Assembly (NCBI GenBank): GCA_037481935.1
Contig: JBBFKQ010000001.1
Span: forward strand, 80,741 to 144,740
Origin: Aquificaceae bacterium
GTDB lineage: Bacteria; Aquificota; Aquificia; Aquificales; Aquificaceae
Direction: 5' to 3'
Length of the DNA stretch: 64,000 nucleotides
Part shown: piece by piece, positions 1-64,000 of the stretch
Position numbering within the stretch: the first letter of the stretch is position 1
Layout: each line of letters opens with the position of its first letter
Notes under the pieces: generated by a model
What the model was told of the DNA's origin: nothing
Database searches by the model: none
The model's input: only the letters and a program-made list of their open reading frames with translations
Made by a program: the position numbers and the translations under genes

Positions 1-980
1 CCATATTCTTTTAGAAACCTGCTCAGAAAATGCTCTGCCAGCAGGGCTATATCTTCGCCCCTTTCTCTGAGAGGTGGCAGAGTTATCACAAAGGTAGATA
101 TGCGGTGGTAAAGGTCCTCTCTGAAGTTGCCCTTTTTTACCTCTTCCTGCAGGTTTTTGTTGGTAGCACACACAAGCCTGAAGTCTGACCTTATCACCTG
201 ATTGCCCCCAAGCCTTGTGAACTCCCTTGTTTCAATCACCCTCAGGAGTTTTGCCTGAGCCTTCTGGCTCAGCTCTGAAACCTCATCAAGAAAAAGAGTT
301 CCGCCGTGTGCCAGCTCAATCTTTCCCAGCTTCCTCTGGCTTGCGGAGGTAAAGGCCCCCTTCTCGTAGCCGAAGAGCTCCGCCTCCACCAGTTCATCAG
401 GAAGCCCCGCGCAGTTTATGTCCACAAAGGGACCTTCTGACCTTTCTGAAAGGCTGTGAATTCTTCTGGCTACAAGCTCCTTTCCCGTCCCACTCTCGCC
501 CAGAATCAGGATGCTGGCACCGGTAGGTGCCACCTTGCTTATGAGCTCCTTTACCTGAAGGATTTGCCTGCTGTTGCCCAGAATAGGGTCTTCTTCCTCC
601 TCCCTCCTTGACCTTATGCTTTCCCTGAGAGACCTCTCCACAGTGGTTATGAGCCTATCCATGGAGAAGGGCTTTTCTAAAAAGTCGTAGGCACCTTCCT
701 TAACCGCCCTTACCGCATGCTCCGTTTTGCCATGTCCCGTTATCACTATTACCGCAGAGCCCGGGAGCTTTTCCTTCAGATAGGATATGTATTCAAGACC
801 GTTTCCATCGGGAAGCCACAGGTCCAGAAGCACGCAGTGAAAGAAGCTCCTCTCCACCCTATCCTTCATGGACTTAATGCTGTCGGCGGTAAAGACCCTG
901 TATCCCTCCTCCTCAAGAATGCTCCTGAGCGTTTCCCTAATGGATCTTTCGTCGTCCACAACAAGGATGCTGGCTTCCAT
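1..980 (-). CDS. NtrC-family sigma-54 response regulator (partial, C-terminus beyond window)
   Basis: This is the N-terminal two thirds of a two-component activator of sigma-54 promoters. The receiver domain (about residues 1-115) has the acidic pair D9/D10, phospho-acceptor D53, T81 and K103 (EKPF). A linker leads into the AAA+ domain with Walker A GESGTGKE at about 161-168 and a Walker B-like LFLDEVSEL. The sigma-54 contact loop reads GAFTSA (208-213) instead of the usual GAFTGA. The end of the AAA+ domain and the Fis-type DNA-binding domain lie outside the window. The ATG at 980 has no Shine-Dalgarno sequence but has a TATAAT 6 nt upstream. It follows pgl by 7 nt. The partner kinase and targets are not visible. 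Family assignment is secure. Confidence 0.93.
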   Translation of the reverse strand, partial: MEASILVVDDERSIRETLRSILEEEGYRVFTADSIKSMKDRVERSFFHCVLLDLWLPDGNGLEYISYLKEKLPGSAVIVITGHGKTEHAVRAVKEGAYDFLEKPFSMDRLITTVERSLRESIRSRREEEEDPILGNSRQILQVKELISKVAPTGASILILGESGTGKELVARRIHSLSERSEGPFVDINCAGLPDELVEAELFGYEKGAFTSASQRKLGKIELAHGGTLFLDEVSELSQKAQAKLLRVIETREFTRLGGNQVIRSDFRLVCATNKNLQEEVKKGNFREDLYHRISTFVITLPPLRERGEDIALLAEHFLSRFLKEY

Positions 981-986
981 AGGAAA

Positions 987-992
987 ATTATA
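987..992 (-). promoter_or_regulatory. -10 box of the sigma-54 activator gene
   Basis: A perfect TATAAT (minus strand) ends 6 nt before the ATG at 980, inside the last codons of pgl. Initiation at the usual distance would fall on or beside the A of ATG, so the mRNA would be leaderless. No convincing -35 was seen. Confidence 0.45.
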
Positions 993-1632
993 AAAGGTCA
1001 GTGAATATGCATGTCTTCAGCATTCCCCTGACCCTGCCTGCCGGAATTTTTTCACCTCTGAGCATGGCTTCAAGAGCAGGCCTTTTTTCTTCTCCCTTTA
1101 GGAAAAAGACAACTACGCAGGTAGAGTTCAGATACTCCTCCTTGAGGGACAGCCTCAAAAGTCCATCGGGAGACCTGCTCATGCATACCTTTGGACTCAC
1201 ATCCTCACATTCAACACCCGGGAAGAGAGATGCAGTGTGACCGTCCGCACCCACACCCAGAAGGGCTATATGAAGCCTCCGAGGCAGCTGAAAGCTGTAA
1301 TCCATAGCACACTCCTCCGGAGACATCTCCGTCTTGAAAAAGGCAAGCCTTGCCCTCTCACCCAGAGCTTCCCTGACAGCTCTGTAGTTGCTAAGTTCAG
1401 AAGAGAGGGGAACATACCTCTCGTCAGTGAGGTAAAACCTCAGCCTCTCCCACGAAAGCCTCTCTCTGGAGAGCATCCTGTAAAGCTCAAGAGGTGTTCT
1501 GCCACCTGCAAGAGCTATATGACAGACCCTTTCCCTCCTCAGAAAAAGCCCGGAAACTCTCCTGAGAAAACTAAGAAGAAGGGCATCCACCCTCGGAGAG
1601 GAAAAAACCGCATACTTTTTGTTGACAGGCAT
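988..1632 (-). CDS. pgl: 6-phosphogluconolactonase
   Basis: The product hydrolyses 6-phosphogluconolactone, the second step of the oxidative pentose phosphate pathway. The 214-residue protein is of the DevB/SOL type. It carries the sugar-phosphate isomerase-like motif ALAGGRTPLELYR (about 40-52), LTDERYVP (about 68-75) and GVGADGHTASLFPG (about 126-139), whose His and Asp form the active site. Length is slightly under the 230-250 usual for the family. The ATG at 1632 is preceded by TATAAT 8 nt upstream and no Shine-Dalgarno sequence. Its pathway partners zwf and gnd lie on the same strand but are separated from it by the CRISPR array, so it appears to be transcribed on its own. Confidence 0.93.
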   Translation of the reverse strand: MPVNKKYAVFSSPRVDALLLSFLRRVSGLFLRRERVCHIALAGGRTPLELYRMLSRERLSWERLRFYLTDERYVPLSSELSNYRAVREALGERARLAFFKTEMSPEECAMDYSFQLPRRLHIALLGVGADGHTASLFPGVECEDVSPKVCMSRSPDGLLRLSLKEEYLNSTCVVVFFLKGEEKRPALEAMLRGEKIPAGRVRGMLKTCIFTDLL

Positions 1633-1640
1633 GTGTTATA

Positions 1641-1646
1641 ATTATA
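1641..1646 (-). promoter_or_regulatory. -10 box of pgl
   Basis: TATAAT on the minus strand with 8 nt before the pgl ATG predicts a leader of two or three bases. The palindrome at 1657-1671 covers the place where a -35 would be; no TTGACA-like hexamer is present. Confidence 0.45.
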
Positions 1647-1656
1647 CAAACAGGTA

Positions 1657-1671
1657 GGGAGTTTAACTCCC
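1657..1671. promoter_or_regulatory. Perfect palindrome in the -35 region of pgl (candidate operator)
   Basis: GGGAGTT-T-AACTCCC is a perfect inverted repeat with 7-base arms. It sits 10 nt upstream of the pgl -10 box, centred near -29 of the predicted start. Position and symmetry suit a dimeric regulator; the regulator is not known. It is not followed by a T tract in either direction, so a terminator is unlikely. Confidence 0.35.
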
Positions 1672-1792
1672 TTGACATCTTGGCAACTGAATTGGGCTTT
1701 TTAAATCCAGAGAAGAGGGAGCTTTCTGCCTGTAAGGCCTATTCTCTGTGTTTTCCCTTTTTCTGAGCCTTGCCTTTCATAGTCTTTATTAT

Positions 1793-1854
1793 GCCATACG
1801 ACCGTATGACCATATGACCATACGTATGGCTTTACGGTTTTACGGCGGTATGGC
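1793..1854. repeat. Cluster of short inverted and direct repeats in the CRISPR leader region
   Basis: Within about 60 bases there are repeated CCATACG / CGTATGG words. CCATACGTATGG at 1818-1829 is a perfect 12-bp palindrome. CATACG-AC-CGTATG lies at 1795-1808, GCCATACG at 1793-1800 is complementary to CGTATGGC at 1823-1830, ATGACCAT is repeated in tandem, and CTTTACGG/TTTTACGG form a near-repeat. It lies about 160-220 nt upstream of the first CRISPR repeat in non-coding DNA. Function is unknown. Confidence 0.5.
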
Positions 1855-1964
1855 GTGTGCTTCTGAGCGTTGAAAGACAGAGCTCTGAACTTGACAACAA
1901 CACACTCAAGTCTGCAGAACCTCCGACTTCTGGCAAATAACCCCCTTTTGAGAGGGGTGGGGGG

Positions 1965-1993
1965 TTGACAAAAGGCTTGATATTTCTTATTAT
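1965..1993 (+). promoter_or_regulatory. Promoter of the CRISPR array
   Basis: TTGACA (1965-1970), a 17-bp spacer and TATTAT (1988-1993) form a near-consensus sigma-70 promoter. Transcription would begin near 2000, about 14 nt before the first repeat, and run through the array. This fixes the array orientation as plus strand. Confidence 0.8.
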
Positions 1994-2013
1994 TTCTAAG
2001 GTAGCGATTTAGG

Positions 2014-3038
2014 GTTGCTAATCTACCGTGTGGAGTTGAAACACATAAAACTTGTCCCGCATCTTAGAGCTGTGATAAAGTTGCTAATCTACCGTGTGGA
2101 GTTGAAACCACGGTTTAGAGTATAGAACTGTTGATGCTTATTTGAAGTTGCTAATCTACCGTGTGGAGTTGAAACGCAATAGTAAAAGAAGAAGGTGAGG
2201 TTTGTGTAGAAGTGTTGCTAATCTACCGTGTGGAGTTGAAACTATAAAAAGTTGTATAATATATCTAACTAAAACCTGTTGCTAATCTACCGTGTGGAGT
2301 TGAAACATCACCATAAACGAATACACAATTCCAGCTGCAACTGTTGCTAATCTACCGTGTGGAGTTGAAACACCCAATATCTAACATAAATTTCTTCTAT
2401 TAACTTCAGTGTTGCTAATCTACCGTGTGGAGTTGAAACGGAATATCAAGCTAAAAGGGAGTTTAGGATGCATAAGGTTGCTAATCTACCGTGTGGAGTT
2501 GAAACGTTTGAAAGAAGCGTTGTCTTATGTTGTATAGTGTCTGGTTGCTAATCTACCGTGTGGAGTTGAAACCAACTGATACCAGACCTTGTGTTTCGTA
2601 AATTTTCTATAGTTGCTAATCTACCGTGTGGAGTTGAAACGATGATCTTATGCTTGATAATGGCGTAATAAGACTTAGTTGCTAATCTACCGTGTGGAGT
2701 TGAAACTTCATGGTATGTGTGGCTTTCCCATCTTTCTTCCAGGCTTCGTTGCTAATCTACCGTGTGGAGTTGAAACTGTTTCAGTTTCAGCAACTCTTTG
2801 AGTAGCTTCAAACTGTTGCTAATCTACCGTGTGGAGTTGAAACATGGGACTACAGGGCAGAGCTATTAATAGGAAAACCGTTGCTAATCTACCGTGTGGA
2901 GTTGAAACCATTGCCTTAGCCCTTGCATCCATAAGTTTTAACTGTGTTGCTAATCTACCGTGTGGAGTTGAAACCTCTGATTTAAACTTAACAACCTTCT
3001 TCCATTCGGGTTGCTAATCTACCGTGTGGAGTTGAGAC
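2014..3038 (+). CRISPR. CRISPR array, 16 repeats of 29 bp and 15 spacers
   Basis: The 29-bp repeat begins GTTGCTAATC and ends GTGGAGTTGAAAC. It starts at 2014, 2080, 2147, 2214, 2278, 2343, 2411, 2477, 2544, 2612, 2678, 2748, 2815, 2880, 2946 and 3010. Fifteen copies are identical; the last has GTTGAGAC in place of GTTGAAAC, as expected at the leader-distal end. The 15 spacers are 35-41 bp and all differ. The terminal GTTGAAAC matches the 8-nt 5-prime tag left by Cas6 cleavage in type I-B and type III systems, so one of these is likely, but no cas gene lies in the window. The array ends 16 bp from the stop codon of convergent zwf. Confidence 0.99.
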
Positions 3039-3054
3039 GAGTTGAAGCCCCTTC

Positions 3055-4389
3055 TTATAGCAACCAGCTTCTGCCCTCTGACGCAAGAAATTCTTCTGCC
3101 TGCTGTGGCAGGCTTATGCCCTTTTTATACTGGAAGGGCTCATTCTGAAGGTCAAGGTAAGGCTGGACAACCTCCCACAGAGCTTCTATCTCATCACCCC
3201 TAATGAAAAGGGACTGGTCTCCCTCCACCACATCAAGAAGAAGCACCTCATAGGCCTCCGCAAACTCTGAGGGAAACCTGTATTCCATGAAAGTCTCCAC
3301 AGGACATGCCATAAACCTGCCCGTTGGGGGTCTGAGTTCAAAAACTATCTGTAGCTTGCTCTCTGGTGCGGTCTGAAAAACTATCCTGTTCTGAAGAGGC
3401 TTGCAATCAAGGAGTTTCATAAAGCTCTGCGGGACTTCCTTAAAGACAACTGTTATCTGAGTGAGCTTCTGAGATAGGGCTTTGCCTGTCATGAGGTAAA
3501 AGGGCACTCCGTGCCAGCGGAAGTTATCCACCAGCACCTTTGCCACCACAAATGTTTCCCTGTTTGAATTGCTAACACCCACCTCTTCCCTGTAGCCCTC
3601 ATACTGACCCCTTATAAGCCCTTCAATGCGTGCATTCTTGAGCACCTTTACCTTTTCATCTCTTATAAACTTCTCAGACATGTAAGCTGGAGGCTCCATA
3701 GCGGTAAAGGCAAGCATCTGTAGCATGTGGTTCTGTAGCATATCCCTTATGGCTCCCACCCTGTCGTAGAACTCTCCCCTTCCTTCAACACCCACACTCT
3801 CAAGGGCAACTATCTGCACATGGTCAATAAAGTTTCTGTCCCATATGCCCTCAAATATAGTGTTGGAAAACCTGAGAGAAAATATGTTCTGTATGGTGTC
3901 CTTTCCAAGAAAGTGGTCAATGCGGTATATCTCCTCCTCTATGAAGTATCTGTGAAGGAGGTCGTTGAGCCTCTGGGCAGACCTGAGGTCAAAGCCAAAG
4001 GGCTTTTCTACCACTATTTTTCTTGGGTTCGTGTAGTTTCTGAGAAGCCTGCCAAGGTTTCTAATGGTTTCCTCAAAAAGATATGGGCTTAGAGACAGAA
4101 AGAATATGAGCTCCTGACCCCTGAGCTCTTCTATAAGCTTTCCCAGCTCCACGTAGGAATTCCAGTCTTTTGCGTCAAAGGGCAGGAAGTTGCAGAGCTT
4201 TCCAAAGCCCCTGTCAAGCTCGCAGACCACCTTTTCCCAGTCCTCTCTTCTACTTCTTGCAAGAGAGTAAACCCTGTCAAGCCCAGAGAGGTATCCCTTT
4301 GCGAAAAGCCTTGAGAGGGAAGGAAAAAGCTTGTTTTTTGCCAGGTCTCCCGTGCCACCAAGTATAAAGAGAGAAAAGCTCTCAGCCAT
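3055..4389 (-). CDS. zwf: Glucose-6-phosphate 1-dehydrogenase
   Basis: The enzyme oxidises glucose 6-phosphate to 6-phosphogluconolactone with NAD(P). The N-terminal dinucleotide motif is GGTGDLAKNKL (about 11-21), the substrate-binding EKPFG follows near 128, and the active-site block IDHFLGKDT sits near residue 157 (family consensus DHYLGKE). At 444 residues it is shorter than the roughly 490 of proteobacterial enzymes, as is common in thermophiles. Its ATG overlaps the end of gnd by 8 bp, so the two are translationally coupled. Its stop codon is 16 bp from the last CRISPR repeat, and the CRISPR transcript would run antisense into it. Confidence 0.96.
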   Translation of the reverse strand: MAESFSLFILGGTGDLAKNKLFPSLSRLFAKGYLSGLDRVYSLARSRREDWEKVVCELDRGFGKLCNFLPFDAKDWNSYVELGKLIEELRGQELIFFLSLSPYLFEETIRNLGRLLRNYTNPRKIVVEKPFGFDLRSAQRLNDLLHRYFIEEEIYRIDHFLGKDTIQNIFSLRFSNTIFEGIWDRNFIDHVQIVALESVGVEGRGEFYDRVGAIRDMLQNHMLQMLAFTAMEPPAYMSEKFIRDEKVKVLKNARIEGLIRGQYEGYREEVGVSNSNRETFVVAKVLVDNFRWHGVPFYLMTGKALSQKLTQITVVFKEVPQSFMKLLDCKPLQNRIVFQTAPESKLQIVFELRPPTGRFMACPVETFMEYRFPSEFAEAYEVLLLDVVEGDQSLFIRGDEIEALWEVVQPYLDLQNEPFQYKKGISLPQQAEEFLASEGRSWLL

Positions 4390-5275
4390 CCCTTTTCTTT
4401 ACCTGATGCCTTCCAAACTGGTATCTTAGCCCTGCCAGAAGCCTGTCTCTGAAGGAGTTTTCCTGTCTTGAGCGAAAGCGGGCAAAGAGGGCTTCTGCTA
4501 TGGTTGGAACGGGCACAGCCCTCTTTATGGCTTCTTCCACCGTCCAGCGACCCTCACCCGTGTCTTCCACGTAGGGCTTTAGCTCCTCAAGGTTTCCAAA
4601 GTCCTCAAAGACCTTCTGAGTGAGATCCATCAACCAGCTCCGTATTACACTGCCCGTGTTGTATATGCGTGCCACCTCCTTAAGGTCGTAGCCAAAACCG
4701 CTCTCTCTCAGGAGCTCAAAGCCCTCGCCTATTGCCTGCATGAAGGCGTATTCTATGCCGTTGTGAACCATCTTGGCAAAGTGTCCTGCACCCGATGGTC
4801 CAAGGTATGCGTACCCCCTGCCCTCGTAGGAGAGGTCTCTGAAGATGGGCTCAAGATTCTCAAAGGCCGGCCGGTCTCCTCCCACCATCAGGCAATAGCC
4901 AAGCTCCTCTCCGTAAACTCCACCGCTTACGCCCACATCAAGGAAAGAGACACCCAGCCTTCTTAGCTCCTCGTATCTCCTCTGTGAGTCCCTGTAGTGG
5001 CTGTTGCCACCGTCCACAACTGTGTCCCCTTCCTTCAGGTAGGGCTTTAGCCCATCCAACACCTTGTCCACCACCTCATGGGGCACCATAAGCCAGATGT
5101 TTTTTCCCTCTTCAGAGGCCAGATGGCTCATGTCCTCCATAACCTCCATAGAGGACCTTGCCTGAGCCCTTGCCTGCTGGCTTGCGTCGTAGCCTACCAC
5201 ACTGTGCCCTTTTGAGAGAAGCCTTCTTGACATTCCAAGTCCCATCCTCCCCAGACCTATCATGTAGAGCTTCAT
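4382..5275 (-). CDS. gnd: 6-phosphogluconate dehydrogenase, decarboxylating (short form)
   Basis: The enzyme oxidatively decarboxylates 6-phosphogluconate to ribulose 5-phosphate. The Rossmann motif GLGRMGLG begins at residue 7, the substrate-binding DVGVSGG block is near 117, and KMVHNGIEYA (near 169) holds the catalytic Lys and the conserved HNGIEY. The 297-residue length fits the short dimer/tetramer form (YqeC/GndA type) rather than the 470-residue enterobacterial form. It is the first gene of the gnd-zwf pair, 10 nt downstream of the small gene at 5286, and probably belongs to the murE transcript. Confidence 0.95.
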   Translation of the reverse strand: MKLYMIGLGRMGLGMSRRLLSKGHSVVGYDASQQARAQARSSMEVMEDMSHLASEEGKNIWLMVPHEVVDKVLDGLKPYLKEGDTVVDGGNSHYRDSQRRYEELRRLGVSFLDVGVSGGVYGEELGYCLMVGGDRPAFENLEPIFRDLSYEGRGYAYLGPSGAGHFAKMVHNGIEYAFMQAIGEGFELLRESGFGYDLKEVARIYNTGSVIRSWLMDLTQKVFEDFGNLEELKPYVEDTGEGRWTVEEAIKRAVPVPTIAEALFARFRSRQENSFRDRLLAGLRYQFGRHQVKKRDG

Positions 5276-5285
5276 GGTTTAAATT

Positions 5286-5546
5286 TTAGCCATAGCCAAA
5301 CATGAGGTCAAGTATGCCGGGTTCTATCTGTATCTCCCATTCTTTGTAGTTCTCATCCTTGTTGAGCACCACAAGGTAGCCTTCCCTTTCAAAGTAGAGT
5401 AGAAGCTTGGCTAAGTTGGCAAGCCCGCATATCTTACCACTTTTTAGACTGGTAATTTTGAGCCTTGGCTGTGGGGTCTCTGCCTCTTTAAAAAGGGTGA
5501 GAAGTTCATCTTTGAGGTTGTAGTGAAGGGTCTCAAAGTCGCACAC
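5286..5546 (-). CDS. Hypothetical small protein between murE and gnd
   Basis: This 86-residue protein was not recognised. It starts at a GTG with the upstream sequence AAGGAGGTGCTCG giving a strong Shine-Dalgarno match, and its first 14 bases overlap the end of murE. The middle part (KICGLANLAKLLLYFEREGY) looks helical and the end (EWEIQIEPGILDLMFGYG) like strands, with no signal peptide or membrane segment. A small soluble protein or winged-helix-like fold is possible. Operon position and ribosome-binding site support a real gene. Confidence 0.65.
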   Translation of the reverse strand: MCDFETLHYNLKDELLTLFKEAETPQPRLKITSLKSGKICGLANLAKLLLYFEREGYLVVLNKDENYKEWEIQIEPGILDLMFGYG

Positions 5547-6930
5547 CGAGCACCTCCTTGACCACTTCAGAATCTTTAAAGGGATATTTTACACCCTTTA
5601 TTTCCTGATAATCTTCGTGCCCCTTGCCAGCGATGACCACCACATCCCCCTCCTTAGCCATACCTATGGCAAGCTCAATGGCTTTTTTCCTGTCGGGCTC
5701 TACAAACACCTTAGTTCTATCTTCGATGCCAGAGAGAATATCCTCTATTATCGCCGTAGGCTCTTCAAACCTTGGGTTGTCAGAGGTGAGCACTACAAGG
5801 TCTGAAAGGCTCTCTGCTACCTTTCCCATGATGGGTCTTTTGCTCCTGTCGCGGTTGCCCCCCGCGCCAAAGACCACAATAAGCCTGTTTTTTGCAAGAC
5901 CCCTTGCAGTTTTCAGAAGCTTTCCAAGGGCATCGGGTGTATGAGCATAGTCTACCACCACCACAAAGCCATCCCCCATGTAGGTCTCAAACCTCCCCGG
6001 CACATACACCTCCCTGATACCCTCCTGAATGACCTCTGCAGAAAGCCCCCACAGAAAGCCAAGAAGCACACCAAGAGAAAGGTTATATGCCTGAAAGCTC
6101 CCCCTGAGGTTAGAAGAGAAATGGTATTGCCTTCCTTCGCATTCAACCCTGAGCCTTGAGCCCTCAAAGTCTGTGGAAAAGTCCAAGATTTTGAGGTCTC
6201 CATCCCTTCCGTAAGTTTTTACATTCTTTGCCATTGTAGTCAGCCTCTTTCCCCACGGGTCATCGGCATTTATGAGAGCATGCTCATACTCGTATTCTGT
6301 AAAGAGCCTCGCCTTTGCAAGAAAGTAGTTTTCCATGGTGTGGTGGTAGTCAAGATGGTCCTGACTGAGGTTTGTGAAGGCTACCATGTAAAAGCGTGTG
6401 CCCCAGACCCTTTTCTGGTCAAGGGCGTGAGAGGACACTTCACAGACCACTGCCTGAGCACCATCCTCTTTCATTGCCCTGAGGGTTGAGTGCCACTTAA
6501 CTGGGTCTGGCGTTGTTCTGCCCTCATACTCGTATATCCTTTCGCCAAGCCTATAGTATATGGTTCCCATAAGCCCGGTTTTTATGCCTGCTCTGCTAAG
6601 GATGGACTCCACTACATGGGTGCTGGTGGTTTTGCCGTTGGTGCCTGTAATGCCTATGACCCTGAGCTCCTCTGAGGGTTTACCATAAAAGAGGCCTGCC
6701 AGCTCCGCAAGGGCTCTTCTGGTGTCTTTGACCTTCAGTATGCGAGGGTCCGAAAGGTCTACATCCCTCTCCACCAGCACCCACAGGGCACCCCTCTGGA
6801 GAGCCTCTTCAACAAAGTGGTGCCCGTCCGCCTGCGTGCCTTTTATGGCGACAAAGATGTAGCCCGGCTTGACTTCTTTGGAGTTTGAGGTTATGCCTTT
6901 TGATTCAGATAGTAATTCCTTAAGGTTCAT
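5533..6930 (-). CDS. murE: UDP-N-acetylmuramoyl-L-alanyl-D-glutamate--2,6-diaminopimelate ligase
   Basis: The ligase adds the third amino acid of the peptidoglycan stem peptide in the cytoplasm. The ATP-binding motif GITGTNGKTT lies near residue 100, followed by the conserved TTPDP and AVCEVSSHALDQ blocks and the central VDYAHTPDAL. The motif DNPR (SDNPRFEEPT, near 380) is diagnostic for meso-diaminopimelate rather than lysine, matching the dapB gene at 51483. The frame opens at a TTG at 6951, but the ATG at 6930 gives the usual family N-terminus and is preferred. About 465 residues. Confidence 0.95.
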   Translation of the reverse strand: MNLKELLSESKGITSNSKEVKPGYIFVAIKGTQADGHHFVEEALQRGALWVLVERDVDLSDPRILKVKDTRRALAELAGLFYGKPSEELRVIGITGTNGKTTSTHVVESILSRAGIKTGLMGTIYYRLGERIYEYEGRTTPDPVKWHSTLRAMKEDGAQAVVCEVSSHALDQKRVWGTRFYMVAFTNLSQDHLDYHHTMENYFLAKARLFTEYEYEHALINADDPWGKRLTTMAKNVKTYGRDGDLKILDFSTDFEGSRLRVECEGRQYHFSSNLRGSFQAYNLSLGVLLGFLWGLSAEVIQEGIREVYVPGRFETYMGDGFVVVVDYAHTPDALGKLLKTARGLAKNRLIVVFGAGGNRDRSKRPIMGKVAESLSDLVVLTSDNPRFEEPTAIIEDILSGIEDRTKVFVEPDRKKAIELAIGMAKEGDVVVIAGKGHEDYQEIKGVKYPFKDSEVVKEVLGVRL

Positions 6931-7012
6931 TTCTTGGTTGAATGCTTGCAAAACATTTTAGCATAGTAGAGTTCTCTTTCGTCAGCCACGGTTCTGAAAA
7001 GAGGATAAGAAG

Positions 7013-8011
7013 CTACTTTTCAGTTATCGTCTCTTCCACCTTCATTCCAAAATGCCTTCCTGCCTCTTCTATGTATCCCAGCACTTCGTCTCCCTCTTTA
7101 AGCTCCGCCACCGATAGGGGGGTGCCGTCAGGTCTTGTGAGCCTTATGGTCTCTGCGTTCTGAAGCACTGCACTGACCTTCTTGTTTTCAAACTTCCCTT
7201 CCACGAGGAGCATGGGACGCCTTTCTACCTTTGCCCTGCCCACATACACGAGCCTTCCCCTTCCCGTGTAGTCGTAGACCATCACCGGGTCTCCAGCGGA
7301 GAGCTCGCACAGATACTTTGTTCTGTTTTCAGGCACCCTTATGTACATGTGGACTGCCCCTGCGTTTACTCTAAAAGGTCTGGATGCCACGTAGGGGTTC
7401 TCTTCGGTCTCTGCGTGCACCAAAAACATGCCAGCAGAGGAGTTGCCCACCAGCATACCCTCTCCCCGGCTGAGCATAGAGGTGGTATCCACGCACACCC
7501 TGTCTCCAAGACCAAGAGGCAGGATTCTGGTAATTCTGACCACCACCATCGGAAGCCTCTCTTCCTCCTCTTCCAGCACCTTGCCAACCCTCTTTATGGT
7601 GTTTATGTCTTTAGTTTTCAGCACTATGCCCTTTACGCCCTTTTCCAGCACCTTTACGGCAAGCCTTGCCTCCTCTTCGTTTTTTACCACCGCATAGAGC
7701 TCTTCCCTCTGGGCTATGAGGTTCTCAAGGGGTATGATGGTCCAGTCAGTGGTTTCCACTATGACCTTCATATGGGGTGGAAACTTTGCGGCCCTTTCTT
7801 CGTCCTCTTTGCCCCTTATGAGCACATAAGCGTAGTCCCTGCCCTCTATGAGGTCCGCCCCCTCTGCAGATGCCACCTGCACCCTTCCCAGAGCCTTCAC
7901 TTCCTGCACCCTTGAGGGGTCAGAGAGGAGTATAACACCTGCCCCGGACTCAAGGGCTGTGGTTATGAGCTTTTTGTCAAATTCCTCCGCCCAGTACCAG
8001 AAGTCTTTCAT
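7013..8011 (-). CDS. aroB': 3-dehydroquinate synthase II (archaeal type)
   Basis: This 332-residue protein belongs to the MJ1249 family, not to the classical AroB family. It converts 2-amino-3,7-dideoxyheptulosonate to 3-dehydroquinate by oxidative deamination with NAD. Visible blocks are [20 protein letters not shown] (about 107-126), the conserved central region [21 protein letters not shown] (split across about 172-192), [14 protein letters not shown] and the C-terminal [16 protein letters not shown]. Its substrate is made by the ADH synthase at 14659. The ATG at 8011 has TATAAT 6 nt upstream and no Shine-Dalgarno sequence. Confidence 0.93.
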
Positions 8012-8017
8012 AAGAAA

Positions 8018-8023
8018 ATTATA
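8018..8023 (-). promoter_or_regulatory. -10 box of the dehydroquinate synthase II gene
   Basis: TATAAT on the minus strand is followed by exactly 6 nt and the ATG at 8011, so initiation would fall on the start codon. No -35 hexamer is evident. Confidence 0.45.
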
Positions 8024-8089
8024 ACCCTACTTTTTCTGCACCTTTCTGTTCTGCCCTTCTCTCTGCAGATTATCATTAACTGGCTAACT

Positions 8090-8755
8090 CTATTCCTTCT
8101 GACATCCATGGGCTGTGGAGCTGAGAAGCTCCATTATCTTCTCCACCACCTCCTGTGGGCTCAGCCCCGTGGTGTCTATGACCACCGCATCCTCCGCAGG
8201 TCTGAAGGGATAGAGGGGTCTGTTTGCGTCCCTTTCGTCCCTCTCTACCACAGCCCTCAGGATTTCTTCGTAGCTCACATCCTGCCCCTGAGCTCTGAGT
8301 TGCTCGTATCTTCTTCTTGCCCTCTCTTCTGCAGAGGCAGTAAGAAAGACTTTCAGGTCTGCGTCTGGAAAGATATGCGTGCCAGCGTCTCTGCCCTCTG
8401 CCACCACCTGACCTCTGCCCACCAGAGACCTGAAGAACATGTTTATCCTCTCCCTGAAGGCTGGCAGTGCACCGATTCTGGACGCCATGTTTCCCACTTC
8501 TTCTGATACCAGCATACCCCCTATGTCTTCCCCCCTGTAGTGGACCTTTGTCTCGCCCGGGAGGAGCTCCACGCTGACAGGCTCTTCAAATACTTCCAGA
8601 GCCCTCTCTGGTTCAATTCCCCTCATCAGGCATACATAGGCAAAGGCTCTGTAAACTAGCCCTGTGTTCAGGTATGGAATTCCGAGCCTTCTGGATACCT
8701 CCCTTGCCGCCGTGCTTTTACCACTACCTGCAGGTCCATCTATGGCTATTTTCAT
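8090..8755 (-). CDS. cmk: Cytidylate kinase
   Basis: The enzyme phosphorylates CMP and dCMP with ATP. The P-loop GPAGSGKST is at residues 8-16; LNTGLVYRAFA (about 30-40) and the NMP-binding VAEGRDAGTHIFPDADLKVF region (about 118-137) with the conserved GRD.GT are typical. The 221-residue length fits the family. The start codon shares bases with the pilT stop (TGATG), so cmk is translationally coupled to pilT in a recA-pilT-cmk transcript. The C-terminal residues after 210 are less conserved. Confidence 0.95.
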   Translation of the reverse strand: MKIAIDGPAGSGKSTAAREVSRRLGIPYLNTGLVYRAFAYVCLMRGIEPERALEVFEEPVSVELLPGETKVHYRGEDIGGMLVSEEVGNMASRIGALPAFRERINMFFRSLVGRGQVVAEGRDAGTHIFPDADLKVFLTASAEERARRRYEQLRAQGQDVSYEEILRAVVERDERDANRPLYPFRPAEDAVVIDTTGLSPQEVVEKIMELLSSTAHGCQKE

Positions 8756-9852
8756 CAGAAGTAGCTTCTGCCACCCGATGCAATGCCCTTCAGCTTCAAC
8801 TCCAGGTCTGCCGGCCTGCTGGCGTACATCAGGGCTGTAGTATAGTCAATGAGACCATTTCTGTACAATTCCTCAAGATGCTGGTCAAATAGCTGTGTTC
8901 CATAAACGGACCTCCCTTTTTCAATGAGAAGGGGTATATCGTCAAACTTGGCGGGGTCTACTATGGCCTCCTTTATGGCTGCAGTGTTTATCAGCACCTC
9001 AACTGCAGGAATAACTCCCGTTCCGTCTGCTTTTGGAAGTAGTCTCTGAGAGAATATGGCAATGAGCGTTTCAGCGAGCTGTATTCTTATCTGTTCTCTT
9101 ACCTCAAGGTTGAACATGCTTATTAGCCTGTTTATGGTCTCCTTTGCATCTAGGGTATGAAGGGTGGACATTACCAGGTGTCCTGTCTCTGCAGCCTGCA
9201 GGGCTATGACTGCTGTTTCCGGGTCCCTTATCTCACCAACCATGATTACATCCGGGTCTTCTCTTAATGCAGACCTCAGCCCCTTAGCAAAGGAGGAGGT
9301 ATCAATACCCACCTCACGCTGAACTATAAAGGCTTCGTTATCCCTGAAAAGGTATTCTATGGGGTCTTCTATAGTAACAATGACGCAGTCTCTTGTGGAA
9401 TTTATGATGTTTATGAGCGAAGCCAGTGTCGTGGACTTGCCAGAACCAGTGGGTCCTGTCACAAGTACAAGACCCTTGGTGTTTTCAAGGATGACCTTTT
9501 TCATAACCTCGGGAAGGTTAAGGCTTTCAAAGGATGGTATGTTAAAGGGTATTACTCTGAAGGCAAGACCTGTTGTTGTCCTCTGCTTGTATACGTTAAC
9601 ACGGAAACGGGCCACACCCGGCAGTGAATAAGATGTGTCCGCTTCTCCAAACTCCTCAAACTCCGCCACCTTCCTACGATTTTTCTCAAGCACCTCCCGG
9701 ACTATCATCTCCATTGTTCTTTCTTCTATAGCCGGAAAATCAGAAAGCTTTATAAGCCTTTTCTTTACCCTGAGGACGGGCACGCTTCCCGTTTTAAGGT
9801 GCACATCTGACGCACCCAGTTCTATTGCCTTTTTAAGTATTAGCTGCAGCAA
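8755..9852 (-). CDS. pilT: Type IV pilus retraction ATPase PilT
   Basis: This hexameric cytoplasmic ATPase drives pilus retraction and twitching. Walker A is [10 protein letters not shown] (about 134-143), followed by the Asp box ([11 protein letters not shown]), Walker B ([16 protein letters not shown]) and the His box ([14 protein letters not shown]). The C-terminal AIREG-type retraction motif of PilT corresponds here to [12 protein letters not shown]. Length 365 is normal. It starts at a TTG inside the end of recA (20-bp overlap), with GGGAGG about 10 nt upstream. No other pilus genes are in the window. PilU is the main alternative. Confidence 0.93.
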
Positions 9853-10855
9853 GCCCAGCTACCTCCCTTACCTTTTTTTCTATCTCCCGGGCAAGCTCTG
9901 GGTTTTCCATAAGGAATTTTTTAGCCTGTTCTCTCCCCTGTCCCAGCCTTATGTCACCGTAGCTATACCATGCACCGCTTTTGTTTATCACCTTCAGTTC
10001 ACTTGCGGTATCTATAAGGTCACAGAGCTTGCATATACCCTCGCCGTAGAGCACATCAAACTCAGCCTCCTGAAAGGGTGGTGCCAGCTTGTTTTTAACC
10101 ACTTTTACCCTCACCCTGTTGCCTGTCTTTTCTCCACTATCCTTTACCTCACCAATCCTTCTCACGTCAAGCCTCATGTCCGCAAAAAACTTTAGGGCTC
10201 TACCACCGGGCGTGGTCTCTGGGTTTCCAAACATGACACCGATTTTTTCCCTGAGCTGGTTTATGAAGATTATGGCTGTGTTTGCCCTGTGGGCCATGCC
10301 CTTTAACTTCCTGAGGGCCTGAGACATGAGCCTTGCCTGTTTGCCCACATGGGCTTCACCTATCTCACCCTCGAGCTCATCCTTCGGCACCAGCGCTGCC
10401 ACGGAGTCCACCACTATAACGTCCACGGCATTGCTTGCTATTAGGCTTTCCGCTATTTCAAGAGCCTGCTCTCCGTAGTCTGGCTGAGAAATGTAGAGGC
10501 TTTCTGTGTCAACGCCTATTTTCTCCGCATACCTTGGGTCAAGGGCGTGCTCCGCATCAATGAAGACCGCTATGCCTCCTGCCCTCTGGGCCTCCGCTAT
10601 TATATGAAGTGCAAGAGTGGTCTTACCTGAGGACTCGGGGCCAAATATTTCAACAACTCTGCCCCGGGGTATGCCACCTATACCCGTGGCTATGTCCAGT
10701 GCAATAGAACCGGTGGGTATAACATCCACCTTCACCTTCTCCGCCTTTTTCAGGGGCATTATGGAGCCCTTCCCAAAACGCCTTTCTATGCTGGTAAGGG
10801 CGTTTTCCAGAGCCTTTCTTTTCTCAAGGACTTCCTTCTGAACTTCTTCTATCAT
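9833..10855 (-). CDS. recA: Recombinase RecA
   Basis: This is the DNA strand-exchange ATPase for homologous repair. Walker [10 protein letters not shown] lies near residue 71, with [18 protein letters not shown] (Walker B and L1 region) and the L2 region [21 protein letters not shown]. The 340-residue protein has a short C-terminal tail without the acidic extension of E. coli RecA. The ATG at 10855 has an AGGAG Shine-Dalgarno sequence. No LexA-type operator was seen upstream. Confidence 0.98.
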
Positions 10856-10867
10856 AAACCTCTCCTG

Positions 10868-11137
10868 TTAATATTCTACCACTCTTGGCACCACAAAGAA
10901 ACCCCCTTCACCCTCTGGTGCCTTTTCTAAAATTAGATATGGCTCAAAGTCCCTTGATGGCTCATCTTCTCTCATGGGTGTCTCATCAAAGTGAGAGGTG
11001 AAGGACTCCACTTGCCATGTATCAACCTCCTGCAGTTGCTCCACAAAATGCAGTATGCTCTTGAGCTGTTTTTCAAAGTATTCCTTCTCTTCTTCTGTGA
11101 GCCTGAGCCTTGCAAGGTGGGCAACCTTTTCCACCAT
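10868..11137 (-). CDS. gatC: Glutamyl-tRNA(Gln)/aspartyl-tRNA(Asn) amidotransferase subunit C
   Basis: GatC is the small scaffold of the GatCAB amidotransferase that makes Gln-tRNA and Asn-tRNA. At 89 residues it shows the family pattern: N-terminal VEKVAHLARLRLTEEEKEYF, a central helix ending in VEQLQEVDT, and the C-terminal MREDEP block. It lies 12 nt upstream of recA on the same strand and 23 nt below lspA. gatA and gatB are not in the window. Confidence 0.9.
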   Translation of the reverse strand: MVEKVAHLARLRLTEEEKEYFEKQLKSILHFVEQLQEVDTWQVESFTSHFDETPMREDEPSRDFEPYLILEKAPEGEGGFFVVPRVVEY

Positions 11138-11160
11138 AGAAATAGAATATAGCAGAACTT

Positions 11161-11646
11161 TTAGCTTTTTCCACCCCTTAGAAAGAGCTCTCTCAGGAGG
11201 AGAAGGAATATGGCAATGCTTATGCTGGCATCTGCAAGGTTAAAGGCTGGCCACGAAAGCCCTCCGTAGGATAGATATATAAAATCTCTCACATAGCCAA
11301 GCAAAACCCTGTCATAGAGGTTTCCGAGAGCTCCACCTCCCACCATGCCCATCAGAAGGGGAAGGATTTTCCCCCCTGTTTTTAGAGCGTAAAGAAAGGT
11401 TATGACAAGAGCTACCAGGGGAGTTATGAAAAGGACGGGGATTCTTAAAAAATCTGGTGCATCTGCAAGAAGGCCAAAGGCCACCCCCCTGTTGTAAACC
11501 AGCACAAGGTGCAAAAAGGGCAGAAGACTTATATCCCTGTCCTTTAGAAGGGATTCTGCAAGATTCTTGGTGATAAGGTCAAGAAGCAGGATACCGAGCG
11601 CAGTAAATGCGTATATCAAAGCAGGTTTTCTAAGGCTTTTTCCCAT
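11161..11646 (-). CDS. lspA: Lipoprotein signal peptidase (signal peptidase II)
   Basis: This inner-membrane aspartyl protease removes signal peptides from prolipoproteins. The 161-residue protein has four predicted membrane segments. The conserved NRGVAFGLL, the NLYDRVLLGYVRDF block with the first catalytic Asp, and FNLADASI with the second are all present. Its start lies inside the end of purL (31-bp overlap), suggesting coupled translation. Confidence 0.95.
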   Translation of the reverse strand: MGKSLRKPALIYAFTALGILLLDLITKNLAESLLKDRDISLLPFLHLVLVYNRGVAFGLLADAPDFLRIPVLFITPLVALVITFLYALKTGGKILPLLMGMVGGGALGNLYDRVLLGYVRDFIYLSYGGLSWPAFNLADASISIAIFLLLLRELFLRGGKS

Positions 11647-13829
11647 ATCTCCTCAAGTTCGCTGACTTGCAGTTCAAGGATTTTTTCCTCATTGTTGGTA
11701 AGGGTAAAAAACTCTTCTTCCTTCACCCTCCCTAAAAATAGCCAGTCAAGGTCATGCCCTTCCACAAGGTCCTTAAAAACCTCCGCATCTTCCCTTCTTA
11801 CACTCACCACCACCATGGTGGGGTTTTCTGAGAAGAGGAAAAAGTCAAGCCTTTCCTCCATGTAGAGGTTCACTTCAACACCCAAACCTGTGCCAAAGAG
11901 GCATTCCAGAAGAGCCACCGCAAGCCCACCCAGAGAAACATCATGAGCGGACCTCAGTATGTTTTCCTTAATTAGCTTAATAAGAAGTGCATGTAGCCTT
12001 TTTTCCTTCTCAAGGTTTACCTGAGGGGTTCTCCCCGAAACTCTTCCGTGAATAACCTTAAGGTATTCGCTGCCGGCAAGGGAAAATTCTCTCTTTAGGT
12101 CTCCCATCAAAAATATAAGGTCTCCCTCTTCCTTAAAGCAGTGGTCAAGAAACCTTCCATCCTCCAGATAACCCACTGCAACCATTATGGGTGTGGGGTA
12201 TATGTTCCTTATTTCCTCTCTTTCCACCGTCTCGTTGTAGAGGGAAACATTACCGCTCACTACAGGAACCTCAAAAAATTTGCAGGCCTCCGATATGCCC
12301 TCTATGGCCCTTACCAACTGCCACATCACTTCTGGTCTGTCGGGGTTTCCAAAGTTCAGGCAGTCAGTTATGCCCAGTGGCTTTGCTCCCACGCAGGCAA
12401 GGTTTCTGAGGGCTTCCGCCACTGCGTATTTACCACCCTCGTAGGGGTCAAGAAAAAGCATACGCCCGTTTCCCTCTGCGGTGATGGCTATTAATCTCTC
12501 ACTTTTCAGCTCCGGTTTTTCCACCCATTTTACCCTCATCACCGCAGCATCACCACCGGGCTTGAGCACCGTGTTTGTGCCCACCTGATGGTCATACTGG
12601 CTGTAAACCCACTCCTTGGAGGCTATGTTGGGAGAAGAAAGGAGTTTTATAAGAGCCTCCTGAAGAGGAACCTCAGGAAGGCTGTTCTGGTCAAAATCCC
12701 ATAAGGACTTGAGACGATCTGGCTCTCTGTATGGCTTTTCGTATACCGGTGCCTCCTCCACTATCAGGCTGACCGGAAGCTCAACCACCAGCTCACCCTT
12801 ATGGTAAGCCCTGAAAAGCCCATCCTCTGTGAGCCTGCCCACCACTGCCCCCTCAAGATGGTAGTATTTAGAAAGCTCCAGAAGCCTGTGAACCTTTTCC
12901 TCCTGGGTCACAAGAAGCATTCTCTCCTGGCTTTCCGAGAGGAGTATCTCAAAGTCCTTCATGCCCTCCTCTCTGAGGGGAACTCGGTCAAGCCAGAGCT
13001 CCACCCCGCACTTTGACTTGTTTGCAAGCTCTGAGGAAGCACCAGAAAGCCCGGCAGCTCCAAGGTCCTGAAGACCACTTACAAGTTCTTCTTCAAGGGC
13101 TTGAAGAACTGCCTCTATGAGTTTCTTACCAAAGTAGGGGTCTCCAATCTGCACATTTGGCAGTTTTTCTTCAATACCTTCTCCAAACTCCGCAGAAGCC
13201 ATCACAGCACCGTGTATGCCATCCCTTCCCGTGGAAGAGCCAAGAAGAAAGAGCAGGTCTCCGGGTCTTCCCCTTGCCCTGAACATCCTGCCTGCGGGCA
13301 AAATCCCAAGACAGAAGGCGTTAACAAGGGGGTTTGTTCTGTAGCATTCCTCAAAGTATGTTTCACCTGCAACGGTGGGTATGCCTATGCAGTTACCGTA
13401 ATGGGATATGCCACTCACCACACCCTTCACAATCCTTTTGTCCGGAGGAAGTCCAAACCTGAGAGAGTCTGCAAGGGCTATGGGTCTTGCACCCATGGAA
13501 AGTATGTCTCTTATTATCCCACCAACGCCCGTGGCAGCACCATGAAAGGGTTCAATGTAGGAAGGATGGTTGTGGCTTTCTATCTTGAAGGCAAGCCATA
13601 CCTTATCGTCAAGCTCAACCACCCCTGCGTTTTCACCCGGTCCCTGAACCACCCAGTCTGCACTGGTGGGAAACTTTCTCAGATGCACCTTTGAAGACTT
13701 GTATGAGCAGTGCTCAGACCAGAGGGCACCAAGAACACCAAGCTCCACGGAGTTTGGTTCACGCCCGAGCCTGCTGACTATTCTTTCATATTCTTCCTCT
13801 TTGAGACCATAAAGCTGGTAGAGTTTCAT
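11616..13829 (-). CDS. purL: Phosphoribosylformylglycinamidine synthase, PurL subunit (small form)
   Basis: The enzyme catalyses the fourth step of purine synthesis, using ammonia delivered by PurQ with PurS. The 737-residue size is the small PurL of the three-subunit enzyme. Visible blocks include LWSEHCSYKSSK near residue 35, ESHNHPS(Y)IEPFHGAATGVGG (about 83-104), LQDLGAAGLSGASSE and the C-terminal half motif AHDVSLGGLAVALLE. It overlaps fabI by 4 bp upstream and lspA by 31 bp downstream. purQ and purS are not in the window. Confidence 0.97.
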   Translation of the reverse strand: MKLYQLYGLKEEEYERIVSRLGREPNSVELGVLGALWSEHCSYKSSKVHLRKFPTSADWVVQGPGENAGVVELDDKVWLAFKIESHNHPSYIEPFHGAATGVGGIIRDILSMGARPIALADSLRFGLPPDKRIVKGVVSGISHYGNCIGIPTVAGETYFEECYRTNPLVNAFCLGILPAGRMFRARGRPGDLLFLLGSSTGRDGIHGAVMASAEFGEGIEEKLPNVQIGDPYFGKKLIEAVLQALEEELVSGLQDLGAAGLSGASSELANKSKCGVELWLDRVPLREEGMKDFEILLSESQERMLLVTQEEKVHRLLELSKYYHLEGAVVGRLTEDGLFRAYHKGELVVELPVSLIVEEAPVYEKPYREPDRLKSLWDFDQNSLPEVPLQEALIKLLSSPNIASKEWVYSQYDHQVGTNTVLKPGGDAAVMRVKWVEKPELKSERLIAITAEGNGRMLFLDPYEGGKYAVAEALRNLACVGAKPLGITDCLNFGNPDRPEVMWQLVRAIEGISEACKFFEVPVVSGNVSLYNETVEREEIRNIYPTPIMVAVGYLEDGRFLDHCFKEEGDLIFLMGDLKREFSLAGSEYLKVIHGRVSGRTPQVNLEKEKRLHALLIKLIKENILRSAHDVSLGGLAVALLECLFGTGLGVEVNLYMEERLDFFLFSENPTMVVVSVRREDAEVFKDLVEGHDLDWLFLGRVKEEEFFTLTNNEEKILELQVSELEEIWEKALENLL

Positions 13830-14647
13830 CCCTTCTGTTCTCCGAAAACCTCCTTCTTTATGTCCTCTTCCCTTCCAAAGACACCCATTATGTGATAGCC
13901 ATTGTCCACATGAATCACTTCACCGGTTATAGCCCTTGCCCAGTCACTACAAAGAAAGACAGCAGTATCTCCCACATCCTCTATGGTTATGGCTCTTCCA
14001 AAGGGGTTTACCTTTGTGGTGTGTTCCATAAGGAGGTGGAAACCCGTTATGCTGTATGCGGCAAGGGTCTTTATGGGACCTGCAGATATGGCGTTTATCC
14101 TGTGCCCTTGCTTTGCTATATCGTAGGCAAGATAACGCACCGTGCACTCAAGGGCGGACTTTGCTATACCCATAACATTGTAATGAGGAACCACCTTCTC
14201 TGCACCGTAGTATGAAAGGGTTATTATGGAGCCGCTCCTGCCCTCCATGAGAGGAAGAAGCTCTCTGGTGAGGGCTATAAGGGAATATACGGATATGTCC
14301 ATTGCAGTTTTGAAGCCTTCCCTTGACGTGTCTATCACTCCACCCCTGAACTCTTCTTTTGGTGCGTAGGCAATGGAATGAACTATTATGTCCAGACTGC
14401 CCCATACCTCAGAAAGCCAGTCCTTGAGAGCCCTTATATTTTGGTCCTCTGACACATCATATTCAAAGATAAGACCTGAACCAAACTCCTCTGCTACCTC
14501 TTCCACCCTTTTTTTTAGCTTTTCACTGGCGTAAGTGAAGGCAAGCTCCGCACCTTCCCTATGAAAGGCCTTTGCTATACCGTAAGCTATACTTCTTTCG
14601 TTTGCCACACCCGTTATAAGGGCCCTTTTACCTTCAAGAAGACCCAT
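13826..14647 (-). CDS. fabI: Enoyl-[acyl-carrier-protein] reductase (NADH)
   Basis: The enzyme performs the last reduction of the type II fatty-acid elongation cycle. The Rossmann start LEGKRALITGVANERSIAYG is followed by HSIAYAPKEEF, the catalytic Y-x6-K in YNVMGIAK (near 160) and RINAISAGPIKTLAA. The C-terminus GEVIHVDNGYHIMG is typical of FabI. At 273 residues it is a few residues longer than E. coli FabI. It lies 11 nt downstream of the ADH synthase gene and overlaps purL by 4 bp. fabF and acpP are at 47944-49418. Confidence 0.96.
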   Translation of the reverse strand: MGLLEGKRALITGVANERSIAYGIAKAFHREGAELAFTYASEKLKKRVEEVAEEFGSGLIFEYDVSEDQNIRALKDWLSEVWGSLDIIVHSIAYAPKEEFRGGVIDTSREGFKTAMDISVYSLIALTRELLPLMEGRSGSIITLSYYGAEKVVPHYNVMGIAKSALECTVRYLAYDIAKQGHRINAISAGPIKTLAAYSITGFHLLMEHTTKVNPFGRAITIEDVGDTAVFLCSDWARAITGEVIHVDNGYHIMGVFGREEDIKKEVFGEQKG

Positions 14648-14658
14648 ACTTGCCTCCT

Positions 14659-15450
14659 CTACTGAATGATTTTTATGGCTTCTTCCACGCTTCTGCCCTC
14701 GTGCACTATGAGGCTGAGGGCTCTCACCATACCCACTCTGTTTTTAGCCTGAAATACGTTCCGCCCGATGGAAAGGCCCCTTGCCCCAGCCCTTATGGCA
14801 CCATGAACCATCTCAAGCACCTCTCTTTCTGTTTTCATCTTTGGACCTCCGGCTATGACCACAGGAATAGGGCATCCTTCCACCACCTTTGAAAAGCTCT
14901 CAGGATCTCCCGTGTAGGGAACTTTTACTATGTCCGCACCCAATTCCGCACCGAGCCTTGCACAGTGAGCTACCACTCTGGGCTCATACTGGTTCATGTC
15001 CTTGCCCCTTCCGTAAACCATGGCAAGAAGGGGCATGCCCCATTCTTCACACACTTTGGATACATAGCCCAGGTCTCTGAGCATTTCCCTCTCCATGTCT
15101 GCACCCACGTTCACATGCACCGATACGCCGTCTGCACCCAGCTTTATGGCTTCTTCCACCGTGCAGACCAGCACCTTGTCGTTTTTTGTAGGTGCCCAGT
15201 CGGTAGAAGCAGAGAGGTGAACTATTAGCCCTATGTCTCTGCCTTTCCCCCTGTGCCCCGCCTTCACCATGCCCTTATGGAGCACCACAGCATTGGCACC
15301 GCCCTCCGCCACATCTTCCACCGCCTTTCTTATATTCTCAATCCCCTCCATCGGGCCGGAGCTTACCCCATGGTCCATGGGAACTATTATTGTCTTGCCC
15401 GTATCTCTGTTAATAAGTCTCTCAAGCCTGAGCTGTTTACCTATGCTCAT
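14659..15450 (-). CDS. aroA': 2-amino-3,7-dideoxy-D-threo-hept-6-ulosonate synthase (ADH synthase)
   Basis: This 263-residue class I aldolase-like TIM barrel is of the MJ0400 type and starts the archaeal route to 3-dehydroquinate, from aspartate semialdehyde and a 6-deoxy-5-ketofructose phosphate. Motifs are [13 protein letters not shown] (about 20-32), [20 protein letters not shown] and [11 protein letters not shown] with the Schiff-base Lys (about 176). The C-terminal [13 protein letters not shown] phosphate-binding loop is present. A plain class I fructose-bisphosphate aldolase is the alternative, but the companion dehydroquinate synthase II at 7013 favours the aromatic pathway. Confidence 0.88.
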
Positions 15451-15454
15451 GTTT

Positions 15455-16159
15455 TTAACCTCCCTTAAACCTGAAAGTTATTATGCCTGTCTGGACCGTG
15501 TTTTCCCTTATGGCTTCAAACCTTATACCCCTTACAAACTCCACCATCTTCTGGTCCACCTGGGTTGAACCGCTTTTCTGAATTATCTGAACCCTTGAGA
15601 CCACACCAGAAGGCTCTATCCATACCCTTACTCTAAGGGGGCTGAGGGGTTCATCAGAGCTTATCCTCGGAAGGGGGGGTGTATAAACCGTTGCCCTTCC
15701 ACCACCTGAAAGCCCCACACCTCCAGGTGATACAACCGCCGTTATGCTTCCAATGTCTGCACTCTTTACGCCCTCCCTCTCCACCTCTCTTTCCCTTCCC
15801 CTTACCTTCTGCTCAATCTCCTGAAGCAGTGAAGGCTCTTCCTTTTGAGTGCCTGCTGGCACCTGAATGTCTCCCTTCTCTCTTGATACCTCAACCGGAG
15901 ATGCAATGGCCTTATCTTTTCCTTTTTTAGTAATACCTTCTCCCTCTCTTGGCTTATGAAGAATGCCCTGCCTTCCACCCGCCAACTTTATTTCCTTTGC
16001 AAGTGGCATATCTTCAACATATACCTGTAAGGGAGGCGTTGGAGAGTTCACCTCAATTCTAACAGAGAGATAGAGTGAAAGAAGGGTAAACATCATAAGG
16101 TTCAGAATTATAGATATGCCCCAGTGAAATAATGTTTCTACTTTATCCTCTCTCAGCAT
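15455..16159 (-). CDS. TonB-like energy transducer protein
   Basis: This 234-residue protein has one N-terminal membrane segment (about residues 14-33), a proline- and charge-rich periplasmic linker, and a C-terminal TonB-like domain (about 150-234) with the pattern [19 protein letters not shown] ... VRGIRFEAI. The linker is rich in E/K/R rather than the PK/PE repeats of classical TonB. No exbB/exbD is adjacent; those of the window are at 62632-63409. It lies directly downstream of the exopolysaccharide genes and 4 nt before the ADH synthase gene. A TGCTATACT extended -10 lies 10 nt before the ATG. It may serve another export or import machine. Confidence 0.75.
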
Positions 16160-16201
16160 TATGTATCATAGTATAGCACATAGGCTATATTTTTTGAATG
16201 A

Positions 16202-17677
16202 TTAGAATATATGTCTTAGACCTACCCCGACTTGATAATACTTCCAACCGGCAGCCGTCTGCATTGCATAGTTACCAGCCTCAAAGTCCAGAGCAATCCA
16301 TGTATTCCTGCTAAGCTTGAAACCAACAGAAGCATACCCGCCACCTATAAGATCACTGTTGGTTTTATTGTATCTTTTATAGTTCTGATAACCAATAAAT
16401 GGCTCCAAGTAGACATAAAAATTACCTCTATTGTGCTGTAATGCAAAAAATATATGGTTTGAAATATAGTCTTTTGGGTCAAAATAACCCATTCTTTTAT
16501 GTTTGTCATAATTACTGTATATTAATCTGTAGCCAATCTTAAAGTTTGGATTGGACTGTGTCAACCTATACGCTGGGGATAGTATCATGAAATGGCCTTT
16601 ATTACCATCGGAGAAAAGACGAAGTTGATATGAACCACTGAAGTCAACACTATCATTTATGCGCTGAAAGGTACTTATAGCAAAGGCAGTCATTCTTATC
16701 TTATTTTGTAAGAGCTCTGCAGTATAAGTCATAATGCTGGTGTTTAAGGAGATATTAAGACTACCCCTCCCAGCAAAAATAGATACTCCAGCGCCACCTA
16801 TGAACTTTTCTGATGAGCCTATAGACAATGTGCCAAAAGTGCCAGACAGGAGGGCATTTTCAGATACTCTTTTATTCAGTTCAATTCCGAACTCGTAGGC
16901 TTTCTTATCCCTTGTATTATCCTCGGCCCATATATACCTATAGTAGGGTGATAATCTATAGTCTTCTAACCAGAAAATGCCTCTAAGGGTAAGTGTATCT
17001 ACTCTGTTATCGTCGCTATCTCTGTAATATGTATAGCCAGAACTTACCTGAGGTCCGAACTTCTGTAAATAGGCCTCCTTAGCCTCATCAAGCTCCTTTG
17101 ATTGATATGTATACATTGGCTTTAGCTTCTCAAGAGTATTTTTGGTATCAATCCTTCTATCCAATGCCATATACCCATAAGAAAGAGCAAGTCCGCTGTC
17201 AAAGTCCTTTCTTTCAGCGTATATCCGCTCGTATATTTCTGTAGCCTTATCGGGTCTTCCAGACCAACGAAGGGCATTACCTTTTACAAGAAGGGCATCA
17301 GAATTCTGAGGTTCCTTTGAAAGTATATAATCAAGCTCTTTTATAGCCTCAAAATTCTTCCCTCTCCATGTAAGAACTCTTGCAAGATGCAGTCTTATCT
17401 GTAAATCTTCTGGATACTTTTCTAATAACTCCTTCAGCATCATCTCGGCTTCTTTCAGCATGCCTCCCCACGACACGGATACAGCCATTCTAAATCTTTC
17501 TTCTCTTGATAAATCGCCCATTTGATTCCAGATTTTTGCGTATACCTCAGCCGCTTTTCTATAGTTCCCTTCCCTGTAATATCTGTCTCCTTCTTCCTTC
17601 AACTTAAGAAGCTCTGGTTGTACAGCGTAAACCCCGCATGCAAGAACAAAAGAAGCCACTATAGATATTATTTTCAT
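16202..17677 (-). CDS. TPR plus outer-membrane beta-barrel protein (YaiO/PgaA-like exporter)
   Basis: A signal peptide (about 1-18, ending VYA) is followed by TPR helices (about 25-200: EEGDRYYREGNYRKAAEVYAKI and further repeats). The remaining 290 residues alternate as beta-strands and end in the aromatic GVGLRHIF, typical of outer-membrane barrels of the YaiO family. PgaA, the poly-N-acetylglucosamine exporter, has the same TPR-barrel layout. It follows the deacetylase gene with a 4-bp overlap, so it is probably the outer-membrane exit of the polysaccharide made by the synthase at 20824. The substrate is inferred from context. Confidence 0.82.
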   Translation of the reverse strand: MKIISIVASFVLACGVYAVQPELLKLKEEGDRYYREGNYRKAAEVYAKIWNQMGDLSREERFRMAVSVSWGGMLKEAEMMLKELLEKYPEDLQIRLHLARVLTWRGKNFEAIKELDYILSKEPQNSDALLVKGNALRWSGRPDKATEIYERIYAERKDFDSGLALSYGYMALDRRIDTKNTLEKLKPMYTYQSKELDEAKEAYLQKFGPQVSSGYTYYRDSDDNRVDTLTLRGIFWLEDYRLSPYYRYIWAEDNTRDKKAYEFGIELNKRVSENALLSGTFGTLSIGSSEKFIGGAGVSIFAGRGSLNISLNTSIMTYTAELLQNKIRMTAFAISTFQRINDSVDFSGSYQLRLFSDGNKGHFMILSPAYRLTQSNPNFKIGYRLIYSNYDKHKRMGYFDPKDYISNHIFFALQHNRGNFYVYLEPFIGYQNYKRYNKTNSDLIGGGYASVGFKLSRNTWIALDFEAGNYAMQTAAGWKYYQVGVGLRHIF

Positions 17678-18432
17678 GATCTATCACCTCCAATGTATTG
17701 CGAGAAGGAAACAAGGTCTATTGAATTGTTTATGTTGAGTCTGGGTATAGCCATATCCGTCATTCCAAACAGTCTTTCTTCAGAAGTGAAGAAGTATTTA
17801 AAGCCAAGTTTTCTGAGAACATCCAGATGTCTCTCCGAGTATTGTCCGTATGGCGCAGCAAAAATGTCAGTAGACGTTCCAAGCTCTTTATTTAACTTAT
17901 CTAAAAACTTCATGGAATCTAGCCTGAGCTGTTCCGGAGTGAACCTGTTGACCCAGTTTGTCACATGTATGTCGTAACCATGATATCCCACCCTGACAAG
18001 ACCGGATGATATGAGAAACCTATAATCATCCCAGCTCAATGTAGGTCTTTTACCGTTAAAGTTGTAATAGCTTCCTACATAAGCGCCTATAACGTTTATG
18101 ATTGCCTTAAAACCATAATCTCTGAGAACTGGAAAGGCGTAATCCATGAAAGAAAGATAGCCATCATCAAATGTAAGCATAAATAACTTTCTACTTTTAT
18201 CAAATCTGTTGAGCTCTTCAGGAAAAACAGAAATATAGCTGTTCTGATACAGGTATTCCATATGAGAGTAGAAAAGAGAAGGAGAAACCGTATAACCATC
18301 CTTATAATGGTTTGATATATCATGGTACATTAGTACAGGAATGCTCAGGGCTTCGAAAGCTGGGGCTGTCCTGATTCTGGTTCCCAGAAAGAGCCAAGAG
18401 GCTGCCGTAAATAGAAAATCTCTTCTTGTCAT
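17674..18432 (-). CDS. Polysaccharide deacetylase (PgaB/IcaB-like)
   Basis: This 252-residue NodB-type carbohydrate esterase removes N-acetyl groups from a GlcNAc-type polymer. The metal and base residues are visible in LTFDDGY (near 95), HGYDIH (metal His pair, near 150) and AAPYGQY (near 192). The HGYDIH spacing matches the PgaB type. The N-terminus MTRRDFLFTAASWLF carries a twin-arginine signal, so the enzyme is probably exported folded by Tat. Overlaps of 4 bp on both sides place it firmly in the exopolysaccharide operon. Confidence 0.88.
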   Translation of the reverse strand: MTRRDFLFTAASWLFLGTRIRTAPAFEALSIPVLMYHDISNHYKDGYTVSPSLFYSHMEYLYQNSYISVFPEELNRFDKSRKLFMLTFDDGYLSFMDYAFPVLRDYGFKAIINVIGAYVGSYYNFNGKRPTLSWDDYRFLISSGLVRVGYHGYDIHVTNWVNRFTPEQLRLDSMKFLDKLNKELGTSTDIFAAPYGQYSERHLDVLRKLGFKYFFTSEERLFGMTDMAIPRLNINNSIDLVSFSQYIGGDRS

Positions 18433-20846
18433 CCTCGACTCCTAATATGTTTCTTGAGTATGTAGTAACTTTTTTTCAGATACTCATGATAGAGGGGGGT
18501 ACTCCAGCTTTCCCAACTATAGGTTTTTATCTTTTCAAAGGACAGGGGGTATGGAAGCATGTCTGTTATGTTATATGGTTTTCTTGTTTCTTCGGCAAGA
18601 TTGAAATTATCTTTCTTTGGTTTGTAAGATAACACAATAAACCGCACTCCATCTGTTTCTAAACTCTTTACTTTACCATCCCACCAAATTATGTTCCTAG
18701 AACTTGGGTCAGAAAAATTTATAAGGCAGTAAGGTATTCTAAGTTCTATGAGATTTCCGTTCACATTAAAATCTGCTAGGCTGTTATAGTCCTTTCTATC
18801 GGGATTGAGGGAACCCATTCTTAGCGGACTTACTGCATGATGCCTCGCTGGATATGTTTTTCTAAGCTCCTTATTAAATCTCCTTCTATTTGTCAAGAAA
18901 TACATGGGTATAAATGCACCCTGCGCGGATTCTACGGACAATGTTTTCCCTGAACCATAGTTGGTAAATCTGTCGTAAGTGTGCTGCACCAGTATTCTAC
19001 TTTTCCCCTTACCACATATATGCATGAGAAACTGAACGCCCATAGGTAAGGTCAACTTCGTATTAAAGGGGAGCAGATATTCGCCCTTGTCTGGACCTGC
19101 AACATTTATTGCTACAATATAACAGGCTTCTAAAAAATCTATCTCACCTGCCGTCTCCAGCGCTAGATAGATAAAGCCTTCATCCCTCTTGACTCTTACA
19201 CCTACTAGTGTTCTTCCTCCATCTCCATCATCTCCAAAGCTGTAGTATCGTATACCCTTTTCCTTAGAATAAAGGGTTTCTGAATTTACCCACTCTCCTA
19301 GATTGCCGGACAGTGTGCATGTCTTACCTGGGTAGCCTGGATACACGGCAACAAGTCCGTAATTTTCCTCGGGATCTCTTATATTAAACCAGAGGGATTT
19401 TCTATCTTTTGGATTATAGTAAGGCTGAAATAACCAGTTAACTTTATACCACTCATCAAACCACGAAAAGATTATGGCGCCTGCCATACCTGCTTTTTTT
19501 ATTTCTTCCAGCTTCTGAATCAGATATCTACCCTGCTGAACTTCATCATGTCCGCCATGATTTAAACCTCCCTGTTGCCAGTGGGCTGACTCCCTGCTGG
19601 TGGGCACGCCAAACTCAGCTATAACCACGGGCTGTCCTTTATGATGAGTTTTAAGTTCTCTTAAATAGTCCAAGTATGGAGTTTCTGATTGAAGATAGTC
19701 ATTAACCATGAAATCGGGATAGTAAGGATAGACATGGTAACTGGAGAAGAAGCAGGTTTCTCCTGTGCATCTTATCTTGCTGGTATCGAGCGTTTCCATA
19801 TCCTCATTCTCCGAACACACATCTGCCACCTCTTGACCCATAGCCTTAAGTTCCTCTTCGTAACTCGATTCTGAATGATGTTCTAATGGGTCAAGCGTAG
19901 GCCAATTTGTTATAGAAACCAAGCTTGTGTGCCCATATACCTCTTGCTGATATGAAAGTATATAATAACACACTTTTACGTTCCAGACCTCAAAAGGTTC
20001 GCCGTTAAGTATGTACAGGAACTTTCCGTAATAGTCCTCCTTCTTTCTCAATCTTTTTTCATTGTATTTATTAACCATGCATGCCTCTGGCTCTCTACCG
20101 AATAAGTATCCTATAAGACATCCAGAAACATCGGCTGTATAAACACCATGCGGTTTTCCATAAGATTCCTTAAGTTCAAGATGTCCATGGACCGCGTCTA
20201 CAACTTCTCTTATATCCTGCAAAACCTTGCCCATAAAATCTCTGTCATCCAAAGCACCCTTTTCAGGTGGCTCATACCATATACCCTGCAAAAGGTAGAG
20301 TTTAATGCCATCTTTATTAAACTCATAAAGCGCTCTGTAAAAGTCTGGATTTTGTAATGTATAAACCCTTATGGTATTTGCACCGAGTTCATAAATAAGT
20401 TTGAACCATCTGAGATAGGTACCCATTTTTATAGGATACTCCCCGGGGAAATAGCCTGGTAGTCCAAGTCCAATGTTAACCCCCAAGATAAAGAAGCTTT
20501 CCCATTTACCTCCCCTCATTATCTGAATATAGTCATCCGCAGTTCTAAAAATTGATTTTTCTCGGAGGCTTACCTTATTCAAACTGGTGATATATTTTTC
20601 AACTATTTCCAGCATCTTTAAGACTTTATCGGAGTTATTAGCTTCAAGGCTTTTGTATAGAGCCCACCTCGCAGTATGCATATCCCCCAGATTATACATT
20701 GCCAGCCCTAACCCGTAATAAGCATCACCTGTTTCCTCCTTATTAGAAGCTTTCTGAAGTGCAAGCCTAAATATGTTTACTGCCTCCTGATTATGACCTT
20801 TTTGTAAGGCTGTGTAGCCCAATTCAAGGAGTTTCTTTAAATTCAT
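18429..20846 (-). CDS. TPR-glycoside hydrolase-like protein of the exopolysaccharide locus
   Basis: The roughly 805-residue protein begins with TPR-like helices (about 1-95), then a TIM-barrel region (about 115-480) with GVNIGLGLPGYFPGEYP, ANTIRVYTL and PVVIAEFGVP, whose Glu resembles the nucleophile of clan-A glycosidases. TNWPTLDPLEHH precedes it. A C-terminal beta-rich region (about 500-805) may bind carbohydrate. No signal peptide is visible, which is odd for a glycosidase acting on an exported polymer. The ATG at 20846 (GGGGAG 9 nt upstream) is preferred over the GTG at 20855. It overlaps the synthase gene by about 23 bp. The exact family was not identified. Confidence 0.72.
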   Translation of the reverse strand: MNLKKLLELGYTALQKGHNQEAVNIFRLALQKASNKEETGDAYYGLGLAMYNLGDMHTARWALYKSLEANNSDKVLKMLEIVEKYITSLNKVSLREKSIFRTADDYIQIMRGGKWESFFILGVNIGLGLPGYFPGEYPIKMGTYLRWFKLIYELGANTIRVYTLQNPDFYRALYEFNKDGIKLYLLQGIWYEPPEKGALDDRDFMGKVLQDIREVVDAVHGHLELKESYGKPHGVYTADVSGCLIGYLFGREPEACMVNKYNEKRLRKKEDYYGKFLYILNGEPFEVWNVKVCYYILSYQQEVYGHTSLVSITNWPTLDPLEHHSESSYEEELKAMGQEVADVCSENEDMETLDTSKIRCTGETCFFSSYHVYPYYPDFMVNDYLQSETPYLDYLRELKTHHKGQPVVIAEFGVPTSRESAHWQQGGLNHGGHDEVQQGRYLIQKLEEIKKAGMAGAIIFSWFDEWYKVNWLFQPYYNPKDRKSLWFNIRDPEENYGLVAVYPGYPGKTCTLSGNLGEWVNSETLYSKEKGIRYYSFGDDGDGGRTLVGVRVKRDEGFIYLALETAGEIDFLEACYIVAINVAGPDKGEYLLPFNTKLTLPMGVQFLMHICGKGKSRILVQHTYDRFTNYGSGKTLSVESAQGAFIPMYFLTNRRRFNKELRKTYPARHHAVSPLRMGSLNPDRKDYNSLADFNVNGNLIELRIPYCLINFSDPSSRNIIWWDGKVKSLETDGVRFIVLSYKPKKDNFNLAEETRKPYNITDMLPYPLSFEKIKTYSWESWSTPLYHEYLKKSYYILKKHIRSRG

Positions 20847-22248
20847 ACACACCACTCCCCTTCTTTTTTACATATTCCCATCTTCTATAGCCCGCAATGT
20901 ACTTTATAGTTGCCTGCAATCTCCAAAAGGAATTTAGTTGCCTGTATCCAAGATTTTGCATGATACCATAAAGTACTAACCTAAAGAGGTGCTTCCATTC
21001 TGGATATCTCCTATATGTCAGCTCTTCCAAGAATACACCGCATACTGAAAGAAAGGAGCCATACACCACTGCAAGCAGGAGGAAAAGCAAGAAAAACTTG
21101 TAACTAATTAAGCCTAATACATAAGCTGATGGCACCATTATATACCCAATCAACTCTATTATTGGACCGAGCACTTCAAAAAGTAAGTAATAGGGGAGAG
21201 CAAACATACCTATTCTCCCATACCTGGGATTAAAAAGCATAAACTTATACTTATATAGAGTTTGAATAAGTCCAAGGTGCCATCTTCTTCTCTGCTTTGC
21301 AAGTGTCCTAGTATCTTCTGGAATTTCCGTCCAACATATTGGGTCTGTAATAAATCCTATATAGTACTTCTCTCCTCTTTCTCTAAAATGCTTATGTAAT
21401 CTCACAACTATTTCCAAGTCCTCAGTAACAGTATCCTTAGAATATCCACCCACTTGAATAAGGGCTCCTTTGTTGAACAGCGAAAAGGCCCCTGATAATA
21501 TCATCGTCTGATTAAGCACATTAAACCCCGAGCGTCCAAGAAGAAAAGCTGTCAAATATTCAACTATCTGAAGATTTGCGATGGGCTTATTGGAGAGGTC
21601 GATTTTTTCAACCTCACCGTCTTTAAGTTTTACACCGTTTAGAACTCTTACTACACCCCCCAAGCCTATCACGGGAACTTCAGACTCTATTACCCTTGAC
21701 ATTAATCTGATTAGAGAGTCTTTTTCTATTATTGAGTCTGCATCTATTGAGCAAATGTAAGGAGCTTTACTCACATTTATTCCGCAATTTAGAGCGTCTG
21801 ACTTACCACCCCGCTCTTTATCAACTACTATAAGATTAGGAATTTCTGGGTTGTAGTAGAAGGCTTTAACTTTTTCTGTTTTTATCAGTTGTCTATAAAC
21901 TAAATCAATTTTTCTAAGATTAAATGCGTTTATAAGATTTATAAGTGTTGCATCTCCTGAACCATCGTTTACTACAATTATTTCATAGTTGGAATAGCTA
22001 ATATTTAATGCACTGTGAACCGTTCTAACTATTACATTTTCTTCATTATATGCAGGTATTATAAGAGATACAGGGGGCATGTCCGTTTTCTGTAATTCCT
22101 TAACAGGGAAAAGCCTTATAATTCTTATATAGTTTAATATAGACACGAAAGCTAAAATAAACAAAAATGTCAGAATAGCATTGTATATGCTATAATAAAT
22201 ACCAACAAAAATATTAAAAGCTATCACAAAAAGGGCTAAATAATACAT
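20824..22248 (-). CDS. Membrane glycosyltransferase family 2 (PgaC/BcsA-like polysaccharide synthase)
   Basis: This 474-residue processive synthase polymerises a nucleotide-sugar and threads the chain through the inner membrane. Two N-terminal membrane segments precede the GT-A domain, with VSLIIPAYNEE (near 62), VVNDGSGD, SIDADS (DxD), TEDLE and the processivity motif QRRRW (near 320). Three or more membrane segments follow. The motif set D,D,D,QxxRW is that of PNAG, hyaluronan and cellulose synthases; neighbouring deacetylase and TPR-barrel genes favour a PNAG-like polymer. It overlaps the HEAT gene by 13 bp. No PgaD-like or PilZ partner is visible. Confidence 0.87.
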   Translation of the reverse strand: MYYLALFVIAFNIFVGIYYSIYNAILTFLFILAFVSILNYIRIIRLFPVKELQKTDMPPVSLIIPAYNEENVIVRTVHSALNISYSNYEIIVVNDGSGDATLINLINAFNLRKIDLVYRQLIKTEKVKAFYYNPEIPNLIVVDKERGGKSDALNCGINVSKAPYICSIDADSIIEKDSLIRLMSRVIESEVPVIGLGGVVRVLNGVKLKDGEVEKIDLSNKPIANLQIVEYLTAFLLGRSGFNVLNQTMILSGAFSLFNKGALIQVGGYSKDTVTEDLEIVVRLHKHFRERGEKYYIGFITDPICWTEIPEDTRTLAKQRRRWHLGLIQTLYKYKFMLFNPRYGRIGMFALPYYLLFEVLGPIIELIGYIMVPSAYVLGLISYKFFLLFLLLAVVYGSFLSVCGVFLEELTYRRYPEWKHLFRLVLYGIMQNLGYRQLNSFWRLQATIKYIAGYRRWEYVKKKGSGVYEFKETP

Positions 22249-23495
22249 AATTTCCTTACCTCCTCAATATCTTCCTGGCTTATGGTATTTGTAAAACCTA
22301 ATTCATGGTATAGAATCTCCATTATTTTAATTGCATAAATTAAATCTTCTGTGTCACACGCTTTTAGGGCCTCCTTAAGCTTCACACCAGCGTTTGATTT
22401 TGATATCGCCTCAGCAATAGCTTGTTTTGCGTATTCATCCTTTGATTCCAATATGGAAAGTATTATATCAAAATTACCCTCCATGCACCTTACCAGCATA
22501 CCTGCAGACGCACTTCTGACTTGCCAATTATCATCGTAAAGAAGCTCCGCAAGCTTCTTTATAACGTATCTATTGCATCTGAAAGATTCAAGAGCCTTAA
22601 CTGCATTTAGCCTAACGTACCATACTGGATGGCTCAGAAAAACATGCACTAAAGTATCTCCCTTTTCTAAATTTCTACCTTTAAACATTGCTATAACCTT
22701 TAAAGCTCTTGAAAGTATTTCAGGATTGTACTTATTTAATAGGTTTAAAATTACATCTAAAGGTATATTATCCTTGTCTTCTGAAGAATATAGCGCATCA
22801 AGAAACGCCATAAGTGCCTGTTCTTCATCATTTAATAATTCAATCAATCTTCCAACTTCGTTCATACTGAGCTTATTAATCATATTGGAAAACAAAACAG
22901 ACATCTCTTTGAAAGAAAGCTTACCCTTTTTGTATTTATCTAGTATGGTGTAAATGACCTCTTCAATCTGATGTATGTTTAAGGAACTTTTTGTTAAATA
23001 GAAAAGCATTCTGTATAGAAATTCCGAATTTTCCTCTTTTCTAATTGTGTCTATTATTTCCTTAAACTTATCTGTAAAACCAAGATTTGTAAGAATTTTA
23101 ACAGCTTCAAGTCTGTTTCTACTGGAACCACTTTTTAACCTGTTTACGTAATACTTGTCTACTTCATACATTCTGGCAATTTTATTTATATATTCTGAAT
23201 TCAAATCATACAATTCAATAAGAATATCTATAAAGGCTCTTCCTCTCAGAGAATTGAGTTTCAATGAGGTCCTATCCAAATCTTTTATATGCTCTATATT
23301 CCCCGTTTCTATCACGATGTTGTAAATCTTATTACGATAATAAGACTTCAATTGGTCTATTTTTCTGTAGACAATAGAATTTTTAACTCTTCGTATTATA
23401 GAAATAGTCAACAGAAGAGTAGAAACCAGAAGTATAGAGATTATGATTGAGACTATTATTAGAATAGTTAATCTACTCTCTAATAGCTCAATCAT
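22236..23495 (-). CDS. Membrane-anchored HEAT-repeat protein of the exopolysaccharide locus
   Basis: One N-terminal membrane segment (about 9-33) is followed by nearly 390 residues of helical repeats. HEAT-type units are clearest in the second half, for example HPVWYVRLNAVKALES and DDNWQVRSASAGMLV. It is the first gene of the operon and overlaps the synthase by 13 bp. The repeat domain probably faces the cytoplasm and may scaffold or regulate the synthase; that is inference. The coding DNA is visibly AT-rich compared with the flanking housekeeping genes. It starts at the ATG at 23495 with no strong ribosome-binding site. Confidence 0.78.
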   Translation of the reverse strand: MIELLESRLTILIIVSIIISILLVSTLLLTISIIRRVKNSIVYRKIDQLKSYYRNKIYNIVIETGNIEHIKDLDRTSLKLNSLRGRAFIDILIELYDLNSEYINKIARMYEVDKYYVNRLKSGSSRNRLEAVKILTNLGFTDKFKEIIDTIRKEENSEFLYRMLFYLTKSSLNIHQIEEVIYTILDKYKKGKLSFKEMSVLFSNMINKLSMNEVGRLIELLNDEEQALMAFLDALYSSEDKDNIPLDVILNLLNKYNPEILSRALKVIAMFKGRNLEKGDTLVHVFLSHPVWYVRLNAVKALESFRCNRYVIKKLAELLYDDNWQVRSASAGMLVRCMEGNFDIILSILESKDEYAKQAIAEAISKSNAGVKLKEALKACDTEDLIYAIKIMEILYHELGFTNTISQEDIEEVRKLCII

Positions 23496-23553
23496 GATGG
23501 CTTTAATTTTAAATTCTTTGTTGTTCCTGTGCGTGAAGTATTTGTGAAAATAT

Positions 23554-23559
23554 TATAAT
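23554..23559 (+). promoter_or_regulatory. -10 box of gpsA
   Basis: TATAAT lies 7 nt before the gpsA ATG at 23567 and there is no Shine-Dalgarno sequence. It predicts a leaderless transcript. No good -35 is seen. Confidence 0.45.
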
Positions 23560-23566
23560 TAGCATT

Positions 23567-24547
23567 ATGAACTTTTCCATTCTTGGCGGTGGCCGGTGGG
23601 GGGTTGCTCTTGCCATTCATCTCGGTAAACTGGGGCACAGCATCATGGTGTTTGACAGGAAAGAGGAAACGGTGAGAACTATTGAGGAAGGAAAGCATCC
23701 CTACATGGAGGGCGTCAGGCTCAGGAACGTGGGAGCCACTCAGGACCTTGAGGATGCACTTGCCTTTTCAGATTATGTAATAATAGCCCTTCCAGTCCAG
23801 GCCATAAGGGAGGTGTTAGCCCAAAAACCTCTGAGGGGTAAGAGGGTTGTCTCCGCTTCCAAGGGACTTGAGGTGGGCACTGAAAAGAGAGTTTCCGAGC
23901 TTCTTCTTGAGCTTGAACCCTCTCTGAAGGTCTTTTGTCTGTCTGGTCCATCCTTTGCCAGCGAGGTTTCAAAAGGGCTTCCCACAGCCCTTGTGCTCGC
24001 AGGTGAAGAACTTGAGGAAATGGAGAAGATAAGAAACTGGATAAGCTCTGAGAACTTCAGGGTTTATCTTTCCACAGACCTTGTGGGTGTTGAGCTTGGT
24101 GGTGCCCTGAAAAATGTTATCGCCATTGCCTGCGGTATATCTGATGGTCTTGGTCTGGGAGAGAATGCAAGGGCTTCCCTTATGACCAGAGGGCTTGCAG
24201 AGATGGTTAGGATTGGTGTTTCTCTTGGTGCAAGAAAGGATACCTTCTACGGACTCTCTGGCATGGGGGATTTATTTCTTACCGCCAGTTCTGCACAGTC
24301 AAGGAACAGAACCTTTGGCTATCTTCTAGGTCAGGGCCTTCCTCTGGAAGAAGCCCTCAAAAGGCTCAATCAAACAGTGGAAGGTATACATACCGTAAGA
24401 GCTGTTCAGAGGCTGGCAATGGATAGGAAAATACATACCCCTATAAACAATGCGGTTTACAGGGTTGTGGTTGAGGGTTATCCTCCAAAGGATGTGGCTC
24501 TTGAGCTTCTGAAAAGACCTCCTCAGAGCCCTTTTGAGATGATATGA
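23567..24547 (+). CDS. gpsA: Glycerol-3-phosphate dehydrogenase [NAD(P)+]
   Basis: The enzyme reduces dihydroxyacetone phosphate to sn-glycerol 3-phosphate for phospholipid synthesis. The Rossmann motif ILGGGRWGVALA is at residues 5-16, followed by SKGLE, LSGPSFASEV, the catalytic Lys region GGALKNVIAIA (near 182) and GLSGMGDL. Length 326 fits. It is the only plus-strand gene in its neighbourhood besides the permease at 24672, and is transcribed away from the exopolysaccharide operon. Confidence 0.96.
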   Translation: MNFSILGGGRWGVALAIHLGKLGHSIMVFDRKEETVRTIEEGKHPYMEGVRLRNVGATQDLEDALAFSDYVIIALPVQAIREVLAQKPLRGKRVVSASKGLEVGTEKRVSELLLELEPSLKVFCLSGPSFASEVSKGLPTALVLAGEELEEMEKIRNWISSENFRVYLSTDLVGVELGGALKNVIAIACGISDGLGLGENARASLMTRGLAEMVRIGVSLGARKDTFYGLSGMGDLFLTASSAQSRNRTFGYLLGQGLPLEEALKRLNQTVEGIHTVRAVQRLAMDRKIHTPINNAVYRVVVEGYPPKDVALELLKRPPQSPFEMI

Positions 24548-24653
24548 TTTCTCCGTAAAAGTAGTATTCCCCACAGCTTTCGCACCTGAAGATACCACCA
24601 CCGCAGCATTCTATAACCTCAAGCAGAGCTCCACACTTGGGACATTTTTCCAT
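24441..24653 (-). CDS. Small zinc-ribbon protein
   Basis: The 70-residue frame begins MEKCPKCGALLEVIECCGGG and continues with FRCESCGEYYFYGE, giving two CxxC knuckles spaced as in zinc ribbons. Its last 35 codons run antisense through the end of gpsA, and the Gly-Cys-rich conserved part falls in the 100-bp gap between gpsA and the next gene. This supports a real gene whose tail overlaps gpsA. No function can be assigned. The start codon is 5 nt from the divergent -10 box at 24658. Confidence 0.5.
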   Translation of the reverse strand: MEKCPKCGALLEVIECCGGGIFRCESCGEYYFYGEIISSQKGSEEVFSEAQEPHPLEDNPQPQPCKPHCL

Positions 24654-24657
24654 GACT

Positions 24658-24663
24658 TATAAT
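24658..24663 (+). promoter_or_regulatory. -10 box of the AI-2E family permease gene
   Basis: TATAAT lies 8 nt before the GTG start at 24672, with no Shine-Dalgarno sequence between them. It fits the nearly leaderless arrangement seen at other genes of the window. Confidence 0.4.
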
Positions 24664-24671
24664 TTAGTCCT

Positions 24672-25760
24672 GTGAGAGAAAGAGTCTTTCTTTACTTTCT
24701 CCTTACTCTGACAGCCTTTTTTGTGGCACTTGCCTTTACAATGCTTCTGCCCTTTCTAAAGCCCATACTCTGGGCTGTCATATTTTCTCTGGTTCTGTAT
24801 CCCATACACATTAAACTCTCAAGAAAAATAGGCAATACATCTTCTGCCCTCTTGCTTACATTGCTGGTGCTCGCCCTTGTGGTAATCCCCTTCAGCCTCG
24901 TGCTCACCATGGCCATAAGGCAGTCCATAGAGCTACTTCATCTTGCGGTCAGCCTCACCCAGAACAGCTCCTACATGGATTTAATAAAGGGCACGCTTGA
25001 AAACCCGCTACTCAAGAGGATATTTACCGAAGAGGAAATAAAGGGTTTTCTGGCATACCTTGAGTCTGAAGAATTCAGAAACATACTTATGAGCGGACTC
25101 AGGGACTTTCTTCAGAGGGGATTGAACCTTGCAGCTTCCATGCTTCCGGCAATTGGTGGTTTTATCTTCAAAACTTTCGTATTTCTACTCACGTTGTTTT
25201 TCATACTCAGGGACGGTCCAAAATTCGTAAGATTCGCTGAGCGTTTTCTTCCTATGCACAGGGAAGATATAGAGCAGGTCTCCATAACCATTTACAAGAC
25301 AGTCCTTGCCACCGTCTACGGTTCCATAGGGGTTGGGATAGCCCAGAGCTCGGTGGGTTTTATTGGATACAAGCTGGCAGGCATGGACTACGCCATACTC
25401 CTCGCCATGGCAACCTTCATAAGCTCCTTTATACCGCCCTTTGGCGCAGGCTTTGTATGGTTTCCTGTAGCAGTCTATACCCTTGCAACAAAGGGAACAT
25501 ACCCTGGCGTTTTCATGTTCCTCTATGGCATGTTTATTATATCAACCATAGACAACTTTATAAGACCTCTTATCATGAAAATGGGTATAAGCGTGCCTTA
25601 CATAGTGCTCTTTTTTTCCATAGTGGGTGGTCTTCTGACCTTTGGCTTTGTGGGTATATTCCTCGGACCTATTATATTCACAACCCTTTTCACCCTTGCC
25701 CTGATATATGAGAAGAGAGTGCTGGGCAAGGAAGAGCCTACTCAAGCCCGTGCATCTTGA
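24672..25760 (+). CDS. AI-2E family transporter (PerM/UPF0118)
   Basis: This 362-residue integral membrane protein has about eight hydrophobic segments and the family architecture: paired N-terminal helices with FLKPILWAVIFSLVLYP, a soluble central segment (about 95-150), then the C-terminal bundle with FIPPFGAGFVWFPVA and DNFIRPLIMK, the signature of the family. Some members export autoinducer-2 or act as Na+/H+ antiporters; the substrate here is unknown. It starts at a GTG. Its last 23 bp overlap the convergent gene at 25738. Confidence 0.9.
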   Translation: MRERVFLYFLLTLTAFFVALAFTMLLPFLKPILWAVIFSLVLYPIHIKLSRKIGNTSSALLLTLLVLALVVIPFSLVLTMAIRQSIELLHLAVSLTQNSSYMDLIKGTLENPLLKRIFTEEEIKGFLAYLESEEFRNILMSGLRDFLQRGLNLAASMLPAIGGFIFKTFVFLLTLFFILRDGPKFVRFAERFLPMHREDIEQVSITIYKTVLATVYGSIGVGIAQSSVGFIGYKLAGMDYAILLAMATFISSFIPPFGAGFVWFPVAVYTLATKGTYPGVFMFLYGMFIISTIDNFIRPLIMKMGISVPYIVLFFSIVGGLLTFGFVGIFLGPIIFTTLFTLALIYEKRVLGKEEPTQARAS

Positions 25761-26376
25761 GGTTTTCCCTTATCCTGTGAAGTAGCTCTGCCGGGTTCTT
25801 TATGGGATACTCCAGCTCCTGGAGCACTTCCCTTGCAGTTCTGCCCCTTATATAAACACCCTCAAGTCTGTTGGATATGCTGTCTGCGGACTGTATGGGG
25901 AAGTCTGTTCCCTTGAGCCTTTTTAGCACCATATAGGCCCAGGGAATGTCAAGGGCATAGGCAACCCTCTCACAGTATTGGAGAAAGACCTGTGGTTCTT
26001 CGTGTCCCTCCTTCACCAGCTTGTATGCAAGTTTTGCAATTCCGCCTGCGGTGTGGACCTTCAGCTCTTTCCTTTCCTCTTCAAGGAGTTCCTCTATCCT
26101 TCTGAGCTTTTCAAGTGCTGTGGATGGCTCCGCCCTGAGTATGTTTCTTACCGTCTGAACAGTGAGACCCACCTTCTCCGCTATTTCCCTGTCTGTTTTC
26201 AAGTATTCTTCCCTTAGCACCACGCAGTAAACTGCCCTGGCAAGAGATGGAAGCCATGTGAGGGTTTTGTATTCTGCCAGCCTGGAAAGTCCACCGAGCA
26301 CATCAATGGATTTTAAAAAGACCCTCAAAACAAGTGATTCAAGGTCTCTCTCCACGGGTTCTACCAGCACCACCAT
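25738..26376 (-). CDS. Helix-turn-helix regulatory protein, unrecognised family
   Basis: This 212-residue soluble protein has a helix-turn-helix in TDREIAEKVGLTVQTVRNIL (about 61-80), followed by a long charged helix and a helical C-terminal part with a second helical unit (GRTAREVLQELEYPIKNPAE, about 178-197). There is no membrane segment. It lies 23 nt downstream of tRNA-Pro on the same strand and may share the rpsA transcript. It resembles small regulators shared by Aquificales and archaea, but I could not identify the family. Confidence 0.7.
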   Translation of the reverse strand: MVVLVEPVERDLESLVLRVFLKSIDVLGGLSRLAEYKTLTWLPSLARAVYCVVLREEYLKTDREIAEKVGLTVQTVRNILRAEPSTALEKLRRIEELLEEERKELKVHTAGGIAKLAYKLVKEGHEEPQVFLQYCERVAYALDIPWAYMVLKRLKGTDFPIQSADSISNRLEGVYIRGRTAREVLQELEYPIKNPAELLHRIRENLKMHGLE

Positions 26377-26398
26377 ATTTAGCCTCCTTTGTGTAATA

Positions 26399-26471
26399 TC
26401 GGGGTGACGGGACTTGAACCCGTGACCTCTGGCCCCCCATGCCAGCGCGCTACCGCCTGCGCCACACCCCG
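26399..26471 (-). tRNA. tRNA-Pro (anticodon GGG)
   Basis: Read on the minus strand, CGGGGTG at the 5-prime end pairs with CACCCCG, the D arm is GGCGCAGGCGGTAGCGC, the anticodon stem CTGGC/GCCAG encloses loop ATGGGGG (anticodon GGG), and the T arm is ACGGGTTCAAGTCCCGT. The discriminator is A and CCA is not encoded. It starts 6 nt after the HU-like gene, so it may be processed from the rpsA-HU transcript. Confidence 0.96.
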
Positions 26472-26477
26472 TTATTC

Positions 26478-26720
26478 TTACATTTTAGACCTTTTTGCCT
26501 CTGTTTTCAACCTGTATAGAAGCTTTTTACTCGGTCTGAATATTACCCGTTTTCCCCTCTTTCTGAAACTGCCAAAGCCTGAGATTTTCAAACCATCTCC
26601 AGAAGCTATGCCCTCCCTCATCATATTTAGCAGAAAGTTCACCATTCTGTATACCTTTTTCTTTGAATAAAGAGAAGAGTGCTCCTCGTGCAGTTTCTGA
26701 ACCAGTATTTTCTTTTTCAT
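26478..26720 (-). CDS. HU/IHF-family DNA-binding protein (short, divergent)
   Basis: This 80-residue basic protein has the HU pattern: an N-terminal helical pair (ILVQKLHEEH ... KKVYRMVNFLLNMMREGIASG), the turn GDGLKISGFGSFRKRGKR and a short C-terminal basic stretch. The usual beta-arm ending in the PF.P.K.L pattern is shortened to FRPSKKLLYRL, so the protein is about 10-15 residues shorter than HU and its DNA-clasping arm may be reduced. It overlaps the upstream S1 protein gene by 4 bp and leads into tRNA-Pro. Confidence 0.8.
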   Translation of the reverse strand: MKKKILVQKLHEEHSSLYSKKKVYRMVNFLLNMMREGIASGDGLKISGFGSFRKRGKRVIFRPSKKLLYRLKTEAKRSKM

Positions 26721-28282
26721 ATCTTCATTTTTTTCTTGAGTATGTCGCCCAGTGTAAAGCCCTTGTCAGAAGTGGTTATTATTTCCTCCCTTTTCTCCTC
26801 CTCCTTCATGCTGAAGGTTATCTTATCCTGAGAGAGCTCTATTATTCTTGCTTCCACCTCCTGACCTTCCTGGAGTTTCAGACCTTTTGGCATTTCAGAT
26901 ATAGGCAAGAGTCCGTCCACACCCTCTGGAAACTGCAGGAAGGCACCAAAGGGATGCACGCTTTTGACCTTTAGCTTCACCCTCTTACCAATGCTGTAGC
27001 TTTTAAGCACGGCTTCCCAGGGATTTTCCATAAGCTGTTTGAGACCAAGCTTTACAAACTTTCCATCTAGCCCAAGCACCATAAACTCCAGGGACTGTCC
27101 CACATGGAGCACATCCTCAACTCTACCCGGCTTTATCCATGCCAGGTCGCTTCTGTGAACAACCCCCTGCACACCCTTTTCGAGCCTTACTATAGCTCTG
27201 GCTCCTTCTATCTTCTCTACGGTGCCGGTGACCTTACTTCCAACGGGATGTTCCTTTATGTATTCTTCCCATGGCTTTGGAAGGGTTCTCCTTATACTCA
27301 AAACCAGCTTGTGTCTTTTTGGGTCAAAATCAAGCACCTGAGCTGATACCCTGTCGCCCTTTTTGAAGGTGCTTCCGTCATAGGATATTTCCTCTTTTGG
27401 CACAAAGCCCTCAACACCCTCTATGACTTCAAGGAGCAGTCCGTTTTCCCTCACCTCCACAACCCTTCCGCTCACCACCTGGCCCTTCTGTATGCTCTGT
27501 TCTGCTTTCAGCCAGGGGTTTTCCTTTGTTTCCCTCAGGCTAACGAAGATAAACTGTCCGTCTTTGGGTATTCTCTTTACCTTTACCCTCAGCCTCTCGT
27601 CAATCTCCGCATAGTTGTAAGGATTCCTGTCCCTTCCCCAGCTCAGCTCTTCAAGGGGAAGAAAGGCTCTGAGGGCGTTGCCCACAAGCAGGGTTATTCC
27701 CTTATCTGGGTCTATCTTTATAACCCTGCCTTCCACCAAATCTCCCACCTTTATTTTGGAGAGAAGCCTTGATTTCTTTTTTTCTTCCTGAGCCTTTATG
27801 TAATCCCTCTGGGATAGCACAACCTTAAGACCGTCCTCCTCCCTTCTGAGTTCCGTTATCTTTGCCACTATCTTTTTGCCTTCCTTGAGGTTTCTCAGAG
27901 CTTCCTTTGCAGGAAGGGATGCCCTCAAACCACTAATATCAACCACATAACTATCATCCTTCCTTTCCAGCACCGTCCCTGTTATGAACTTGCCTTTCTC
28001 ATAGCAGGATTTTAGAAAACCTGTAAGCTTTTCTTCAAGGTATCTCCTGTAGGACAGTATGGGAGAACCTCCTTTGCTGAACCTGAGGACCACTGCTTTT
28101 ACCTCATCACCAACCCTGGCCTCTGGCAGTTCTTCTCTTGGGATTATAGCCTCCACCTTGTATCCTACATCCACGTATAGGTTCCTTTCATCAACCTTTA
28201 CCACCTTACCCTTTATCACCTCCCCTCTCTTTATCTCTTTAAGTTCAAGACCCTCTTCAAAGAGCTTTTCAAACTCACCCAT
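26717..28282 (-). CDS. rpsA: S1 RNA-binding domain protein (ribosomal protein S1-like)
   Basis: The 521-residue protein is made of tandem S1 domains (about six), each with the pattern G..V.G.V..V....V.V....G.....E. Examples are GEVIKGKVVKVDERNLYVDVG (split near 20-40), VSGRVVEVRENGLLLEV, VTGTVEKIEGARAIVRL and the last domain IGKRVKLKVKSVHPFGAFLQF. It probably binds mRNA on the 30S subunit. The ATG at 28282 has a GGAGG Shine-Dalgarno sequence and an extended -10 upstream, unlike the leaderless genes nearby. A role other than ribosomal S1 is possible because the N-terminal domain is not the strict S2-binding type. Confidence 0.88.
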   Translation of the reverse strand: MGEFEKLFEEGLELKEIKRGEVIKGKVVKVDERNLYVDVGYKVEAIIPREELPEARVGDEVKAVVLRFSKGGSPILSYRRYLEEKLTGFLKSCYEKGKFITGTVLERKDDSYVVDISGLRASLPAKEALRNLKEGKKIVAKITELRREEDGLKVVLSQRDYIKAQEEKKKSRLLSKIKVGDLVEGRVIKIDPDKGITLLVGNALRAFLPLEELSWGRDRNPYNYAEIDERLRVKVKRIPKDGQFIFVSLRETKENPWLKAEQSIQKGQVVSGRVVEVRENGLLLEVIEGVEGFVPKEEISYDGSTFKKGDRVSAQVLDFDPKRHKLVLSIRRTLPKPWEEYIKEHPVGSKVTGTVEKIEGARAIVRLEKGVQGVVHRSDLAWIKPGRVEDVLHVGQSLEFMVLGLDGKFVKLGLKQLMENPWEAVLKSYSIGKRVKLKVKSVHPFGAFLQFPEGVDGLLPISEMPKGLKLQEGQEVEARIIELSQDKITFSMKEEEKREEIITTSDKGFTLGDILKKKMKI

Positions 28283-28302
28283 AAGTTCCTCCAGAATTTT
28301 CT

Positions 28303-28311
28303 ATTATAACA
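28303..28311 (-). promoter_or_regulatory. Extended -10 promoter of the S1 protein gene
   Basis: TGTTATAAT on the minus strand is an extended -10 element 20 nt before the ATG at 28282, leaving room for the GGAGG ribosome-binding site. It starts the rpsA-HU-tRNA-Pro group. Confidence 0.55.
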
Positions 28312-28312
28312 C

Positions 28313-29755
28313 TTAACCCTTTAAAGTGCCTAAAGGTTTGAATCTTGCCACAAGCCTGGCTATGCCAAGAGAGTGAACCACATAGGCAACCTCTGAGACA
28401 TCCTTGTATGCCTGTGGAATCTCTTCTGCAACCGTTCCCTTACCCCTTGCAACCACCACGAGACCACCAAGAACCTTTTCAAGCCCCTCTTTTCTGACAA
28501 ACTCCTTTGCCTTTGTCCTTGACATAAGTCTTCCAGCTCCATGGCAGGCACTTCCAAAGCTCATGTCCATGCTTTTTTCCTGACCAACGAGGAGAAAGGA
28601 ATATCTTCCTACATCTCCCGGAAGGAGGACAGGCTGGCCTATTTCCCTGTAGGCGGGTGGAACATCAGGATTGTGTGGGGGGAATGCCCTCGTAGCACCT
28701 TTACGGTGAACAAGCAACTTCTTCCTTTTACCTTCAACACGGTGCTCCTCTACCTTTCCTATGTTGTGGGCAAGGTCGTATAGGAGCCTGTAACCAAACT
28801 CTTCCCAAGATAAGCCAAAAAATCTTCTGACCGTGTCTGCAGTCAGATAGCCAAGTATCTGTCTATTGGCAAAGGCATAGTTGGCTGCAGAGTTCATCGC
28901 CCTAAAATAGTCCTGACCCTCTGGAGATTTAAAGGGCATGCAGGCAAGCTGCATATCGGGTATATCTATGCCATATTTTTTTAGAGCATCCTTTGCGGTT
29001 TTAAGGTAGTCCACGCATACCTGATGACCGAAGCCCCTTGAGCCGGAATGAACCATTATGGTAACCTGGCCGAGATGAAGACCCAGTTTTTTTGCCACAC
29101 CCTCTTCGTAAATCTCATCCACATACTGCACTTCCACAAAGTGGTTGCCAGAGCCCACTGTGCCCAGCTCATCAGAACCCCGCTGAAAGGCAAAATCTGA
29201 AACCTTTGAAGGGTCTGCACCCGGGAGGGCACCATTGCTCTCTATATGCTCGAGGTCTTCTTCAAAGCCATAACCCTTCTCTATAGCCCACCTTGCACCT
29301 TTTATCGCCACCTCAGCAAGCTCTGCCTTTGAAAGTTTCAGTTTTCCCGTGGAACCCACACCGGCAGGAACGTTTTTGAGTATTTCCTGCATGAGCTCTT
29401 TTCTAACAGGCTGGACCCTCTCTGCGGTCAGGTTTGTGGCTATAAGCCTTACACCGCAGTTTATGTCGTAGCCTATGGAGCCTGGGCTTATTATGCCCTC
29501 TTCTATGTCCGTTGCCATCACCCCACCCACAGGAAATCCGTAGCCCACATGCACATCTGGCATTACATAGATGGCTTTCTCTACGCCGGGGAGCGTCCCT
29601 GCGTTACCTGCCTGTCTTATGGCATCCTCTTCAAGGAGTTCATAGAGCCTCTCGCTCAGGTAGAAGTAGACTGGCACCTTCTGCCCCTGAAGGGTATTTT
29701 CTGGAAGTTTGTAGACAAAATCAGAAACCTTAAGAAGGCTCTCCTTGAGGCTCAT
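28313..29755 (-). CDS. rtcB: RNA-splicing ligase RtcB
   Basis: This GTP-dependent ligase joins 2,3-cyclic phosphate and 5-OH RNA ends in tRNA splicing or RNA repair. The 480-residue protein has the metal-binding GYDINCGVRL (about 93-102), NHFVEVQ (near 203), HSGSRGFGHQ and the guanylylated His near the C-terminus in SACHGAGRLMSR. Its activator archease is encoded separately at 51070. It lies 32 nt downstream of hynL, with TAAAAT 7 nt before the ATG. Confidence 0.96.
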   Translation of the reverse strand: MSLKESLLKVSDFVYKLPENTLQGQKVPVYFYLSERLYELLEEDAIRQAGNAGTLPGVEKAIYVMPDVHVGYGFPVGGVMATDIEEGIISPGSIGYDINCGVRLIATNLTAERVQPVRKELMQEILKNVPAGVGSTGKLKLSKAELAEVAIKGARWAIEKGYGFEEDLEHIESNGALPGADPSKVSDFAFQRGSDELGTVGSGNHFVEVQYVDEIYEEGVAKKLGLHLGQVTIMVHSGSRGFGHQVCVDYLKTAKDALKKYGIDIPDMQLACMPFKSPEGQDYFRAMNSAANYAFANRQILGYLTADTVRRFFGLSWEEFGYRLLYDLAHNIGKVEEHRVEGKRKKLLVHRKGATRAFPPHNPDVPPAYREIGQPVLLPGDVGRYSFLLVGQEKSMDMSFGSACHGAGRLMSRTKAKEFVRKEGLEKVLGGLVVVARGKGTVAEEIPQAYKDVSEVAYVVHSLGIARLVARFKPLGTLKG

Positions 29756-29787
29756 AGTATTAATTTTATGCTTTCAAGTGCCCTGAG

Positions 29788-31488
29788 CTACAGCAATTTT
29801 ACTGAAATAAGCTCCTCTTCCTCCCTATACAGATGCACCGCGCAGGCAAGGCAGGGGTCAAAGGAGTGTATGGTTCTCAAAATCTCAAGGGGCTCTCTGG
29901 GGTCTGCAAGGGTGTGACCTACGAGAGATGCTTCATAGGGTGAGGGCTGTCCCTTTGCATCCCTTGGAGAGCCGTTCCACGTGGTGGGCACCACAGCCTG
30001 ATAGTTTTCTATTCTGCCCTCCTTTACATGAACCCAGTGGGAAAGAGAGCCCCGTGGTGCCTCCATAAGTCCAAGACCCTTTGCCTCTCGGGGCCATGTG
30101 GAGGGCTCCCATTTTTCTGCGTTGAAGGTTCTTGTGTCGCCAGACTTTATGTTCTCAATGAGCTGGGCATACCAGCCCTTCATGGCATGAGCATAAAGGT
30201 AGGTCTCAAGACCCCTTGAGAGGGTCCTGCCCATGGTGGAGTAAAGGGCTGAAATGGGAAGTCCAAGCCTTGATAGGTAGGAGTCAACCATCTCTCTCAC
30301 ACCCGGCAATCCCCTCGCGTAGAGGGCAAGGATTCTGGCAAGAGGTCCCACCTCAGCAGACAAGCCTCCGTATCTTGGAGCCTTCAGCCAGCTGTATTTG
30401 CCTTCCACGTTGAGATATTCGTAAGGTGGCTCTGGTCCCGTATAGTTTAAAACAGTCTCCCCCTCAAAGGGGTGAAGCCCTATCTGGTCGCCCTTAGAGT
30501 ATTTATACCAGCTATGGGTCACATACTCCTCCACCTTTGAGTAGTCCACATCTTCATAAGCCTGCAGCTTTCTGTCCCTTATGAAGGTGGGGGGTATAAA
30601 GAACCTGCCATCTCTGTAGGAGTCCCCTTCTGGCTCACCGAGAACCAGAAAGTTCCCAACGCCTTCCCCCTTTTGGAACCAGTCCCCGTAAAAGCTGGCT
30701 ATGGCAAGAAGGTCTGGAAGATAGACCTTTTCCACAAAGTCCGCCATCTGGTCTATGAGGGTTTTAACCCTGCTGAGCTTTTCCATGTTTATGGCTGTGT
30801 CGCTCTGAAGGTCTATGGGTGAGGGCATGCCACCAACGGCAAAGTTGGGGTGGGGGTTTTTGCCCCCAAAAATGGTGTGGAGCTGAACTATCTGTGTCTG
30901 CCAGTTGAGGGCATCGAGGTAGTGGGCAACAGCCATCAGATTTGCCTCTGGTGGAAGCCTGTAATCGGGGTGGTTCCAGTATCCCTTGCTGAAGATGCCC
31001 AGCTGACCCCTCTCCACCTGAGCCCTTATCTTTTCCTGAACTTCTTTAAAGTAAGAGGGTGTGGACTTCTCATAACTGGACAGGCTTCTGGCAAGTTCGG
31101 AGGTCTTTACGGGGTCCGCCTTCAGGGCATGAACGGGATTTATCCAGTCAAGGGCATGAAGGTGATAAAAGTGCACCACATGGTCGTGCACAAAGAGCGT
31201 CCCTATCATGAGCTTTCTTATGAGAGAGGCGTTCTTCGGCACCTTTATACTCAGAGCGTCTTCCACAGCCCTTATGGAGGCAAAGGCGTGCACCGTGGTG
31301 CATACGCCACATATCCTCTGGGCAAAAGCCCATGCCTCTCTGGGGTCTCTTCCTCTCAGAATTATCTCAATGCCCCTCACCATGGTGCCAGAGGAGTAGG
31401 CGGACTTTATGCTGTTCCCCTCCAGCTCAGCCTCAATCCTGAGGTGTCCTTCTATCCTTGTTATGGGGTCAATCACCAGCCTTTTCAT
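29788..31488 (-). CDS. hynL: [NiFe] hydrogenase large subunit (Isp-type, group 1)
   Basis: This is the catalytic subunit that splits H2 at the NiFe centre. The N-terminal L1 signature is RICGVCTTVHA (about 58-68) and the C-terminal L2 signature is DPCLACAVH (about 544-552); together they supply the four Cys ligands. After the His there is a short tail ending VKLL, the peptide removed by the maturation protease. At 566 residues it is a normal group 1 large subunit. It is the last gene of hynS-isp1-isp2-hynL, overlapping isp2 by 4 bp. It is exported with the Tat-carrying small subunit. Confidence 0.95.
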   Translation of the reverse strand: MKRLVIDPITRIEGHLRIEAELEGNSIKSAYSSGTMVRGIEIILRGRDPREAWAFAQRICGVCTTVHAFASIRAVEDALSIKVPKNASLIRKLMIGTLFVHDHVVHFYHLHALDWINPVHALKADPVKTSELARSLSSYEKSTPSYFKEVQEKIRAQVERGQLGIFSKGYWNHPDYRLPPEANLMAVAHYLDALNWQTQIVQLHTIFGGKNPHPNFAVGGMPSPIDLQSDTAINMEKLSRVKTLIDQMADFVEKVYLPDLLAIASFYGDWFQKGEGVGNFLVLGEPEGDSYRDGRFFIPPTFIRDRKLQAYEDVDYSKVEEYVTHSWYKYSKGDQIGLHPFEGETVLNYTGPEPPYEYLNVEGKYSWLKAPRYGGLSAEVGPLARILALYARGLPGVREMVDSYLSRLGLPISALYSTMGRTLSRGLETYLYAHAMKGWYAQLIENIKSGDTRTFNAEKWEPSTWPREAKGLGLMEAPRGSLSHWVHVKEGRIENYQAVVPTTWNGSPRDAKGQPSPYEASLVGHTLADPREPLEILRTIHSFDPCLACAVHLYREEEELISVKLL

Positions 31489-32792
31489 GTCTCTTCCTCC
31501 AGAGCTTCTGCCACAAGCTCAACCATGCTGACAAACCTGTAATCTCTCTTAAGCTCCTGACTGCTCTTTGTAAGGGCGAGCATGCAATTGGCACAGTAGC
31601 AGACTACCGTCCTTGCCTTTGTCTTGTCAAAGAGGGTCATCTTGGATATAAAAGCCTTCTGTCTGTAGTAGTCCGCATCGCCTATCACAAGCACACCTCC
31701 ACCCCCGCCGCAGCATATGTTGTGTTCTGGAATGAGCACTGAGTCTCTGAAGTCCTCCGCAAGCTCCTTGAGTATCCTTCTCGGCTCTCTGAGAACCCCT
31801 CCTCTCCTTCCAATCTGACAGGAATCGTGAAGTGTTGCAGTTTCTTTAAGCACCTTGCCCTTCAACCTGAGCCTGCCCTCCGTCAGCATCCTGTCTATGA
31901 GCTCCACGATGTTGAGCACTTCAAAGTCCCACTCTTCTGGAAACACGTTTGGTGCTATAAACCTCATGGACTGATAAGCGTGTCCGCATTCTGGGGCTAT
32001 GATGTATTTGACGCCAAGGTCCTTTGCACCCTGAAGCACCCTTCTGAGCATCTCCCTCGTTACCTCCCTGCTCTGGGCAAAAAGTCCAAAGTTGGTGGCC
32101 TCGTGGGCTACTGTGGACATGCTCCAGCTGACTCCCGCCCTATTCAAAACCTTTGCCGCAGAGGCGACAGAGGATGGGAACTTCATAAGCTCTATGGAGG
32201 ATGGAATGTAAAGATACTCGGAGGGCTTTCTGTCTATAGGAATGTTCACCTCATACTCATCGGAGATGAACTCAAGCCTCTGCAGGAAGGTCTGCGTGTC
32301 CACGCCCAGGGGACTGCCCTTTTCCACTGAAAGGTTGGTGGCATCCGCAAGGTCCTTTGGCGTCAGTCCTGCATGGGTGAGAGCACCCCTTACTATGCTC
32401 ACAAGCCTTGGTGTGTCAATGCCCATGGGGCATGCCTTTGTGCACCTGTCGCAGTTGGTGCAGGTGTAAAAGGCAAGCCTTGCCTGCTCTTTCAGTTCCT
32501 CTGGTTTTATCTTGACCCCAAAGCCAAAGAGCTTTTTAAGCCTTCCCAAGAGTGTGTAGTTTTCCTTGTATATCTCCCTCAGGAGGTCTGCCTTGTAGGC
32601 AGGTGTGAGGGTTGGGTCTATCCTTCCAGAGACATTCTCCCCCATGTAAAAGAGGCATGCCTCCGCACATATGCCGCAACGTACACAGGCTTCAAGGTAA
32701 GAAGCCACCTCCATATCGATGCTCTTTTTACAGAACTGGTAGAACTTTTCAACCTCCTCCTGACCTATCTCTTCCTTTGAAAGCACTGCCAT
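31485..32792 (-). CDS. isp2: Isp2: HdrD-like iron-sulfur protein of the hydrogenase
   Basis: The 435-residue protein has two 4Fe-4S ferredoxin motifs (CVRCGICAEAC near 36 and CTNCDRCTKACPMG near 111) followed by two CCG domains (EC...CGH; HDSCQIG and ICCGGGGG near 350). It resembles heterodisulfide reductase subunit D and Isp2 of Thiocapsa-type hydrogenases, which carries electrons from the hydrogenase heterodimer through Isp1 at the cytoplasmic side. There is no signal peptide or membrane segment. It is flanked by isp1 (12 nt) and hynL (4-bp overlap). Confidence 0.9.
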   Translation of the reverse strand: MAVLSKEEIGQEEVEKFYQFCKKSIDMEVASYLEACVRCGICAEACLFYMGENVSGRIDPTLTPAYKADLLREIYKENYTLLGRLKKLFGFGVKIKPEELKEQARLAFYTCTNCDRCTKACPMGIDTPRLVSIVRGALTHAGLTPKDLADATNLSVEKGSPLGVDTQTFLQRLEFISDEYEVNIPIDRKPSEYLYIPSSIELMKFPSSVASAAKVLNRAGVSWSMSTVAHEATNFGLFAQSREVTREMLRRVLQGAKDLGVKYIIAPECGHAYQSMRFIAPNVFPEEWDFEVLNIVELIDRMLTEGRLRLKGKVLKETATLHDSCQIGRRGGVLREPRRILKELAEDFRDSVLIPEHNICCGGGGGVLVIGDADYYRQKAFISKMTLFDKTKARTVVCYCANCMLALTKSSQELKRDYRFVSMVELVAEALEEET

Positions 32793-32803
32793 GGCTCACC
32801 TCC

Positions 32804-33475
32804 TCAAAAGGAAACGCCCCTCTTGCCTGCGTTCCATCCCATAAAGCCCACAGAGAGGAAATAGTAGACAAAGTGAGAAAGTCTGCTGAAGGGAATGTAG
32901 AGGATAAGAAGGTCTGCAAGAAACATATGAAGGGACAAAAGCCATATGTAGCTACCGCCCCCGGCCCAGCGTGTGGCAAGAAGGCCAGTGAAGAGTATCA
33001 TGGCTATGAGGAAGTTGGCAAAGTATTCGTCCTTGCCTGTCAGGAGCTTCAGAACAGGGTTTAAAGCTCTGTGCATCGTGAGTGCTATGAGAGACCCAAG
33101 GGCTGCGTAGGCAAGTATGTCGGAGACTATGTTTGGCAGGACTGGAAAGGGTATGCCGGTAATCTCTTTCCACAAAAGAGCATGGGCTGGGACAAAGAAG
33201 GTAAGACCTATGAAGCCAAGATGAAAGAGAAAGCCACCTATGAAGTTGATGGCCCTCCTTGAAAATATCTCATTGAAAGTCCAGCCCATGGTAGGCTTTA
33301 TGACTATTTTCTTTACAGCCATGAGGTAGGGGTTACCTTTGGGTTTGGCGTAGTCTGGAGGAAGTCCAAGGAAAAGCACCCTGAAGAACCTGTAGGCTAT
33401 GCCAAGGAAGAAAACAAAAAGGGCAAACCTTAGAAGTGGACCTCTGACAAAGTCGTAGAAGGCAACATCGGTCAT
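32804..33475 (-). CDS. isp1: Isp1: NarI-like membrane cytochrome b of the hydrogenase
   Basis: This 223-residue protein has five hydrophobic segments and His residues in segments near 85 (LFHLGF) and 195-205 (SLHMFLADLL ... SHFVYY) that can bind haem b, as in NarI/DsrM-type subunits. It anchors the hydrogenase and links it to the quinone pool or to Isp2. It starts immediately after the stop of hynS and precedes isp2, the order found in hynS-isp1-isp2-hynL loci. Confidence 0.88.
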   Translation of the reverse strand: MTDVAFYDFVRGPLLRFALFVFFLGIAYRFFRVLFLGLPPDYAKPKGNPYLMAVKKIVIKPTMGWTFNEIFSRRAINFIGGFLFHLGFIGLTFFVPAHALLWKEITGIPFPVLPNIVSDILAYAALGSLIALTMHRALNPVLKLLTGKDEYFANFLIAMILFTGLLATRWAGGGSYIWLLSLHMFLADLLILYIPFSRLSHFVYYFLSVGFMGWNAGKRGVSF

Positions 33476-33476
33476 C

Positions 33477-34517
33477 TTACTTACCTCCCCTGAGCTTTTT
33501 GTTCATGTATGCCACACTCACACCCACCGCAGTCCCCACCGCAACGCCAGCCAGAGCTTCTTTAAGGCCAAAGCCTCCGCTTACCACGGACAAAGGGGTA
33601 TATATCATCCCCCTGTCCCAGAAGTCTGGCTCTGAACAACCAAAGCATGGATGCCCGGATTGTATGGGAAAGCTTATTCCCCCATTCCACCTTATGGTGG
33701 CACAGGCGTTTCTGGTCACAGGACCCTTACAACCAAGCCTGTAGAGACAGTAGCCTTTTTTAGCACCTTCATCGTCAAAGGAGCTGGCAAACCTGCCAGC
33801 GTTGTAAAAGGGTCTTCTGTAGCATCTGTCGTGGACTGTCTGACCGTAAAAGGTTTTTGGTCTTCCCATGCTGTCAAGCTCTGGAGATTTCCCTGTGAGC
33901 ACATAGCCCGCTATTACTGAGACCATCACATCCCCTATGGGGGGACAGCCCGGGATATTGACCACCTGCCTTCCTCTCAGGGCTTCACTGACGGGTATTG
34001 CACCTGTTGGGTTGGGATAGGCATGGGGTATGCCTCCCCAGCTGGCACAGCTACCCACTGCGATTATGAGACCAGCACCCTCTGCCGCCTCTTTCAGGAG
34101 CTCCAGATTAGACCTGCCCGCCACGGTGCAGTATGCACCTCCTCTGTCTGGAGATACAGAGCCCTCCACTATGAGCACATATTTGCCTCTGTGTTTTTCC
34201 ATTGCCTCCCTCTTTGACTCCTCTGCATAAAAACCAGAAGGTGCCATCAAGATTTCATGGTATTCAAGGGATACATAGTCAAGCAGCACATCGGCAGGCA
34301 GAAGGCTCGTGCTTCTTATAAAAGATTCGGTACATCCTGCACAGTCCTGAAACTCAAGCCATATGACCACTGGCTTGGGCTTTGTTTCAAGAGCCCTTAC
34401 TACGTCTGTAAGCATGGATGAGGACAACCCAAGGGCAGTGGAAAGCAACAGGGCGGACTTAAGAAAGTCCCTTCTTGAGTAGCCCCTCCTTCTGTAAATG
34501 TCATAGAGGGTTTCCAT
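33477..34517 (-). CDS. hynS: [NiFe] hydrogenase small subunit with Tat signal
   Basis: The small subunit carries three Fe-S clusters relaying electrons from the NiFe site. The N-terminus has the twin-arginine motif SRRDFLKS followed by a hydrophobic stretch. Cluster ligands are visible in DCAGCTESF, the IPGCPP motif and the C-terminal GHPCFGCSEPDFWD, and a hydrophobic C-terminal segment (about 305-335) may be a membrane anchor. The frame extends to 34577, but the ATG at 34517 has a GGAGG Shine-Dalgarno sequence and places the RR motif correctly. It heads the four-gene operon and has a TTGACA promoter next to tRNA-Val. Confidence 0.94.
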   Translation of the reverse strand: METLYDIYRRRGYSRRDFLKSALLLSTALGLSSSMLTDVVRALETKPKPVVIWLEFQDCAGCTESFIRSTSLLPADVLLDYVSLEYHEILMAPSGFYAEESKREAMEKHRGKYVLIVEGSVSPDRGGAYCTVAGRSNLELLKEAAEGAGLIIAVGSCASWGGIPHAYPNPTGAIPVSEALRGRQVVNIPGCPPIGDVMVSVIAGYVLTGKSPELDSMGRPKTFYGQTVHDRCYRRPFYNAGRFASSFDDEGAKKGYCLYRLGCKGPVTRNACATIRWNGGISFPIQSGHPCFGCSEPDFWDRGMIYTPLSVVSGGFGLKEALAGVAVGTAVGVSVAYMNKKLRGGK

Positions 34518-34549
34518 AATCGCCTCCAGTGAGGAGATTGTTGAGTATG

Positions 34550-34577
34550 AAAATATGAGTAGTATGATTTTTGTCAA
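34550..34577 (-). promoter_or_regulatory. Probable promoter of the hydrogenase operon
   Basis: On the minus strand TTGACA (34577-34572) is followed by a 16-bp spacer and TATTTT (34555-34550). It lies between tRNA-Val and hynS, giving a leader of about 25 nt with a GGAGG site before the ATG at 34517. The -10 is weak. Read-through from the tRNA gene is the alternative. Confidence 0.5.
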
Positions 34578-34592
34578 CTCAAATTTTGTAAA

Positions 34593-34667
34593 TGGTGGGC
34601 GATGGAGGACTCGAACCTCCGACCTCCATCTTGTGAGGATGGCGCTCTACCTCTGAGCTAATCGCCC
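34593..34667 (-). tRNA. tRNA-Val (anticodon CAC)
   Basis: On the minus strand the acceptor GGGCGAT pairs with ATCGCCC, the D arm is GCTCAGAGGTAGAGC, the anticodon stem CCATC/GATGG encloses CTCACAA (anticodon CAC), and the T arm is GGAGGTTCGAGTCCTCC. The 3-prime ACCA is encoded, unlike in the tRNA-Pro of this window. A TATAAT lies 15 nt upstream of the 5-prime end. Confidence 0.97.
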
Positions 34668-34724
34668 GGTGACTCTATTATTATTATACATCCTTTCTCT
34701 TTTCTGGCTAAAAACAGAAGTAAG

Positions 34725-35780
34725 TTGTCAGTTACATACAGAGGTTTATATTTAAAATTAGACATGAAAACATATGAAAGCCTGCTCAAAGAGGTTCAAC
34801 AGGAAATACCAATCACTAACAGACCTTTCCTGCTTGTTGGAAATAAAATCGGTATGAAAGAGGAAGAAGTCATTGAGGTGCTTAACACTTTGAAGCGAGA
34901 GAAAGTTATCAGACAGATATCCCCCATATACGACACAAGAATGCTTGGATACGATTCTTCCCTTGTCGCCTTCAGAGTCCAAGCAGAGAAACTGGAGGAC
35001 GTGGCAGCTCTCGTGAACTCCCATCCAGGTGTAAGCCATAACTACGAGAGGGAAGATGAATTCAACCTGTGGTTTACGCTGGCGGTCCCCCCAGATTCTC
35101 CTCTCGGACTTGAGGATACTGTAAAACTTATGGCGAAGATGGGTGGTGTGAAAGACTTTGTGATACTTAGGACCATCAGGATGTTTAAGATTGGAGTCAG
35201 GCTAACTTACGAAAATCTTGAAGAAAGAGAAGAGGTAGAAGAAAAGGAGTTCATTTACAAACCACTTGGAGATAGGGAGATTAGGTTAGTAAGAGTCACT
35301 CAGGAGGATATGCCACTTGTAAAAAGACCCTTTCTTGAATGGGCAGATAAACTTGATATGGAAGAAGAAGAGCTTATTGAACTTATGAGCTCCCTTAAAG
35401 AAAGAGGTATTCTCAGAAGGATAGGTGCCATACTTTTCCACAGAAAGGCTGGCTTTACCGCCAACGGAATGGCCGTGTGGAATGTGGAAAAAGAAAGGGT
35501 TGAGGAGGTGGGAAGGTTTATAGCAGGCTTCAGAGGTGTATCACACTGCTATGAACGCACTACCAACAGTGTCTGGAAGTATAATCTCTTTTCTATGGTG
35601 CACGGAAGGGACAGAGAAGAGGTAAAGGCTCTCATAAGGAAAATAGCATATGAAGCTTCCCTAAAAGATTACAGGGTTCTTTTCTCCACAAGAGAATTCA
35701 AGAAGAAAAGGGTAATATACTTTACCGAAGATTTTTACGCCTGGTACAGAGACTTTACAGGGGCAGTCTCTTCTTCTTGA
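34725..35780 (+). CDS. Siroheme decarboxylase, fused AhbA-AhbB (NirDL) type
   Basis: Two Lrp/AsnC-like halves are fused in one 351-residue chain. Each has a winged-helix part (TNRPFLLVGNKIGMKEEEVI, about 32-51; VKRPFLEWADKLDMEEEELI, about 200-219) and an RAM-like part (GVSHNYEREDEFNLWFT; GVSHCYERTTNSVWKYN). The pattern HNY/HCYER belongs to siroheme decarboxylases, which convert siroheme to didecarboxysiroheme on the route to haem d1 or haem. The fused NirDL form is known from denitrifiers and Hydrogenobacter. The frame opens at a TTG at 34725; the ATG at 34764 is the alternative but would trim the first helix. No other nir or ahb gene is in view. Confidence 0.85.
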   Translation: MSVTYRGLYLKLDMKTYESLLKEVQQEIPITNRPFLLVGNKIGMKEEEVIEVLNTLKREKVIRQISPIYDTRMLGYDSSLVAFRVQAEKLEDVAALVNSHPGVSHNYEREDEFNLWFTLAVPPDSPLGLEDTVKLMAKMGGVKDFVILRTIRMFKIGVRLTYENLEEREEVEEKEFIYKPLGDREIRLVRVTQEDMPLVKRPFLEWADKLDMEEEELIELMSSLKERGILRRIGAILFHRKAGFTANGMAVWNVEKERVEEVGRFIAGFRGVSHCYERTTNSVWKYNLFSMVHGRDREEVKALIRKIAYEASLKDYRVLFSTREFKKKRVIYFTEDFYAWYRDFTGAVSSS

Positions 35781-35961
35781 CCCAGTATAAGAGGGTGAGG
35801 GTAACAAGAAAAAGTGTGAGGGCAACGGAAAAAGGGTAGGCGAGTGGTCTGTTTACCCTCAGCATGGTATCAAGAAAAAAGAGAAAGAGAAGGTAAAAGC
35901 CATAAGCAACCAGTATAAAGGAAAAAGCTTGAAAGAGGTAGTTTTTTACCTTCTTAAGCAT
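35755..35961 (-). CDS. Small two-helix membrane protein
   Basis: This 68-residue protein has two hydrophobic segments (about 10-31 and 41-61), a positively charged end (VKKKRLPL) and no recognised family. It begins directly after the stop codon of the deacetylase gene (TGA-ATG), so it is co-translated with it. Its last 26 bp overlap the convergent siroheme decarboxylase gene. Confidence 0.6.
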   Translation of the reverse strand: MLKKVKNYLFQAFSFILVAYGFYLLFLFFLDTMLRVNRPLAYPFSVALTLFLVTLTLLYWVKKKRLPL

Positions 35962-36891
35962 TCACGCCTCCAGCATCTTCTGCAGGGTAAGGCTCACGCA
36001 CTCAGAAAGGGCCTTCAGGTTGTAGCCCCCCTCAAGGGCAAAGAGCACAGGCACAGAAAGCCTTTTCGCGTTATCAATAAGATGCTCTATAACCCTCCCA
36101 AAGCCTTCTGTGGAAAGATTCAGATAGGTGAGTGGGTCCTCCCTGTGGGCATCGTAACCTGCGGAAACAAGAAGGAACTGAGGTGAATACTCATAGAAGA
36201 GCTTTGGAAAGACTTCTCCGTATATTTTCTCAAACTCTGCATCTCCGGCACCTGCAGGAAGGGGTTCATTGTGGGTAAAGCCGTAGCCTTTACCAGCACC
36301 TTTTTCTTCCGAAGAGCCGGTGCCGGGGTAAAAGGGGTATTCGTGTGAAGAAAAGTAGAAGACCCTGTCATCCTCGTAGAAGCTTCTCTGAGTGCCGTTG
36401 CCATGATGGGCGTCAAAGTCCACTATGAAGATTCTCTGATAGCCCTTCTGGAGAAGGTAGTGGGCACCAACCGCTATGTTGTTGAAGAGACAGAAGCCCA
36501 TAGCCTTTGCATGCTCTGCATGATGCCCTGGAGGCCTTACCGCACAGAAGACAGCCTCCACTTCATTCCTTATGAGCCTATCAATACCTTCAAGAACACC
36601 CCCAACCGCAAACAGGGCAACCTCGTAGGAGGCAGGCACTGCGTAAGTATCTGGGTCAAGATAACCCCCACCCGCAGAACAAAAGTCTGCCACCTCCTGC
36701 ACATAGGCAGGGTCATGGTTGAGAGCTACTTCCTGGGCTGACGCTCTCCTCGGGTTTATATGAACCATCTCCTTTAAAACGCCTTTCCTTTCAAGCTCCT
36801 GGACAATGGCTATGAGCCTGTCCTTGCTTTCAGGGTGTCCTTTCCAATGATGCTCAAGGTAGACGCTGTCATAAACCAGCCCAGTTTTCAT
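35962..36891 (-). CDS. Histone-deacetylase superfamily protein (AcuC/acetylpolyamine deacetylase-like)
   Basis: This 309-residue zinc amidohydrolase has the class II HDAC fold. It shows RPPGHHAE (near 130), FCLFNNIAVGAHYL, the metal and catalytic DFDAHHGNGTQ (near 163), SSHEYPFYPGTG, VSAGYDAHREDPL (second metal Asp) and ALEGGYN. Bacterial members remove acetyl groups from polyamines, from acetoin-related substrates or from proteins such as acetyl-CoA synthetase. Thermophiles make many unusual polyamines, which makes an acetylpolyamine substrate plausible but unproven. It is divergent from lysS with TATAAT 7 nt before the ATG. Confidence 0.9.
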   Translation of the reverse strand: MKTGLVYDSVYLEHHWKGHPESKDRLIAIVQELERKGVLKEMVHINPRRASAQEVALNHDPAYVQEVADFCSAGGGYLDPDTYAVPASYEVALFAVGGVLEGIDRLIRNEVEAVFCAVRPPGHHAEHAKAMGFCLFNNIAVGAHYLLQKGYQRIFIVDFDAHHGNGTQRSFYEDDRVFYFSSHEYPFYPGTGSSEEKGAGKGYGFTHNEPLPAGAGDAEFEKIYGEVFPKLFYEYSPQFLLVSAGYDAHREDPLTYLNLSTEGFGRVIEHLIDNAKRLSVPVLFALEGGYNLKALSECVSLTLQKMLEA

Positions 36892-36898
36892 AGGGAAA

Positions 36899-36904
36899 AT
36901 TATA
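36899..36904 (-). promoter_or_regulatory. -10 box of the HDAC-like gene
   Basis: TATAAT on the minus strand ends 7 nt before the ATG at 36891. It lies back to back with the lysS box at 36917, both inside a 40-bp divergent intergenic gap with no ribosome-binding site on either side. Confidence 0.45.
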
Positions 36905-36913
36905 CTTCAGAAG

Positions 36914-36922
36914 TGCTATAAT
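36914..36922 (+). promoter_or_regulatory. Extended -10 promoter of lysS
   Basis: TGCTATAAT is an extended -10 element (TATAAT at 36917-36922) that ends 9 nt before the lysS ATG at 36932. It predicts a leader of only a few nucleotides. Confidence 0.5.
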
Positions 36923-36931
36923 CCTTTTTCT

Positions 36932-38635
36932 ATGGAAGGGTCAAGGCTTGAAAAGCTGAGCAGGCTGAGAGAAAAAAAACAGGCATATCCTTACAGGTTT
37001 GAGGTGAGCGCACAGATAGGTGATATAAGGAAAAGGTATGAGAAACACCCTGAGGGGAAAGAAATCACACTGAAGGGCGTGGTAAAAAGGTCCTCAAAGC
37101 TTGAAGAAGGTAATCTCATAAGGCTATCCAGCCTCTCAGGCGTTGAAATGCTTGCCATAACTCAGGAAGATTTGAAGGTTGGGCAGGAATACACGCTGAG
37201 AGGAAGGCTCGGCAGGTATGAGGGCAAACTTTGTCTTTATGATTCGTCTCCTTACGATGGTGATGCTCTGGAAATAGAATCCGTAAAAGCTGAATACGAC
37301 CTTGACCCTGGCTTTGAAGAGGTGGCCATTGCCGGAAGGCTGATGACTCTCAGAAGCATGGGAAAGGCCATATTTGGTCACCTTCAAGATGCCACTGGAA
37401 GGATTCAGATATACCTGAAAAAGGATGTGGTGGGAGAAGAAGCCTTCAGAGACTTTGAAGAGCTTGTGGACACGGGGGACATACTTGGGGTGAGGGGAAA
37501 GCTCTTCAGGACAAACACGGGCGAGCTTACCGTTGAGGTGGAAACTTTCCAGATACTCTCAAAAAGCCTGCACCCCATGCCAGAAAAGTGGCACGGTATA
37601 AAGGATGTGGAGGTCCGATACAGGCAGAGATATCTTGACCTTCTGGCAAACGAAGATGCAAGAAACATATTCCTAATTAGAAGCAGGGTTGTTCAGGAGC
37701 TGAGAAACTTTTTAAACTCAGAAGGCTTTCTTGAAGTGGAAACCCCCGTGCTTCAGCATGTGGCCTCCGGTGCCAACGCAAAGCCCTTTATCACATACCA
37801 CAACTACCTTGAACAGAACCTCTATCTCAGGATAGCCCCTGAGCTCTATCTTAAAAGGCTTGTGGTGGGAGGCTTCAACAGGGTCTACGAGCTTGGGAAA
37901 AACTTTCGCAACGAAGGCGTGGATACCACCCACAACCCAGAATTTACCATGCTGGAGTTCTACACAGCCTACTGGGACTACAGGGACCTCATGGACTTTA
38001 CGGAAAAGCTTCTTTCCCATGTGCTTCTCTCCACCCTGGGCAACCTGAAAGTGCTTTACAGAGGCAGGGAGCTTGACTTTACACCACCTTACAGGAGGTA
38101 TAGCTACTTTGAGCTTCTGAAGGAAAAAACAGGAAAGGACAAGGATTTCTTTCTGAGAGATATAGAAGGGCTGAGAAAACTGGCGAAGGAGATAGGAGTG
38201 CCGAAGGCAGAAAGCCTTACTCATGCAAAGCTCATTGACAAGGTCTTTGACCTGCTGGTGGAGGATGAGCTGTGGGGACCCTGCTTTGTGCTTGACTTTC
38301 CCAAAATACTTTCACCCCTTGCCAAAACACACAGAGAAGACCCTGACCTTGTGGAAAGGTTTGAGCTCTTCGTGGCAGGAAAGGAACTTGCCAACGCCTA
38401 CACGGAGCTCAATGACCCCTTTGAGCAGAGGGAGAGATTTCTGGAGCAACTGAGAGAGAAGGAGATGGGGGACGAAGAAGCCATGCAGATGGATGAGGAC
38501 TTTATAACCGCCCTTGAATATGGAATGCCGCCCACCGCAGGTGAAGGAATAGGCATAGACAGGCTTGTAATGATACTGACGGATGTGGACTCTATAAGGG
38601 AAGTAATTCTGTTTCCTGCACTCAGGAGGACCTGA
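36932..38635 (+). CDS. lysS: Lysyl-tRNA synthetase (class II) with an extra N-terminal OB-like region
   Basis: The enzyme charges tRNA-Lys. The usual anticodon-binding OB domain (about 128-240: AIAGRLMTLRSMGKAIFGHLQD) and the class II catalytic motifs are present: motif 2 YELGKNFRNEGVDTTHNPEFT and the C-terminal motif 3 GMPPTAGEGIGIDRLVM. At 567 residues it is about 60 longer than E. coli LysRS. The surplus is at residues 44-117, which read as a second OB-like unit (ITLKGVVKRSS ... YTLRGRLGRYEGKLCLYDSS ... LEIESV). The stop overlaps the next gene by one base (TGATG). Confidence 0.95.
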   Translation: MEGSRLEKLSRLREKKQAYPYRFEVSAQIGDIRKRYEKHPEGKEITLKGVVKRSSKLEEGNLIRLSSLSGVEMLAITQEDLKVGQEYTLRGRLGRYEGKLCLYDSSPYDGDALEIESVKAEYDLDPGFEEVAIAGRLMTLRSMGKAIFGHLQDATGRIQIYLKKDVVGEEAFRDFEELVDTGDILGVRGKLFRTNTGELTVEVETFQILSKSLHPMPEKWHGIKDVEVRYRQRYLDLLANEDARNIFLIRSRVVQELRNFLNSEGFLEVETPVLQHVASGANAKPFITYHNYLEQNLYLRIAPELYLKRLVVGGFNRVYELGKNFRNEGVDTTHNPEFTMLEFYTAYWDYRDLMDFTEKLLSHVLLSTLGNLKVLYRGRELDFTPPYRRYSYFELLKEKTGKDKDFFLRDIEGLRKLAKEIGVPKAESLTHAKLIDKVFDLLVEDELWGPCFVLDFPKILSPLAKTHREDPDLVERFELFVAGKELANAYTELNDPFEQRERFLEQLREKEMGDEEAMQMDEDFITALEYGMPPTAGEGIGIDRLVMILTDVDSIREVILFPALRRT

Positions 38636-39366
38636 TGGATCTTGAGAAAAAGCCCATAAAAGAATTCAACGCAGAAGTGATAAGGGTAATCCAGGAAACA
38701 CCCACCACAAAGACTCTGGTTTTTGACACAGGGCATGTGGACTTTGACTTTTACCCCGGTCAGTATGTGATGCTGAACGTGCCCTTTGAGGGGCAGCTTC
38801 TCAAAAGAGCCTACTCCATAGCAAGCCCTCCAACGCAGAAGGAAACACTTGAGCTTACCATAAAAAGGGTGCCCGATGGAAGAGCTTCCGCTTATCTGAC
38901 GGAGAGCGTGAGGGAGGGAGATAAGTTTCTTATAAAGGGACCCTACGGAAAGTTTATCTGGGTTCCACAGATGGGGACAAGTGTAGTTCTCATAGGTGCG
39001 GGGAGCGGTATTGTTCCGCTCATGTGCATTCTCAGATACATAGTCTCAGCCGGACTTGAGCATGTGAAGGCAACGCTTCTGTATTCCAACACCCACTACG
39101 AGGAAATAATATACAGGGAAGAACTGGAGAGAATGGACAGGCGTTCCAACATTAAGGTGGTGCACACGCTCACAAGGTCACATCCACCGGACTGGAAGGG
39201 ATACACAGGAAGGATAAACCCGGATATGCTATTGAAAGAAGTGGAAGACATACCCACTAACCTCTACTATCTTTGTGGACCTCCCAACTTTGTGGAAGAC
39301 ATAGCCAGCATGCTCCTCGAGCTGAGGGTGGACAGAGAAAAGATAAAGAAGGAAAAATACGACTAA
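38635..39366 (+). CDS. Ferredoxin-NADP reductase-like flavoprotein
   Basis: This 243-residue FAD and NAD(P)-binding reductase has the FAD motif RAYSIASPP (about 62-70), a phosphate-binding VPDGRASAYL and GPYGKF, the NAD(P) motif IGAGSGIVPLMCIL (about 121-134) and the C-terminal YLCGPPNFVED. No 2Fe-2S domain is attached. It may reduce a ferredoxin or feed an oxygenase-like or anabolic partner; none is adjacent. Translation is coupled to lysS, which looks like operon economy rather than a functional link. Confidence 0.87.
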   Translation: MDLEKKPIKEFNAEVIRVIQETPTTKTLVFDTGHVDFDFYPGQYVMLNVPFEGQLLKRAYSIASPPTQKETLELTIKRVPDGRASAYLTESVREGDKFLIKGPYGKFIWVPQMGTSVVLIGAGSGIVPLMCILRYIVSAGLEHVKATLLYSNTHYEEIIYREELERMDRRSNIKVVHTLTRSHPPDWKGYTGRINPDMLLKEVEDIPTNLYYLCGPPNFVEDIASMLLELRVDREKIKKEKYD

Positions 39367-40130
39367 GAAAGGCTCTCAAGAAGTTTTAGGTTTCTGTAAG
39401 CCCTTTCCACGCTTTTTGTGTCATAACTTCCCCTCAGGAAGTCCTCCAGCATGAGCCTGAGCTTGTCCCTCTTTTCCTCCGTCAGGAGCTCACCCCTCTG
39501 GTAGACTTTTTCCTCACCAAAATCAAGAATCAGCTCATCATCTATGTTCCATATCCTTCTTGGCTCTGGATGTTCCCACGCCACGCTGAGACTGAAAGGG
39601 ACTCCCTCCAAATAGCCACTAAGCGTCCAGACACCTTCTTTTACATGGAGCCCTTCCAGATTTATATCTTCAGAAACCCTCTGAAGGAGGTAAAGGTCAT
39701 GCCAGGCAAGGTCCCAGAGGGGTGAGATATACCCTCTTCCCCTTCCAAACCTTTCTATTCTGAGAAACCTCCTGGGCTTTCTCAAAAAGCTGACACATAC
39801 GGAATAATTCTCCACCTCTGATATGTAAAGACAGGGATAATCTCCTATTTTTGTAAACTCCTCAGAGCTCAGGGCTGGAGGTTTTTCAAGGAGAACGGGT
39901 ATACCCCTTTTCAAGAAGCTCTCCGCTATTTTTGCGTGTTCTTCGGGACTGACCGCCACTATTACCGACTTGAGCTCTTCCTGAACATCACCAAAATGAC
40001 AATAGAAGGGGTAGGGCTTTTTCTCCTTTGTGGGGTCTATATCACACAGCACAAGCTTTTCACCAAGCTGTTCCAGCTTCCAGAAATACTTGTTTCCCAT
40101 GTTTCCAAGACCCACAAGCAGAACATGCAT
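39363..40130 (-). CDS. NAD(P)-binding oxidoreductase, Gfo/Idh/MocA-like
   Basis: This protein of about 255 residues starts with a Rossmann unit (MHVLLVGLGNMGNKYFWKL) and has VIVAVSPEEHAKIAESFLKRGIPVLLEKPPA, the EKP signature of the Gfo/Idh/MocA family. The C-terminal domain is short, with a WDLAWHDLYLLQR motif like the usual D.G.H.iD site. The frame extends to 40181, but the ATG at 40130 gives the correct Rossmann start. Its substrate, probably a sugar or cyclitol derivative, is unknown. It overlaps the convergent reductase gene by 4 bp. Confidence 0.75.
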   Translation of the reverse strand: MHVLLVGLGNMGNKYFWKLEQLGEKLVLCDIDPTKEKKPYPFYCHFGDVQEELKSVIVAVSPEEHAKIAESFLKRGIPVLLEKPPALSSEEFTKIGDYPCLYISEVENYSVCVSFLRKPRRFLRIERFGRGRGYISPLWDLAWHDLYLLQRVSEDINLEGLHVKEGVWTLSGYLEGVPFSLSVAWEHPEPRRIWNIDDELILDFGEEKVYQRGELLTEEKRDKLRLMLEDFLRGSYDTKSVERAYRNLKLLESLS

Positions 40131-40223
40131 GGTATAGAATTTTAAAGGAATAGCCATAAGCTTATAAGGTTGAAATCCCATGAGTCCTTACTAAAATTAT
40201 GCTTAAACTCAGGAGGTGGAGCT

Positions 40224-41042
40224 ATGAGAAATATAGCCCTTATGGTAACATTGCTTGCAGGAATCTCCTTTTCCCAGCAGATAACCATGAAAAGACCTCC
40301 AAAGTCTCTGGACAGATACTATCCTCCCCAGTCTCAAAAAATGGAGTATCTTTCCAACATGCACACCATGAGCACAGCCTTTCATGGAATCACTCTCAAC
40401 ATCAACGAAGGCAAATGGGAAAGGGCTCTTGAATGGGCAAACCAGCTAAAAAGAACTTACGAAGAATCTGCAAGAATGGTACCTGAATGGAAAGACTACT
40501 TCAAGCCAGCACTGGCGGATAGCCTCATAAGGGCTGTTCAGTCAAAGAATGTGGATGCGGTAATAAGAGCATCAAGGGAGCTGGGACAGACCTGTAACAA
40601 GTGTCATCAGGAAAATCAGGCAGTTGTAAAGCTCTACTACCATTTTCCGAGGTATGATAACATAACCCTCGAAGACCCTGTGGAGCTTCAGAATTTAAAG
40701 ACCAGAGATTACATGAAGAAGCTCTCAGATTCCATGAAGTCTCTCAGAATCTTTCTGGTTCAGGGTGAAGTTGCAAAAGCAAGAGAGCATGGAGATAACT
40801 TTGTTGAAAGGGCAAAGCAGCTAAACACCATGTGCACCAAGTGCCACACATCAAAGGCTTCCGTGGAATCCCTTGCAGGAAGGGAATATCTTGCCGCCCT
40901 TGACAACCTTCAAAAGGCACTGAACGCACCCCAGGTAAACAGAGATGTGGTCTTCAGACATCTTTCAGAAGTAGGTCAGTATTGCTACAGGTGCCACAAT
41001 GTGCACCTTATACCTGTTCTGGTGCAGGATGCTCTAAAGTGA
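40224..41042 (+). CDS. Periplasmic three-haem cytochrome c
   Basis: A signal peptide (MRNIALMVTLLAGISFSQQ) is followed by about 250 helical residues with three CxxCH haem sites: CNKCH (near 129), CTKCH (near 210) and CYRCH (near 260). The helical pattern ahead of the first two sites resembles cytochrome c' domains, in which CxxCH lies near the end of a four-helix bundle; the first is preceded by HTMSTAFHGI. An AGGAGGTGGAGCT ribosome-binding site fixes the ATG at 40224. It may carry electrons or bind NO, but no oxidase or reductase gene is adjacent. Confidence 0.85.
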   Translation: MRNIALMVTLLAGISFSQQITMKRPPKSLDRYYPPQSQKMEYLSNMHTMSTAFHGITLNINEGKWERALEWANQLKRTYEESARMVPEWKDYFKPALADSLIRAVQSKNVDAVIRASRELGQTCNKCHQENQAVVKLYYHFPRYDNITLEDPVELQNLKTRDYMKKLSDSMKSLRIFLVQGEVAKAREHGDNFVERAKQLNTMCTKCHTSKASVESLAGREYLAALDNLQKALNAPQVNRDVVFRHLSEVGQYCYRCHNVHLIPVLVQDALK

Positions 41043-41759
41043 AGTGTCAAGAAAGAGCATGAGCAGAAGGCCCAGAAGGAAAGCGAGGGTTACCTGCGTG
41101 TGTTTGCCCTCTGCATAAGCTTCTGGAAAAACCTCCTTTGCGGTTATGTATACCATGGCACCGCCACCAAAGCCAAGGCCCATTGCCAGAAAACCTTTAA
41201 AAACCTCAAAGAAGGCATACCCTGCGAGGGCAAAGAGGGCTTCAAGAAGACCGCTGAGAAAGCCAGCCCACAGAGGCATGAGCATTTTACCAGTGATTAC
41301 CATGAGAGGAAGACTGACTACGAAGCCCTCAGGCACATCTTGAAGGGCTATGGCTATAGCAGTTTCAATGCCTTTCTCTGGAGAGTAAGCAGAGGCTATG
41401 CCCACGCTCAGACCCTCCGGTATGTTGTGAATTATTACTGCAAGCACTATGAGGTAGAGCCTGCCCACTCTCTGAGGTGAAAAACCCTCCACACCCTTGA
41501 GAGTATGCTCGTGGGGAACAAGGTTTTCTAAAAGAGCCATAACAGCAAAGCCCATAACAATACCAAGGGCTACATCAAAAAAGCTACCCACCTCAAGCCC
41601 GGGCAGTATGAGGCTCGTAAAGCTAGCAACCAGCATGACCCCACCTGTAAAGGATAGGCTCACGCCAACGCTCAGAAAAGGCTTTCTGAAAACCACAGCG
41701 AGCAGACTTCCCAGAAAGGTGCCGGCAAGAAGAAGAGAAGATACAAAAAGTATGCTCAT
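41034..41759 (-). CDS. ZIP family divalent metal transporter
   Basis: This 241-residue protein has about eight membrane segments and the ZIP metal-site motifs HNIPEGLSVG (near 112) and QDVPEGFVVSLP (near 142), which in other ZIP proteins form the binuclear metal site. It imports zinc, iron or another divalent cation. Its 3-prime end overlaps the convergent cytochrome gene by 9 bp and it is coupled to the small gene at 41756 by a 4-bp overlap. Confidence 0.92.
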   Translation of the reverse strand: MSILFVSSLLLAGTFLGSLLAVVFRKPFLSVGVSLSFTGGVMLVASFTSLILPGLEVGSFFDVALGIVMGFAVMALLENLVPHEHTLKGVEGFSPQRVGRLYLIVLAVIIHNIPEGLSVGIASAYSPEKGIETAIAIALQDVPEGFVVSLPLMVITGKMLMPLWAGFLSGLLEALFALAGYAFFEVFKGFLAMGLGFGGGAMVYITAKEVFPEAYAEGKHTQVTLAFLLGLLLMLFLDTSL

Positions 41760-41941
41760 GCCTCGTCTTCTTCTGTGCTTTCGGTAAGTGCTTGGGTAAG
41801 GCTGTATGGGCAGGCTACAAAGGTATAGAAGAAAAAGCTTATAGCTTCAGAGGACTTCTCCATATCTCCAAGCCAGAGCTTTATCCTCACCCTTGCGTAA
41901 TCCCACGCCCTGTCAAGCTCCTTCTCAAGCCTCTGCCTCAT
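41756..41941 (-). CDS. Small hypothetical protein upstream of the ZIP transporter
   Basis: This 61-residue protein has an amphipathic charged N-terminal helix (RQRLEKELDRAWDYARVRIKLW) and a short aromatic segment (ISFFFYTFVACPYS). Its end overlaps the ZIP gene by 4 bp (ATGA), which argues for a real coupled gene. It is not a recognised family, and without comparison it could be a spurious frame. Confidence 0.45.
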   Translation of the reverse strand: MRQRLEKELDRAWDYARVRIKLWLGDMEKSSEAISFFFYTFVACPYSLTQALTESTEEDEA

Positions 41942-41982
41942 GCTGGGTACAAGCTAAAGCTCCTCTTTCATAAAGTCTTATT

Positions 41983-42525
41983 TTACAGGAGCTCAGAAAG
42001 TTTAAAAAGGGAGTAAACCTCAAGACCTTCCCTCTGCAGGTTTTCTCTGCCCCCTTCTTCTCTGTCCACCACCGCATACACGCAGAGCACCTCATAACCC
42101 TCCCTTCTGCACGCCTGAACTGCTTTGAGGGCAGAACCTCCGGTGGTTATCACATCCTCCAGCACCACTACCCTGTCTCCAGACTTTAAGAGCCCCTCCA
42201 CTTGCCTGCCAGTGCCATGAGCTTTTGGTTCTTTTCGGACCACAAAGGGCTTTATGGGGTCTCCCTCAAGGTATGAAACCATGCTTACTGCATAGGCTAT
42301 GGGGTCTGCACCGAGGGTAAGTCCGCCCACGCCATCGGGTTTTAATTCTCTCAAGCTCTCATAAAGCACCCTGCCCAGAAGATACACACCCTCCGGGTCA
42401 AAGGTAACCTGCTTGAGGTCTATGTAATATCTGCTGAGCCTTCCAGAGGATAGTTTAAAGACCGGCTGGTCTGAGACTCTCAAAGACCTTTCCCTTATGA
42501 GAGCCTTGAGCCTTTGTCTATCCAT
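41983..42525 (-). CDS. pyrE: Orotate phosphoribosyltransferase
   Basis: The enzyme makes orotidine 5-phosphate in pyrimidine synthesis. The 180-residue protein carries SGRLSRYYIDLKQVTF, the hood region VRKEPKAHGTGRQVEG and the PRPP-binding motif VVVLEDVITTGGSALKAV (near 116-133), all typical. It overlaps leuD by 8 bp. Confidence 0.96.
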   Translation of the reverse strand: MDRQRLKALIRERSLRVSDQPVFKLSSGRLSRYYIDLKQVTFDPEGVYLLGRVLYESLRELKPDGVGGLTLGADPIAYAVSMVSYLEGDPIKPFVVRKEPKAHGTGRQVEGLLKSGDRVVVLEDVITTGGSALKAVQACRREGYEVLCVYAVVDREEGGRENLQREGLEVYSLFKLSELL

Positions 42526-43021
42526 TGGCTTTTAGCTTTTCCTTGGCATACTCCATAAGACCACCGGCTTTGAGTATTGCCATCAGCGTCTCTGGAAACC
42601 TCGTAGCCTGATACTCCTTGCCAGTGGTGAGGTTTCTGACTATGCCCTTTTCCAGGTCCACTTCCACCTCATCACCCTCTCTTATCTCATCCACAGCATC
42701 AGGCGCCTCCACTATTGGCAGGCCTATGTTTATGGAATTGCGGAAGAATATCCTTGCAAAGGACTTGGCAATTACTACGGGAACACCTGCATACTTTATG
42801 GCTATGGGTGCATGCTCACGAGAGGAACCCGCACCGAAGTTCCTGCCCGCCACTATGATGTCACCCTCTGTGTGCTCCTTTGCAAACTCGGGATGCTCTG
42901 AGTCTTCCATCACATGCTGGGCAAGCTCGTAGGGGTCGGAGGTGTTGAGGTATCTGGCTGGTATTATCTGGTCTGTATCCACGTTGTCTCCAAACTTCCA
43001 GACCTTTCCTCTTATAAGCAT
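42518..43021 (-). CDS. leuD: 3-isopropylmalate dehydratase small subunit
   Basis: This is the swivelling domain subunit of isopropylmalate isomerase in leucine synthesis. It shows GDNVDTDQIIPARYL (about 12-26), AGRNFGAGSSREHAP (about 57-71) and AKSFARIFFRNSINIGLP. At 167 residues it is the short archaeal/thermophile type. leuC is not in the window. It lies 8 nt below the PIN-domain gene and overlaps pyrE. Confidence 0.96.
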   Translation of the reverse strand: MLIRGKVWKFGDNVDTDQIIPARYLNTSDPYELAQHVMEDSEHPEFAKEHTEGDIIVAGRNFGAGSSREHAPIAIKYAGVPVVIAKSFARIFFRNSINIGLPIVEAPDAVDEIREGDEVEVDLEKGIVRNLTTGKEYQATRFPETLMAILKAGGLMEYAKEKLKANG

Positions 43022-43029
43022 GATGTTTA

Positions 43030-43458
43030 TTATAACCTACCGGAAAGCTCTCTCATCTTCTGATTTAGTTTTTCATCAAAGGATAAAACCTCTATCCCAT
43101 TATCAAGAGCATACAGAATAATTAGCCAGTCGTTGTAGTTGAGATCTGGGAAATCCAGAATGCTATCCACTACCCTCGGGTGATAGTTCTGTGACGGATT
43201 CTCTTTTATAAGCAGGGCATCCATATATTTCATAGCTTGGAGGGCTTTTTTGCAGTCATAACCTCTTTCTCTACATCTTCTCGCAATAACAGAATAAGCC
43301 TCTCCAAGCACCGGTATAAGAATTGAAAGTTCCTTATTTTCAGAAAGGGAAAGGAGGGCATCTTTTGCCCTCCCATGATGGGCATCTCTCTGGTCTATGA
43401 AAGCAACCAGCACATTTGCGTCAAGAAGAATAGAGTTTCTTCTCCTCCTCAACCGCAT
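43030..43458 (-). CDS. PIN-domain ribonuclease (VapC-like toxin)
   Basis: The roughly 142-residue protein begins its fold with SILLDANVLVAFID (first acidic residue of the PIN site), has GEAYSVIARR with the second acid, and ends in NDWLIILYALDNGIEVLSFDEKL with the last acids. PIN toxins cleave tRNA or rRNA. The frame opens at a TTG at 43467; the ATG at 43458 is used here. It overlaps the upstream 114-residue gene, the usual toxin-antitoxin arrangement. Confidence 0.82.
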   Translation of the reverse strand: MRLRRRRNSILLDANVLVAFIDQRDAHHGRAKDALLSLSENKELSILIPVLGEAYSVIARRCRERGYDCKKALQAMKYMDALLIKENPSQNYHPRVVDSILDFPDLNYNDWLIILYALDNGIEVLSFDEKLNQKMRELSGRL

Positions 43459-43765
43459 CGCCTCCAATGCTTAAACTTCCCGCCAGCATCCTCAGAACGT
43501 CTGATTTTCTCATAACAGGTATATCAAACTTTCTCAGTATGTCCACCGCATACTTGGTGGTAATGTCCTGCAGAGTGAGCCCTGTACCCTTTGAAGTGAG
43601 CACGTCCTCCACAAGTCTCTTGGCTGGAACCAGCCTACCTTCTACCAGGGCAAAATAATCTGTTCCCTTATAGATTTCATATTCCTTCTGAGCAGACCTT
43701 ATTATGTCTTCGTAGCTTATTTCAACTGTCTTACCTCTTATTCTAAAAATTTCACTGACTTTCAT
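43421..43765 (-). CDS. Putative antitoxin paired with the PIN protein
   Basis: This 114-residue acidic-basic protein is not an AbrB, RHH or Phd-type antitoxin that I can recognise. It starts KVSEIFRIRGKTVEISYEDI and has a helical C-terminal half (VDILRKFDIPVMRKSDVLRMLAG), ending in an acidic tail EEEKKLYSS, which could wrap the toxin. It overlaps the PIN gene by about 38 bp and follows the 90-residue gene by one base, so the three form one transcript. The antitoxin role is inferred from context only. Confidence 0.6.
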   Translation of the reverse strand: MKVSEIFRIRGKTVEISYEDIIRSAQKEYEIYKGTDYFALVEGRLVPAKRLVEDVLTSKGTGLTLQDITTKYAVDILRKFDIPVMRKSDVLRMLAGSLSIGGDAVEEEKKLYSS

Positions 43766-43766
43766 A

Positions 43767-44039
43767 TTATACCTTTTTCACCCTTATCCCAAGCTGTGCA
43801 GCAACCATACACGCATCTTGCGTAGTAAAACTGCTAACTTTATTCCCACTCCGTTTAAGAAGTTCAATAACGAACTTCCTAAGCGGTACACAACGATTTA
43901 AGTTTCCCAAATTAATCTCTGCAAAGTATTTCAATTTGCTGTGGCCTAGACTAGAATATGCACAAAGTGCAGCTATGGGTATTTTCTGCAAATCTACATA
44001 TGCTGAATTGTTTCTAAAAGTGACTTTTTCCATTTTCAC
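43767..44039 (-). CDS. Hypothetical protein heading the PIN cassette
   Basis: This 90-residue protein was not recognised. It starts with a clear ribosome-binding site (AGGAGGTGTGAAA) under the promoter at 44065-44093. The sequence is helical in its second half (KFVIELLKRSGNKVSS, DACMVAAQLGIRVKK), which could form a helix-turn-helix. Base composition is AT-richer than the neighbours leuD and gyrA. It ends one base before the putative antitoxin gene and may be part of the same mobile cassette. Confidence 0.55.
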   Translation of the reverse strand: MKMEKVTFRNNSAYVDLQKIPIAALCAYSSLGHSKLKYFAEINLGNLNRCVPLRKFVIELLKRSGNKVSSFTTQDACMVAAQLGIRVKKV

Positions 44040-44064
44040 ACCTCCTTAGTTTTTACTACTCTAT

Positions 44065-44093
44065 AATGTAATAACTTCGGTTTACTTTGTCAA
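44065..44093 (-). promoter_or_regulatory. Promoter of the PIN-toxin cassette
   Basis: On the minus strand TTGACA (44093-44088), a 17-bp spacer and TACATT (44070-44065) lie in the gap after gyrA, followed by an AGGAGGTG ribosome-binding site. It should drive the three-gene cassette and possibly leuD-pyrE. Confidence 0.65.
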
Positions 44094-44120
44094 GACCTTT
44101 CACATATACGGGAGTTTGCC

Positions 44121-46412
44121 CTATCCTTTTACCACCACCCTTATGAGCCTGTCCCCCTCCAGATCCCACCTTCTCTTTGCCCTCTGGTCAAGCCTGCTCA
44201 GAGGCAGGTCTTTCTCTTCAATCCTGTCGTAAAAGACCTTGCCTTCCCCGCTCACAAGCATAAGCTCAACGGAGCCTATCAGCGGCACCACATCTGAAAG
44301 CCTTTCCCTTGAGGAGCCAAGGATTTCCACACCCTTGGTGTATCTGCCCCTTTGTGGGATTTCCTGCAGAGATACCTTCTTGATACTTCCATCCTCCGTT
44401 ATTACCAGCAGGTTTTCTGCTTCTCGCAGAGCCCTTATGCCCACCACCCTGTCTCCCTCCTCAAGCCTTATTCCCTGAACTCCCTTTGAACCAGTGGTTG
44501 CAGGCGGAACTTCGCCCACAGGAAATCTCAGAAGCCTTCCCCTGTATGTGAACAGCAAAAGGTCCCCCTCTTCAGGAGCCTGAACCACCTTCACAACCCT
44601 ATCTTCTTCAGAGAACTTTATTATCTGCATTCCCTGAGACTTGTATTCAAAGTCAACAAGAGGTATCTTTTTCACATAGCCCTTTTCTGTAGCAAGAAGT
44701 ATTCTTCCCTCCATACCAGAACGCACAAAGGCGCCCACTATCTTCTCTTCCGCTTCTTTCAGAGACAGGATACTTCCTCTGAGAGCCTGAGAGCCTGCTA
44801 TCCAGTAAACTCTCCCCCTGTCGGAGACCATAAAGAGCCCGTCGGTGAAAGGCACATCCAGAATGTTTACCACCTCTTCGCCTTCTTCCATCTCTTCAAG
44901 AGGCACGACTCTTCCTCTGGCATATACCACCACTGTGAGACTGCCCTCTTCTGGAGTCTGAAGTCCCTCAACCAGAGTTCTTCTTGGAGTGCTGTAAGAT
45001 TTTGAAATTTCCTGCATCTCTTCTATAAAGACCCTTATCCTTTCTTCTTCCTTCTCCACCAGCCTTGTGTAATACTCTATTTTCTGTCTGAGTTCCTTCT
45101 CCTCCTCTTCCAGCCTGCTTCTTTCAAGGGATGTGAGCCTCTGAAGCCTCATGTCAAGGACTGCGTTTGCCTGAGCCTGAGATAGTCCGTAATTTTTCAT
45201 GAGCCTTTCTCTTGCTTCCTGAGTATCTGTGGAGCTCCTTATGTCCTGTATAACATTGTCAAGGTTTTTGAGGGCTATGAGGAGACCTTCCACTATGTGG
45301 AGTCTTTCCTTTGCCTTCTGAAGGTAAAAATTGGACCTTCTTAATATAACTTCCAGTCTGTGCCCTATAAACTCCTGAAGGAGAGCCTTTATACCAAGGA
45401 GCTTTGGCTCCCCCCTCACCAGCACCACAAAGTTCAGAGGGAAGTTTTTTCTGAGGGCTGTATGCCTGTATAGCTTTTCAAGAACCTTCTCACCCTTTGC
45501 CTCACGCTTGAGTTCCACCACTATTCTTATGCCCTCTTTGTCAGACTCATCCCTTATATCGGATATTTCCTTTAACCTTCCCTCTCTTGCAAGGTCCGCC
45601 ATGCGTTTTATGAGCTCTGCCTTGTTTACCTGATAGGGTAGCTCACTTATTACAATTTGCTCCTTTCCCCCCTGAAGCCTTTCCACATGAGCTTTTGCCC
45701 TTATACGCACCTGTCCCCTGCCCTTTTCGTAAAAATCCACCAGCTCTGAGTAGTTTTCCACTATTCCGCCAGTGGGAAAGTCAGGACCCTTTATGTATTT
45801 CATGATTTCCTGGGTGGTTAGCTCAGGGTTCTTTGCAAGCTCTATAAGAGCCTGACATACTTCTCTGAGGTTGTGAGAGGGTATGGAAGTGGCAAGACCA
45901 ACCGCAATTCCGCTTGTGCCGTTGCACAGAAGGTTTGGAAATTTTGAGGGCAGCACCGAGGGCTCAAAGGTTGAGCCGTCAAAGTTGGGGACAAAATCCA
46001 CCGTGTTTTTGTCTATGTCTTCGAGGAGCTTTACCGCATAACGGGAAAGCTTTGCCTCCGTGTATCTCATGGCTGCAGGCGGGTCCCCGTCCACAGAGCC
46101 AAAGTTTCCCTGTCCAGTTATGAGGGGATAGTTCATGTTGAAGTCCTGAGCCATACGCACAAGGGCTTCATAGACTGCCTGGTCTCCATGCGGATGGTAG
46201 TATCCAAGCACCGCACCCACAATTCTGGCACTCTTGACAAAGGGCTTTTCAGGATAAAGCCCCATGTCGTGCATGGCGTAGAGTATCCTTCTCTGGACGG
46301 GCTTGAGACCGTCCCTCACATCCGGGATAGCCCTGCCCACAATAACGGACATGGCATAGTCTATGTAGGATTGCTTGACCTCTTCCTCTATGGGGACAGT
46401 TATGACTTCCAT
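44121..46412 (-). CDS. gyrA: DNA gyrase/topoisomerase IV subunit A
   Basis: This is the DNA-cleaving subunit of the bacterial type IIA topoisomerase. The winged-helix region with [35 protein letters not shown] and the catalytic Tyr in [10 protein letters not shown] is intact. The coiled-coil gate and a C-terminal pinwheel of about six blades (about 500-763) follow. The canonical GyrA box (QRRGGKG) in the first blade is missing; the only similar string is QRGRYTKG in the fifth blade. The frame extends to 46472, but the ATG at 46412 gives the normal N-terminus; a TGGTATAAT extended -10 (46425-46433) lies 12 nt upstream. Confidence 0.94.
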
Positions 46413-46435
46413 GAAGTTGAAAATATTATACCACC

Positions 46436-46464
46436 TTGACCTTCTTTTTCTCAAGACCCATAAT
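46436..46464 (+). promoter_or_regulatory. Promoter of the small Toprim gene
   Basis: TTGACC (46436-46441), a 17-bp spacer and CATAAT (46459-46464) lie only 6 nt before the ATG at 46471. Initiation would fall on the start codon. It is divergent from the gyrA promoter at 46425-46433. Confidence 0.6.
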
Positions 46465-46470
46465 AAAAGC

Positions 46471-46845
46471 ATGCTGGAGGAATGGAGAAGAAAACTGCGT
46501 GAAGCTTCTCAGGGCAGAGCTGTCCTCGTGGAGGGCAAAAGGGACAGATGGGCTCTTCAGAGGTTTGGAATTAAAAATGTATTCACCCTTGAGGGCAAAA
46601 GACTGTCAGACCTTCCAGACCTTCTAGAAGACTTTAGAGAAGTTGTGCTCCTCTTTGACCTTGACAAACATGGAGAGAGGATAAACACAAAGGTTAAGGA
46701 AATTCTGGAAAAACAGGGCTATATTTTAATAGAGGATTTCCGTGAGGAACTTAGGAACAAGGGAATAATTTACGTGGAGGACTTACATGGAGAAGTCGGC
46801 GGTCCTGACTGCTCTACTGGTGCAGGACAGGCTTATAAGGCTTAA
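46471..46845 (+). CDS. Small Toprim-domain protein
   Basis: The 124-residue protein is a single Toprim fold: [17 protein letters not shown] (about 17-33) supplies the conserved Glu and [13 protein letters not shown] (about 61-73) the DxD. Such minimal Toprim proteins include RNase M5-like and DnaG-like nucleases and archaeal UPF0292 members. The frame extends upstream to 46375 but the ATG at 46471, next to the predicted promoter, is used. Its 3-prime end overlaps the next gene by 59 bp. Function is uncertain. Confidence 0.72.
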
Positions 46846-47290
46846 CATGCAGATGCTGGAAGGGGTTCTTAGAGAAATAAGGGCAGATGTGGAAGAATTG
46901 AATCTACTTGCCGAAGCCTGCCTTTCTGAAGATGAATACAGAAGATACAGGGATATAGTTCTCAAGGTGGAAGCAGACCTGTTGACCAAGACTTCTGAGA
47001 TCGTGGACCACATATACGACATATACGAGGTTTTTAACTTTGACATAACCTTCTTATCCACGCTGCCGGAAGAGCTGGGAAGAGAGATAGAAAGGCTGGA
47101 TGCGGTGAACTCAATAAATTCAAAGCTTGAGCTTATAATCACCATAATGGATGAAATACTCCTTGTTGCAGAGGAAAGCCCGAAGATGTTTGCCATACTG
47201 ACTCCCTTCAGGGTTTACAGGGAGGTAATAAAGCAGGGCATTGAGTTTAACAGAAGGCTAAACGAGCTCAGCCTTCAGAAGACAGGATAA
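46787..47290 (+). CDS. Hypothetical helical protein downstream of the Toprim gene
   Basis: This 167-residue, mostly helical soluble protein was not recognised. It has long heptad-like stretches (LEGVLREIRADVEELNLLAEA; NSINSKLELIITIMDEILLV). The GGAGG site 7 nt before the ATG at 46787 supports translation despite the 59-bp overlap with the Toprim gene. It overlaps the convergent rnc gene by 23 bp at the end. The pairing with a Toprim nuclease could be functional. Confidence 0.65.
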   Translation: MEKSAVLTALLVQDRLIRLNMQMLEGVLREIRADVEELNLLAEACLSEDEYRRYRDIVLKVEADLLTKTSEIVDHIYDIYEVFNFDITFLSTLPEELGREIERLDAVNSINSKLELIITIMDEILLVAEESPKMFAILTPFRVYREVIKQGIEFNRRLNELSLQKTG

Positions 47291-47972
47291 GCTCAAGAAC
47301 CTTTTTTGCCGCGAGCTGTTGCGCGGACTTCTTGCTCTTCCCCTTTGCCGTCGCTCTGAATTCCCTTATGCTGCACTCCACCTCAAAGACTCTGCTGTGA
47401 TGGGGACCCTCCGTGCTTACAACACGGTATACAGGTCTCTCTTTCCAGCGTCTCTGGGTCTCTTCCTGAAGGAGTGTTTTATAATCCCTCTTGTAGTCTC
47501 TGCTTCTGACAGCAGATACTATCTTTTCCCTGTAGAGGTTGTTAAAGAGAGATTTAACGAAATCTGCAGACCTGCCACAGTCAAGATATACCGCAGCCCA
47601 GAGGGCCTCAAAGGTGTCTGCCATCAGCGACGAACTCAGATGGTTGTTCCTCCTCCTGCCTCCGTAGAGTATGTGCATGTCAAGGGAAAGCTCCTCCGCA
47701 AGCTCGTGCAGATAGTCTTCACTGACAAAGTAGGACTTCATCATGGCAAGTTCACCCTCAGAAGCCCCAGGAAATTCAGAAAGAAGAAGGTCAACAACGA
47801 AGAAGTTTATAAGAGAGTCTCCTAGAAATTCAAGGGTCTCATAGCTTTTGAGCCCATGCTCCCCGGCGTATGACTTGTGGGTGAGGGACTGAATTAGAAG
47901 CTCGGAGTTGTTAAAGGTATAGCCCAGCCTTTTCTGAAGGTCTTCAAGGTCTTTTAAAGAGGAGACAGGCAT
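47268..47972 (-). CDS. rnc: Ribonuclease III
   Basis: The enzyme cleaves double-stranded RNA in rRNA processing. It shows the signature [15 protein letters not shown] with the catalytic acids, [18 protein letters not shown] with the second metal site, and the C-terminal dsRNA-binding domain (about 160-234, ending [20 protein letters not shown]). The frame extends to 48008, but the ATG at 47972 has a GGTGG site upstream and is preferred. It overlaps the end of fabF by 29 bp. Confidence 0.94.
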
Positions 47973-49182
47973 TGGTTCCACCAAAACCGAAGGAATTTGA
48001 AAGGGCATAATTTACCGAATAGCTTATTGACCTGTTGGGCACATAGTCAAGGTCGCATTCAGGGTCCGGGTTTTCAAGGTTTATGGTGGGCGGTATAATG
48101 CCGGTTTCTATGGTCTTTACTGTTGCTACCGCCTCCACAGCCCCTGCAGCACCAAGGAGATGACCTATCATGGATTTGTTGGAGCTTATCTTGAGCCTGT
48201 AGGCATGTTCTCCAAAGAGTCTCTTTATGGCAAGGGTTTCAGATTTGTCGTTAAGTGGTGTGGATGTGCCGTGGGCGTTTATGTAGTCTATCTCCTCAGG
48301 TCTTACTCCTGCATCCTCAAGGGCAAGCTTCATACACATGTAGGCACCCTCACCGTCCGCACAGGGCGCTGTTATGTGATAGGCATCGTCGGTGGCACCA
48401 TAGCCCACAAGCTCTGCGTATATCCTTGCACCTCGTGCCTTTGCATGCTCGTATTCTTCCAGCACAAGAATTCCCGCACCCTCACCCATCACAAAGCCAT
48501 CCCTGTCCCTGTCAAAGGGTCTTGAAGCTTTCTGGGGCTCATCGTTCCTCGTAGAAAGCGCCCTCATGGAAGCAAAACCAGCCACACCCAGAGGAGTTAT
48601 GGCGCTTTCGCATCCACCGGCTATTGCCACATCAATGTCCCCCTTCTGTATGAGTCTCATGGCATCACCTATGGCATGGTTTCCCGTGGCACACGCGGAT
48701 ACCACGCAGTAGTTTGGTCCCTTAAAGCCAGACCTTATGGCCACAAGGCCGCTTGCCATGTTGGAGATGCCGTAGGGTATGAAGAAGGGAGAAACCCTCC
48801 TGGGACCCTTTTCCATAAGCACCTTTTGCTGTTCCTCTATGTCCCTGAGCCCACCTATGCCAGTGCCTATTATCACGCCCACTCTGTATGGGTCAACCTT
48901 GCTCTCTAAGATTCCGCTATCCTTTATGGCTTCTTCTGAAGCAGCAACTGCAAACTTTATAAAATCTGAGACCTTCTGAACATCCTTTCTGTCAAAGTAT
49001 TTCTCAGGGTCAAAATCCTTAACCTCACCTGCTATATGAACGGAAAGCCCTATCTCAACAGGGTCAAACCTCTTTATTGTATCTATACCGCTTACGCCAG
49101 CCACAAGATTTTCCCAGAACTTCTCCACACCGGTCCCTATGGGGGTTACAGCCCCGAGACCTGTTATCACAACGCGGCGCAT
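47944..49182 (-). CDS. fabF: 3-oxoacyl-[acyl-carrier-protein] synthase II
   Basis: This elongating condensing enzyme of fatty-acid synthesis is 412 residues long. The catalytic Cys is in [13 protein letters not shown] (near 163), the two His in [12 protein letters not shown] (near 304) and [14 protein letters not shown] (near 340). The C-terminal [14 protein letters not shown] is typical. The start overlaps the acpP stop by one base and it precedes rnc, so acpP-fabF-rnc is one transcript. Confidence 0.97.
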
Positions 49183-49418
49183 CAGCCCTTTACTCTCTCC
49201 TTGAGGTAGTCCATGACATCCCCTACAGTTCTTATCTTCTCTGCATCTTCATCAGGTATTTCAATGCCAAATTCTTCTTCAAAAGCCATCACAAGCTCCA
49301 CCACATCCAGAGAATCTGCACCAAGGTCTTCCACAAACTTAGCTCCAGGATTTAGCTTGCTCACTTCAACACCAAGCTGGTCTGCTATTATTTCTTTTAT
49401 CCTCTGCTCCAGGTCCAT
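49182..49418 (-). CDS. acpP: Acyl carrier protein
   Basis: This 78-residue acidic carrier has the phosphopantetheine site [16 protein letters not shown] (Ser near 37). It has an AGGAGG ribosome-binding site before the ATG at 49418 and an extended -10 (TGGTATAAT) at 49450-49458. It heads acpP-fabF-rnc. Confidence 0.98.
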
Positions 49419-49449
49419 TTTTTACCTCCTGTATATTGTGTGTATGGAT

Positions 49450-49458
49450 ATTATACCA
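49450..49458 (-). promoter_or_regulatory. Extended -10 promoter of acpP
   Basis: TGGTATAAT on the minus strand lies 31 nt before the acpP ATG, leaving a leader of about 25 nt that contains AGGAGG. This conventional layout contrasts with the divergent yebC box 11 nt away. Confidence 0.6.
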
Positions 49459-49468
49459 CAAACCGGGC

Positions 49469-49474
49469 TATAAT
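49469..49474 (+). promoter_or_regulatory. -10 box of the YebC-family gene
   Basis: TATAAT lies 7 nt before the ATG at 49482 without any Shine-Dalgarno sequence, predicting a leaderless mRNA. Confidence 0.5.
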
Positions 49475-49481
49475 ATTTAAC

Positions 49482-50234
49482 ATGGCAGGACACAGTCACT
49501 GGGCGCAGATTAAGCACAAGAAGGCAAAGATAGATGCACAGAGGGGCAAGATATTCACAAAAATAATCCGTGAGATAACCGTTGCAGTTAGAGAAGGAGG
49601 ACCAAATCCTGAAACGAACCCCAGGCTAAGAACCGCCATAGAAAATGCCAGAAGGGTCAACATGCCCACAGATACTATAGAAAGGGCAATAAAGAAGGGA
49701 ACTGGTGAACTTGGTGGTGAAAACTATGAAGAAGTGCTGTATGAGGGCTATGCCCCAGGCGGTGTGGCTCTTATGATACTCACCTTCACAGACAACAGGA
49801 ACAGAACAACCTCCGAGGTAAGGCACGTGCTTTCAAAGCACGGGGGAAACCTTGGCTCTTCTGGATGTGTTTCTTTTCTTTTTGACAGGGTAGGAATCAT
49901 TGAAGTGCCAAGGGAGGGCATGAGCGAGGAGGAGATTTATGAAAAGGCTATAGAGGCTGGTGCTGAAGATATTGAAGCGGGAGAGGTTGCCTATACCCTT
50001 TACACAAATCCTGAGGAGCTGTACTCAGTTAAAGAAGCCCTTGAGTCCATGGGGCTTCAGATAGAAAGGGCAGAGATAGCCTATAAGCCAAATACACTTG
50101 TTCAGGTTCAGGATTCAGAAACAGCAAAAAAGGTGCTTAAGCTGCTTGATGCTCTGGAAGACCTTGATGATGTTAAAGAGGTAATAGCCAACTTTGATAT
50201 ACCAAAGGAATTAATGCAGCAGGTCAGCCTCTAA
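49482..50234 (+). CDS. YebC/TACO1-family protein
   Basis: The 250-residue protein starts with the family signature MAGHSHWAQIKHKKAKIDAQ and contains ETNPRLRTAIENARRVNMP, GGVALMILTFTDNRNRT and the C-terminal VQVQDSETAKKVLKLLDALEDLDDV. YebC proteins were long annotated as transcription regulators; the family is now also linked to translation of proline-rich stretches. The ATG at 49482 is chosen over an upstream in-frame start at 49440 because the conserved N-terminus begins there. The end overlaps the convergent prenyltransferase gene by 4 bp. Confidence 0.95.
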   Translation: MAGHSHWAQIKHKKAKIDAQRGKIFTKIIREITVAVREGGPNPETNPRLRTAIENARRVNMPTDTIERAIKKGTGELGGENYEEVLYEGYAPGGVALMILTFTDNRNRTTSEVRHVLSKHGGNLGSSGCVSFLFDRVGIIEVPREGMSEEEIYEKAIEAGAEDIEAGEVAYTLYTNPEELYSVKEALESMGLQIERAEIAYKPNTLVQVQDSETAKKVLKLLDALEDLDDVKEVIANFDIPKELMQQVSL

Positions 50235-51073
50235 AGAAGCCTGTCAAGCAGGACAACTACAAAAAACACAAGGCTTATGTAGCCGTTCACCGTGAAGAAA
50301 GCTTTGTTTATCTTTGAAAGGTCGTTAGGCTTTATAAGATAATGCTCGTAGTAGAGAAAGCCAGCCACTGCAAGAAGCCCAAGGAGGTATAAAACGCCCA
50401 AAAAATCAACTCTGAACATAAGCACCAGCAGGAAAAGAAAAGTGAGAGCGTGAAAAAACCTGGCAAACCAGATAGCTTTTTCAATTCCATATCTTACCGG
50501 TATGGACTTCAAGCCATAGCTTCTGTCAAAGTCATAATCCTGAAGAGCATACAGCACATCAAAGCCCGCAACCCAGAAGCCCATGGCAAGACCAAGGATT
50601 ATGGCATTGAGGGATACACGCTCATTGAAGGAAACATCCACTGCCAGAGGCACCAGAAAATAGACCAATCCAAGCACAAGATGTGGATAGTATGTGACCC
50701 TTTTTGCATAGGGGTAGAACCAGAGGAGAAAGAGAACTACAGGTGATAGAAGAAAGGCATATAGGTTAATCATGAGTGTGGAAAAAACAAATAGCCCTGA
50801 GGACAGGAGCACGAGCCTTTTTATGCTCTCCTCTGAAACCTCACCCCTTGCGTGAACCCACCCCCTTGTGCGTGGATTGAGCCGGTCTGCTGGTAGGTCT
50901 ATGAGCCTGTTGAGGGCCATTCCTGCAGTGCGGGCGCTTATAAAGGCAAGAAGAACCCAGAAAAGCCTCCACAGAGAAGGCATCTGCTGATAGAGCAGAA
51001 CTATACTTGCGAGCGCAAAAGGAAGGGCAAAGATGGTGTGTTCAAACCTGGTGAGTTCAAGGTACTTTCTCAT
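50231..51073 (-). CDS. UbiA-type prenyltransferase (MqnP-like)
   Basis: This 280-residue membrane enzyme attaches a polyprenyl chain to an aromatic acid in quinone synthesis. The first acidic motif is NRLIDLPADRLNPRT (NxxxDxxxD, near 55) and the second DYDFDRSYGLKSIP (near 183), among eight or nine membrane helices. Aquificales make a menaquinone-type quinone, and the short UbiA relatives of the futalosine pathway (MqnP) have this length and pattern, so MqnP is the more likely role than UbiA. It overlaps archease by 4 bp. Confidence 0.88.
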   Translation of the reverse strand: MRKYLELTRFEHTIFALPFALASIVLLYQQMPSLWRLFWVLLAFISARTAGMALNRLIDLPADRLNPRTRGWVHARGEVSEESIKRLVLLSSGLFVFSTLMINLYAFLLSPVVLFLLWFYPYAKRVTYYPHLVLGLVYFLVPLAVDVSFNERVSLNAIILGLAMGFWVAGFDVLYALQDYDFDRSYGLKSIPVRYGIEKAIWFARFFHALTFLFLLVLMFRVDFLGVLYLLGLLAVAGFLYYEHYLIKPNDLSKINKAFFTVNGYISLVFFVVVLLDRLL

Positions 51074-51486
51074 ATATCAAATATCACCTCCGCCACCCAC
51101 AGGTCTCCTTCCCTCTCCACCCTAAGGTCGTGGTAAGTTGCCGCCTTTATCACGAGCTTAGATTCGTGCCTGTCAGGGTCAAACCTCTCGCCCAGAAGCC
51201 TTACTCTGGCGTAGTCTTCTTTCAGCTCAAGAACTTCGCATTTTGACGCTACGAAGAGCTCCGCCTCGTGGAGGACAATCGCCGAGTTTATTATGTCCGG
51301 AAGAAGAAAGGGCAGCTCTGAAGAGGCCTCAACTATCTTCTCTTCCTCCGGTCGAACTGCCTCTATGGGCGTCATCTCGTTGAAGGTAGCGAGTATGCTC
51401 TTGCACAGAAGCTCTTCGAGGCTATGGGCTCTTACCCTTATGCCTGCATCCGCCGTTATGCGGTCTATGGTCTCATAAAAGCTCAT
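51070..51486 (-). CDS. Archease
   Basis: The 138-residue protein has the archease pattern: an N-terminal Asp/Glu-rich part (ITADAGIRVRAHSLEELLCKSILATFNEM), the central WLP-like LPFLLPDIIN and the C-terminal KAATYHDLRVEREGDLWVAEVIFDI, where the conserved HDL and terminal DI bind calcium. Archease promotes guanylylation and turnover of RtcB, which is encoded at 28313. Coupled by 4-bp overlaps to dapB upstream and the prenyltransferase downstream. Confidence 0.88.
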   Translation of the reverse strand: MSFYETIDRITADAGIRVRAHSLEELLCKSILATFNEMTPIEAVRPEEEKIVEASSELPFLLPDIINSAIVLHEAELFVASKCEVLELKEDYARVRLLGERFDPDRHESKLVIKAATYHDLRVEREGDLWVAEVIFDI

Positions 51487-52277
51487 AGCCCCAGAACATC
51501 AGACATGGAATACCAGCCTGGAGGCTTGCCCTTTATCCATCTTCCTGCCTCAATGGCACCCCTTGCGAATATGTCCCTTGATGTCGCTCTGTGAGTGAGC
51601 TCAATCCTTTCACCATAGCCCAGGAAGTAGACAGTATGTTCACCCACTACATCTCCACCCCTCAGAGCCATAACCCCAACTTCTCCAGCCTCCCTTGGTG
51701 TTATTCCATCTCTTCCGTGCACCTTCCTGCTCAGGTTCATCGCCTGAGCAAGTATCTCTTCAAGCTTGAGGGCAGTCCCGCTGGGCGCATCCTTTTTGTA
51801 GCGATGATGAATTTCAAGCACCTCCACATCAAAGCCCCTGTTTTTAAGAACAGTGCCGGCTAACTCCACAAGTCTGAAAAGCAGGTTTACACCAAGGCTC
51901 ATGTTGGGAGAGAGTAGTATGGGGCCACGCTCTGAATAGGGTTTGAGTTCTTCAAGCTCCTGCTCCTTAAAGCCCGTTGTCCCGATAACCACCCCCTTTC
52001 CTGCAAGGGCTGAGAGCTTTGCATGGGATATGGCCGCTGTAGTGTTCCCCGAAAATTCTATAACCACATCACACAGGGCAAGCACATCTTCAAGCCTTGA
52101 AGTAAGAGGAAGACCTTTCAGTTCTTCTATTCCGGATGCTTCACCCAGGTCCTGTGACCTCACGCAGTCTGGATGTTCCACCCCCGCAACCACCTGAAAG
52201 TCCGTATATTCAAGGGACAACTTTAGAATACTCTTTCCCATCCTGCCGAGGGCACCACAGATAACGGCCCTTGTCAT
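51483..52277 (-). CDS. dapB: 4-hydroxy-tetrahydrodipicolinate reductase
   Basis: This enzyme of the lysine/diaminopimelate pathway has the NAD(P) motif ICGALGRMGKSI (about 6-17), VVIGTTGFKEQE, the catalytic EIHHRYKKDAPSGTAL (near 155) and the C-terminal HRATSRDIFARGAI. At 264 residues it fits the family. Its product supplies the meso-diaminopimelate used by MurE. It overlaps the small gene upstream and archease downstream by 4 bp each. Confidence 0.96.
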   Translation of the reverse strand: MTRAVICGALGRMGKSILKLSLEYTDFQVVAGVEHPDCVRSQDLGEASGIEELKGLPLTSRLEDVLALCDVVIEFSGNTTAAISHAKLSALAGKGVVIGTTGFKEQELEELKPYSERGPILLSPNMSLGVNLLFRLVELAGTVLKNRGFDVEVLEIHHRYKKDAPSGTALKLEEILAQAMNLSRKVHGRDGITPREAGEVGVMALRGGDVVGEHTVYFLGYGERIELTHRATSRDIFARGAIEAGRWIKGKPPGWYSMSDVLGL

Positions 52278-52525
52278 TCTTCCTCCTCTTCACCAAATAT
52301 CATATCTTCAAGCTCCTCAACTGCATCCTCTGCCTGGTCTGGAGGAACTACAGAAGGGTAGAGGGCAACCTGAATGCCTTCGGTGAAGAGAAATCTGCTT
52401 ATGATTTCCTGTAGCTTTTCCAGTTCTTCGGGACTCAGGTCTCCCCTTATGCTCTCCTCCACGGGCTTGCTGGTGAAGAAGAAGCCTACAAGACTGAAGG
52501 GGACTGCGTAAAGTTGTTCTTCCAT
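52274..52525 (-). CDS. Small conserved-looking hypothetical protein upstream of dapB
   Basis: This 83-residue protein has a hydrophobic strand-rich start (YAVPFSLVGFFFTSKP), a helix (LSPEELEKLQEIISRFLF) and a very acidic tail (EELEDMIFGEEEEE). AAAGGAGCG precedes the ATG, and the 4-bp overlap with dapB suggests coupling. The family is unknown. The divergent leuS starts 40 bp away. Confidence 0.65.
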   Translation of the reverse strand: MEEQLYAVPFSLVGFFFTSKPVEESIRGDLSPEELEKLQEIISRFLFTEGIQVALYPSVVPPDQAEDAVEELEDMIFGEEEEE

Positions 52526-52552
52526 GACACGCTCCTTTGAGTTTTGAAAAAT

Positions 52553-52558
52553 TATAAT
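52553..52558 (+). promoter_or_regulatory. -10 box of leuS
   Basis: TATAAT lies 7 nt before the leuS ATG at 52566 with no ribosome-binding site between, predicting a leaderless transcript. The same AT-rich block read on the other strand contains a second -10-like element for the dapB operon. Confidence 0.5.
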
Positions 52559-52565
52559 ATGAACT

Positions 52566-54404
52566 ATGGACTACAGACCGCAAGAGATAGAAGCCAAATG
52601 GCAGAAGATATGGGAAGACATGAAGACCTTTGCATCAAAAGAGGAAGGAAACAAATCCTACGTGCTTGAGATGTTTCCCTATCCATCAGGCAGGATTCAC
52701 ATGGGGCATGTGAGAAATTACACCATTGGGGATGCTATTGCACGCTTTCTGAGGTTCAGGGGATATTCTGTCCTCCATCCCATGGGCTGGGATGCCTTTG
52801 GACTACCTGCAGAGAACGCCGCCATAAAGCATGGCTTTCATCCTGCAAACTGGACATACCAGAACATAGCCTACATGAAAAAGCAGCTCAAAAGCCTTGG
52901 CTTTTCCTACGACTGGAGCAGGGAAATCGCCACCTGCAGTCCTGAATATTATCGCTGGAACCAGTGGCTCTTTTTGAAGTTTTACGAGCATGGGCTCGCC
53001 TACAGAAAGTCTGCAGAGGTAAACTGGTGTCCCAACGATGAGACGGTGCTTGCTAACGAGCAGGTAGTTGATGGAAGGTGCTGGAGGTGTGGCACTCCCA
53101 TAGTGAGAAGAGAGGTGCCCTCCTGGTATCTGAAGATTACCGCCTATGCGGAGAGGCTTTTAGAGGACCTAAAAGAGCTTGAGGGTAGGTGGCCCGAACG
53201 GGTGATAGCCCAGCAGAGGAACTGGATAGGAAGGTCTGAAGGAGCAGTGCTCAAGTTTTTCGTGGAAGACATCCCCATAGAGGTCTTTACCACAAGACCA
53301 GATACGGTTTTTGGTGCAACCTTTGTAGTGCTGGCTCCCGAACATCCTCTGACCCTTGAGCTGGCAAAGAAGTCTGAAGACTACCAGAGGGTGAGAGCCT
53401 TTGTGGAAAGGATGAAGCAGAAGTCCACCAGGGAGAGGGGAATTGAAGAAGAAAAGGAAGGTGTGCCACTGGGCGTGTATGCAACAAACCCGGCCACAGG
53501 GGAGAAAATACCCGTCTGGACCGCCAACTACGTGCTATACGAATACGGCACTGGCGCCATAATGTGTGTGCCAGCCCACGACCAGAGGGACTACGAGTTT
53601 GCGGTCAAATACGGACTACCAATCAGGCACGTGATAAAGCCCAGGGAAGGAGACCTCCCGGAAGGCAGAGCCTACGAAGAACCGGGAGTGCTCATAAACT
53701 CAGGACAGTTTACGGGCATGGACTCTCTGGACGCAAAGAAAGCCATCACCCAGTGGCTAAAAGAGAGGGGTCTTGGAGAATTCAGGATTACCTACAGGCT
53801 CAGAGACTGGAACATATCTCGTCAGAGATACTGGGGCACTCCCATACCCATAGTCTACTGCGAAAACTGTGGAACTGTGCCTGTGCCAGAAGACCAGCTT
53901 CCGGTGCTTCTGCCAGAAAGGGTGGAGATAACAGGACATGGGAACCCTCTTGAGAAGGTGCCAGAGTTTGTCAATACCATCTGCCCGAAGTGCGGAAGAC
54001 CTGCAAGGAGAGAAACGGACACCATGGACACCTTCTTTGACTCAAGCTGGTATTTCCTCAGGTTCTGCGACCCAGTAAATTCAGAAAAGCCCTTCGCACC
54101 GGAGAAGGCCGAGTTCTGGATGCCTGTAGACCTCTACATTGGTGGTATAGAGCATGCGGTCCTTCACCTTCTTTACGCACGCTTTTTCCAGAAGTTTCTG
54201 TATGACCTTGGACTGGTAAAGGACAAAGAGCCTTTTCTTAGACTGGTCACTCAGGGCATGGTGCTGAAAAGGTGGGTGAGCGTGGAGAGGTTTCTTGAAC
54301 ATCTGAGCAGAAAATACGGCGTCGATTCCGCTGAAGACATTGAACTGGAAGAGCTTGTAAAACTCATAAAGATTGACATGGGTAAGGGTAACTTTCAGAG
54401 ATGA
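52566..54404 (+). CDS. leuS: Leucyl-tRNA synthetase alpha subunit (split LeuRS)
   Basis: This is the N-terminal half of class I LeuRS. It has the HIGH-type motif [13 protein letters not shown] (about 40-52), [17 protein letters not shown], the zinc region [23 protein letters not shown] (residues beyond 150) and the editing domain with [13 protein letters not shown] and [15 protein letters not shown]. The chain ends at 612 residues after VTQGMVLK and an LeuRS-insertion-like tail. The KMSKS loop and the anticodon domain are absent, and the next gene is unrelated and on the other strand. This matches the alpha subunit of the split Aquifex enzyme; the beta subunit must be elsewhere. Confidence 0.95.
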
Positions 54405-55348
54405 AGCCCTGTGTATCCCTCCCTTTTAACAGAAGCCACAAGGAGAACAATTGAAGCAAAAAGGGCACATAGCTGAAAAGACCAGAAGCTCATGAACTTC
54501 AGATAAGCAAAAGGCGAACCCCCATACAGGAGTAGCAGACTTGAAAAATTATCCAGAAAGGAGAAAAGAAAAACAAAAAGGCCAAGCGTAATACTTTTTT
54601 TCCTGTCAACACCCGCAAAAGGTAGCAGATGAATCAGAGCAAGAGAGTAAAGGGCCATAGCCAGAATATGGGGGTAGAAAACCTTGAAAACACCCTCAAA
54701 GCTTTTGGGCTTTAGAAAAAGCTCCGGATTGCCCAAGAAGTAATCTCTTATTCCCTGAACTCCAAAACCCATCTTTGCGTGAAAGTTCACAAAGTTAGAA
54801 AGAATAAAAAAAATGGAAAAAAAGGAAAAAAGCAGGCTAAGGACTTTTAACATAGAGACCTTTGGAGGTTTCATGTTACCAAAAGATAGCTTCCATCCTG
54901 TGTATATCAGCATTATTGCTAGTAGAATTTGATAGAGCACAAAAAAGAAAAGCTTTAACCATACAACCCAGAAAGCATTCAGTAGTAATATTAAGAAGTC
55001 TACAGAAAGGTAAGAAAGAGCAGAAATACTGACCAGCAACACCAGAAGTCTTTTAAAAGCGCTGTTTGAATTAAAAAGGGAAAAGACAGAAGAAAGCGTC
55101 AGTATTATAAAGCCATGAAGAAACACACCCACATGGAAGTCTTCAGAAATCTGAGCTAGAGAAACCCTTTCAGGAAACTCAGGGTCCATGAAGAAGTATT
55201 TCACCAGGCTGTTGTAAGAAAAGCCATATTTGGAGTAAAAGTGAAGCCAGGAAGCCAGCCAGAAAAGAGTTGTAAAAAGGAGAAAAAAGATAACCGCATA
55301 GTATAGAGGTTTATTCCTTCTTATGTCTGCGGATACAAAAAATCTCAC
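54395..55348 (-). CDS. Multi-helix membrane protein with a two-fold internal repeat
   Basis: The 317-residue protein has about eight hydrophobic segments and is not a recognised family. Two halves resemble each other: [21 protein letters not shown] (near 37-57) matches [21 protein letters not shown] (near 188-208), each followed by a helix carrying His ([25 protein letters not shown]). The conserved His, Gly and Asn/Asp-Pro-Glu positions suggest haem b or other cofactor binding in the membrane. It is coupled by a 4-bp overlap to the FMN-binding protein, so a membrane electron-transfer unit is plausible. Confidence 0.7.
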
Positions 55349-55887
55349 CTCTGCACTCCAAAAAGCACCTGCCAGAGGGCAAGCACCTTTCTGGCGTTGT
55401 CCGTTATGGCTCTGGCGGTCAGGGTTGCCCCAGTTATGTTGGGTATGTCCCTTCTAAGCCTTACGGGGTCTTTTGAGAGCTGTTTGCCTGCAAAGAGCCT
55501 GAGCCAGTTGTCTTCTGGCATGTATTCAAGAGGCTCATAAAAGGCGAGCACTTCCACCACATCAAGCTTGCCGTCGGGAGTAATCGTGTAGAGCACCACT
55601 TCGGGGTGGGTTCTGACCCTGTGCATGTCTACATAGCCGTAGGCTATTATCTGCCCGCCTTTTCTGACTATATACCAGGAGGCAAGCCTTGACTCCATCT
55701 TTGCGCCCGATATCTTCTGAACCTCCTCCACCTGCTCTCTGGTGAGAGTTATGTTTCTGACCTCTATCTGGGAGCCGGGGTATATCTGAGACAGTGCCTG
55801 CTCCGGTCTCCTGAACTCCTTTGCCCATAAAAGGTTTAAGAATAAGAGCACATGGATAAAAAAAAGCACAGAACTCACCAAAGCCAT
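55345..55887 (-). CDS. Periplasmic FMN-binding domain protein (RnfG/NqrC-like)
   Basis: An N-terminal hydrophobic segment (about 3-21) exports or anchors the 180-residue protein. The C-terminal half is an FMN_bind domain with IPNITGATLTARAITD (about 149-164), where the Thr of SGATxT-type motifs receives covalent FMN from ApbE. The rest (ASWYIVRKGGQIIAYGYV, EVLAFYEPLEYMPE) is also typical. It lies between a porin and a membrane protein and probably shuttles electrons across the membrane. apbE is not in the window. Confidence 0.85.
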   Translation of the reverse strand: MALVSSVLFFIHVLLFLNLLWAKEFRRPEQALSQIYPGSQIEVRNITLTREQVEEVQKISGAKMESRLASWYIVRKGGQIIAYGYVDMHRVRTHPEVVLYTITPDGKLDVVEVLAFYEPLEYMPEDNWLRLFAGKQLSKDPVRLRRDIPNITGATLTARAITDNARKVLALWQVLFGVQR

Positions 55888-55956
55888 CTCAGCCTCCTGA
55901 ACTTTCTCATAAATTCTATTCCATAAGCCATAACTTTAAAGACCTTGTTTTTACAC

Positions 55957-55982
55957 TAAAAGCCCCTCCCCGCAGGGAGGGC
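55957..55982 (-). terminator. Rho-independent terminator after the porin gene
   Basis: On the minus strand GCCCTCCC-TGC-GGGGAGGGGC forms a GC-rich stem with one bulge, followed by TTTTAG. It lies 20 nt beyond the stop of the porin gene and 70 nt before the FMN-binding gene. Confidence 0.7.
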
Positions 55983-56001
55983 ACAACACAAGGAAGAGCC
56001 A

Positions 56002-57402
56002 TCAGAACATAAAGCCGAGGGTGAGCCTGTATTCGTTCTCATCCTTTCTTGGAGAGCTGTAGTTGAGCCTTGCATAGTCTGCCTTTATGGCAACAAGTGG
56101 GTGGGGCTTGTAGGAGAGTCCGAGGTTGTAGACCTTCAGCTTATGACCGCTGGGCTTGAGGAAACCAGAGGGCACTTTGCTGTGGGTGTCAAAGTCCTCG
56201 TATATGCCAAAGACGTAGAGCTCCTGATTCTCTGGCCCAAATAGCCTGAAAAGGTCGTAGGCGACCTGCACATAAAAGCCCTTCTGCTCCTCTGGCATTA
56301 TGTTGTTTCTGTTGGCACCGGTGTTGGGGTTTTGTATGTTGTTTCCAAAGAGATCTCTGGACATCTTCAGGGCATCATCAGTCTTTACTAAGGCCCCCAC
56401 GAACCTTATGTCCCATCCCGCATGTTGCCACCAGAGGTGAGGTGAAAACATGGTCAGCGAGCCAACCTTTGAACCTCTTCTCAGACCCAGCTGAGAGTCT
56501 GAGCCACCCTTAGACTGAACATCTGCATAGACAAAGGAACCTCCCACTCTTAGGTTGAGGGGAAGGTTTATGTCAACTCTTCCAGTAAATCCAAGCCTGT
56601 CCGCAACCGCCCTTGCCCCCCTCTGTCTGACGGTTTTTAGGGGCTCGGTTACATCGTAGTCGCCACCACCTTTCAGCATAAGTCCGTTTATCACATAAAA
56701 CCTGTAGTCTACTGGACCAACGGCTCCGTAAGCTCCAAGACCCATCTCTTCCCAGGTAGACATCATTATTCTTCTCTCAAAGAAAGGCCTTTCTGCGGAG
56801 GGGAATGTAGGAGACTCATGCACTTCGTTCACTATACCCACGGGCATGAGAAGAAGTCCTCCCCTGACCCCGAACTCAGGTCTGAACTGATAGTCCAGAT
56901 ATGCAAGCTCTGCCTTGAAGTATCCTCCACCAGTGCCATGTCCTGCCGAGGTTGATGCATGCTCCAGCTCAAGTTCAGAATTAAACTTCAGCTTCTCATC
57001 AAAGGCATAACCAAGGTAGAGGATTATCCTCTGCATGTTGGCTATGGACTTGGCTCCACCCCTTGCGTTCACATCGTTATGTCTGAAAACGAGCTCACCA
57101 TAGCCACCTATGGAGACACCCCTTGGGTTGAAGTGCACCTTGGACGCCGCAGGACCAAGACCAGAGTAGGACTTAATCTCAAGTTTTGGCATGGCAATAT
57201 CAAGCCTGAGCTGTCTTATCTCCTCCTTGAGGGCTTCAGTTTCCTTCTTTGTCTCTTCTGCCTTCTTCTGTTCTTCTTTGAGCTTCTGAACTTCCTGCTG
57301 GAGCATTCTTATCTGCTCCTCAAGCTGACGTATCCTGTCCTCCGCCGGCTGGGCAAAGACTGTGGTTGATAGTAGGGCAGTGGCTAAAAGAACTCGCTTC
57401 AT
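56002..57402 (-). CDS. Coiled-coil outer-membrane porin
   Basis: A signal peptide (about 1-17, ending VFA) is followed by a coiled coil (about 22-70, heptads of L, E, K) like the trimerising N-terminus of some porins, then about 390 residues of alternating strands ending in the aromatic LTLGFMF. GGYGELVFRHND and GGLLLMPVGIVNEVHESPTF resemble the porin families of phosphate- or carboxylate-selective type found in Aquificales. The substrate is unknown. It has its own strong promoter, an AAGGAGGTC ribosome-binding site and a terminator, so it is probably abundant and monocistronic. Confidence 0.82.
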   Translation of the reverse strand: MKRVLLATALLSTTVFAQPAEDRIRQLEEQIRMLQQEVQKLKEEQKKAEETKKETEALKEEIRQLRLDIAMPKLEIKSYSGLGPAASKVHFNPRGVSIGGYGELVFRHNDVNARGGAKSIANMQRIILYLGYAFDEKLKFNSELELEHASTSAGHGTGGGYFKAELAYLDYQFRPEFGVRGGLLLMPVGIVNEVHESPTFPSAERPFFERRIMMSTWEEMGLGAYGAVGPVDYRFYVINGLMLKGGGDYDVTEPLKTVRQRGARAVADRLGFTGRVDINLPLNLRVGGSFVYADVQSKGGSDSQLGLRRGSKVGSLTMFSPHLWWQHAGWDIRFVGALVKTDDALKMSRDLFGNNIQNPNTGANRNNIMPEEQKGFYVQVAYDLFRLFGPENQELYVFGIYEDFDTHSKVPSGFLKPSGHKLKVYNLGLSYKPHPLVAIKADYARLNYSSPRKDENEYRLTLGFMF

Positions 57403-57444
57403 GCCTGACCTCCTTACATAGAAATTGAAATTTTATCGCAAGAT

Positions 57445-57473
57445 AGTATACAGAAAGTGAAACCCACTGTCAA
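57445..57473 (-). promoter_or_regulatory. Promoter of the porin gene
   Basis: On the minus strand TTGACA (57473-57468), a 17-bp spacer and TATACT (57450-57445) form one of the best promoters in the window. The leader of about 35 nt includes AAGGAGG before the ATG at 57402. Confidence 0.8.
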
Positions 57474-57505
57474 TATGATGGTTGTCAGCTTGAGTTAGCA
57501 TACTT

Positions 57506-60500
57506 CTATGCATAGCTTCTTTTTCTCAAACCTTCAAACAAGCCTGCCAGATATGGTATCAAAAGAATCACGCTCAGAAGCCAGAAACCAGAGAGAGTAT
57601 GGATCTGTCCCACATCATGGATAGTGCTGACCCTCTGCAGCAGTGCGCCCCTTACAGATGGCTCGTAGCTACCGGCTCCCGCACGGGAAGAAGGCACGAC
57701 CGGTCTGCCAGTGCCGTAGCCTGCCATAGTGATGCCCTGGGATAGCCTTTCCTCTATTTGCTTAGAGGCTGAGGAGTTTTCTCTGAGCCACTTTTTTGTG
57801 CCCAAGTTGTATTTGTCCTGGAGATAGACCTCTCTGAATTCTTTCCAGATGGGGTCTCTTACCACCTGAGGTGCCACCACCTGCCAGCCGTAGAGGTTGT
57901 TAAGGGTGTTTAAAAGCTCGTTGACGCCCGAGTAGCCTTCTTTCATAAGGGCTTTTACGTATTCTGGGTTGAGGTATCGGGCTCTTACTTCCTGAAGGAG
58001 GAACTCCTCTGCGGTCTGCACCTTTGCGGTGCTTCTAAGGTTGGCTATAAGCACCTCTGGCTTTCTACCTGAGAGCACCTCCACTGTCAGAGCAAGACCC
58101 CCAAGATACTGGAAGGGGTCGTCGGTGGTGAGCATGCCATATAGGTTGGAGCTTCTTGAGAGAAGCACCGCATCCGTATCCTTGAGGTTTTCCTCAAAAA
58201 GCCCATGCACCTTCTGCGAGTGAAGTCCCTCGTCGTAGGCAAAGCCCATCCTGTGCAGGAAAAGCCCCGAAAGTTTTTTCTTATCCTTTGTCTGGAAGAC
58301 CGCATCATCCAGCCCAGAGCCGTAAGCTCCGCTCTCGTTGGAAAAGCTCCTTATAGTGGCGAGCCTCTGAGCCTGCTCATGAGGGTAGCCCTTTTTAAGA
58401 AGCATCGCCATCAGTTTTTGTGTGTTCTGCCTTACGAAGTTCTCCTCTTCCTCAAGCTCTGCCACAAGCCTTACTGCCTGATTTATCAGGTTCATTAGGT
58501 TTGGAAAGTGGTCCCTGTATAGCCCCGTGGCAGATACCACCACGTCTATGCGCGGACGCCCGAGTTCTTTCTTAGGTATTATCTCAAGCCCTACCACCCT
58601 TCCACCATCATCCCACCTTGGTCTTACACCAAGGAGGTAAAGAACCTGAGCTTCCACCACACCAAGGTGTCTCATGGTTTCCACAGACCACAGAGTAAAG
58701 GCAACCTTCTGAGGATATCTTCCGTGCCTTTGGTGGTAGTCTATGAGCCACTGGTCTGTGATTTCCACCGCAGTTTTCCATGCCTGAGGTGTTGGCACAC
58801 GCTGTGGGTCAAAGCCGTAGAGGTTTCTACCCGTAGGCAGGCTGTCGGGGTTTTTTATGGGGTCTCCACCAAAAGAGGCAGGTATGTATCTGCCCTCAAG
58901 GGCTGAAAAGAGAGATACAAGCTCCACGCCTGCGTCAAGCCTTCTGTAGAGGTCTATAACTGTCTCACAGTATGCGTCTGGAGAGCCTTCCATGCATTGA
59001 AGCACCTTTGCAAAGGCTTTGGAGCTCTTTATCTTGTCTACGGGTTGAGCCATAAACTCCTCATAGGGTTCCTTTTCCCACATTTTTATCCATTCCCTGC
59101 CCAGCATCTGCAGTATGGTGAGGGCAAGGAGTTCTGCGTCCTTTGTCTTGCCAAAGGTGTGAAGCCCCAGAGGCACATTCTGAGTGGCTATTTCGTGTAT
59201 GTGGTTGTGGAGTTTTTCAGAGAAGCTCTCAAAATCTTTCAGTATCTGGGTGGTGTTTTTATAGCCCAGGTCTCTGGCTATGTTTGCCCTCATGGCTTTT
59301 TGAGCTATCTCCCGCCTTATGGTCTCTTTCAGTCTTCCCTCTGACTGGGCTTCCTTGTGAAGTAGCTGGTGAAGTTCTTCCAGCTCTCCGTAGGTGCCAG
59401 AGGGTGCAAAGGCTGGGGTCTGATAAGAGATGATAAGGGCTCTGCCCCTCCTTCGGGCGTTGAGGGCTTCTCCCACGTTGTCTACGATGTAAGGGTATAT
59501 GACGGGCTTTGTGCCAAGGGTGAGGTAGGGGTAATCCCACAGGTCAAGGCCTCTCTCCTTGCCGGGCGTCCACTCCTGAGTGCCGTGGGTGCCAAAGTGC
59601 AATATTGCATGGCTGTTTTTCTGCAGGTAAAGGTAGAAGGCAAGATAGTAGTGAGAGGGTGGAATCTTTGTGCTGTGGTATATCTCTTTACTCCTTAGGT
59701 AATCCATGCCTCTGGGTGCAAGGGGCAGGAGCAAAAAGTTGCCCGATTTAAGCACAGGAATGGTGAAACATCCCTTCTTAAGGTATGGGTCCCTCTCCGG
59801 TCTTCCCCAGTAGCTCTCTATGTCCTTCCTGACCTTTTCTGGAAGGCTCTCATACCAGTTCAAGTATTCCTCAAGGCTCAGACAATCAAGAAGGTCTGTA
59901 CTCACGGGCTTTGAATAGTAAAGCCCTATCATTTGGGTGAGCTTTGACTGCAGGTCTCTCTCTGAATAGGTTTCAACCCTGTAGCCCCTGTCCTTTGCGG
60001 TTTTCAGAAGTAGTTCAAGGCTTTTTATGACGTTCAGGTTGGAGGCAAGGATGTTCCTCTCTCCGGGCGGGTAGTTGTAGTAGACTATAGCTATTTTTTT
60101 CTGGGAGTTTTCAAGGCTCTGGAGGTCTCTCCAGGCTTTAGCTCTCTTTACCAGATTTTCCACCATATGGAGCAATGGCTCTTTGAGGGGTTGGTCTGCA
60201 CCCACCACTGTGGGGTCGATAGCCCCCATATACTCTGGCAGTGTGAAGTGGAAGGGTATTGAGGTTACTGAAATGCCCTGGGGGTTCTTTTTCCAGTCTT
60301 CTTTTCTGCCCCTGTAGGTGATACCCTGAAGCACTGGAAGAGCCAGTTCTTCAAAGGCTTTCTTTTCTTCTTCGTATGCAAAATACATGAGCCTGAGGTT
60401 AACAACCACGGAAGGGAGTGGTCTTCCCTCTAAGATGAGTTTGTGAAGATGCCTTCTGAGCCCCTCAGTCTCTGGATAGTAGAAGCCCACCGCAGGCAGG

Positions 60501-61063
60501 CCCTCTCTTTCTGACTGAACTATGATGCTGTCTACAATGGCGGTGTTCTCCGCCACCAGGTCTGAGCGGTGAAAAAGCACGAGCAGTGGTTTTTCAAAGT
60601 CCTGAGGCAGATTTTCCATCACGCCCCTTGCAGGATGGTAAAAACCCACCGCAGGAAGCTCTCTGGGTGGCCCTGCAGGCAGACCTGCAAAAGCTTTGAA
60701 CATGTTTTTAAAGTTTTCCCTGCCACCTGAACTGTAGTAGGGCAGGAGCTTGCTCAGAACCTGCGGGTCTCCTGCGGTTGGAGGGCTCAGAAACACCAAC
60801 CTTTTGCCAGTTAGCTTTTCCTGAAGGGCTTTTCTTATCTCCTCAGGAGGCGTATCCACAAGGTAGATGTCTGCCTCTGGCAATTGCAGGCTTTTGAGGT
60901 CTTCCGCCCTCAGGTATACGCCCTGCACTTCAAGACCCACCTCCTGTGCACTCTGCAGGAGAAGGTGGAGTTTTCTGGGAGGGTTTGGAAAGCTCACCAC
61001 GAGCACTAACTTCTGGGCAAAGCCAAAGCTCAGTAGAACCAGTAGTAGAAAAAGGAGCCTCAT
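57506..61063 (-). CDS. CobN/HmuS-like chelatase, exported and membrane-anchored
   Basis: The 1185-residue protein is a CobN/BchH-family large chelatase subunit. The conserved core includes HFGTHGTQEWTPGKERGLDL (about 490-509), the IYPYIVDNVGEALNARRRG block, ASFGGDPIKNPDSLPTGRN and VVVSATGLYRDHFPNLM. Unlike cytoplasmic CobN it begins with a signal peptide (RLLFLLLVLLSFGFAQ) and ends with one membrane helix (LSGFWLLSVILLIPYLAGLF) and a basic tail, so the body should lie in the periplasm. It is the last gene of a TonB operon and is coupled to a DUF2149 gene. Such CobN relatives occur in hmu haem-uptake loci of Bacteroidetes (HmuS). Metal insertion or removal on an imported tetrapyrrole is the likely role; the substrate is not known. 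Confidence 0.87.
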   Translation of the reverse strand: MRLLFLLLVLLSFGFAQKLVLVVSFPNPPRKLHLLLQSAQEVGLEVQGVYLRAEDLKSLQLPEADIYLVDTPPEEIRKALQEKLTGKRLVFLSPPTAGDPQVLSKLLPYYSSGGRENFKNMFKAFAGLPAGPPRELPAVGFYHPARGVMENLPQDFEKPLLVLFHRSDLVAENTAIVDSIIVQSEREGLPAVGFYYPETEGLRRHLHKLILEGRPLPSVVVNLRLMYFAYEEEKKAFEELALPVLQGITYRGRKEDWKKNPQGISVTSIPFHFTLPEYMGAIDPTVVGADQPLKEPLLHMVENLVKRAKAWRDLQSLENSQKKIAIVYYNYPPGERNILASNLNVIKSLELLLKTAKDRGYRVETYSERDLQSKLTQMIGLYYSKPVSTDLLDCLSLEEYLNWYESLPEKVRKDIESYWGRPERDPYLKKGCFTIPVLKSGNFLLLPLAPRGMDYLRSKEIYHSTKIPPSHYYLAFYLYLQKNSHAILHFGTHGTQEWTPGKERGLDLWDYPYLTLGTKPVIYPYIVDNVGEALNARRRGRALIISYQTPAFAPSGTYGELEELHQLLHKEAQSEGRLKETIRREIAQKAMRANIARDLGYKNTTQILKDFESFSEKLHNHIHEIATQNVPLGLHTFGKTKDAELLALTILQMLGREWIKMWEKEPYEEFMAQPVDKIKSSKAFAKVLQCMEGSPDAYCETVIDLYRRLDAGVELVSLFSALEGRYIPASFGGDPIKNPDSLPTGRNLYGFDPQRVPTPQAWKTAVEITDQWLIDYHQRHGRYPQKVAFTLWSVETMRHLGVVEAQVLYLLGVRPRWDDGGRVVGLEIIPKKELGRPRIDVVVSATGLYRDHFPNLMNLINQAVRLVAELEEEENFVRQNTQKLMAMLLKKGYPHEQAQRLATIRSFSNESGAYGSGLDDAVFQTKDKKKLSGLFLHRMGFAYDEGLHSQKVHGLFEENLKDTDAVLLSRSSNLYGMLTTDDPFQYLGGLALTVEVLSGRKPEVLIANLRSTAKVQTAEEFLLQEVRARYLNPEYVKALMKEGYSGVNELLNTLNNLYGWQVVAPQVVRDPIWKEFREVYLQDKYNLGTKKWLRENSSASKQIEERLSQGITMAGYGTGRPVVPSSRAGAGSYEPSVRGALLQRVSTIHDVGQIHTLSGFWLLSVILLIPYLAGLFEGLRKRSYA

Positions 61064-61065
61064 GG

Positions 61066-61398
61066 CTACTCCTCCGGCACGTAAACCAGCGTTCCATCGG
61101 GCAGGCGGTAAGTGGCACCCACTCTTACACCCCTTCCTTCTCCTATCTGCTGGCTCTTTACATACCTCTCCAGCTTCTGCCCTTTCTTTATGACCAGCTC
61201 CATGTTTTCCCTGCCGGGGTTTTTCACAAGCACATAATCTTCCTTTGTGAAGGGGTTGAAGGGACTGTTTACCAGCACCAGAAGAAGGGCGATAACGACC
61301 GCCAGAAAGGCGTCTATCATGTTTACCACCGAGAGCATGGGGTCTGTTTCTTCCTCAAGCCTCTCCAGTTCCTGAAGAAGGATATCTTTGAGGTTCAT
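61066..61398 (-). CDS. DUF2149-like membrane protein linked to CobN
   Basis: This 110-residue protein has one membrane segment (about 24-44) after NMIDAF and a C-terminal domain with QIGEGRGVRVGATYRLPDGTLVYVPE, which I recognise as the DUF2149 pattern. The layout (short cytoplasmic N-terminus, helix with a polar Asp, small periplasmic domain) resembles ExbD. DUF2149, an ExbB-like protein and CobN commonly occur together. It ends 2 nt before the cobN ATG and overlaps the ExbB-like gene by 4 bp. Confidence 0.82.
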   Translation of the reverse strand: MNLKDILLQELERLEEETDPMLSVVNMIDAFLAVVIALLLVLVNSPFNPFTKEDYVLVKNPGRENMELVIKKGQKLERYVKSQQIGEGRGVRVGATYRLPDGTLVYVPEE

Positions 61399-61829
61399 CT
61401 CTTCTCCTCCAGTCTCTTTATGTCCTCTAAAAGCCAGCGTCTTCGCACTGTGGAGGTGTAGTAGGTTATGCTGGCAGATATAAGAGAGAGGCTCACTGCC
61501 CCAAAGGCAAAAGAGAGCTTCCTGCCAAGCTCCTGCGTGTTGCCCTCCGCAAGGGCAAGAAGGGCCGGTCCAAGAGGTATAAGTGTTCCCACAAGCCCCA
61601 GAAGAGGGGCAATCCTTGAGACAAGCCTTGAAGGCTCCATAGCCTTCAGTCCTCTCAGGTAGAGCTCCTCTGGGGGGAGTTGTGTTGGATGATTTTTCCC
61701 CATTGCTCTCTTTATGGCCCTTGCAGTAAAGAGCCCAAGGTCAAAGAGCGAATACAGAAACATGAGCCCTATCGATGCGTAAACAGGGTATTGAAAAAGC
61801 ATTACAACCTGATAGAAAACCTTCTCCAT
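61395..61829 (-). CDS. Second MotA/TolQ/ExbB proton-channel protein
   Basis: This 144-residue protein has three hydrophobic segments and the family signature in APLLGLVGTLIPLGPALLAL (near 88-107) and FAFGAVSLSLISASITYY. It is distinct from exbB at 62990 and is paired with the DUF2149 gene (4-bp overlap), as if the two formed a separate proton-driven unit for the CobN-like protein. The start shares bases with the tonB stop. Confidence 0.87.
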   Translation of the reverse strand: MEKVFYQVVMLFQYPVYASIGLMFLYSLFDLGLFTARAIKRAMGKNHPTQLPPEELYLRGLKAMEPSRLVSRIAPLLGLVGTLIPLGPALLALAEGNTQELGRKLSFAFGAVSLSLISASITYYTSTVRRRWLLEDIKRLEEKR

Positions 61830-62635
61830 CAGTTATCCTCCTTGAGAGAAAACTGCACGGGCAAAAGCAGGTTAACTTTTCTTTCTGCAACCGGAAAGTT
61901 TCTGTGTGCCTTCTGGACTGCTCTAATTACCGCCTCGTCCAGAACTCGGTAGCCAGAGCTCTCCCTTAACTCAAGCCCGCATAGATTCCTGCCTTCAAGG
62001 CATATAAGCACCACCACCCTCCCCTCCCATCCCCTTAGCCTTGCCAGAGGTGGATACTCAAGATGGCTTTTCACAACAGACCTCACCACTCCAAAGTTCT
62101 GCCTGTGATAGAGCAGGTTGTAGTCTCCCTCTCCCACCCTCCCTGAACCCGATGGCTCGGCTCCTACCTCAGCTCCACCGCTCCCCACCTTACCATGGGC
62201 AACTGCACCCACCTGCGTCTCCTGTCTAGTGCTCTTATGGCCTTCTTCAGAGCTGGCGGATTTCTGTGGGGTCTTCTCATGGGCTTCTGCAGGTGTTGAC
62301 TGCTCCTTTGCTTCAGCCTTGCTGAGGAGTTCCTCGGATGTGGGTGTTTTTTGAAGTTTTTCTTCTACCTGCTGTTGAAAACTATCGGCTTTAGCCGGTG
62401 TGTGTCCGCCTGTATCTCCCTTCGCCTTCTGACTTTGCCCTCTATGGGTTATGTTTCTTACCTCCTCGCCCAGGTTGTCATATTCAGGATGTTTAATATT
62501 GGGTGGAGTGTAATAAAGCTCCAGCTCTACCTGAGTTATCTGTGACGCGTCAAACCTCAGCATGAAGAAGATGAGGACAAAAGCAAGGCTGTTAAAGAAA
62601 AGGGAAAGTTGCAGAGCCCTTGTATCCAACCTCAT
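61829..62635 (-). CDS. tonB: TonB energy transducer
   Basis: The 268-residue protein has one N-terminal membrane helix (about 8-28), a long linker rich in Glu, Lys, Gly and Ser (about 60-180), and the C-terminal TonB domain with YPPLARLRGWEGRVVVLICL (about 192-211) and the end RKVNLLLPVQFSLKE. It transmits the proton-motive force to the outer-membrane receptor encoded upstream. The linker lacks classical proline repeats. It overlaps exbD by 4 bp. Confidence 0.9.
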   Translation of the reverse strand: MRLDTRALQLSLFFNSLAFVLIFFMLRFDASQITQVELELYYTPPNIKHPEYDNLGEEVRNITHRGQSQKAKGDTGGHTPAKADSFQQQVEEKLQKTPTSEELLSKAEAKEQSTPAEAHEKTPQKSASSEEGHKSTRQETQVGAVAHGKVGSGGAEVGAEPSGSGRVGEGDYNLLYHRQNFGVVRSVVKSHLEYPPLARLRGWEGRVVVLICLEGRNLCGLELRESSGYRVLDEAVIRAVQKAHRNFPVAERKVNLLLPVQFSLKEDN

Positions 62636-63009
62636 GTCCTTCTCACCTGCAGGGAAACCCTCTGAAAGTTCATGCCCTTTAGAAGGTCAAGAAGGCTCAC
62701 AAGAGACTGCACGGAAGCATCCCTGTCCGCCCCCACCACTATGTGCGTGTTCCTGTCGTAGTTTGAGAGCCTGTTCAGGAGAGTTTCTTTACTTATCCTT
62801 TCCCCCTTCCAGTATAAGTTTCCGTGCCTGTCCACATAGAGCTCAACGGGGCTCTCCACTGACCGCTTTTGATGCTCTGCAGAGGGCAGGTTCACAGGCA
62901 AAGACCCCACCGCCACAAAGCTGGCACCTATGAGGGCAATGGTCAAAAGCACCAGCATCACATCCACCAGAGGAATCACATTCATGTAGTCAATCTCCCT
63001 TTCTTGCAT
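62632..63009 (-). CDS. exbD: ExbD biopolymer transport protein
   Basis: This 125-residue protein has one membrane helix with the proton-carrying Asp in NVIPLVDVMLVLLTIALIGA (Asp16) and a periplasmic domain ending GMNFQRVSLQVRRT. It partners ExbB. It overlaps exbB by 20 bp and tonB by 4 bp. Confidence 0.93.
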   Translation of the reverse strand: MQEREIDYMNVIPLVDVMLVLLTIALIGASFVAVGSLPVNLPSAEHQKRSVESPVELYVDRHGNLYWKGERISKETLLNRLSNYDRNTHIVVGADRDASVQSLVSLLDLLKGMNFQRVSLQVRRT

Positions 63010-63409
63010 GCTTTTCCTCCCACTCGTAAAGCAGTTCCCTTGCCCTTCTTACAAGGTAGTTGTATAAAACCGTTGCCGGCACTGCCACCAGAAGCCCCAG
63101 CGCAGTGGCTTTCAGAGCCAGAGCAAGCCCCGTCATTATCTTGAGCGTGTCTCCCATACCCTCCTTTCCCATTATGTAGAAGGTTTGCATGATGCCCAGC
63201 ACCGTGCCCATAAGCCCCACATAAGGAGCGTTGGATGCTACCGACGCAAGCACATAAAGACCCCTTGTAAGCTCTTTTTCCAGCCTTGCCCTTGTAGAAA
63301 AGTCTGACAGGTTTATCCTTTTGTAGAAAAAGAGCCTCTCAAAAAACACATACAGCCCCACAAGGCTCATAAGCCCCATAATACCCATAAACACATACTC
63401 CAGCCACAT
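62990..63409 (-). CDS. exbB: ExbB/TolQ-family proton channel
   Basis: This 139-residue minimal ExbB has three membrane segments and the signature APYVGLMGTVLGIMQTF (about 60-76) and GLALALKATALGLLVAVPATVLYN (about 92-115). It lacks the long cytoplasmic insertions of E. coli ExbB. Its ATG shares bases with the receptor stop codon (TGATG). Confidence 0.93.
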   Translation of the reverse strand: MWLEYVFMGIMGLMSLVGLYVFFERLFFYKRINLSDFSTRARLEKELTRGLYVLASVASNAPYVGLMGTVLGIMQTFYIMGKEGMGDTLKIMTGLALALKATALGLLVAVPATVLYNYLVRRARELLYEWEEKHARKGD

Positions 63410-64000
63410 CAGAATGTACCCCTCAGGCCCGCATAGTAGAAACTTCCCAGTATGGGGAGGTCTCTGTCCTTTTTATTCCCCAGGTTATCCACACCACCAT
63501 AAAGCTCAAGACCCTTCCAGAGCTTCTGGCTTGCAGACAGGTGCAGCAGGGTAAAGTCCTTCTCCTGAGTGGGCGTCCAGAGCAGGTCAGAGGTATGCTC
63601 AACGGCGAGGGATATGCGTGTTTTTTCTAATGGCCTGACGCTTACCTCTCCTACAAGCCTGTGTCTTGGTCTCTGAAGAAGCCTCTTGTCCTCTTCTTCA
63701 TCTCTTGCCTCCAGGTAGGTATAGGACAACCTTCCGCCGAGCCAGTTTAAAGGAGCAAAAAAGCCCGAAAGCTCCACTCCCTTGAATTCAGCCTTTCCTA
63801 CGTTCCTGTAAGTAAAGACCTGAGCGTTAGGCGGCGGAGATGGCACGTTCAGGGTTAATGGAGGGCAACCGGGTGTGTTTACAAGGCAAGTTTCTATGAG
63901 GTCCTTGGCCCTTGTGTAGAAGAGGTTTACCTTTAATGTTGCCTGTCTGCCAAAGTCCTTTTCCAGCCCAAGGTCTACACCATCGGTTTTCTCGCTCTTG
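63409..64000 (-). CDS. TonB-dependent outer-membrane receptor (C-terminal part, 5-prime end beyond window)
   Basis: The frame is open to the window edge and gives the last 196 residues of a receptor barrel. It begins SEKTDGVDLGLEKDF, the pattern of the late strands of BtuB/FepA-type barrels, continues with alternating strands such as FKGVELSGFFAPL and GGRLSYTYLEARDEEE, and ends in YAGLRGTF with the terminal Phe required for barrel assembly. A loop with two Cys (ETCLVNTPGCPP) may form a disulfide. The plug, TonB box, signal peptide and any riboswitch lie outside. It heads the exbB-exbD-tonB-cobN operon in view. Confidence 0.9.
   Translation of the reverse strand, partial: KSEKTDGVDLGLEKDFGRQATLKVNLFYTRAKDLIETCLVNTPGCPPLTLNVPSPPPNAQVFTYRNVGKAEFKGVELSGFFAPLNWLGGRLSYTYLEARDEEEDKRLLQRPRHRLVGEVSVRPLEKTRISLAVEHTSDLLWTPTQEKDFTLLHLSASQKLWKGLELYGGVDNLGNKKDRDLPILGSFYYAGLRGTF

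Follow-up and report, generated by a model that had tools for sequence, protein, structure and literature searches.

Among the described systems closest to the locus under study, the pgaABCD operon of Escherichia coli and Bordetella combines a GT2 synthase, a CE4 deacetylase and a glycosidase that act together, and an exporter made of TPR repeats and a 16-strand barrel. The GH153 domain of PgaB cuts only deacetylated PNAG (PMC5933820), and the TPR region of PgaA binds the polymer and modulates PgaB (PMC9384988). The staphylococcal icaADBC operon has a related GT2 (IcaA) and a single-domain CE4 enzyme (IcaB), Pel systems, including the Gram-positive pelDEA(DA)FG type (PMC7112168), pair a deacetylase with a hydrolase on a HexNAc polymer, and NfrAB of E. 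coli is another GT2-type exopolysaccharide synthase system, placed under c-di-GMP control (PMC8669469).

The window, that is, the whole 64,000-nucleotide stretch of Aquificaceae DNA analysed, carries five open reading frames at the coordinates first indicated, all on the minus strand, which overlap by 13, 23, 4 and 4 bp from the first gene to the last (the 23-bp overlap being counted from an ATG start), within the 4–23 bp reported by the initial annotation. The logical export line which it proposed could be recovered, as synthase, deacetylase and exporter were all identified, the exporter by fold and the others by Pfam, and the absence of PgaD was borne out by the lack of any PF13994 match in the whole host genome. 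Its PgaB-like deacetylase stands as regards the CE4 part, a 252-residue IcaB-like protein, but not as regards the glycosidase part, PF14883 (GHL13/GH153) being absent from the genome. Unlike pgaABCD, the operon has a HEAT-repeat protein instead of PgaD, and in contrast to PgaB its deacetylase and glycosidase are separate proteins, the latter of an unrelated fold family and without an export signal. With respect to icaADBC, neither icaC nor icaD is seen in the operon, and a diderm exporter, the HEAT protein and the glycosidase are extra; compared with Pel, the synthase is different, PelD, PelE and PelG are missing and the five genes match no Pel component with the models used. The NfrAB system is not known to include a HEAT protein, a deacetylase of family CE4 or an enzyme of clan GH-A. 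We consider it fairly probable that the locus is a transferred synthase-dependent exopolysaccharide operon built around a HEAT, GT2 and clan GH-A core, in which deacetylase and glycosidase together amount to a PgaB analogue in two pieces, the glycosidase hitchhikes on the Tat pathway and the polymer is likely of HexNAc type.

The synthase (positions 20824–22248, 474 aa) belongs to the GT2 family (PF00535, E 9.8e-23; PF13641) and has the motifs of processive enzymes, DAD169, TED275 and QRRRW319 (DxD, TED and QxxRW). Its best NCBIfam model is PgaC_IcaA (TIGR03937, E 1.4e-37), with a score far exceeding that for CelA, and yet its 129.7 bits lie below the cut-off of 422.3. In the deacetylase (17674–18432) the CE4 domain is unambiguous (PF01522, 68.9 bits for a cut-off of 23.1, E 5e-19), the metal-triad motifs TFDDG and HGYDIH of the NodB homology domain align to 4wcj, and relatives of known structure are mostly annotated as PNAG (poly-GlcNAc) or polysaccharide deacetylases; the best NCBIfam model is PgaB (2.1e-25), yet with 89 bits for a cut-off of 322. 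The exporter (16202–17677, 491 aa) has a signal peptide, periplasmic TPR repeats at residues ∼20–207 and a 16-strand β-barrel at 210–490 (AlphaFold2, pLDDT 93.4); Foldseek retrieves BcsC, PelB and PgaA (4y25, TMt 0.80) as best matches, PelB being the TPR exporter of Pel systems, whereas the sequence reaches only 42.9 bits against the PgaA model TIGR03939 (cut-off 366.65). A degenerate version of an ordinary Gram-negative PNAG operon would account for the shared order of functions and for the PgaC_IcaA and PgaB best models, but we regard it as very improbable, given that all three proteins fall under the model cut-offs, that the host genome has neither PgaD nor GHL13 and that the partners are conserved with one another across phyla.

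The HEAT-repeat protein (22236–23495, 419 aa; PF13646, E 5.6e-19) has one N-terminal transmembrane helix, which in nearly all homologues is followed by positive charge, and its HEAT domain is predicted to be cytosolic. Its gene adjoins that of the GT2 synthase in 45 of the 47 loci that have both, and in the operon the protein occupies the place of PgaD. Among 56 loci with sufficient flank, 47 have both genes together with the glycosidase. Bacillota, Deinococcota, Gemmatimonadota, Acidobacteriota, Nitrospirota, haloarchaea and other groups share this trio; the outer-membrane barrel gene accompanies it in diderms and is lacking in Bacillota. The exact five-gene set was found in other phyla, namely in Nitrospirota and Desulfobacterota-type genomes. 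HEAT protein, GT2 synthase and glycosidase are the conserved core, while deacetylase and barrel vary between lineages; the HEAT protein and TPR-glycosidase, which had been taken for unusual additions to a pga operon, are indeed present but are no oddity, as they are conserved with GT2 across phyla. We found no description of such a system in the open papers searched, and HEAT proteins go unmentioned in an operon survey of 2020 (PMC7112194). Kinship with the stalk genes of Zetaproteobacteria (PMC8250860) was considered and rejected, their synthase being EpsE-like N-terminally and a HEAT or deacetylase partner not being found in the text. An apparently undescribed exopolysaccharide system of many bacterial phyla and haloarchaea has now parts amenable to testing: a HEAT partner replacing PgaD, an enzyme of clan GH-A that no current Pfam family covers and an exporter with the PgaA/BcsC/PelB fold. 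In Planococcus, such a trio is adjoined by the CotH/polyphosphate polymerase/DUF4956 accessory set of Gram-positive pel loci.

Pfam detects TPR repeats in two of the five proteins, and no Pfam family matches the catalytic part of the glycosidase (18429–20846, 805 aa), which has neither a signal peptide nor a transmembrane segment. The structural model of this protein (pLDDT 90) has GH157 and then GH2 as nearest folds (Foldseek), and would place it in clan GH-A, with a predicted TIM barrel in which strands 4 and 7 each end in a conserved glutamate. These two, E252 and E411, are invariant across 41 relatives and are candidate catalytic residues. The TIM-barrel fold is shared with the clan GH-A enzyme LaGH157 (PDB 9g5g), whose E224, mutated in 9g4n, aligns with the putative nucleophile Glu411; in comparison to GH157, the window enzyme has additional TPR and C-terminal β domains. 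Any kinship with GH157 by sequence would be distant, the best GH157 fold match being only 13–15% identical and the profile match to 9fz9 weak (E 0.055).

A distinctive pattern of export signals emerged from the analysis of the deacetylase and glycosidase. The N-terminus of the deacetylase bears the twin-arginine motif MTRRDFLF (MTRRDFLFTAASWLFLG) together with a hydrophobic stretch, and TatC is encoded in the host genome, as expected of a Tat substrate. This RR signal is found in 17/17 glycosidase-linked deacetylases versus 0/24 unlinked deacetylases of Nitrospirota, and TatC is encoded in the genomes of 17/17 relatives. In turn, all 18 glycosidases of the five-gene clade are leaderless, as compared to none of 47 other relatives tested, and the sister glycosidases L130, L131 and L164, which have no linked deacetylase gene, retain a signal of their own. 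A signal peptide hidden by a wrongly assigned start was ruled out in most cases, since the in-frame open frames, mostly of 794–816 aa, begin few codons before the TPR repeats. In the tree, the glycosidases without a leader all group in one clade, so the pattern represents one retained event and not many independent ones, and Fisher p-values overstate it for this reason.

In Tat hitchhiker complexes, such as E. coli PaoABC (PMC4273604) and hydrogenases (PMC10924467), a signal-less partner is likewise encoded beside a twin-arginine partner. The hitchhikers named in these two papers are subunits of redox enzymes, whereas the pair in the window consists of predicted glycan-active enzymes without redox cofactors; the signal pattern suggests that Tat may carry pre-assembled, cofactor-free glycan-modifying complexes, in which case hitchhiking would have a wider use than is known. 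The five-gene kit probably serves to synthesise, trim and export a sugar polymer of biofilms. The substrate of GT2 would be a UDP-sugar, with UDP-GlcNAc or a different HexNAc as the most likely choice, and the enzyme would polymerise it and extrude the chain across the inner membrane. The membrane-anchored, cytosolic HEAT protein would stand in for PgaD, presumably binding the synthase and supporting or regulating it. The CE4 deacetylase, exported by Tat, would partly de-N-acetylate the chain in the periplasm and the TPR-glycosidase would trim it there, the two amounting to a split analogue of the two-domain PgaB, and the chain would leave through the TPR/16-strand barrel. Having no signal of its own, the glycosidase is most likely carried across the membrane in complex with the deacetylase.

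Alternatively, the operon might be the same and the leaderless TPR-glycosidase be cytoplasmic, where its TPR region would bind the synthase or the HEAT protein and the enzyme would trim or free stalled chains or set chain length. The absence of signal peptide and transmembrane segment in 18/18 members, and the overlap or abutment of its gene with that of GT2, agree with this possibility. We deem it somewhat unlikely, considering that the 47/47 other relatives tested have an export signal, that exported relatives, L004 and L130 for example, already have the N-terminal TPR, that exported proteins exist in which the glycosidase is fused to a CE4 domain (loci L029 and L056), and that the polymer is expected outside because GT2 extrudes the chain; a cytoplasmic location also leaves unexplained why a Tat signal was acquired or retained by the linked deacetylases only.

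Regarding the polymer, the deacetylase, and glmS as a neighbour of the trio elsewhere, suggest a HexNAc type in general, not PNAG in particular. In five Paenibacillus loci, 35–43 bp separate glmS from the HEAT gene, and glmS is also near the trio in Brevibacillus, Gracilibacillus and haloarchaea; this adjacency falls outside the five-gene clade. A non-HexNAc polymer, cellulose-like or a β-1,3-glucan, on which the GH157-like barrel would act and from which the deacetylase would remove O-acetyl groups, seems unlikely to us: the closest solved fold of the glycosidase is a GH157 in complex with laminaribiose, glucan synthases also belong to GT2 and the top exporter matches are to cellulose BcsC, but the GH157 match is at fold level only, the PgaC/IcaA scores are far above those for CelA, the deacetylase relatives of known structure point mostly to poly-GlcNAc or other polysaccharides and glmS adjoins the trio in several lineages. 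Since the Brevibacillus loci additionally carry a UDP-ManNAc dehydrogenase-like gene, the identity of the polymer may vary among lineages. We give even chances to the proposal that the trio loci are an unrecognised pan-prokaryotic exopolysaccharide class, with hundreds of species as carriers, archaea among them, and that in one branch, to which Nitrospirota, Desulfobacterota-type bacteria and the Aquificota genome studied here belong, the polymer-trimming glycosidase lost its signal and passes the inner membrane by hitchhiking on the Tat deacetylase, both being delivered as a preformed split PgaB.

The acquisition of the block by transfer, which had been proposed from its AT-richness, is upheld by composition, by absence elsewhere in the phylum and by three relatives in which the site is empty. 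The inserted segment of ∼7.4 kb spans approximately positions 16182–23565, between a tonB-like gene and gpsA: the ancestral intergenic sequence stops at 16181, gpsA starts at 23567, and in the three closest genomes of the same genus the two flanking genes are 26 bp apart. The glycosidase was not found in any of 135 other Aquificota genomes searched, and in the tree that of the window nests within Nitrospirota/Thermodesulfobacteriota sequences (SH-aLRT 100). Because the flanking genes are 26 bp apart in relatives and the glycosidase is absent from the 135 genomes, gain of the five-gene operon by transfer into the Aquificota host at one clean site is well supported, and the clean insertion implies that a thermophile gained a whole surface-polymer pathway in a single step. 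An operon ancestral in the phylum and then lost by nearly all lineages has nothing in its favour except bare possibility and is extremely unlikely in face of these absences, the empty site, the nesting and the low GC and GC3 of the five genes.

As to the means of insertion, a mobile-element or tRNA-borne island was rejected, since there is no tRNA near the block and the ORFs at its edges include no gene of a mobile element. The 9-bp repeat AGCATTATG found at both edges was discarded as a target-site duplication because, relative to the ancestral intergenic sequence, its left copy is on the side of tonB. A promoter and terminator scan gave sites no more numerous than in shuffles. Computed GC content confirmed the AT-richer block, with 0.32–0.40 in the five genes versus 0.49 in the other genes of the window. 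Neither neighbour-like composition nor conservation across Aquificales, which would have argued against transfer, is observed. The five genes are the five with lowest GC3 in the window (0.31–0.39 versus a mean of 0.535); they are atypical in codon usage as well, although less markedly than in GC3 (z from −0.9 to −3.2).

The five minus-strand genes at window positions 16202-23495 form open reading frames that overlap successively by 13, 23, 4 and 4 bp, and Pfam matches identify HEAT repeats, a GT2 synthase, TPR repeats and a CE4 deacetylase, which bears out the gene and domain content proposed in the initial annotation. No Pfam or NCBIfam family matched the catalytic region of the 805-aa TPR protein; the structural model of this protein (pLDDT 90.3) has GH157 as best fold match and GH2 as next, both of clan GH-A. 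Alignment places Glu411 of this glycosidase on LaGH157 E224, which is mutated in 9g4n, and the two candidate catalytic residues, Glu252 and Glu411, are invariant in 41 glycosidase relatives. The deacetylase (17674..18432) retains TFDDG and HxxxxH, and the exporter model (pLDDT 93.4) comprises a helical TPR part up to residue 207 and then 16 strands, matching the folds of BcsC, PelB and PgaA (4y25: TMt 0.80, rmsd 3.6). The block is very likely an exopolysaccharide operon, while a role in biofilms or streamers can be put forward only tentatively.

Searching GTDB contigs with the glycosidase alignment returned at least 549 confirmed relatives, and 80 loci were kept. Of the 56 loci flanked by 5 kb or more on each side, the HEAT, GT2 and glycosidase genes (the trio) occur together in 47, and HEAT and GT2 genes adjoin in 45. 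The trio ranges over Bacillota, Gemmatimonadota, Acidobacteriota, Myxococcota, Nitrospirota and haloarchaea, plus one Deinococcus plasmid; the HEAT gene was not detected in some Delongbacteria- and Cloacimonadota-type loci, and the TPR barrel gene is present in diderms and absent from Bacillota. Since the trio recurs together across phyla, the HEAT protein and the glycosidase are the core of the system, the deacetylase being an optional part, and the earlier view of the former two as unusual partners does not hold. The PNAG-like reading survives in that the system works like a PNAG system, but it is not itself a pga operon. In nearly all HEAT homologues positive charge follows a single N-terminal TM helix, from which the HEAT domain is predicted to be cytosolic, beside the synthase, and the protein is rather likely a partner of the latter. 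Diguanylate cyclase genes lie within 300 bp in 13 Bacillota loci, and genes for receiver-domain proteins within the same distance in 36 loci, all groups together; the window operon has no regulator of either type, and the host genome gives 11 GGDEF matches.

Acquisition of the block by transfer, also proposed initially, is now almost certain. The five genes have the lowest GC3 among the 58 window genes (0.31-0.39 versus a mean of 0.535) and atypical codon usage (z -0.9 to -3.2), and apart from chance TPR matches no glycosidase relative was found in 135 further genomes from this phylum. Further, in the three closest same-genus relatives a tonB-like gene and gpsA adjoin, 26 bp apart; in the window this spacer is recognisable on the tonB side up to base 16181, and the new sequence beyond it, about 7.4 kb, extends to the gpsA start. 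The neighbouring FabI closely matches PDB 2p91 (E 3e-155), the Aquifex aeolicus enzyme, hence the presumed placement of the host in the Aquificota. A 9-bp direct repeat, AGCATTATG, lies close to each end of the insert (about 16155-16163 and 23560-23568); its position argues against a target-site duplication, and it may be a chance occurrence. A quick tree of 67 glycosidases places the window protein in a 7-member clade (SH-aLRT 100) with Thermodesulfovibrio, one Thermodesulfobacteriota MAG and others, itself nested in an 18-member clade of five-gene loci (SH-aLRT 100). This nesting suggests that the donor was probably a Nitrospirota or Desulfobacterota-like bacterium, between which the quick tree does not choose.

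The five-gene loci differ from the others in how the glycosidase could leave the cytoplasm. An export signal is missing in 18/18 of their glycosidases (window, L007-L009, L125-L129, L155-L161, L163 and L162, which ends at a contig edge, as do a few others on one side), whereas none of 47 other relatives is leaderless; these bear either a signal peptide or an anchor, the haloarchaeal ones a Tat-lipoprotein signal. The deacetylase starts with a twin-arginine motif in 17/17 five-gene loci, and among the Nitrospirota deacetylases best matching that of the window the N-terminal motif is found in 6/6 linked and 0/24 unlinked proteins, four RR strings far upstream in over-extended frames having been judged spurious by eye. 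In the sister loci L130, L131 and L164 the glycosidase signal is retained and a linked deacetylase gene was not found, and in L029 and L056 a single exported protein joins both enzymes. The leaderless glycosidase would thus cross the inner membrane by Tat hitchhiking on the linked deacetylase, as established for signal-less partners in redox complexes (PMC10924467, PMC4273604). A physical pair would be functionally sensible, because PgaB unites deacetylase and glycosidase in one chain, the latter being active on deacetylated polymer only (PMC5933820). The host and 17/17 five-gene genomes tested encode TatC, which is a necessary but weak condition. As the leaderless glycosidases form one clade, they represent one evolutionary event, and we give co-export an even chance or marginally better.

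Regarding the polymer, five Paenibacillus loci have glmS at 35-43 bp from the HEAT gene; in Brevibacillus and Gracilibacillus it is found a few genes further off, and in two haloarchaea at a distance of 1.4-1.5 kb. This recurrence beside the trio in several lineages suggests an amino-sugar precursor, and a HexNAc-type polymer is reasonably probable. A nucleotide-sugar dehydrogenase, closest to UDP-ManNAc dehydrogenase, occurs near the trio in L048 (15568-16926), L046, L066 and L074 (Brevibacillus, Gracilibacillus), hinting at another sugar in those genera.

Several glycosidase homologues depart from the common form. Two Bacillota loci (L005:7851-13161, L070:9920-15281) have two in tandem ahead of HEAT-GT2, the second of L005 bearing a long N-terminal extension and retaining the Glu411 equivalent but not that of Glu252 (GYLFDPD). 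On a Planococcus maritimus plasmid (L006:5827-7896) a homologue without either candidate catalytic Glu adjoins genes for CotH, polyphosphate polymerase and DUF4956, an accessory set that has also been reported next to Gram-positive pel loci (PMC7112168). The signal-bearing proteins of L130 (4821-8885), L131 (621-4733) and L164 (7004-11071) owe their length of about 1360 aa to some 450 additional C-terminal residues, which had no Pfam match in L130, the one scanned. In L031 (8873-12118) and similar Bacillota loci, homologues of about 1080 aa have an N-terminal stretch of some 330 residues that contains the motif DKTVPDxxYREHxGL and, in the one scanned, matches no Pfam family. The glycosidases of Halovivax, Salinadaptatus and Halorubrum (L033, L057, L082) look like Tat lipoproteins (RR...GC); GT2 lies nearby, accompanied by HEAT in 2/3 and by glmS in 2/3.

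Elsewhere in the window, a membrane-like ORF of 317 aa (54395-55348) has a low GC of 0.389 and no Pfam match, and a low-GC PIN-domain gene preceded by a small partner gene (43030-43765) looks like a VapBC-type toxin-antitoxin pair.

Follow-up and report, generated by a model that had tools for sequence, protein, structure and literature searches.

An FMN-binding protein and its eight-helix membrane partner as a probable part of a flavin-based trans-envelope electron-transfer module in Aquificota

The genome of a hot-spring Aquificaceae bacterium contains a gene for an exported FMN_bind protein, immediately followed by one for a multi-helix membrane protein, next to an operon coding for a CobN-like chelatase. 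This arrangement raises the question of what the two proteins do together and whether they serve the chelatase that happens to be their neighbor. An earlier interpretation made from the DNA alone (henceforth the sequence-only reading) had suggested that they might form a transmembrane electron-transfer unit, which could, for instance, reduce the metal of an imported chelate before its removal. We analyzed the locus within a stretch of 64,000 nucleotides (the window), and followed its genes through 136 Aquificota genomes, many of which are draft MAGs, with 64 Aquificaceae genomes as the family set.

Organization of the gene pair

The features of the pair and of the genes and elements around it are listed here with the evidence for each.

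54395..55348 (-), membrane protein with eight transmembrane helices, 317 aa, GTG start (ORF, predicted structure, conservation)
55345..55348 (-), start/stop overlap GTGA, 4 bp (sequence)
55345..55887 (-), exported FMN_bind protein of the RnfG/NqrC type, 180 aa (Pfam PF04205, profile match to RnfG in the PDB, conservation)
55417..55449 (-), predicted covalent-FMN motif DIPNITGATLT with T157 as the predicted FMN-bearing residue (sequence, conservation)
55964..55981 (-), terminator-like hairpin in the porin/FMN_bind intergenic region, a possible attenuator (consensus match only)
56002..57402 (-), outer-membrane porin, 466 aa, with an N-terminal coiled coil and a C-terminal Phe (conserved partner of the pair)
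57445..57473 (-), sigma-70-like promoter TTGACA-17-TATACT, 11/12, in the cobN/porin intergenic region (consensus match only)

The GTGA overlap combines the GTG start of the membrane-protein gene (55348-55346) with the TGA stop of the FMN-protein gene (55347-55345), an arrangement that points to translational coupling of the two genes. The pair is present in 47-48 of the 64 Aquificaceae genomes. This pairing is well above chance, as genomes with both genes nearly always have them side by side. On its other side the membrane-protein gene converges with a leuS ORF (52566-54404(+)), the two overlapping by 10 bp. Its product, of 612 aa only, appears to be the alpha part of a split leucyl-tRNA synthetase, a form of the enzyme that is known in Aquifex.

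The FMN_bind protein and its predicted flavinylation

Searches against Pfam recovered the FMN_bind domain (PF04205) in the FMN protein with 23.7 bits, above the curated cut-off of 22, and a profile of the protein matched the solved RnfG chains in the PDB with E=3e-7. Its N-terminus is signal-like, as judged by eye. An alignment of 23 homologs from about ten genera has G153, T155 and T157 as invariant residues, with D147, T152 and A154 conserved in at least 90% of the sequences. The segment T-G-A-T-L-T, part of the conserved stretch DIPNxTGATLT, satisfies the flavinylation motif [ST]GA[ST]x[ST]. Of 33 rows of FMN proteins 29 have the motif, whereas no other protein of the module does. The window genome has one apbE (122.9 bits), which lies away from the pair, and the pair's FMN_bind protein is the only one that this genome encodes; ApbE would attach FMN to T157 in the periplasm. 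The apbE reading frame overlaps with that of an exported protein of 210 aa, for which Pfam has no match (L001:2283-2915(-)).

The FMN_bind fold and the motif are shared with RnfG and NqrC. However, the protein scores 15.9 bits against an rnfG cut-off of 102, it is the single FMN_bind protein of the genome, and its partner is not NqrB or RnfD. An RNF/NQR or NQR/RNF-like complex was rejected, since the membrane partner has no homology to NqrB/RnfD and matches no family of Pfam or NCBIfam at E<=1.

A duplicated four-helix unit with invariant histidines

The AlphaFold model of the membrane protein is of high confidence (pLDDT 90.5, pTM 0.87) and consists of eight long helices. Searches of the fused protein against Pfam and NCBIfam gave no family match, even at E=1, and the half-genes described below likewise gave no match in these databases to MsrQ, PepSY, NapH, DsbD or other classes. 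A sequence search of the PDB with the membrane protein and with the diheme cytochrome introduced below returned nothing usable. With Foldseek no match to the membrane protein was obtained below E=0.2, the best row being heme A synthase at E=0.2, and the rows returned by VIA-align were generic helical bundles.

The protein is found in a fused form in Aquificaceae and in Sulfurihydrogenibium-like genomes, and in Hydrogenothermaceae as two half-proteins of about 150-160 aa, encoded by neighboring genes in tandem (L113-L116, L121, L123, L124). Profiles of the two half-genes align with each other over 127 columns (E=6e-13). This alignment, together with the existence of the split form, indicates that the fused protein corresponds to a joined tandem pair and is an internal duplication of a four-helix unit. 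The split and fused gene forms document how a tandem four-helix pair relates to one eight-helix protein.

Across 45 fused and split forms the only residues that never change are H72, G206, H227, H240 and K284, of which the histidines and the lysine are encoded as follows.

55135-55133 (-), invariant H72 (45-form alignment)
54670-54668 (-), invariant H227 (45-form alignment)
54631-54629 (-), invariant H240 (45-form alignment)
54499-54497 (-), invariant K284 (45-form alignment)

H72 and H227 occupy equivalent positions in the two halves and H240 has no counterpart; H36 and H78 are not conserved. The predicted helices and the positive-inside rule, with a modest charge bias, suggest that both termini are cytoplasmic. 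In this orientation H72, H227 and K284 would lie near the periplasmic ends of their helices, with H240 thirteen residues deeper. Three invariant histidines on two equivalent helices could accommodate one or two b-type hemes. We infer such heme binding with caution, because the cytochromes known to be associated with flavinylation have four central heme-ligand histidines, as in the DUF4405-like proteins, whereas the membrane protein has three and no DUF4405 match. It has no cytoplasmic domain able to bind NAD(P)H, which would make the quinone pool its likelier partner.

These results confirm what the sequence-only reading observed and uphold its interpretation in part. Both ORFs at the coordinates given, their translational coupling (a 4-bp overlap), the periplasmic FMN_bind protein with a covalent-FMN motif and the multi-helix nature of the membrane protein were all recovered. 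Its impression of a transmembrane electron-transfer unit fits the invariant FMN motif, the three invariant histidines of the membrane partner and the apbE gene for which it had advised a search. Its repeated histidine positions reduce to the single pair H72/H227.

Recurrent partners in Aquificota

Although the gene contexts of the pair vary between genera, a few families recur as neighbors, namely the porin, ApbE and a third protein, about 550 aa long, whose N-terminus is lipobox-like and which contains two CxxCH motifs (the diheme cytochrome), with a small DUF2325 protein added in some genomes. The membrane protein is encoded in 69 of the 136 Aquificota genomes, as compared with 67 for the porin and 71 for ApbE. 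The membrane protein occurs together with the porin in 61 genomes (Fisher 1e-22) and with ApbE in 64 (Fisher 3e-24), both values ignoring relatedness. Co-loss within genera is a better argument than these p values: all three genes are missing from the five genomes of one genus (g5), and in two others (g18 and g20) several near-complete genomes have none of them, whereas related genomes carry the complete trio. Decay side by side is seen in genome G002, where the membrane-protein gene has accumulated many stops and the adjoining apbE is fragmented (C142:5757-7187).

The diheme cytochrome was found in 24 genomes, every one of which also has the membrane protein (24/24), and it thereby accompanies the pair in about a third of cases; it is absent from the window genome. 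The genes stand in tandem in the order apbE, porin, cytochrome, FMN_bind and membrane protein in G001 (L043), which we take to be Aquifex aeolicus VF5, and the same set occurs in other orders in the sister family. Where the set is split its parts are still grouped, with porin, cytochrome and apbE in one place and the FMN_bind and membrane-protein genes elsewhere (L073/L051, L074/L044), and in several genera (g3, g10, g11) the porin is on a different contig or at a different locus. The porin of the window falls just under the cut-off of Pfam Porin_O_P. A second barrel-like protein, with a weak OprB score, is encoded next to the module in Persephonella-like genomes (L115:5483-6541, L113:9068-10129, L114:9309-10391). 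The model of the diheme cytochrome (pLDDT 53) is too poor to interpret. A GTDB-wide scan with cytochrome patterns, which are narrow, returned 13 loci, all from Aquificota. Restriction of this cytochrome to Aquificota was rejected, as relatives with 30% identity are encoded on Pseudoalteromonas plasmids; one such relative adjoins the alkaline phosphatase PhoX, with no FMN_bind or ApbE gene nearby (L140:6875-8548).

Related clusters on proteobacterial plasmids

Searches started separately with the FMN protein and with the porin reached identical plasmid clusters in Ideonella and Methylocystis, in which a barrel protein is followed by an FMN-binding protein, an FAD:protein FMN transferase and a small hypothetical protein. 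A Bradyrhizobium cluster was likewise reached both with the Ideonella FMN protein and with the window porin as queries, and Sphingomonas and Novosphingobium have a matching gene order with a different barrel family. As in Aquificota, the plasmid clusters combine a homologous porin (2e-75 to the porin profile), a homologous FMN_bind protein, ApbE and a protein in the position of the membrane component, here a small one with four helices. Unlike the Aquificota protein, to which it has no detectable similarity, this small 4TM protein contains H-x17-H and H-x13-H pairs in its hydrophobic segments, as read from the sequences. It gives weak, sub-threshold scores to DUF4405/b561, and DUF4405 proteins bind heme b (PMC11334425). 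Homology between the two membrane proteins was rejected, as profiles of neither half showed similarity, and we claim positional equivalence only; a search for the Aquificota membrane protein on plasmids found no match. As far as we found, the porin-FMN_bind-ApbE-4TM plasmid clusters have not been named as a system. Pseudoalteromonas donghaensis encodes a distant porin relative beside imelysin and di-heme oxidoreductase genes, which suggests a link to iron (L150:4785-9021).

Alternative functions of the pair

The operon upstream of the porin (57506-63999(-)) codes for a CobN-like protein with a signal peptide and a C-terminal TM segment, DUF2149, ExbB-type, TonB, ExbD and ExbB proteins and a TonB-dependent receptor, and in its gene content resembles an hmu-like heme/tetrapyrrole locus, a type that is rare in Aquificaceae. 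Direct adjacency in the window and in genome G036, and the need of the HmuS de-chelatase for a reductant, are in line with the proposal that the unit feeds electrons to this CobN-like (HmuS-like) chelatase and so reduces the metal of an imported tetrapyrrole. We nevertheless regard this as very improbable. CobN was found in 3 of the 64 Aquificaceae genomes (two full copies and one fragment on another contig) as against 47-48 for the pair, with no association between them (Fisher p=0.57), and on these numbers a partnership with the chelatase was rejected as a general explanation. Genomes without cobN still have the gene order leuS - membrane protein - FMN_bind - porin, chelatase and pair are neighbors only in the window's species and in G036, and the predicted promoter between cobN and porin, a consensus match only, would set the porin unit apart from the chelatase operon. 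Of the two genes that the sequence-only reading had named as possible companions, the pair tracks the porin and not CobN; its conserved association is with the porin, ApbE and the diheme cytochrome, and it does not co-occur with the TonB/CobN operon, which is largely the outcome that the reading had named as its refutation. The operon shares the CobN-like, DUF2149, ExbB/ExbD, TonB and receptor genes with the loci of HmuS/CobN-family de-chelatases, but it adjoins the FMN/membrane-protein unit only by position, in two species, and is no part of it. Recruitment of the unit for the chelatase is conceivable in the two genomes that have both loci, because the homologous HmuS of the Bacteroidota hmu heme locus is an NADH-dependent heme de-chelatase whose electron route is unknown (PMC12583661).

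A role in iron assimilation, in which the FMN protein would reduce Fe(III) imported through the porin and FeoB would import the resulting Fe(II), is an unlikely explanation, if one with several observations in its favor. Two Sulfurihydrogenibium-like genomes have feoA as a neighbor of the module (L118:423-2773, where feoB is present as well, and L126:3920-4150), copper oxidases and a ferritin-like gene accompany the Methylocystis plasmid cluster, and surveys link flavinylation with iron transporters (PMC8238504). Of the 69 genomes with the membrane protein, 4 also encode FeoB no more than 10 kb away from it, versus 0.86 expected, a weak excess (P about 0.01, uncorrected). However, FeoB is present in 114 of the 136 Aquificota genomes with or without the module, mostly far from it, and simple iron reduction needs no diheme cytochrome. 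Less likely again is that the pair is a general periplasmic feeder of electrons, for example to repair or detoxifying peroxidase-type enzymes, with the porin linked to it only via shared envelope regulation. The separate location of the porin in three genera and a cytochrome c peroxidase gene upstream of the Ideonella cluster would agree with such a role. Against it, the porin is lost together with the pair, its adjacency to the FMN_bind gene recurs in Proteobacteria by independent queries, and where it is parted from that gene it adjoins those for ApbE and the cytochrome (L073, L074).

A flavin-based trans-envelope module

We propose, as the explanation that is probably correct, that the pair constitutes the inner-membrane and periplasmic part of a flavin-based trans-envelope electron-transfer module of Aquificota, which is generally unrelated to the chelatase. 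The two genes form an inseparable pair, and the co-occurrence, co-localization and motif data point to a dedicated, flavinylated envelope redox unit with the porin and ApbE. Within this module the eight-helix protein would exchange electrons between the (mena)quinone pool and the periplasmic FMN, most likely via heme b on its invariant histidines. Where the diheme cytochrome is present the FMN may give electrons to it, or take them from it, at the outer membrane; in genomes without it the partner of the FMN may be a small periplasmic or porin-imported redox partner. Because the cytochrome is absent from the window genome, the chain across the outer membrane would there be incomplete or end elsewhere. 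Electrons could leave the cell by this path, with Fe(III) as one possible acceptor, or enter it from a donor, and the porin, if an ordinary one, could serve as a passive channel.

Relation to known systems and implications

Five to six classes of membrane partner are distinguished in two large surveys of flavinylated extracytosolic systems, those of Meheust et al. (2021, PMC8238504) and Huang et al. (2024, PMC11334425). With these ApbE-flavinylated systems the Aquificota module shares an FMN_bind protein with the [ST]GA[ST]xT motif, ApbE, a dedicated membrane partner and the periplasmic location. It differs from them in that its membrane partner matches no NapH, MsrQ, PepSY, DsbD, NQR/RNF-like or DUF4405 protein by sequence, and in that a porin and a diheme cytochrome belong to the set; the main texts of the two surveys mention neither porins nor Aquific*. 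A porin gene beside that of a predicted lipidated c-type cytochrome, in a trans-envelope arrangement, is reminiscent of the Pcc and MtrCAB conduits. In those systems a multiheme c-type cytochrome spans the porin, whereas here the cytochrome has two CxxCH motifs in place of a multiheme chain and is missing from most genomes, that of the window included, and a covalent FMN would act as the periplasmic carrier.

The membrane protein looks like a further class of membrane partner of flavinylated systems, widespread in two Aquificota families, with defined invariant residues and a candidate outer-membrane partner, and a flavin/porin trans-envelope electron route of this kind appears to be largely undescribed. 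More tentatively, and as a possibility that we consider doubtful at present, early-branching chemolithotrophs such as Aquifex, Hydrogenobacter and Persephonella may have a conduit of new design, in which a duplicated four-helix membrane cytochrome, one covalent periplasmic flavin and a porin/diheme lipoprotein would together permit extracellular electron exchange without multiheme cytochromes. If the porin/diheme part does carry electrons, these four- or five-gene cassettes would provide Aquificota bacteria with a flavin-based route of extracellular electron exchange.

Follow-up and report, generated by a model that had tools for sequence, protein, structure and literature searches.

The seven genes at the end of the analysed DNA (a stretch of 64,000 nucleotides, called the window in the following) probably belong to an iron-acquisition operon, in which an iron chelate would be imported by a TonB system and the metal would be released by an exported CobN-like protein; the probability of this reading was estimated to be roughly 60%. 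The TonB-dependent receptor, together with ExbB-ExbD-TonB, would import the chelate into the periplasm; an iron porphyrin is the likeliest candidate, a catecholate-type siderophore the second. The membrane-anchored CobN-like protein would bind it in a cleft of the CobN/HmuS type and act in the reverse direction of a chelatase. The freed Fe2+ would then enter through FeoB and be stored in a ferritin-like protein, whose gene is one of those at the start of the locus. An AAA+ ATPase would not be involved, and a pair of small membrane proteins, ExbB' and DUF2149, would probably power the chelatase, rather than the receptor, by the proton-motive force. The analysis also delimited a large family of exported chelatases, which are routinely annotated as "cobaltochelatase CobN", yet are neither CobN nor HmuS.

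Gene order and predicted topology of the chelatase

The genes of the run and the putative operator are as follows:

57506-61063, minus strand: CobN-like chelatase, 1185 aa; Pfam PF02514 CobN-Mg_chel, 930 bits, full length
61066-61398, minus strand: DUF2149 (HmuV-like); PF09919, 89 bits
61395-61829, minus strand: second, small ExbB-like protein (ExbB', HmuU-like); PF01618 MotA_ExbB, 26.6 bits
61829-62635, minus strand: TonB; PF03544 TonB_C, 39 bits
62632-63009, minus strand: ExbD; PF02472 ExbD, 83 bits
62990-63409, minus strand: first ExbB, the canonical energiser of TonB systems; PF01618, 100 bits, and NCBIfam exbB2 above cut-off
63409-64000, minus strand, cut by the window edge: TonB-dependent receptor; PF00593 TonB_dep_Rec, 193 bits
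Putative Fur-type operator of the locus: sequence as TTGATATCTAATATCAA

The full-length receptor has 647 aa (L002 8150-10093) and reaches to about window position 65352. The first five junctions, from the receptor to DUF2149, are overlaps of 1, 20, 4, 1 and 4 bases, and a gap of 2 bases separates DUF2149 from the CobN-like gene. The coordinates and the Pfam matches thus bear out the seven overlapping or abutting genes of the preliminary description, which had listed the receptor first. The receptor is not the first gene, since genes for an exported dsrE-like protein, a ferritin-like protein and a DUF2325 protein lie ahead of it on this strand. The arrangement is not a matter of chance, because it recurs, minus exbD, in G036, another genome of the genus, and because the set of receptor, CobN-like protein, ExbB' and DUF2149 is present in 66 of 80 homologous loci.

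Downstream of the CobN-like gene, at 54395-57402, genes for a porin-like protein, an FMN-binding protein with a TGAT flavinylation-type motif and a protein with eight transmembrane helices follow on the same strand; in most of the family they lie beside leuS. The FMN-binding protein was considered as a dedicated electron donor. This idea was rejected: its gene occurs in 47 of 64 family genomes irrespective of cobN, and it keeps the company of the porin and eight-helix genes where cobN is absent. It is therefore regarded as a neighbour and not as a dedicated component. For HmuS, NADH was the reductant in vitro (PMC12583661), and the electron donor in vivo is still unnamed (PMC13227078).

The CobN-like protein was predicted to be exported and membrane-anchored, and not cytoplasmic like canonical CobN. 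Its N-terminus, MRLLFLLLVLLSFGFA, has the hydrophobicity of a signal peptide, with the cleavage site, read by eye, before a Q, and its C-terminus contains the hydrophobic helix FWLLSVILLIPYLAGLFEGLRKR as a predicted anchor. The AlphaFold model (pLDDT 78) has helices at residues 2-13 and 1157-1184 with the chelatase body between them, and the domains I-VI lie between signal peptide and transmembrane helix. Both topological elements had been proposed before, and both were recovered in this check of sequence and model.

The fold of the model matched HmuS (9d26, TM 0.76) and CobN (7c6o, TM 0.73) about equally well in Foldseek, and that of BchH with a TM of 0.67. Like canonical CobN and BchH, the protein has the class-I chelatase fold and the invariant His and Glu. 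As in HmuS and BtuS, the HFGTHG motif is kept (H489-G494), and its catalytic-type His493 matches the essential His538 of HmuS. The proposed kinship to HmuS was supported. Other key positions differ. The active-site set is S844/D982/Q985, and LTTDDPFQYLGG is found in place of the HmuS motif LSLDHxxEFMGG, with Asp982 and Gln985 where HmuS has His1209 and Glu1212. At the positions of the HmuS haem ligands Met79 and His254 the alignment showed other residues, and the Met-rich insertion of domain IV is absent (82 aa with 4 Met versus 154-343 aa in HmuS). With these differences the protein, although it has the HmuS/CobN fold, falls outside HmuS as that family is defined (PMC12583661). The three cleft positions are Ser/Asp/Gln in the host protein and, with few exceptions, in its close relatives, Gln/His/Glu in HmuS and in a branch with P. 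aeruginosa and Azospirillum, Arg/Asp/Gln in CobN (Arg/Asp/Ala in one member) and Thr/His/Asp in BchH. The Gln/His/Glu set is thus common to HmuS and to the exported chelatases of three loci (L094, L114 and L115, versus L097-L099) that are not its sisters in the tree, by convergence or as an ancestral state.

Family placement and the receptor

None of the CobN and BchH equivalog cut-offs was passed by the CobN-like protein. It is 69% identical to its counterpart in G036, about 60-61% to that of Caldimicrobium, about 38-42% to those of Proteobacteria and 26% to HmuS. A tree of the body domains, built without the archaeal DUF2149-linked CobN-like proteins, resolved three clades (SH-aLRT 99-100 each): one of canonical CobN, one of HmuS and one of exported proteins linked to TonB. 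The host protein fell into the third, PA1923-like clade (SH-aLRT 99), which is characterised by export and by adjoining genes for a small ExbB and DUF2149. AU tests rejected a forced union of this clade with HmuS (p 1.78e-5) as well as with canonical CobN (p 0.00096). By these sequence comparisons the host chelatase is neither a canonical CobN nor an HmuS, but a member of an exported TonB-linked family that is common in Proteobacteria. This family is widespread and largely uncharacterised; the only studied relative in the clade is the zinc-regulated PA1923 of P. aeruginosa (PMC4542158, PMC8531726). The P. aeruginosa locus PA1922-PA1925 likewise combines receptor, exported CobN-like protein, DUF2149 and small ExbB (loci of this type are L114 and L115), but it is Zur-regulated (PMC4542158), has the Gln/His/Glu active site and lies on a different branch.

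Canonical CobN and BchH, by comparison, are encoded in B12 or chlorophyll operons and are driven by the AAA+ partners CobST or ChlID. A search of the host genome for such a partner with the TIGR02442 profile yielded just two weak partial matches far below the cut-off, in support of the earlier interpretation. The lack of this partner and the link to iron are shared with HmuS and BtuS. HmuS takes iron out of haem with NADH and without ATP (PMC12583661). The removal of metal from an imported chelate, as suggested earlier, is the likely job of the CobN-like protein. An operon that unites a receptor with a small ExbB, DUF2149 and a CobN-like protein that is exported and anchored is also seen in the Bacteroidota hmuYRSTUV systems (PMC12583661, PMC6460266). 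The host operon differs from them by its own ExbB-ExbD-TonB and by the ferritin-like and DUF2325 genes at its head, and HmuY and HmuT are absent.

The receptor appeared weakly haem-like from its sequence. TonB-hemin is its best NCBIfam model (188 bits versus a cut-off of 317), but it stays below every curated NCBIfam cut-off, and models of B12 receptors match weakly, too. The best PDB match is CirA, a catecholate receptor, followed by the haem receptor PhuR, and no His is present between the FRAP-like and NPNL boxes. It is less probable that the operon serves haem scavenging proper, i.e., that the receptor imports haem and a divergent HmuS yields protoporphyrin and Fe2+. The receptor matches to TonB-hemin and PhuR would fit, the HFGTHG motif and an R-S-S-N-L-Y motif are closer to HmuS than to CobN, and in B. 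fragilis the use of haem iron is established to require FeoAB and the periplasmic CobN-like proteins BtuS1/2 (PMC6460266). On the other side, the haem-site residues, the second histidine and the Met-rich insert of HmuS are missing, the AU test speaks against a joint clade, HmuY and HmuT have no counterpart, and the receptor is CirA-like and below the curated haem cut-off.

The small ExbB and DUF2149 proteins

DUF2149 was modelled with one transmembrane helix followed by a small beta domain. Among 80 sequences Asn26 is present in 100% and Asp29 in 99%, and in ExbB' Thr82 was found to be invariant. The conserved transmembrane Asp of DUF2149 resembles the proton-carrying Asp of ExbD and TolR. DUF2149 was nevertheless not accepted as a proven ExbD homologue: hhalign gave a probability of 17%, confined to the transmembrane stretch, and the weak DUF2149 model had no Foldseek match.

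To 69 of the 80 loci that were fetched with the family, CobN, small ExbB and DUF2149 are common. ExbB'/DUF2149 lie at most 100 bases from cobN in 50 of these 69 loci. A TonB receptor is present in 66 and absent from three, and six contain a separate ExbB/ExbD alongside the pair. On a Comamonadaceae plasmid the trio of CobN, ExbB' and DUF2149 has no receptor within the 18 kb read. As a control, a DUF2149 match was also obtained in the archaeon Methanosarcina acetivorans, whose cells lack an outer membrane. Since the trio occurs without a receptor or beside a separate ExbBD, and DUF2149 in M. acetivorans, the pair follows the chelatase and not the receptor. Because it tracks cobN, ExbB'/DUF2149 may be the motor that drives the chelatase. 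The earlier proposal that the pair is the power source was plausible and has gained support from this pattern across the loci, and we infer the role from it.

A generalisation of this motor role can be advanced tentatively: in the exported CobN-like family, class-I chelatases may exist in a proton-driven form, in which a stator-like ExbB'/DUF2149 motor replaces the AAA+ ATPase and draws on the proton-motive force for opening the cleft or ejecting the metal in the periplasm. Which metal is handled (Fe, Zn or Ni) would depend on the receptor and on the triad of the active site. It is also conceivable, in the same tentative sense, that the pair is a mere auxiliary TonB energiser for the receptor and that the chelatase has no motor. 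HmuU/HmuV are drawn in this role, HmuS is active in vitro without HmuUV (both PMC12583661), and ExbB' belongs to a proton-channel family. Arguing against it, ExbB-ExbD-TonB is already encoded in the host operon, the pair goes with cobN rather than with the receptor, and DUF2149 is found in an organism without an outer membrane.

The published views of the HmuU/HmuV function disagree, the receptor being powered according to one (PMC12583661), and haem being transported across the inner membrane by HmuTUV according to the other (PMC13227078). The motor role of ExbB'/DUF2149 offers a testable answer. As the operon also holds a complete ExbB-ExbD-TonB, the powering of the receptor and of the chelatase are genetically separable, and the purification of a thermophilic chelatase with its membrane partners may be easier.

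Metal specificity and distribution of the cassette

Iron was the best-supported metal on the genomic evidence, and most close relatives in the exported family are tied to it. It is favoured by feoAB in Caldimicrobium, by Fur-type boxes, by a shared operator and by the genes with which the locus begins, among them the ferritin-like and DUF2325 genes. In Caldimicrobium, the nearest relative, cobN is followed on one strand by genes for FtsX-like and HlyD-like proteins, feoA, feoB and an OprB-like porin gene. In proteobacterial homologues the best Fur-box match before the receptor scored 13.8/18 on average versus 10.9 in shuffles, and in 16 of 58 it reached at least 16/18; Zur boxes were not enriched before the receptor in the relatives scanned. 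A putative Fur-type operator, TTGAWATNNNATWTCAA, lies directly before DUF2325. It occurs in five genomes of the genus, some of which lack the cassette; G000, G036 and G037 have the exact sequence, and G043 and G046 match it at 12-13 of 14 positions. The same operator is exact in Caldimicrobium before DUF2325-FeoA-FeoA/GGDEF. In Uliginosibacterium ferritin-like and DUF2325 genes again lie beside the module, and almost every good genome of the phylum encodes FeoB (87 of 88), the host included. The preliminary description had regarded a haem-scavenging system as unexpected in an autotroph; this does not hold for the present reading, because iron and not haem would be sought. Long DUF2325 proteins of about 430 aa were also seen near the module in L064 (5147-6460) and 12 other loci, many of them betaproteobacterial.

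It is improbable that the host module strips a Ni, Zn or Co chelate, as may be the case with zinc in P. aeruginosa and, judged by nikR in Azospirillum and a hyp operon in Runella, with nickel. The neighbourhoods and regulators of these relatives (PMC4542158, PMC8531726) and the NiFe hydrogenase of the host would be in line with such a role. However, the proteins of the P. aeruginosa type and of Azospirillum lie on a separate branch with Q/H/E instead of the S/D/Q of the host, the nearest relative has feoAB, and the host NikR is found with a nickel ECF transporter and the hydrogenase under a different promoter, which also speaks against the nickel ligand considered earlier. In Azospirillum brasilense the plasmid genes for CobN-like protein, ExbB' and DUF2149 adjoin a FecCD-type ABC transporter, a siderophore-type receptor and nikR (L094 4566-16524). 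On a plasmid of Runella slithyformis, genes for a receptor, a NicO/HupE-like permease, ExbB', DUF2149 and a CobN-like protein lie inside a hypABFCDE hydrogenase-maturation operon (L100 1641-15899), making the latter protein a candidate nickel de-chelatase. From these ties of the exported family to zinc or, by neighbourhood, to nickel, the module would seem to be a general device for metal chelates, with metals that differ among its members.

The handling of a cobamide, with import of a corrinoid and removal or insertion of cobalt in the periplasm, had also been proposed and is very improbable: the relationship to CobN, the shared D/Q pair of the active site and the weak matches of the receptor to B12 receptor models are outweighed by the lack of a cobalamin riboswitch in the host genome (RF00174 scan), of adjoining cob genes or an AAA+ partner, by the replacement of the Arg and the NQDNREHD motif of CobN and by the rejected CobN placement in the tree.

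Within the phylum, which gene content and genome size suggest to be Aquificota, PF02514 was confined to a single genus (3 of 136 genomes), and the nearest CobN-like sequence outside the phylum is from Thermodesulfobacteriota, which is consistent with a spread of the cassette by lateral transfer between hot-spring bacteria. The cassette has been both gained and lost. G037 carries a deletion scar: between dsrE and the porin gene (L141 10328-10561) the receptor gene is reduced to its first 44 codons with the signal peptide, and the remainder of the cassette is gone. In G036 the operon is interrupted between exbB' and DUF2149 by an antisense toxin-antitoxin pair of the HicA type (L103 14493-15030), in which HicA was recognised by Pfam and HicB by eye. 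A decayed copy was also seen on a plasmid of Paracoccus alcaliphilus (L095 3671-4555), where the N-terminus of the receptor is directly followed by DUF2149, and CobN and ExbB' were lost.
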